This document shows positions 1 to 13,533 of a DNA stretch of 13,533 bases, in pieces. The stretch is from positions 1 through 13,533 of the forward strand of contig JABXGU010000126.1 in NCBI GenBank assembly GCA_016550415.1, given 5' to 3'. Within the stretch, counting starts at the first letter, position 1. The number at the start of each line of letters is the position of its first letter. A program made the translations under genes and the position numbers. The notes beneath the pieces were generated by a model that was given only the letters and a program-made list of their open reading frames with translations, searched no databases and was not told the DNA's origin. Source of the stretch: an archaeon. Its GTDB lineage: Archaea; Asgardarchaeota; Hermodarchaeia; Hermodarchaeales; Hermodarchaeaceae.

Positions 1-801
1 ATCATGGGAAGTATACCTCTCTTTGTAGTTCCAAAAGAAGCACCTATTTTTACAATGATATTACCAGGTTCCAATGCAGCAATTCAAGTATTCATGTTAT
101 TTGTAATATATCCTCTTGCCATCTTAGCTGGTGGTATCATATTCGGCTACATAACTACTCCATTATATCTCACTTTTCACAAGTACATCCTTGGAAGAAA
201 AATGACTTATGGGATATACCAGAGACCTCCTCTAGAAATGGAAAAATTTGGAAAACTGGGTAGCGGATTTTTCCCAGGACTTGTTGCCATCAACATTGCT
301 AGTATGCTGTCCCCATACCTCTCCTCGCTCCTACTTTTTCCATCTGTTCAAGAAAATCAAACAACATTCTTTGGATTTATTATCTTGCTAATATTCACAA
401 GCGCCTTCTCCAGTATTCTCTTTAGTGGAGTCTGGTTCCTTAACGATGCCGGAATTGGATACTCCAATAAAAACACGGCAATGGAGACAGATGGAATTCT
501 TGAAATCAGAAGCTGCGGAGGATGGTACAAACAACTATTGAAGGGTTATGCAGGAATTGGCGCAATTTTCACATATATCGTCTTAATCACTAATTTTTGG
601 TTTACAATGGAAACAGGATGGATGGATCCAATAACAATGATTCTAATACTTTCAATTTTTGTGCCAATCCCAATTTACGCTGCAATGGCCGTGCTCCCTA
701 CGATTATCCTCCTTGAAGTTACCAAAGCACACCGAATTAAGTATGTTCTAAAGGTTGCTAGAAAAATGGGAATTACTGAAGATATGACTAATCTTGTCTA
801 A
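1..801 (+). CDS. Multi-span membrane protein, 5' end outside window (unknown function)
   Basis: No function recognised. The frame is open to the window edge; the first ATG is at 4, but the gene probably starts further upstream. About five hydrophobic spans are visible from that ATG, around residues 25-55, 88-112, 120-147, 180-202 and 210-240, followed by a basic cytoplasmic-looking tail. The protein is a distant paralogue of the 310-residue membrane protein at 10767-11699. Shared landmarks in the same order are an LPG motif before the first long span, a W-(F/L)-(L/I)-(N/E)-D motif after a later span, and an LLKG(Y/F)AGI motif opening the next span. The paralogue has one further N-terminal span before its LPG motif, so this copy has probably lost that span to the window boundary. 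The family looks like a small integral membrane protein without enzymatic motifs. I could not tie it to a known transporter. Confidence 0.75.
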   Translation: MMGSIPLFVVPKEAPIFTMILPGSNAAIQVFMLFVIYPLAILAGGIIFGYITTPLYLTFHKYILGRKMTYGIYQRPPLEMEKFGKLGSGFFPGLVAINIASMLSPYLSSLLLFPSVQENQTTFFGFIILLIFTSAFSSILFSGVWFLNDAGIGYSNKNTAMETDGILEIRSCGGWYKQLLKGYAGIGAIFTYIVLITNFWFTMETGWMDPITMILILSIFVPIPIYAAMAVLPTIILLEVTKAHRIKYVLKVARKMGITEDMTNLV

Positions 802-876
802 TACCAATCTTACAATCACCTATTAGCTCGCCTTTTCTAGACCGATTTGACTTGAAAAACCAAAGGATTCACCGAG

Positions 877-885
877 ATATTAAAA
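877..885 (+). promoter_or_regulatory. Possible TATA box for the NUDIX gene
   Basis: The AT-rich element ATATTAAAA lies where an archaeal TATA box would give a start near 905-910 and a leader of about 35 bases. It sits between two exact copies of AAAGGATTCA (862-871 and 883-892). Position and composition are the only support. Confidence 0.3.
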
Positions 886-942
886 GGATTCAAAGAATAC
901 TTGCATATTTGTTAAACGAATCTTCAAGGTGAGACTGATTTA

Positions 943-1428
943 ATGTCACCTTCCATATCGCCCAGAGCTTCATGGAATGCAGTAAGGTTGAAATCACCTG
1001 TCCTGGCTGTAGATGCAGTTATCCAACTTGATGATGGTCAATTCATTCTCATTCGAAGGAAGAATCCACCTTTCAAAGGATGTTGGGCTTTACCTGGCGG
1101 GCTCTGCGAAATAGGCGAAACTGTAGAAGAAGCATTAAGCCGTGAAGTAGAGGAGGAAACAGGGCTCAAAGTAGAGCCTGAAAGACTTATCGGTGTATTC
1201 TCCAAACCAGATCGGGACCCCCGAGGGCACACGGTCAGTATCGCTTTTTGGGCGCATATTGTAGGAGGTCAATTACATTCAGGAAGTGACGCAGCAGGCG
1301 TGGCAGCATTCCAAAAGCTTCCAACACAACTTGCTTTCGATCATGCAAAGATTTTGGAAGCAGCAGGCAGTCTTAAGCAGAAAAAAAGACTTAAACAAGA
1401 CGCAAAAAGAAATATAGTGTCTAAATGA
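943..1428 (+). CDS. NUDIX hydrolase, ADP-ribose pyrophosphatase-like
   Basis: A 161-residue NUDIX-superfamily pyrophosphohydrolase, which would cleave a nucleoside diphosphate linked to another moiety using Mg2+. The Nudix box GX5EX7REUXEEXGU is complete at about residues 48-70, with the REVEEETGL core. It is preceded by the usual strand ending in KGCWALPGG, and the N-terminal half (AVDAVIQL, ILIRRKNPPFKG) is typical of archaeal ADP-ribose pyrophosphatases. Substrate specificity cannot be read from this, so ADP-ribose is a family-based guess. The C-terminal 15-20 residues are Lys-rich and probably disordered. An AAGGTGAG ribosome site at 926-933, about ten bases before the ATG, supports the start. 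A hairpin-forming inverted repeat follows the stop at 1444-1462. Confidence 0.9.
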   Translation: MSPSISPRASWNAVRLKSPVLAVDAVIQLDDGQFILIRRKNPPFKGCWALPGGLCEIGETVEEALSREVEEETGLKVEPERLIGVFSKPDRDPRGHTVSIAFWAHIVGGQLHSGSDAAGVAAFQKLPTQLAFDHAKILEAAGSLKQKKRLKQDAKRNIVSK

Positions 1429-1439
1429 TTTCAACAAAG

Positions 1440-1447
1440 TTTAAATG
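1440..1447 (+). promoter_or_regulatory. Possible TATA box for the Pro-rich protein gene
   Basis: TTTAAATG lies at the spacing that would put transcription start near 1469, giving a leader of roughly 20-35 bases before either candidate start codon. It overlaps the left arm of the inverted repeat 1444-1462, so a protein bound there could block TBP. Sequence position is the only evidence. Confidence 0.35.
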
Positions 1448-1462
1448 TAAGAGACTTACATT
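1444..1462. repeat. Perfect 8+3+8 inverted repeat between NUDIX and Pro-rich genes
   Basis: AATGTAAG-AGA-CTTACATT is a perfect inverted repeat with a three-base centre, starting 16 bases after the NUDIX stop. It can be read as a terminator hairpin, since the right arm runs into T-rich TTCTTTCTTA. It can also be read as an operator for a dimeric repressor, since it overlaps the likely TATA box of the next gene. The sequence does not decide between these. Confidence 0.55.
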
Positions 1463-1487
1463 CTTTCTTAGTTCTTGAAAAAGAGAT

Positions 1488-2186
1488 ATGGTGTTAACAA
1501 GCATGTCAGGATCAGACAAAGAAGCCATTCTCATTCGTGTTTCAGAATTTTTATCTAAGGCGGTCAACGATCTTGCAGATGCACTTACAGATATTGCTAA
1601 GCAAGTAACAGAATTTAAGCAAAGCCTTGAAAAAATACGTGGCGATTTAAAGACTGCCCAAGTTACTCCCATTGCAACCTCAACAATACCTCTTCTTTCT
1701 TCTGAAGGAACACCAGCACCCTCCACAGGGAGCCTTTTTGATTTCCTCGAAGGAGAGGAAGGTTCCATGCCAACAACTGCTGAGCCTGAAGGTCTAGCAG
1801 AAGCCATTCTTCTTGGTGAAATGCCTGGACCTGAACTCACTACGCCTCCCACCGGCCCTCCTGCCACACCTCTGACAGGTCCTCCAACTGCACCACCAAA
1901 GGTGCCAACAACCGGTCCACCAAAGGCACCACCCACAGCACCAACAACAGGTCCTCCAACTGCACCACCAAAGGTGCCAACAACCGGTCCACCAAAGGCA
2001 CCACCCACAGCACCACCTGCGGCTATGCCAATGGAACCAGTTTCTACTCCGGCAGTAGCAGCACCGGTTAAGCCAATTGAGGCTCCTGTGGCTTCTTCAT
2101 CAGCATCTTCTGGTGAGGGAATTGGCAGCCTTAGAAGTGAGATGTTGGCTGAAATAAAACGGATTAAAGAGATTTTTGAATCCTAA
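1488..2186 (+). CDS. Helical protein with Pro/Thr/Ala-rich tandem-repeat linker (unknown function)
   Basis: Not a recognised family. Three zones are visible in 232 residues. Residues about 10-58 form an amphipathic, coiled-coil-like helix (VSEFLSKAVNDLADALTDI and onward). Residues about 105-200 form a Pro/Thr/Ala linker built on GPP, TAPP and KVPTT units. The last 20 residues (LRSEMLAEIKRIKEIFES) form an amphipathic helix. Two 24-residue units at residues 130-153 and 154-177 are encoded by an exact DNA duplication. There is no signal peptide or membrane span, so the protein should be cytoplasmic; two helical ends on a stiff Pro-rich spacer suggest a tether or scaffold (inference). The start is uncertain. 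ATG 1488 lacks a ribosome site, whereas ATG 1503 (MSGSDKE) has GGTG nine bases upstream and may be the true start. Confidence 0.8.
   Translation: MVLTSMSGSDKEAILIRVSEFLSKAVNDLADALTDIAKQVTEFKQSLEKIRGDLKTAQVTPIATSTIPLLSSEGTPAPSTGSLFDFLEGEEGSMPTTAEPEGLAEAILLGEMPGPELTTPPTGPPATPLTGPPTAPPKVPTTGPPKAPPTAPTTGPPTAPPKVPTTGPPKAPPTAPPAAMPMEPVSTPAVAAPVKPIEAPVASSSASSGEGIGSLRSEMLAEIKRIKEIFES
1875..2018 (+). repeat. 72-bp tandem duplication, two copies (within Pro-rich gene)
   Basis: Copy 1 spans 1875-1946 and copy 2 spans 1947-2018. Bases 1875-1943 and 1947-2015 are identical over 69 positions, including third codon positions. The unit is 24 codons and stays in frame. Each unit is itself a degenerate double of a 12-residue motif starting TGPP. 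Identity at silent sites points to a recent in-frame duplication, or to gene conversion between copies. Confidence 0.95.
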
Positions 2187-2293
2187 AGATTCCTAAAAAG
2201 AAGTACAGAATTCATTTGTTGCCTTTTATGGTCGAATGACGCATTTCTTAGTAAATCCAAGCATTAATCGTATATTCAGGTCTACATAGTATT

Positions 2294-2318
2294 TGAACAA
2301 AAGAGAAGTTGGCTTCTA
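2294..2318 (-). terminator. Possible terminator of the hflX-lysS cluster
   Basis: Read leftward, AGAAG-CCAA-CTTCT (2317-2304) forms a 5-bp hairpin followed by CTTTTGTTC. It lies about 22 bases after the stop of the 94-residue gene. The stem is short. A U-rich tract is the more typical archaeal signal, and this one is interrupted. Confidence 0.35.
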
Positions 2319-2339
2319 TCTAATTTTAGAGGATTTATT

Positions 2340-2624
2340 CTAGAGTGAAAGACGCCAAAGGGAATCACTAGCGATGATGAAGAAAGTTTCATCCTTGAAA
2401 ACAACAATGGAATGATTGTATTTAGCAACAGCGAGAAATGTCTTTATCTTGGTTTCTTCGCCCTCTCGGTATTTCATTTGTACTTCTAAACCGATAGTAC
2501 CACGATTAATGCTAAGCTTGTCAATGGCACGCTCATCAACGATGGGAATTTTCATCTCTCGAGCCTGATCATATACTGCTTGTCGGAAGTTTGTGACAGA
2601 TATTTTTGATGACAAAGAAATCAA
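2340..2624 (-). CDS. Small hypothetical protein, 94 residues
   Basis: No family recognised. The predicted product is soluble and mixed alpha/beta. A helical N-terminal part (NFRQAVYDQAREMKIPIVDE) is followed by alternating strands (TIGLEVQMKY, IKTFLAVAKY, SIVVFKDETFFIIAS), with no cysteine pairs and no membrane span. The layout resembles a small nucleic-acid or ligand-binding fold, but that is a guess. The frame opens just upstream with no ATG or GTG, so a TTG at 2624 (or 2615) must start it; an ATG 23 codons in would remove the first helix. It is the last gene of a same-strand run behind lysS, 121 bases after the lysS stop, so co-transcription is possible. Confidence 0.6.
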   Translation of the reverse strand: MISLSSKISVTNFRQAVYDQAREMKIPIVDERAIDKLSINRGTIGLEVQMKYREGEETKIKTFLAVAKYNHSIVVFKDETFFIIASDSLWRLSL

Positions 2625-2745
2625 CTCATTTACTTGTTTATACCTGCAATTGTGTTATTGAACTTGCAGATTCAGCCATAAATGTTTTGTGCCTTATATT
2701 TTTCGTTCAAATATCTTGCATTAATATAAAGTAGATGGGTGGTGC

Positions 2746-4422
2746 CTATAAAGATGATGCGAGGTAACGGAGTCTTTCAAGAACAAGGTCGGGATTGGTG
2801 AAGGCGAAAAAGGCTGAAACGCGAGGACCATCATCTTTTCCAAAAAATACTTGATAGATGAAGCGGAAGAACATTTTTTGGACATCCGCTTTTAGAGGTT
2901 TTGTGATGGGCGTCATAGCATCACGAATAGAACGTTCTGTCCATTTTTTGGGATTGAGAGAATCGATGAGTCTCTGGAATAGAGGACGGAGGATTGGTGA
3001 CACTTGTTGAGAAAGTCCTTCGGGTGGTTCATCTAGAACCCTTATCCGGTAGGTTTCAGGCGCATATGTGGTTATCCAAATCTTTGCTTTTGTAAGGCAC
3101 GCAGTAACATATGCTCGCTCCTGCTTTGAGAGTGTTTTAGGAATTAACTCACTTTTAGCTAGTTTTTCAATTGCCACATCGATAAGATCGTCTGAAGGAA
3201 TTATTTGAGCCAATACAGCGGCATGAAGATAGGGAATCTGAAGAGGTAGCGTTTTTGCAATGGGTCCAAGTTGAGCAAGTTCATAGCTTCGTTTAATATC
3301 ATCGATTTCATTTTGTGCAGCTCTGGGCATATCCACACCAAAGTATACACGTTCAGCGCGATCGTATTGCCCAATATAGGTTGGGATATATTCTAGCCCA
3401 AGAGTAATGCGTTTCATTGGCTTATTCTTTAGGAAGAGGTATCGGAGGGGCTGTCCTGGAGCTACAGAGACCCAGGTTTTTGGAGTAAAACCAATGAAAT
3501 CAGAACTGCCCATATCGCCCTTATCTACACCGCCTTCGATAAGGCCTACCCATTCATATGCGTACGGAAATGGTGGCTTGAATTTGAAGACCTTTTCAGC
3601 AATCTCCTTTGCACTATCTCTGGAGCCTCCGGGAGTTGCATGATCTTTCCCAAAGGGTTCAAAGCCAACATTTAATACACGCCAAAGTGCTGCCCATTCA
3701 ACTCGCCATGACAGTTTTCCTCGGACAAGGCTAGTTGAACCAGTTTTGCCACAATAATTACAGTGGTATTTGACAGTGTAGGCATCCAGATCCACTGACG
3801 TGATTTTAGTATCTGTAATCTTCTGGCATTTTTCGCATACAACATCAAATGGAATCCAATCTGGAGGATGGGGTGCTCGAGCGCGATAGTGATTTACTAC
3901 TTCGCGGACTAGTTCTCGATGCTCGATGGTGTAACGCACCAATTTTTGCATTTCAGGCCAAGCGTAGATTTCATGGGTGCTAAGAACTTCTGCACCTTGA
4001 CTAAATGAATCAAGATAATTACCAAAATCCTGCCAATAACGTTCTGTCCACCCGGATAGTTCACCCTTTGGATCAGGAACATTTACCAGCCGATAACCAA
4101 TGTAATCCTTTGCCTTTTCGCTGTCGAGGAATTGGGCAAGTTGAGCGGTTTTACCCTTCCATTCATCGCTGGTGTAACGGACGATTGTGTGTCTAGTTTT
4201 GATTCCCCGTTTTCGAAGTATTTGCATGACGGTATTGGCTAGCGTTACTTCCCCTCGTAATCGTCCCACATGTTGAAGTCCAGAGACTGAAAGCCCGCAG
4301 CTGCAATTGATGGTATCAGTAGCAGAACCCCAATAGGTAATAATGTCTTCGACAAGCTCATCAATCCAATGTTGATAGGAAGTATGAGCATCAGTTAAGG
4401 TTCCTTTTGGCAAGATATTCAC
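2746..4422 (-). CDS. lysS: Lysyl-tRNA synthetase, class I (LysRS-I), with altered KMSKS loop
   Basis: Class I LysRS, the archaeal-type enzyme unrelated to class II LysRS, would attach lysine to tRNA-Lys using ATP in the cytoplasm. The 558 residues show the HIGH-type motif as SGLQHVGRLRG (H51-R54), a zinc-ribbon insertion with CEKC (196-199) and CNYC (221-224), the FEPFGKDH segment near 254-261, and the helix bundle expected of the C-terminal anticodon-binding region. In the KMSKS region residues 303-309 read DMGSSDF; the position normally held by the ATP-contacting lysine is Asp308. Other active-site neighbourhoods look intact, so either this is a lineage variant or charging is impaired. The start is a GTG at 4422; an in-frame stop lies four codons upstream, and TTG 4413 is an alternative. 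It follows hflX by 49 bases on the same strand, consistent with one operon. Confidence 0.93.
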   Translation of the reverse strand: MNILPKGTLTDAHTSYQHWIDELVEDIITYWGSATDTINCSCGLSVSGLQHVGRLRGEVTLANTVMQILRKRGIKTRHTIVRYTSDEWKGKTAQLAQFLDSEKAKDYIGYRLVNVPDPKGELSGWTERYWQDFGNYLDSFSQGAEVLSTHEIYAWPEMQKLVRYTIEHRELVREVVNHYRARAPHPPDWIPFDVVCEKCQKITDTKITSVDLDAYTVKYHCNYCGKTGSTSLVRGKLSWRVEWAALWRVLNVGFEPFGKDHATPGGSRDSAKEIAEKVFKFKPPFPYAYEWVGLIEGGVDKGDMGSSDFIGFTPKTWVSVAPGQPLRYLFLKNKPMKRITLGLEYIPTYIGQYDRAERVYFGVDMPRAAQNEIDDIKRSYELAQLGPIAKTLPLQIPYLHAAVLAQIIPSDDLIDVAIEKLAKSELIPKTLSKQERAYVTACLTKAKIWITTYAPETYRIRVLDEPPEGLSQQVSPILRPLFQRLIDSLNPKKWTERSIRDAMTPITKPLKADVQKMFFRFIYQVFFGKDDGPRVSAFFAFTNPDLVLERLRYLASSL

Positions 4423-4471
4423 CGGTAAGATTCAAACTCCAAGTAGGACATAACCAAATAAGAAACCATCG

Positions 4472-5671
4472 CTAATCCTCATGATATTCTTTGGGAAGCC
4501 AAATGGAATCTAACTTGCGATAATGTTGGCTGATTCGTTTTATTAACTCGTCAAGGTTCCAACCGGTAATGGCAGAAACCGGAATCCAGTCCAAATCATA
4601 ATTCTCATTAAAGAAGGAAACAATTTCTTTCTCTATTCTTTCTCCAGCAAGGTCTGCTTTATTGAACACAACAATTACCCTTTTGTTTTCTATACCTGTT
4701 GCTTCAAGAATTGTAAGGCTACTCTTTAGCTTCAATTGTAATAGTGTCAAATTATCGGAAGCATCCACAACCAAAAGAAGTAGATCAGCTGCTCGCATAT
4801 CATCCAAATTTAGCTGGAAAGCAGAGATAAGCTCTGGATCCAATCCCAAAGCAAATCCAATAGTATCGACAAATAGCAATCCCGGGTTTACAGAGCTAGA
4901 CCACTTTGAAGCAAGAGTGGTGAAGGGACGATCACTCACCTCTTTGTTTGCACCAGTTAATTTGTTAAACAAACTTGTTTTTCCTGCATTATAGCAGCCC
5001 ACCAAACAAATCATTGGCATACCGAGTTTACGACGCTTTGCCAATCGCCTACGATTTTCCTGACGCATCTTCTCAATTTCTGCAGCCACTTTAGCAATAC
5101 GTTTACGCACTTGTTTAAGCTGAGCATGATACGCATATTCACCAGGACCACTCCCATTGCCTCGAGTTGGTTTTTCACGATAAAGACGTTCTCGTTCACT
5201 CAATTTAATTGAAGGATAGCTCTTCTGAAGCCAAGCCAATTGCAATTGTAACTTTGATACGCGATCTCGAGCCTCCTGTTCGAAAACCTGTAAAACCACC
5301 TCATAGCGATCAATTACTTGGCAGCCAAATTCACGCTGAAGATTGTATTTCTGCATGGAATTGAGTATGTTGTAAGTTACGACAACTTCGATTTCCTCTT
5401 CAGCAACTCGTTCAGCTATTTCTTTGACTTTTCCTGGACCAAAAAGAAAACCAGAATGCATCTTGATTCGACTCTGCAGTATACAATCCACTTCTTCTAA
5501 TCCTGCAGCTTTTACTAACTGCTTAAATTCAGCTAGTTCCACTGGCCATTCTGCATGATCATGCACATGTTGCCGCAGCATCACAATCAAAGTTCGTTGC
5601 ACTAAAACAACACCATGAAAAGATGAAAATAACGCGATAAAAAAATCTTTTTGAACACGAAAATGACGCAC
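4472..5671 (-). CDS. hflX: HflX-family GTPase
   Basis: HflX is a ribosome-associated GTPase which, in studied bacteria, binds large subunits and splits stalled ribosomes; the archaeal role is less established. In order the 399 residues show the N-terminal HflX domain (FLFGPGKVKEI near 76-85), an Arg/Lys-rich coiled-coil region, the Gly-rich linker GNGSGPGE (171-178), and the G domain. That domain has G1 GCYNAGKTS (225-233), switch I PFTTL (249-253), G3 DTIG (269-272), G4 NKAD (337-340) and G5 SAITG (about 364). The start is GTG 5671, the only plausible codon that keeps the first strand VVLVQRT. The roughly 18 residues before that strand are not typical of the family. A TATA box about 36 bases upstream predicts a leader of only about ten bases. 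The gene precedes lysS by 49 bases, linking a ribosome factor to an aminoacyl-tRNA synthetase. Confidence 0.93.
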   Translation of the reverse strand: MRHFRVQKDFFIALFSSFHGVVLVQRTLIVMLRQHVHDHAEWPVELAEFKQLVKAAGLEEVDCILQSRIKMHSGFLFGPGKVKEIAERVAEEEIEVVVTYNILNSMQKYNLQREFGCQVIDRYEVVLQVFEQEARDRVSKLQLQLAWLQKSYPSIKLSERERLYREKPTRGNGSGPGEYAYHAQLKQVRKRIAKVAAEIEKMRQENRRRLAKRRKLGMPMICLVGCYNAGKTSLFNKLTGANKEVSDRPFTTLASKWSSSVNPGLLFVDTIGFALGLDPELISAFQLNLDDMRAADLLLLVVDASDNLTLLQLKLKSSLTILEATGIENKRVIVVFNKADLAGERIEKEIVSFFNENYDLDWIPVSAITGWNLDELIKRISQHYRKLDSIWLPKEYHED

Positions 5672-5702
5672 GAATAGGAAACCTTAAAGCTCGCTAGCCT
5701 GT

Positions 5703-5711
5703 CTTTATATC
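5703..5711 (-). promoter_or_regulatory. Likely hflX promoter (TATA box)
   Basis: Read leftward, GATATAAAG is a good archaeal TATA box. Its centre predicts transcription start near 5681, ten bases before the hflX GTG. The same bases read as TTTATATC on the + strand and could also serve rightward transcription of the structured region that follows. Confidence 0.55.
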
Positions 5712-5734
5712 GAGAAAGTATAGGTCTGCAGGAT

Positions 5735-5919
5735 TCAGAATTTCCCGGGAAAAGGCGCACTAGCCTTCGAGGAATAAGCCGCAATGCAAGCCTAGAATTT
5801 TATCCCTCGATTCTCCCCGCTGGAAATCTGTAGCCAAACCTTTCTCCAAAGCTAGTGTGCTTCCTTAAGGGACAGCGTAAAAACGCTGGTAGAGCGGGGA
5901 TAGAGAGTTAGCTAGTTTT
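5735..5919 (+). ncRNA. Candidate structured RNA with pseudoknot (novel, unassigned)
   Basis: This fills most of the 372-base gap between hflX and the peptidase gene, where I see no convincing protein gene. Helix A pairs 5753-5764 with 5851-5862 (12 bp). Inside it are helix B, 5768-5778 with 5799-5809 (one mismatch), and helix E, 5821-5826 with 5842-5848 (one bulge), making a three-way junction. Helix D pairs 5814-5821 from the junction with 5893-5900 outside it, an 8-bp GC-rich pseudoknot. It shares base 5821 with helix E. Hairpin C (5873-5878 with 5883-5888, loop AAAA) lies between. Two pairs of helix A are G-U on the + strand but A-C on the other, which favours the + strand. AAAGTATAGG at 5716-5725 or TTTATATC could be the promoter, and TTTTT at 5914-5918 a terminator. 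It does not match tRNA, 5S, SRP or RNase P signatures that I know. Confidence 0.4.
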
Positions 5920-6023
5920 TCTAAAAGATGGTAGATTGGATTAACTAATTTCGCGATTCAAATATTTTTGGCAAAGTAGCTATTAAGAAGCACTTACGAG
6001 TGCACTTACGTTCTGGGTTATCA
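5920..6023. other. Remaining intergenic DNA, no gene seen
   Basis: AT-rich spacer. It includes AATATTTTT near 5961-5969, a possible leftward TATA box, and a 9-base direct repeat GCACTTACG at 5990-5998 and 6002-6010. I see no coding potential. Confidence 0.5.
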
Positions 6024-6043
6024 GAAAAAATGTTGCAATTGCT
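6024..6043 (-). terminator. Possible U-tract terminator after the M20 peptidase
   Basis: Read leftward after the peptidase stop there is the palindrome GCAATTGC (6042-6035), then TTTTTT (6030-6025). A run of six U shortly after a stop codon fits archaeal oligo-U termination. Confidence 0.45.
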
Positions 6044-7411
6044 TTACTTCCATCTGCCCATTTCTTCACAAATGGCTGCGACACGCTTTGTTGATTTTAT
6101 GAGGTTGTCAAGGGAGATACTTTCGTTGGGAGAGTGGGCACGGGAGTTATAGTCACCAATCCCAATTGAGACCATTGGAACATATTTCTTAAAGAGGTAA
6201 AGTGGTCCAGAACCAGGATTTGTTGGATGCACTCGAAGTTTGTGTCCGAACACTTGTTGCGTTGCTTTTGCCACGATTCCTACAAATGGATGGCTAACAG
6301 GAGTTTTGGCAGCAAAATAGCCTTCATGCCATGCAATCTTGACATCAGTGAAACCATGGGTGTCCAAATGGTGTCTAAGTTTTTTCAGAATATCATTAGG
6401 GTTCTGATTCTCTACTAGTCGAAAATCTATCTTAGCTGAGGCTTTTGCAGGAATGATTGTCATGGAGCCTTCTTTTTGATAGCCACTTGTGAGTCCACAA
6501 ATGTTCAGGCTTGGCTCACCATAGTAAGCATGTTTTAGTGCTTCTCCTTTGAGATTGAGGATAAAGGTTTTAATGTTATAGAACTTGCGTCGTCGATCCT
6601 CTTCAAGATCTATGTCAGAAATAACGCGAAGCTCAGCTTCTGTTAGTGGTTGAACATCATCATAAAATCCTGCAACCTGAATGCGTTCCTGTTCATCCTT
6701 AAGCGAGTTCAGTGCCCACACTAATCGATAAGGTGCGGAGGGAAGGATACAGGAATTGGAGGAATGAGCATCATGGGAGAGACTTTCAACTTCCAATTGA
6801 ACATAAAGGATGCCCTTCAAACCGAGCCATGCTTCTTGAATGCCATCAAAGCCTGCGCTACCAAATTCCCATATGCCACCATCAGCCTTAAGGAAATCTG
6901 CATGCCGCCTTGTAAAATCAGTCAGATTGGGACTACTGATTTCCTCTTCACCTTCAATTAGGAACTTCACATTCACGGGTAATTTTTCTCCAGTATCATG
7001 GAAAGCACGAATGGCCCAAATCCTTGAAATAGTATCTCCTTTGTTATCTGAAGTTCCTCGTCCATAGAGTCGCCCCTGTCTAACTTCAGGTTCGAAGGGT
7101 GGTGATTCCCAGAGTTCAAAGGGTTCTGCTGGTTGAACATCATAATGATCATAAAAGAGTAAAGTCCGCCTTGCACCTACATCAAGACTTGCAGTTACTA
7201 CAGGAGCCCCAGTGGTGGAATGGAGCTGGGTCCTAAGTCCAGCTTCCTTGAGCATGGAAATAAGAAGACTTGCAGCTTCTTCGAGACCCTCACCCTTAGC
7301 TGCCACTGAAGAAATACGACAGAGTTTCATGACATCTTGGATAATGTTAGTAGAATTCCGTTCGATATATTCGAGCACTGCTTTTGTCATATCAATCAAA
7401 CCTGTTCCCAT
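6044..7411 (-). CDS. M20-family metallopeptidase (dipeptidase/deacylase-type)
   Basis: A two-zinc M20 amidohydrolase of the ArgE/DapE/carnosinase superfamily, hydrolysing a peptide or N-acyl amide bond in the cytoplasm. Residues seen are the metal pair in FYDHYDVQP (H89, D91), the bridging Asp in GRGTSDNKG (D122), the catalytic and metal glutamates in EGEEE (153-157), and the distal His in RAHSPNES near the C-terminus. The segment around 195-330 is the dimerisation lid domain, with the LSHDAHSS motif. At 455 residues it matches carnosinase/CNDP-like members better than the shorter ArgE or DapE, so a dipeptidase is the likeliest role. The ATG at 7411 fits a near-leaderless transcript. The ATG at 7390 (MTKAVLEY) has AGGT about ten bases upstream and is an equally good start. 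It lies 87 bases behind the Mth938-like gene on the same strand. Confidence 0.9.
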   Translation of the reverse strand: MGTGLIDMTKAVLEYIERNSTNIIQDVMKLCRISSVAAKGEGLEEAASLLISMLKEAGLRTQLHSTTGAPVVTASLDVGARRTLLFYDHYDVQPAEPFELWESPPFEPEVRQGRLYGRGTSDNKGDTISRIWAIRAFHDTGEKLPVNVKFLIEGEEEISSPNLTDFTRRHADFLKADGGIWEFGSAGFDGIQEAWLGLKGILYVQLEVESLSHDAHSSNSCILPSAPYRLVWALNSLKDEQERIQVAGFYDDVQPLTEAELRVISDIDLEEDRRRKFYNIKTFILNLKGEALKHAYYGEPSLNICGLTSGYQKEGSMTIIPAKASAKIDFRLVENQNPNDILKKLRHHLDTHGFTDVKIAWHEGYFAAKTPVSHPFVGIVAKATQQVFGHKLRVHPTNPGSGPLYLFKKYVPMVSIGIGDYNSRAHSPNESISLDNLIKSTKRVAAICEEMGRWK

Positions 7412-7498
7412 ATTATGTCCGTAATAGAGAAAAATTTTACATTTTTTTACTTCCCAATATTACCCTGAGATAAGTGAAGATACCTGTTCAATTAGCTT

Positions 7499-7849
7499 CT
7501 AGCAGGTAAGGTGGAGTGCAGCGACAATTCTCTTCGCGTCCCTATCCAATTTATTATAGAGCTGGCAAGCTTCAGCGGTTTTTCTAGCGACAAGTTCAAT
7601 CTTAGCGTTTGCAAGATATTGTTGGGTATCTGAAAGTATCTTAAGAGCACCATAATAGCCTGTTCCCACGATTAGAAGCTCAGGATTAGCGGCTAAGACT
7701 TCTTTTATGTCCTCAACATGCAACTCATGACCACTTTGGCGCCGCCAATTTGTGGAAAGGCGATCTGGCAGAAGGATGAGGTCTGAGTTGTAGATTTGGC
7801 CATTGATTACGATGCGACCGAATCTGTAATCTTCAATGTTCATTTTCAC
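7499..7849 (-). CDS. Mth938/AAMDC-like domain protein (DUF498)
   Basis: A 116-residue single-domain protein of the Mth938-like fold, found in archaea and bacteria and in the human proteins AAMDC and NDUFAF3. No enzymatic reaction is established for the archaeal members. Family hallmarks visible are the G-x-I-Y-x-D-L-I-L-L-P opening strand, W-R-R-x-S-G-H-E-L, PELLIVGTGYYGALKI, a mid-helix KTAEACQLYN, and the terminal HLTC. The start is GTG 7849 or ATG 7843 (MNIEDYRFG), with a TATA box at 7879-7887 giving a very short leader for either. It diverges from the lysine-ketoglutarate reductase gene across a 145-base region and may be co-transcribed with the M20 peptidase downstream. Confidence 0.88.
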   Translation of the reverse strand: MKMNIEDYRFGRIVINGQIYNSDLILLPDRLSTNWRRQSGHELHVEDIKEVLAANPELLIVGTGYYGALKILSDTQQYLANAKIELVARKTAEACQLYNKLDRDAKRIVAALHLTC

Positions 7850-7878
7850 ACGACAACTTTCCTTAAGATGATAATAGT

Positions 7879-7887
7879 CTTTTTATC
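7879..7887 (-). promoter_or_regulatory. Likely TATA box for the Mth938-like gene
   Basis: Read leftward, GGATAAAAA sits so that transcription would start near 7857, 8-14 bases before the two candidate start codons. Confidence 0.4.
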
Positions 7888-7928
7888 CTGATTAAAGATG
7901 TCAGTTCCTCACGCAGCCACTAGGCTTT

Positions 7929-7945
7929 TCTATTCACAGAATAGA
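7929..7945. promoter_or_regulatory. 17-bp inverted repeat, possible operator before the lysine genes
   Basis: TCTATTC-ACA-GAATAGA is a perfect 7+3+7 inverted repeat, about 50 bases before the likely start of the lysine-ketoglutarate reductase gene and in the divergent region shared with the Mth938-like gene. It has no T-tract and no gene ends just upstream, so a protein-binding site is likelier than a terminator. The size and symmetry would suit a dimeric helix-turn-helix regulator such as an Lrp/AsnC protein (inference). Confidence 0.45.
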
Positions 7946-7994
7946 CGAGGATAGTGTCAAAACTATTGACTGTAGCACTTTGGAGAAGATGATT

Positions 7995-9311
7995 ATGACT
8001 GTGAAAGTGGGTATCCGGCACGAAGACAAATCCTTCGAATTGCGTACACCAATCGTTCCCAAGGATGTAAAGGAACTTGCTGCAAAACATGGGCTAGAGT
8101 TCGTTGTAGAATCATCAAAGCAGCGGGCCTTCACAGAGGAAACTTACCAAAAAATGGGTGCAACTATTGGCAGTCTTCGTGGAGTTCAGGTACCGGTGAT
8201 TTTCGGATTAAAGGAGATTCCCGGCAAGGAATTTGAAGCAGGCAAAGTCTACCTGTTCTTTGCACATGTAATAAAGGGGCAGCCACATAATATGTCAATG
8301 CTGCAGCAAATCATCGATGTGGGTGCCACTCTCATTGATTATGAAAGGATTATTGACGTGGAATCTGGTCGACGATTGATTTTCTTTGGTAATTGGGCTG
8401 GCTATGCAGGAATGGCTGAAACACTTCGTGCATTTGGTCAACGTCTGGAAAATGAAGGCATTAAGCCCAATCCCTTTTCTGAACTTCGTCCTACCTACGA
8501 GTATGATGGACTAAAAGCCCTAGAAGCTGCGATAGAACATGTTGGCAAACGCATTAAAACAGAGGGAATTGCACCCTCCATCTCGCCTCTAGTAATTGGA
8601 TTTATTGGGTATGGAAATACTTCAAAGGGTGCACAGACAATTTTTGACCTACTACCCCACAAAGAAATCACTCCCGATGCTCTATCGAAGCTAGAACCAA
8701 ATCATCACATACTCTACAAGGTAGTATTCCACGAAGAGCATACAGTACGCCCAATTGACCCGACAACTACCTTTAATTTACAGCATTATTATGAAACGGG
8801 AAAAACAAAGTATGAATCACGATTCTTCAAGTATCTACCACATTTGAGCATGTTGATGAATTGCATCTATTGGAGTGATAAATATCCCCGAATGGTGACT
8901 CTGACTGAAATCAGTCAACTCTGGCAGCAAACAAAAGGGAAACCTCGCCTCAGAGTTGTAGGGGACATTAGTTGCGACATAAATGGAGCTATAGAGTTCA
9001 CTGTGCAATCAACAAAACCTGACCACCCAACCTTTGTTTACAATCCCTCTACTGGTAATGCTACACTAGGAATTGATGGACCCGGCATTGTTGTCATGGC
9101 AGTTGACAATCTGCCAACAGAACTTCCCCGTGAAGCATCCACTTCTTTTAGTGAGACACTTCGCCGTTTTATCCCTGCAATAGCAAAGGCAGATTATTCT
9201 GCTCCCTTCGATTTGTTGGATCTTCCACCGGAAGTGAAAAAAGCGGTAATTGTATATCGGGGTGAATTAACTCCCGAATACCAATATCTTAAGAAGCACT
9301 TGCAAGGTTAA
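7995..9311 (+). CDS. Lysine-ketoglutarate reductase (LKR half of AASS, saccharopine dehydrogenase lysine-forming family)
   Basis: It condenses lysine with 2-oxoglutarate and reduces the product to saccharopine, or runs the reverse, using NAD(P)H in the cytoplasm. The protein belongs to the AlaDH/PNT-fold family and resembles the N-terminal half of eukaryotic AASS along its whole length. Landmarks are an RTPIVPKDV motif near the start, FGLKE with the presumed catalytic Lys73, FFAHVIKGQ with His91, a DYERIID and FGNWAGYAGM pair, the nucleotide-binding segment GYGNTSKGAQ, LMNCIYW, GDISCDINGAIEF and VDNLPTELPREAS. Its 438 residues match one AASS half. ATG 7995 is preferred because GGAG (7982-7985) is nine bases upstream; TTG 7980 and ATG 7989 are in frame but poorly placed. 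The saccharopine dehydrogenase gene follows after 39 bases. Confidence 0.92.
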   Translation: MTVKVGIRHEDKSFELRTPIVPKDVKELAAKHGLEFVVESSKQRAFTEETYQKMGATIGSLRGVQVPVIFGLKEIPGKEFEAGKVYLFFAHVIKGQPHNMSMLQQIIDVGATLIDYERIIDVESGRRLIFFGNWAGYAGMAETLRAFGQRLENEGIKPNPFSELRPTYEYDGLKALEAAIEHVGKRIKTEGIAPSISPLVIGFIGYGNTSKGAQTIFDLLPHKEITPDALSKLEPNHHILYKVVFHEEHTVRPIDPTTTFNLQHYYETGKTKYESRFFKYLPHLSMLMNCIYWSDKYPRMVTLTEISQLWQQTKGKPRLRVVGDISCDINGAIEFTVQSTKPDHPTFVYNPSTGNATLGIDGPGIVVMAVDNLPTELPREASTSFSETLRRFIPAIAKADYSAPFDLLDLPPEVKKAVIVYRGELTPEYQYLKKHLQG

Positions 9312-9334
9312 ACTTAGTTTGGTTTCAGTAAGTA

Positions 9335-9339
9335 GGAGG
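9335..9339 (+). promoter_or_regulatory. Strong ribosome binding site of the saccharopine dehydrogenase gene
   Basis: GGAGG lies 11 bases before the ATG at 9351 in the 39-base gap after the reductase stop. It is the strongest Shine-Dalgarno match in the window and supports separate translation of the two enzymes from one transcript. Confidence 0.75.
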
Positions 9340-9350
9340 CGTAAATCTGA

Positions 9351-10679
9351 ATGAAACATGTACTAGTATTAGGAGCTGGACTGGTGGCAAAACCCTACAT
9401 TAGATACATGCTAGAACACGAATATCAAGTCACAGTTGCTAGCCGAACAGTGAGCAAAGCAGAACAACTAATCGGTGACCACCCTAATGGCATCGCTCGT
9501 GCCTTCGATATAAAACATCAAACAGAAGAATTATCGAATCTTGTTAAATCTTCAGACCTCGCTGTCTCCCTTTTGCCATATACCTTCCATGTCCAGGTGG
9601 CAAAGGAGTGTATACGACATAGGACCAATATGGTTACTACCTCCTATGTTTCTGATGAGATGCGAGTCCTTGATGCTGAAGCGAGGAAGTCAGGTATTAT
9701 CTTGTTAAATGAGTGTGGCGTCGATCCTGGTCAGGATCATATGAGCGCCATGAAGATTATACATGGTGCCCAAGCATCAGGTGGACGCATTATCTCCTTT
9801 ACCAGTTTTTGTGGTGGACTTCCTGCACCTGATGCAAACACGAATCCCTTTGGCTACAAACTGTCATGGAGTCCAAGGGGCGTTCTGATGGCAGGGCGGA
9901 ACTCGGCTCACTTTCTTAAAAATGGAAAAGAAGTGCTGATTCCAGGGGAAGAACTCTTCACCCATTGTCATAAGGAGACAATCCCGGGTCTTGGTGATTT
10001 TGAAGGATACCCCAATCGGGATTCCCTCCAATACATCGACCTCTATGGACTGAAAGGGGTGAAGACAATGCTCCGAGGAACACTTCGATATCCTGGTTGG
10101 TGTGAGACAATGTACGCAATCAGCAAGCTCGGACTACTCGATTTGACAGAACAACCACTCCAAGGCATGTCTTATGATAATTTCATGCGCAAACAGATTG
10201 ACGTATCCTCCAAGAAGAATGTGATGCTGGAAACAGCGAATTATCTGAAATTACCAGTAGAGGGTCCCCTTCTCAGCAAACTAAGATGGTTGGGTCTATT
10301 TGATGACCGACAGATTCCAATAGAAAAAGGTGCAGCTATAGATGTTTTGACAAGTCTCTTCAAAGAAAAACTACAATATAGACCTGGCGAACGCGACATG
10401 CTTATTATGCAGCACAATTTCGAAATAGAATTCTCTGGCGGAAAACGAGAGCACACACGTTCTACCCTCATTGACTATGGAATCCCCAATGGTGACTCAA
10501 GCATGAGCAGGACTGTAGCACTCCCAGCAGCCATAGCTTCGCATTTAATTCTTGAGGGTGAAATACAACTAAAAGGAGTTCAAATCCCGATTCTCCCAGA
10601 ACTCTATAAACCAATCCTAAGAGAGCTATCAGAGCTTGGTATAAGATTCGAAGAAGAAACAACCAGAGCCAAGAACTGA
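9351..10679 (+). CDS. Saccharopine dehydrogenase, glutamate-forming (SDH half of AASS, LYS9-like)
   Basis: It oxidises saccharopine to 2-aminoadipate 6-semialdehyde and glutamate, or performs the reverse as in fungal lysine synthesis. The 442 residues resemble the C-terminal half of eukaryotic AASS and yeast Lys9. They show an N-terminal Rossmann GAGLVAKPY (8-16) with VASRTVSKA after the second strand, SLLPYTFH, LNECGVDPGQDHM, then the substrate-domain signatures FGYKLSWSPRGVL, EGYPNRDSLQYIDLYGL, RGTLRYPGWCE and the C-terminal MSRTVALPAAIA. All family landmarks are present, with no truncation or frameshift. It directly follows the lysine-ketoglutarate reductase gene, in the same order as the domains of AASS. 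The next gene is 87 bases downstream, so this pair may be a complete two-gene operon. Confidence 0.93.
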   Translation: MKHVLVLGAGLVAKPYIRYMLEHEYQVTVASRTVSKAEQLIGDHPNGIARAFDIKHQTEELSNLVKSSDLAVSLLPYTFHVQVAKECIRHRTNMVTTSYVSDEMRVLDAEARKSGIILLNECGVDPGQDHMSAMKIIHGAQASGGRIISFTSFCGGLPAPDANTNPFGYKLSWSPRGVLMAGRNSAHFLKNGKEVLIPGEELFTHCHKETIPGLGDFEGYPNRDSLQYIDLYGLKGVKTMLRGTLRYPGWCETMYAISKLGLLDLTEQPLQGMSYDNFMRKQIDVSSKKNVMLETANYLKLPVEGPLLSKLRWLGLFDDRQIPIEKGAAIDVLTSLFKEKLQYRPGERDMLIMQHNFEIEFSGGKREHTRSTLIDYGIPNGDSSMSRTVALPAAIASHLILEGEIQLKGVQIPILPELYKPILRELSELGIRFEEETTRAKN

Positions 10680-10766
10680 TTTGGCAAGACTGACATTTAA
10701 AGGGCAAGCCACACACTACATTCTATTAGAAGCTAGATCGGCTAGGATTAGAAGCGATGTGATAGA

Positions 10767-11699
10767 ATGGAACAAAGAGACATCGTAGCCATCATTGCGA
10801 TTTTTGTATGCGTTGGTGTTGATGTGGCTTGGGCACTCCTTAATATTGTCATCCCACTACTTTTGGGAGCCCATGGCGATATAGTTCCATTATTACCTGG
10901 AAACGCCATAACCGATTGGCTCATCCTTTGGTACCTAATACCTCTTCTTTCGATTCCTCTCTATGTTCTATTAGCCAATATTTCATCACGATGGTTAGTA
11001 TTACCACTCAACCAATTATTGAATCTCGGACATGAAGTCTATTACTTTGGACCTGAAACAACACGAAAACAGCCCACTCTAACATTAGCACGCAGAGCAT
11101 TCTTTGCAGTTATCCTCATGTTTGGACTAGCACTTTCAATCACCAAGTTCATGCCCGAACAATGTGCCATCCTTCATTTCACAGATGCATTCAAGGATTA
11201 CCCCATTTTCAATGAGATGAACCAAGCAATTATCCTGATGCCACTCATCTTTCCTTTCCTTGCCCTAATTCTCCCATCCTCTTGGCTCATTGAAGACACA
11301 AACTTAGTTTTCCACACTTTTCCAAGCAGTGGCCCTCAAGAACTAAAAAACGCTGGTCGAACACTCATAACCCTACTAAAAGGATTTGCTGGCATCTTCG
11401 TAATTTTGGATTATTTCCGTCTAGCCTGGAACATTGCCTTTGCATTCCCAGTTTGGCAATCTGTAGCGCCTCAGGGTGTACCTCTCTGGTTATTCTTTAT
11501 CATCACATTTGTCAACCCCTTCGTCTATCTCTTCATGCCACTCCTCGCATTAATATTGTACTACAGATTCTTCCCTAGCCTACACGACAAATTCATAAAG
11601 AATATGAAATCAAAGGGAATTGTAGAGATTGGACAGATAGTCAAAGTGGATGTAGATATTTCAAATATGCTAGGTGTAAAAGAGACAAGTCAAGACTAG
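10767..11699 (+). CDS. Multi-span membrane protein, paralogue of the one at the window start
   Basis: No function recognised. In 310 residues about six hydrophobic spans are visible, near 6-30, 48-72, 106-127, 148-170, 200-225 and 240-268, followed by a charged C-terminal tail of about 35 residues. It shares LPG, WLIED and LLKGFAGI landmarks and overall spacing with the protein encoded at 1-801, so both belong to one family present at least twice here. No transporter, kinase or peptidase motif is seen. The start ATG has only a weak ribosome site very close to it (GTGAT at 10760-10764), so leaderless translation is possible. It is 87 bases after saccharopine dehydrogenase and could be co-transcribed; a link to lysine transport would be speculation. 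Confidence 0.8.
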   Translation: MEQRDIVAIIAIFVCVGVDVAWALLNIVIPLLLGAHGDIVPLLPGNAITDWLILWYLIPLLSIPLYVLLANISSRWLVLPLNQLLNLGHEVYYFGPETTRKQPTLTLARRAFFAVILMFGLALSITKFMPEQCAILHFTDAFKDYPIFNEMNQAIILMPLIFPFLALILPSSWLIEDTNLVFHTFPSSGPQELKNAGRTLITLLKGFAGIFVILDYFRLAWNIAFAFPVWQSVAPQGVPLWLFFIITFVNPFVYLFMPLLALILYYRFFPSLHDKFIKNMKSKGIVEIGQIVKVDVDISNMLGVKETSQD

Positions 11700-11742
11700 A
11701 AGTCTAAATTGCAGTTACTAGAGGACATCTGTAAATTTTAGT

Positions 11743-11765
11743 GCTACCAACTGATTATTGGTGGC
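11743..11765. other. Hairpin in a convergent intergenic region
   Basis: GCTACCAA and TTGGTGGC pair over 8 bp with one G-U pair and a 7-base loop, midway between the converging membrane-protein and GNAT genes. It could help end transcription from the left, but no clear U-tract follows directly. Confidence 0.35.
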
Positions 11766-11839
11766 TATCGTTGTTGCCAATGCATATGTTTGACTTTGTT
11801 TTCGTCTAAGATTTAGAATAATTTTCTAGTCCACAAAAA

Positions 11840-12724
11840 CTACACAAAGGGACGACGTTTTTCATATAAAACAAAACCCATCGTTTCTGAGCTTGTTTTC
11901 AGCCATGACAACTTCTTACCCCTACGAAATCTCACTGGGTGAAGGCACATAATAGTAGTAGCGCCATTAGCTTTCGCTGCCCTGAGTTGAACTGACAACG
12001 CTGAAAGAAAAGCTTCACCATCAAGGGCATAAACAGCTGAATACCACTGCTTCGAGCCAGGATCTCCCAATACATAGCCAAAGGAAAGAGACCTAACATT
12101 TCCGTTGTCTTTTCCCATCCAGAACTGACCAAAGCCTCCAAGAGATTCAATTGAAGTCCTCACAGCATCAAAGGCATACCAGTTATATGCAATAATACCC
12201 TTTGGAAAGATTTCAGGCTTAACCTTTAGCAGAAGAAGAACATCCTTTACAGTGCAAGGCACCGTCGGAACCAAATCGTAAGACCATTGAACTGAGCCAA
12301 GATCTCCCCTCCAAAACACTTTCATGCGGAGAAGTTCATCCATCCCAAATTGCTGTACCAACCGTCTAGTTCCCACATTCACACTGGCAGTTGTCAAACG
12401 AAGCCGCTCAACACCCAACCTGGCTCCAGCATCAAACAAATGACGCGTCATAGCCCTCGCATAACCACGCCTTCGATACCATCTGCGAACCCTCAAACCC
12501 TCCAGCCACCCAGTCCGCCCACTCTCTATAATCCTCAGAGCACTAAAAGAAACTACACGACCTCTGAACTCTGCAACAAAAATATGCCTGTTAGCATCCC
12601 TAGCCCATTCATCCAAAACATTAGGCAAGTAATCATACCCACCCCAAGTATGCTTAGCAATCTCCAAAATCTCAGGCTTATCAGATTCCCTAAAGGGACG
12701 AATTACCAGCGACAAATCAGTCAA
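11840..12724 (-). CDS. GNAT-family N-acetyltransferase with extra C-terminal domain
   Basis: The N-terminal half is a GNAT fold that would transfer an acetyl group from acetyl-CoA to an amine; the acceptor is unknown. Visible parts are the opening strand VIRPFRESD, WLEGLRVRRWYRRRGYARAM with the acetyl-CoA motif R-x-x-G-x-A at 84-89, and the later VNVGTRRLVQQFGM. The arrangement LEGLRV followed by a basic stretch recalls animal NAT16/histidine acetyltransferase-like proteins. Residues about 155-294 form a second domain, possibly a degenerate second GNAT repeat, with no motif I can name. The start must be TTG 12724 or TTG 12715, because an in-frame stop lies eight codons upstream; GTGAG at 12729-12725 sits nine bases before TTG 12715 and favours the latter. 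The gene is 176 bases behind the NHL gene on the same strand. Confidence 0.85.
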   Translation of the reverse strand: MTDLSLVIRPFRESDKPEILEIAKHTWGGYDYLPNVLDEWARDANRHIFVAEFRGRVVSFSALRIIESGRTGWLEGLRVRRWYRRRGYARAMTRHLFDAGARLGVERLRLTTASVNVGTRRLVQQFGMDELLRMKVFWRGDLGSVQWSYDLVPTVPCTVKDVLLLLKVKPEIFPKGIIAYNWYAFDAVRTSIESLGGFGQFWMGKDNGNVRSLSFGYVLGDPGSKQWYSAVYALDGEAFLSALSVQLRAAKANGATTIMCLHPVRFRRGKKLSWLKTSSETMGFVLYEKRRPFV

Positions 12725-12810
12725 CTCACAAAATCTGATTTTCCATCATTGGTTGAGTCATAATTCAAAGCAGTAGACACCATTGAAAACAAAGTATGTA
12801 ACTGATAAGC

Positions 12811-12822
12811 ATGATATATCAT
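12811..12822. promoter_or_regulatory. Palindromic TATA-like element upstream of the GNAT gene
   Basis: ATGATATATCAT is a perfect 12-bp palindrome in the 176-base gap before the GNAT gene. Used leftward as a TATA box it would place transcription start near 12790, with a leader of about 65 bases. It might equally be an operator. Confidence 0.3.
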
Positions 12823-12900
12823 CTAGAGGGTATCAATCCGAATATCCTAGTTCTGTGTTATCGCCTAATAATTTGAATATTTGTTAGTATTTTCTTTTAA

Positions 12901-13533
12901 TCAAGAATCCGTGGATGCTATTGTTTGTCGTTGGCGTTGTATATACACTTTGGTGATAATGACGATTATTGCGCAAAAAATAGTAATAAGTATAGCCCCT
13001 ATCAGTTGTATAAAAAGTCCTCCTATAGCGGGGACAAACTTTTGGATTCGCATTTTGCCAGCTTCTGCGATGTATACTGCTGAAAAGGTGTCGACTGCAA
13101 CACCTGTTGGACAAAATAACTCCACTCCATCACTCCCGGATTCGCCAAATATTGTAATAAGACTACCATCTGGGCGCAGCTTATATACCATATCATGATC
13201 AGCGTCTGTCAAATAGAGATTGCCCACAGTATCAATTTCTAAATCACCACACCATGAGTCTAGTTGGTATTGATCGATTAGGTTTCCCTCATAGAGAACA
13301 GCAACGAAGGTTCCATTGGCCAAAAATTTTTGAATCTGTCCCTTAATGAAATCTACTATGTATACATAGTCCAGCACATCAGTTACTACTGCATTTGCAC
13401 TGTATAATCCTCCCGGCTCTGCGGATCTTTGACCCCATCGGCTGACGAGTTCACCTTGAAGAGTATATTTTGAAACATTACTCAGACCATCAACTACGTA
13501 AACAATGTCATCTGTGTCAATCCATATTCCCGA
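12901..13533 (-). CDS. NHL-repeat protein with C-terminal membrane anchor, N-terminus outside window
   Basis: The frame is open to the right edge, so 210 C-terminal residues are seen and the gene starts outside. The visible part contains several NHL-type beta-propeller blades, with repeats of the form G-(I/V)-x-(I/V)-D-x-x-x-x-(I/V)-Y-(V/L)-x-D followed by (I/V)-x-K-(Y/F)-x-x-x-G. Examples are WIDTDDIVYVVD, LEIDTVGNLYLTDAD, MVYKLRPDGS and VAVDTFSAVYIAEAG. After the propeller comes one hydrophobic span, about FIQLIGAILITIFCAIIVII, then a short basic Lys/Arg/Gln tail. This suggests an extracytoplasmic propeller anchored by a C-terminal helix with a short inside tail. NHL propellers usually bind proteins, peptides or RNA; some are enzymes, but no catalytic motif can be judged from this part. 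A signal peptide is expected upstream. Confidence 0.85.
   Translation of the reverse strand, partial: SGIWIDTDDIVYVVDGLSNVSKYTLQGELVSRWGQRSAEPGGLYSANAVVTDVLDYVYIVDFIKGQIQKFLANGTFVAVLYEGNLIDQYQLDSWCGDLEIDTVGNLYLTDADHDMVYKLRPDGSLITIFGESGSDGVELFCPTGVAVDTFSAVYIAEAGKMRIQKFVPAIGGLFIQLIGAILITIFCAIIVIITKVYIQRQRQTIASTDS

Follow-up and report, generated by a model that had tools for sequence, protein, structure and literature searches.

The LKR and SDH genes of the window

The window (the whole stretch of DNA analysed, 13,533 nucleotides) carries two adjacent genes on its forward strand. The first, at 7995 to 9311, encodes a lysine-2-oxoglutarate reductase (LKR) of 438 amino acids, with an ATG at 7995 and its stop at 9311; a Shine-Dalgarno-like GGAG can be read on the same strand 9 nt 5′ of this ATG, and alternative starts lie at 7989 and 7980. 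The second encodes an L-glutamate-forming saccharopine dehydrogenase (SDH) of 442 amino acids (9351 to 10679, from the ATG at 9351 to the stop at 10679) and is preceded by a likely ribosome-binding site, AGGAGG, read at 9334 to 9339 of the forward strand, 11 nt 5′ of the start. The two are separate ORFs, divided by the LKR stop codon and 39 nt.

The LKR domain of human AASS (PDB 8dda) aligned to residues 6-433 of the window LKR (E 1.2e-59; ~33% identity), fungal Lys1 (3ugk) was the top match across residues 3-185, and Pfam placed an AlaDh_PNT_N domain in the protein (5.7e-20). In a 16-row alignment that included the human enzyme, K73, H91, E117, D324, S326, and D328 were invariant, and the GxG positions 205 and 207 were identical in all rows except P0038, which is internally deleted. 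K73 and H91 are presumably the equivalents of yeast K77 and H96; together with the near full-length match, these candidate acid-base residues mark the protein as a monofunctional LKR. The best alignment of the window SDH was to yeast Lys9 (2axq; residues 2-437, E 2e-94), and both Magnaporthe saccharopine reductase (1e5l) and human AASS SDH (5l78; 9.4e-92, ~40% identity) matched it nearly end to end. Its NADP-binding and C-terminal domains (Sacchrp_dh_NADP, 5.4e-23; Sacchrp_dh_C, 2.1e-82) cover the whole length, as in L-glutamate-forming SDH. A Pfam scan found no PF04455 domain in either protein, whereas oomycete LKR-SDH proteins have one. These near full-length PDB and Pfam matches bear out the sequence-only reading of two adjacent, full-length halves in AASS order, and the identity of both proteins is far above chance. 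Eukaryotic AASS shares with the window pair both domains, their order, and the candidate catalytic residues; it is, however, one fused bifunctional polypeptide, and the window pair is two genes.

After the second strand, the window SDH has SRT, where fungal NADP-type Lys9 has CRT and human SDH has SDM, and a basic residue (H, R, or K) occupies the LKR alignment column of the Arg from a human Ser-Arg pair. Because of this loop and this basic residue, both halves may use NADP(H). Passages of PMC9490328 explain NADPH binding by Ser266/Arg267, which may be this human pair.

A third gene on the forward strand (10767 to 11699) encodes a 310-residue membrane protein with about six hydrophobic segments by hydropathy and no Pfam match. 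Here and below, "Hermod-type" and "Thor-type" denote position in trees, and the labels of P0043, P0044, and the G handles of genomes derive from tree place or handle order. A gene for this membrane protein lies 3′ of SDH in all six Hermod-type loci examined (L117-L122; 40-49% identity), so that it is the third gene of a conserved Hermod-type cluster, a feature by which these Asgards differ from other split pairs. Divergently upstream of LKR, an M20-family dipeptidase (Pfam) is encoded on the reverse strand (6044 to 7411). It recurs upstream in three of the six loci at 65-70% identity and is absent from L118; L121 and L122 begin near LKR. A similar M20 gene was also seen downstream of the pair in four Bacteroidota loci. 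One Hermod-type locus (L120, genome G076) has class I lysyl-tRNA synthetase, hflX, and the M20 peptidase in window order, with two other genes separating hflX from the peptidase.

The top matches were metagenome proteins (up to 90% identity for LKR and 87% for SDH). The best taxon-named ones carried Promethearchaeota or Hermodarchaeota labels, apart from one each for Odinarchaeota and Hodarchaeota (63-72% identity), and Thorarchaeota came next at about 54-59%. The supposition that the host is an Asgard archaeon is borne out by these named homologues, and the gene neighbourhood agrees.

Occurrence and ancestry of the split pair

A scan with one genome per species confirmed at least 581 LKR relatives, and the best 80 were examined as loci; since these were chosen by similarity to the query, the set may lack bacteria that are near to eukaryotes. 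Sixteen of these 80 were archaeal by title, and their sources were Asgards, Thermoplasmatota, other euryarchaea, Bacteroidota, Bipolaricaulota, Aminicenantes, Chloroflexota, Acidobacteria, and others. SDH directly follows LKR on the same strand in 69 of the 80 best loci, mostly bacterial ones. In the other 11, four loci are cut off by the end of the contig (L009, L012, L014, L066), SDH lies 2-4 kb further along in L018 and L050, it was missed through overlapping frames in L058, and no SDH was found nearby in L024, L025, L049, and L062. Among loci taken from whole genomes, two of them from Thermoplasmatota, SDH directly follows in 34 of 36. Bacterial and archaeal split pairs share gene content and gene order with the window pair. 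Several genomes of the G059-G068 group carry the genes 1.5-1.8 kb apart (L132, L179, L181). Bacterial LKR and SDH have reportedly been described by Serrano et al. in FEBS Lett (2012) and by Neshich et al. in 2013.

LKR is also present in 67 of 227 Asgard genomes (E 1e-20). With 69 of 80 loci and many bacterial phyla showing the same arrangement, the idea that the pair is rare or specific to Asgards was rejected. None of 31 pattern matches on viral contigs was confirmed as a relative, and on plasmids a human LKR query found none but distant relatives (12 records at 22-32% identity, 4 with at least 80% coverage). Among the titles and opening parts of abstracts listed from the open PMC literature, none dealt with an LKR-SDH pair in Asgards, and a term search through the main text of each of three Asgard papers (PMC10307638, PMC9723677, PMC8163825) returned neither "lysine" nor "saccharopine".

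Fused LKR-SDH proteins occur in bacteria labelled Terriglobales and Verrucomicrobiae, in one Thermoplasmata protein, and in eukaryotes; in the 227 Asgard genomes, open frames at LKR matches reach at most 508 amino acids. The prokaryotic fusions fall at three places in both a FastTree LKR tree and a mixture-model tree, although in the latter the three places are not forced by well-supported branches. Repeated fusion is therefore likely, if not proven.

The mixture-model LKR tree held 100 of 183 LKR rows, and the SDH tree held 91 rows, 10 rows without SDH having been left out. A quick concatenated tree was made from 82 rows, with 8 more omitted as long, divergent, or compositionally odd, and later concatenated trees from 72 rows with 13 eukaryotes, the careful version using 860 columns. 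From the FastTree LKR tree, which used no mixture, L081-L088 were omitted as repeats. Hermod-, Thor-, and Hodarchaeota-type sequences formed one clade in the mixture-model LKR tree (96), the quick concatenated tree (99), and the careful concatenated tree (100/99), where each lineage was its own subclade at 100/100; the three-lineage clade was recovered in 999 of 1000 bootstraps. Shallow nesting of both halves within one bacterial group, named in the sequence-only reading as the sign of recent transfer, was not seen.

Several observations nevertheless speak for a gain of the Asgard pairs by recent transfer from bacteria. Relatives are spread across many bacterial phyla, the SDH tree unites Thor and Hermod (96) and leaves Hod unplaced, and the FastTree LKR tree places two Hodarchaeota rows with Thermoplasmatota, away from Thor and Hermod. 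Moreover, two Phycisphaerae-type proteins (one so named) lie inside, not around, the Hermod clade of the LKR mixture tree, a position that suggests either misbinning or an outward transfer from Asgards and shows that one or the other occurs. Against these stands the clade of all three lineages under the mixture model, and we regard recent bacterial transfer as very unlikely. As far as these trees go, inheritance within Asgards is favoured over such transfer for the sampled Hermod-, Thor-, and Hodarchaeota-type pairs. A second Asgard group (L132, L134, L179-L181) falls outside the main clade, among Thermoplasmatota and bacteria, which makes it likely that Asgards acquired the pair more than once.

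The split pair and the origin of eukaryotic AASS

The sequence-only reading held that an Asgard pair would be informative about the origin of AASS. Although the pair is real, this value was overstated: because the split pair is common, in Thermoplasmatota and in bacterial phyla alike, its split state and AASS order say little on where AASS came from, and gene order and splitting alone are unusable as evidence on that question.

Eukaryotes formed one clade at 100 in both the LKR tree and the careful concatenated tree, and its placement was unstable. Their nearest neighbours in 678 of 1000 bootstraps were L177 and L178, which belong to Asgard genomes G059 and G060 (perhaps heimdallarchaeial, to judge only by the order of handles), and in 293 two Bacteroidota; a clade of eukaryotes with all these Asgards appeared in 70 of 1000 and is unsupported. 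A tree joining Asgards and eukaryotes was, on the other hand, not rejected for LKR (p 0.47), nor was one joining eukaryotes and most sampled Asgards in the careful concatenated analysis (2.15 lower, AU p 0.25). The 72-row quick tree was itself a poor optimum, since the Asgard and eukaryote tree scored better by 24 log units (p 0.89). An apparent link of eukaryotes to L132/L134 in one quick tree (89) was rejected as unstable, because it disappeared once that group was represented by more rows. The best matches of L177 itself, leaving L178 aside, speak against a special eukaryote link: its LKR is closest to a bacterial protein (L011, 52%) and its SDH to a Hermod-type one (P0009, 54%). Since L177 and L178 stand on short contigs of 4.2 and 3.4 kb, misbinning is possible. 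That eukaryotic AASS arose from an Asgard LKR-SDH pair which later fused is unlikely.

Direction of the pathway and candidate later enzymes

In animals and plants, LKR and SDH start lysine breakdown. We think it quite probable, judging from homology and gene distribution, that the window likewise holds a saccharopine-pathway pair of the ordinary kind, probably functional, from a Hermodarchaeia-type Asgard that would degrade lysine. Lysine would be taken up from peptides; LKR would then join it to 2-oxoglutarate to give saccharopine, probably with NADPH, and SDH would split saccharopine into glutamate and aminoadipate semialdehyde, probably with NADP+. The semialdehyde would be oxidised by a divergent 552-residue aldehyde dehydrogenase of the L141 type (ALDH552), and the resulting aminoadipate transaminated by a class V aminotransferase whose gene adjoins that of ALDH552.

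The distribution of marker genes bears on this reading, with the proviso that the 227 Asgard genomes are of unstated completeness, so that each single absence is weak, and that kinship among them inflates all Fisher p values given here. LysW was found in 47 of the 227 (E 0.001; 7 above cut-off) and in none of the 67 LKR-positive genomes (E 0.001; Fisher p 1e-8), so that the contrast drawn earlier, between archaea with the LysW system and this pair, holds inside the Asgards. LysA-family proteins occur in 132 genomes (64 above cut-off) and in 18 of the LKR genomes, where only that of G097 is above cut-off. Homocitrate synthase exceeded its cut-off in 15 genomes, all LKR-negative, and hence in none of the 67 (Fisher p 0.007); many LKR genomes do have weaker homologues, at about 290-375 bits against a cut-off of 413.55. 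KDD, the marker of lysine fermentation through 3,5-diaminohexanoate, was found in 43 genomes (41 above cut-off), together with LKR only in G096 and G097 (2 of 67), and in none of G070-G077. ALDH552, by comparison, occurs in 51 of the 227 genomes (E 1e-80) and in 44 of the 67 with LKR (Fisher p 1e-22); 23 genomes have LKR without it and 7 have it without LKR. Within kinship groups set by handle order, both genes are present in 33, neither in 5, and one of the two in 9 of the 47 Thor-type handles; both are present in 7 of 8 genomes in G070-G077, and elsewhere in 4 of 22 LKR genomes.

Lysine breakdown is the simplest role for the pair because no LysW, above-cut-off LysA, or above-cut-off homocitrate synthase was found in the Hermod- and Thor-type LKR genomes. 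The direction, which the sequence-only reading had left open, now leans to degradation on the distributions of LysW, LysA, homocitrate synthase, and ALDH552, and is probably that. The opposite direction, from aminoadipate semialdehyde to lysine by enzymes akin to fungal Lys9 and Lys1, would be suggested by the SRT loop of SDH, which resembles the CRT of NADP-type, biosynthetic Lys9, is unlike the loop of catabolic human SDH, and counts against degradation. Lysine must also come from somewhere in genomes that have no LysW and, with a single exception, no above-cut-off LysA. However, the fungal route needs homocitrate synthase, which no LKR Asgard genome has above cut-off, and in one Asgard genome (locus L135) KDD and lysine 2,3-aminomutase, enzymes of lysine fermentation, are encoded beside LKR. 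We therefore consider biosynthesis unlikely. Taken as a group, the LKR Asgard genomes are recognisable neither as LysW nor as fungal-type aminoadipate producers of lysine, nor as KDD fermenters.

Aminoadipate semialdehyde cyclises to piperideine-6-carboxylate, which counts for the view that the pair yields pipecolate or another lysine-derived compatible solute. A link of saccharopine genes to osmotic stress in plants and bacteria is also described in PMC7253579. Yet no reductase suited to such a route was among 20 scanned neighbour proteins of Asgard pairs, and it is an aldehyde dehydrogenase that co-occurs instead, which makes this outcome highly improbable.

For degradation, the search for an aminoadipate-semialdehyde dehydrogenase and an aminotransferase proposed alongside the sequence-only reading yielded candidates, albeit divergent ones, both far below model cut-offs. 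They come from relatives and lie outside the window. The class V aminotransferase gene follows that of ALDH552 in 7 of 8 Hermod-type loci and in 7 of 30 ALDH loci examined, and we infer that the two are candidates for the next two steps. ALDH552 had a best PDB match of 170 bits and scored 118 bits against the L-piperidine-6-carboxylate dehydrogenase model (cut-off 730); the best model for the aminotransferase was aspartate-glyoxylate aminotransferase, far below cut-off. By these comparisons, neither appears to have a characterised close relative. In the gene maps, no ALDH552 turned up near LKR apart from one distant match (24%) in a bacterial locus. Another protein, L137, was rejected as the semialdehyde dehydrogenase, being a methylmalonate-semialdehyde dehydrogenase.

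An indolepyruvate oxidoreductase cluster, of which one member was identified, lies near the pair in all seven Thor-type loci examined and counts for degradation. Outside Asgards, 6 of 101 gene maps, from Thermoplasmatota, Methanobacteriota, Bipolaricaulota, and Cloacimonadota, show a class III aminotransferase close to the pair, which fits a catabolic setting; the one that was scanned exceeded the GABA transaminase cut-off. Ten recurrent non-Asgard neighbours were scanned, and most look unrelated, the exceptions being this aminotransferase and the M20 peptidase.

The near-exclusive distribution of LKR with respect to LysW and KDD is a lead from this work. In the genomes examined, the saccharopine pair is widespread in Asgards, never occurring with LysW and almost never with KDD, and two testable candidate genes can be named for the steps that would follow SDH.

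Genes around the LKR-SDH pair in the window

In all six Hermod-type loci examined, a homologue of the membrane protein encoded at 10767-11699 (forward strand) lies immediately 3' of the saccharopine dehydrogenase gene (SDH; 9351-10679, forward), indicating a conserved neighbour of the pair that SDH forms with the lysine-2-oxoglutarate reductase gene (LKR; 7995-9311, forward). This protein, which had no match in a Pfam scan, has about six hydrophobic segments by hydropathy, as does a second membrane protein at 4-801 (forward), and the two show weak mutual similarity (24% over 140 aa, E 1.6e-5). Both are possible candidates for transporters of lysine or peptides. A GNAT protein is encoded further downstream (11840-12724, reverse), and homologues of it are also carried by two other Hermod-type loci, L117 and L121. 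Its weak Pfam match to Hisat_C (PF24066; 3.7e-5, below the PF24066 cut-off) suggests that it is possibly a double GNAT of the HisAT/NAT16 type, a structure reported for a Thorarchaeota protein (PMC12219266).

Class I lysyl-tRNA synthetase and hflX (2746-5671, reverse) are located close to LKR-SDH, and the same gene order near lysine genes is found in the Hermod-type locus L120. The window also encodes a proline-rich protein of 232 aa (1488-2186, forward) with repeated PTGPPKAPPTAP-like stretches, for which a Pfam scan returned no match.

Related loci outside Asgardarchaeota, and two LKR proteins nested in an Asgard clade

Peptidases of the M20 family resembling that of the window (6044-7411, reverse) occur 3' of LKR-SDH at four Bacteroidota loci (L027, L051, L056, and L057). 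A class III aminotransferase was found near LKR-SDH at six loci in four non-Asgard phyla (L007, L021, L028, L045, L047, and L053); the one scanned, from L007, exceeded the cut-off for GABA transaminase and did not reach that for 2-aminoadipate transaminase. The Hermod-type Asgard clade of the LKR tree includes two proteins, P0039 and P0042, one of them named as from a Phycisphaerae bacterium, a placement that could reflect either transfer to Planctomycetota or misbinning.

Lysine genes in other Asgard genomes

Two Thorarchaeota genomes (G001 and G002) each carry LKR in two copies. Four LKR-positive genomes of the Hodarchaeota-type group (G005, G006, G052, and G053) contain LysA-family matches interrupted by one or two in-frame stops, which are perhaps decaying genes or assembly errors. 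At locus L135 of genome G097 (932-6072), the genes for 3,5-diaminohexanoate dehydrogenase and lysine 2,3-aminomutase are neighbours of LKR, and SDH is divergently oriented; this locus holds two predicted routes of lysine breakdown side by side.
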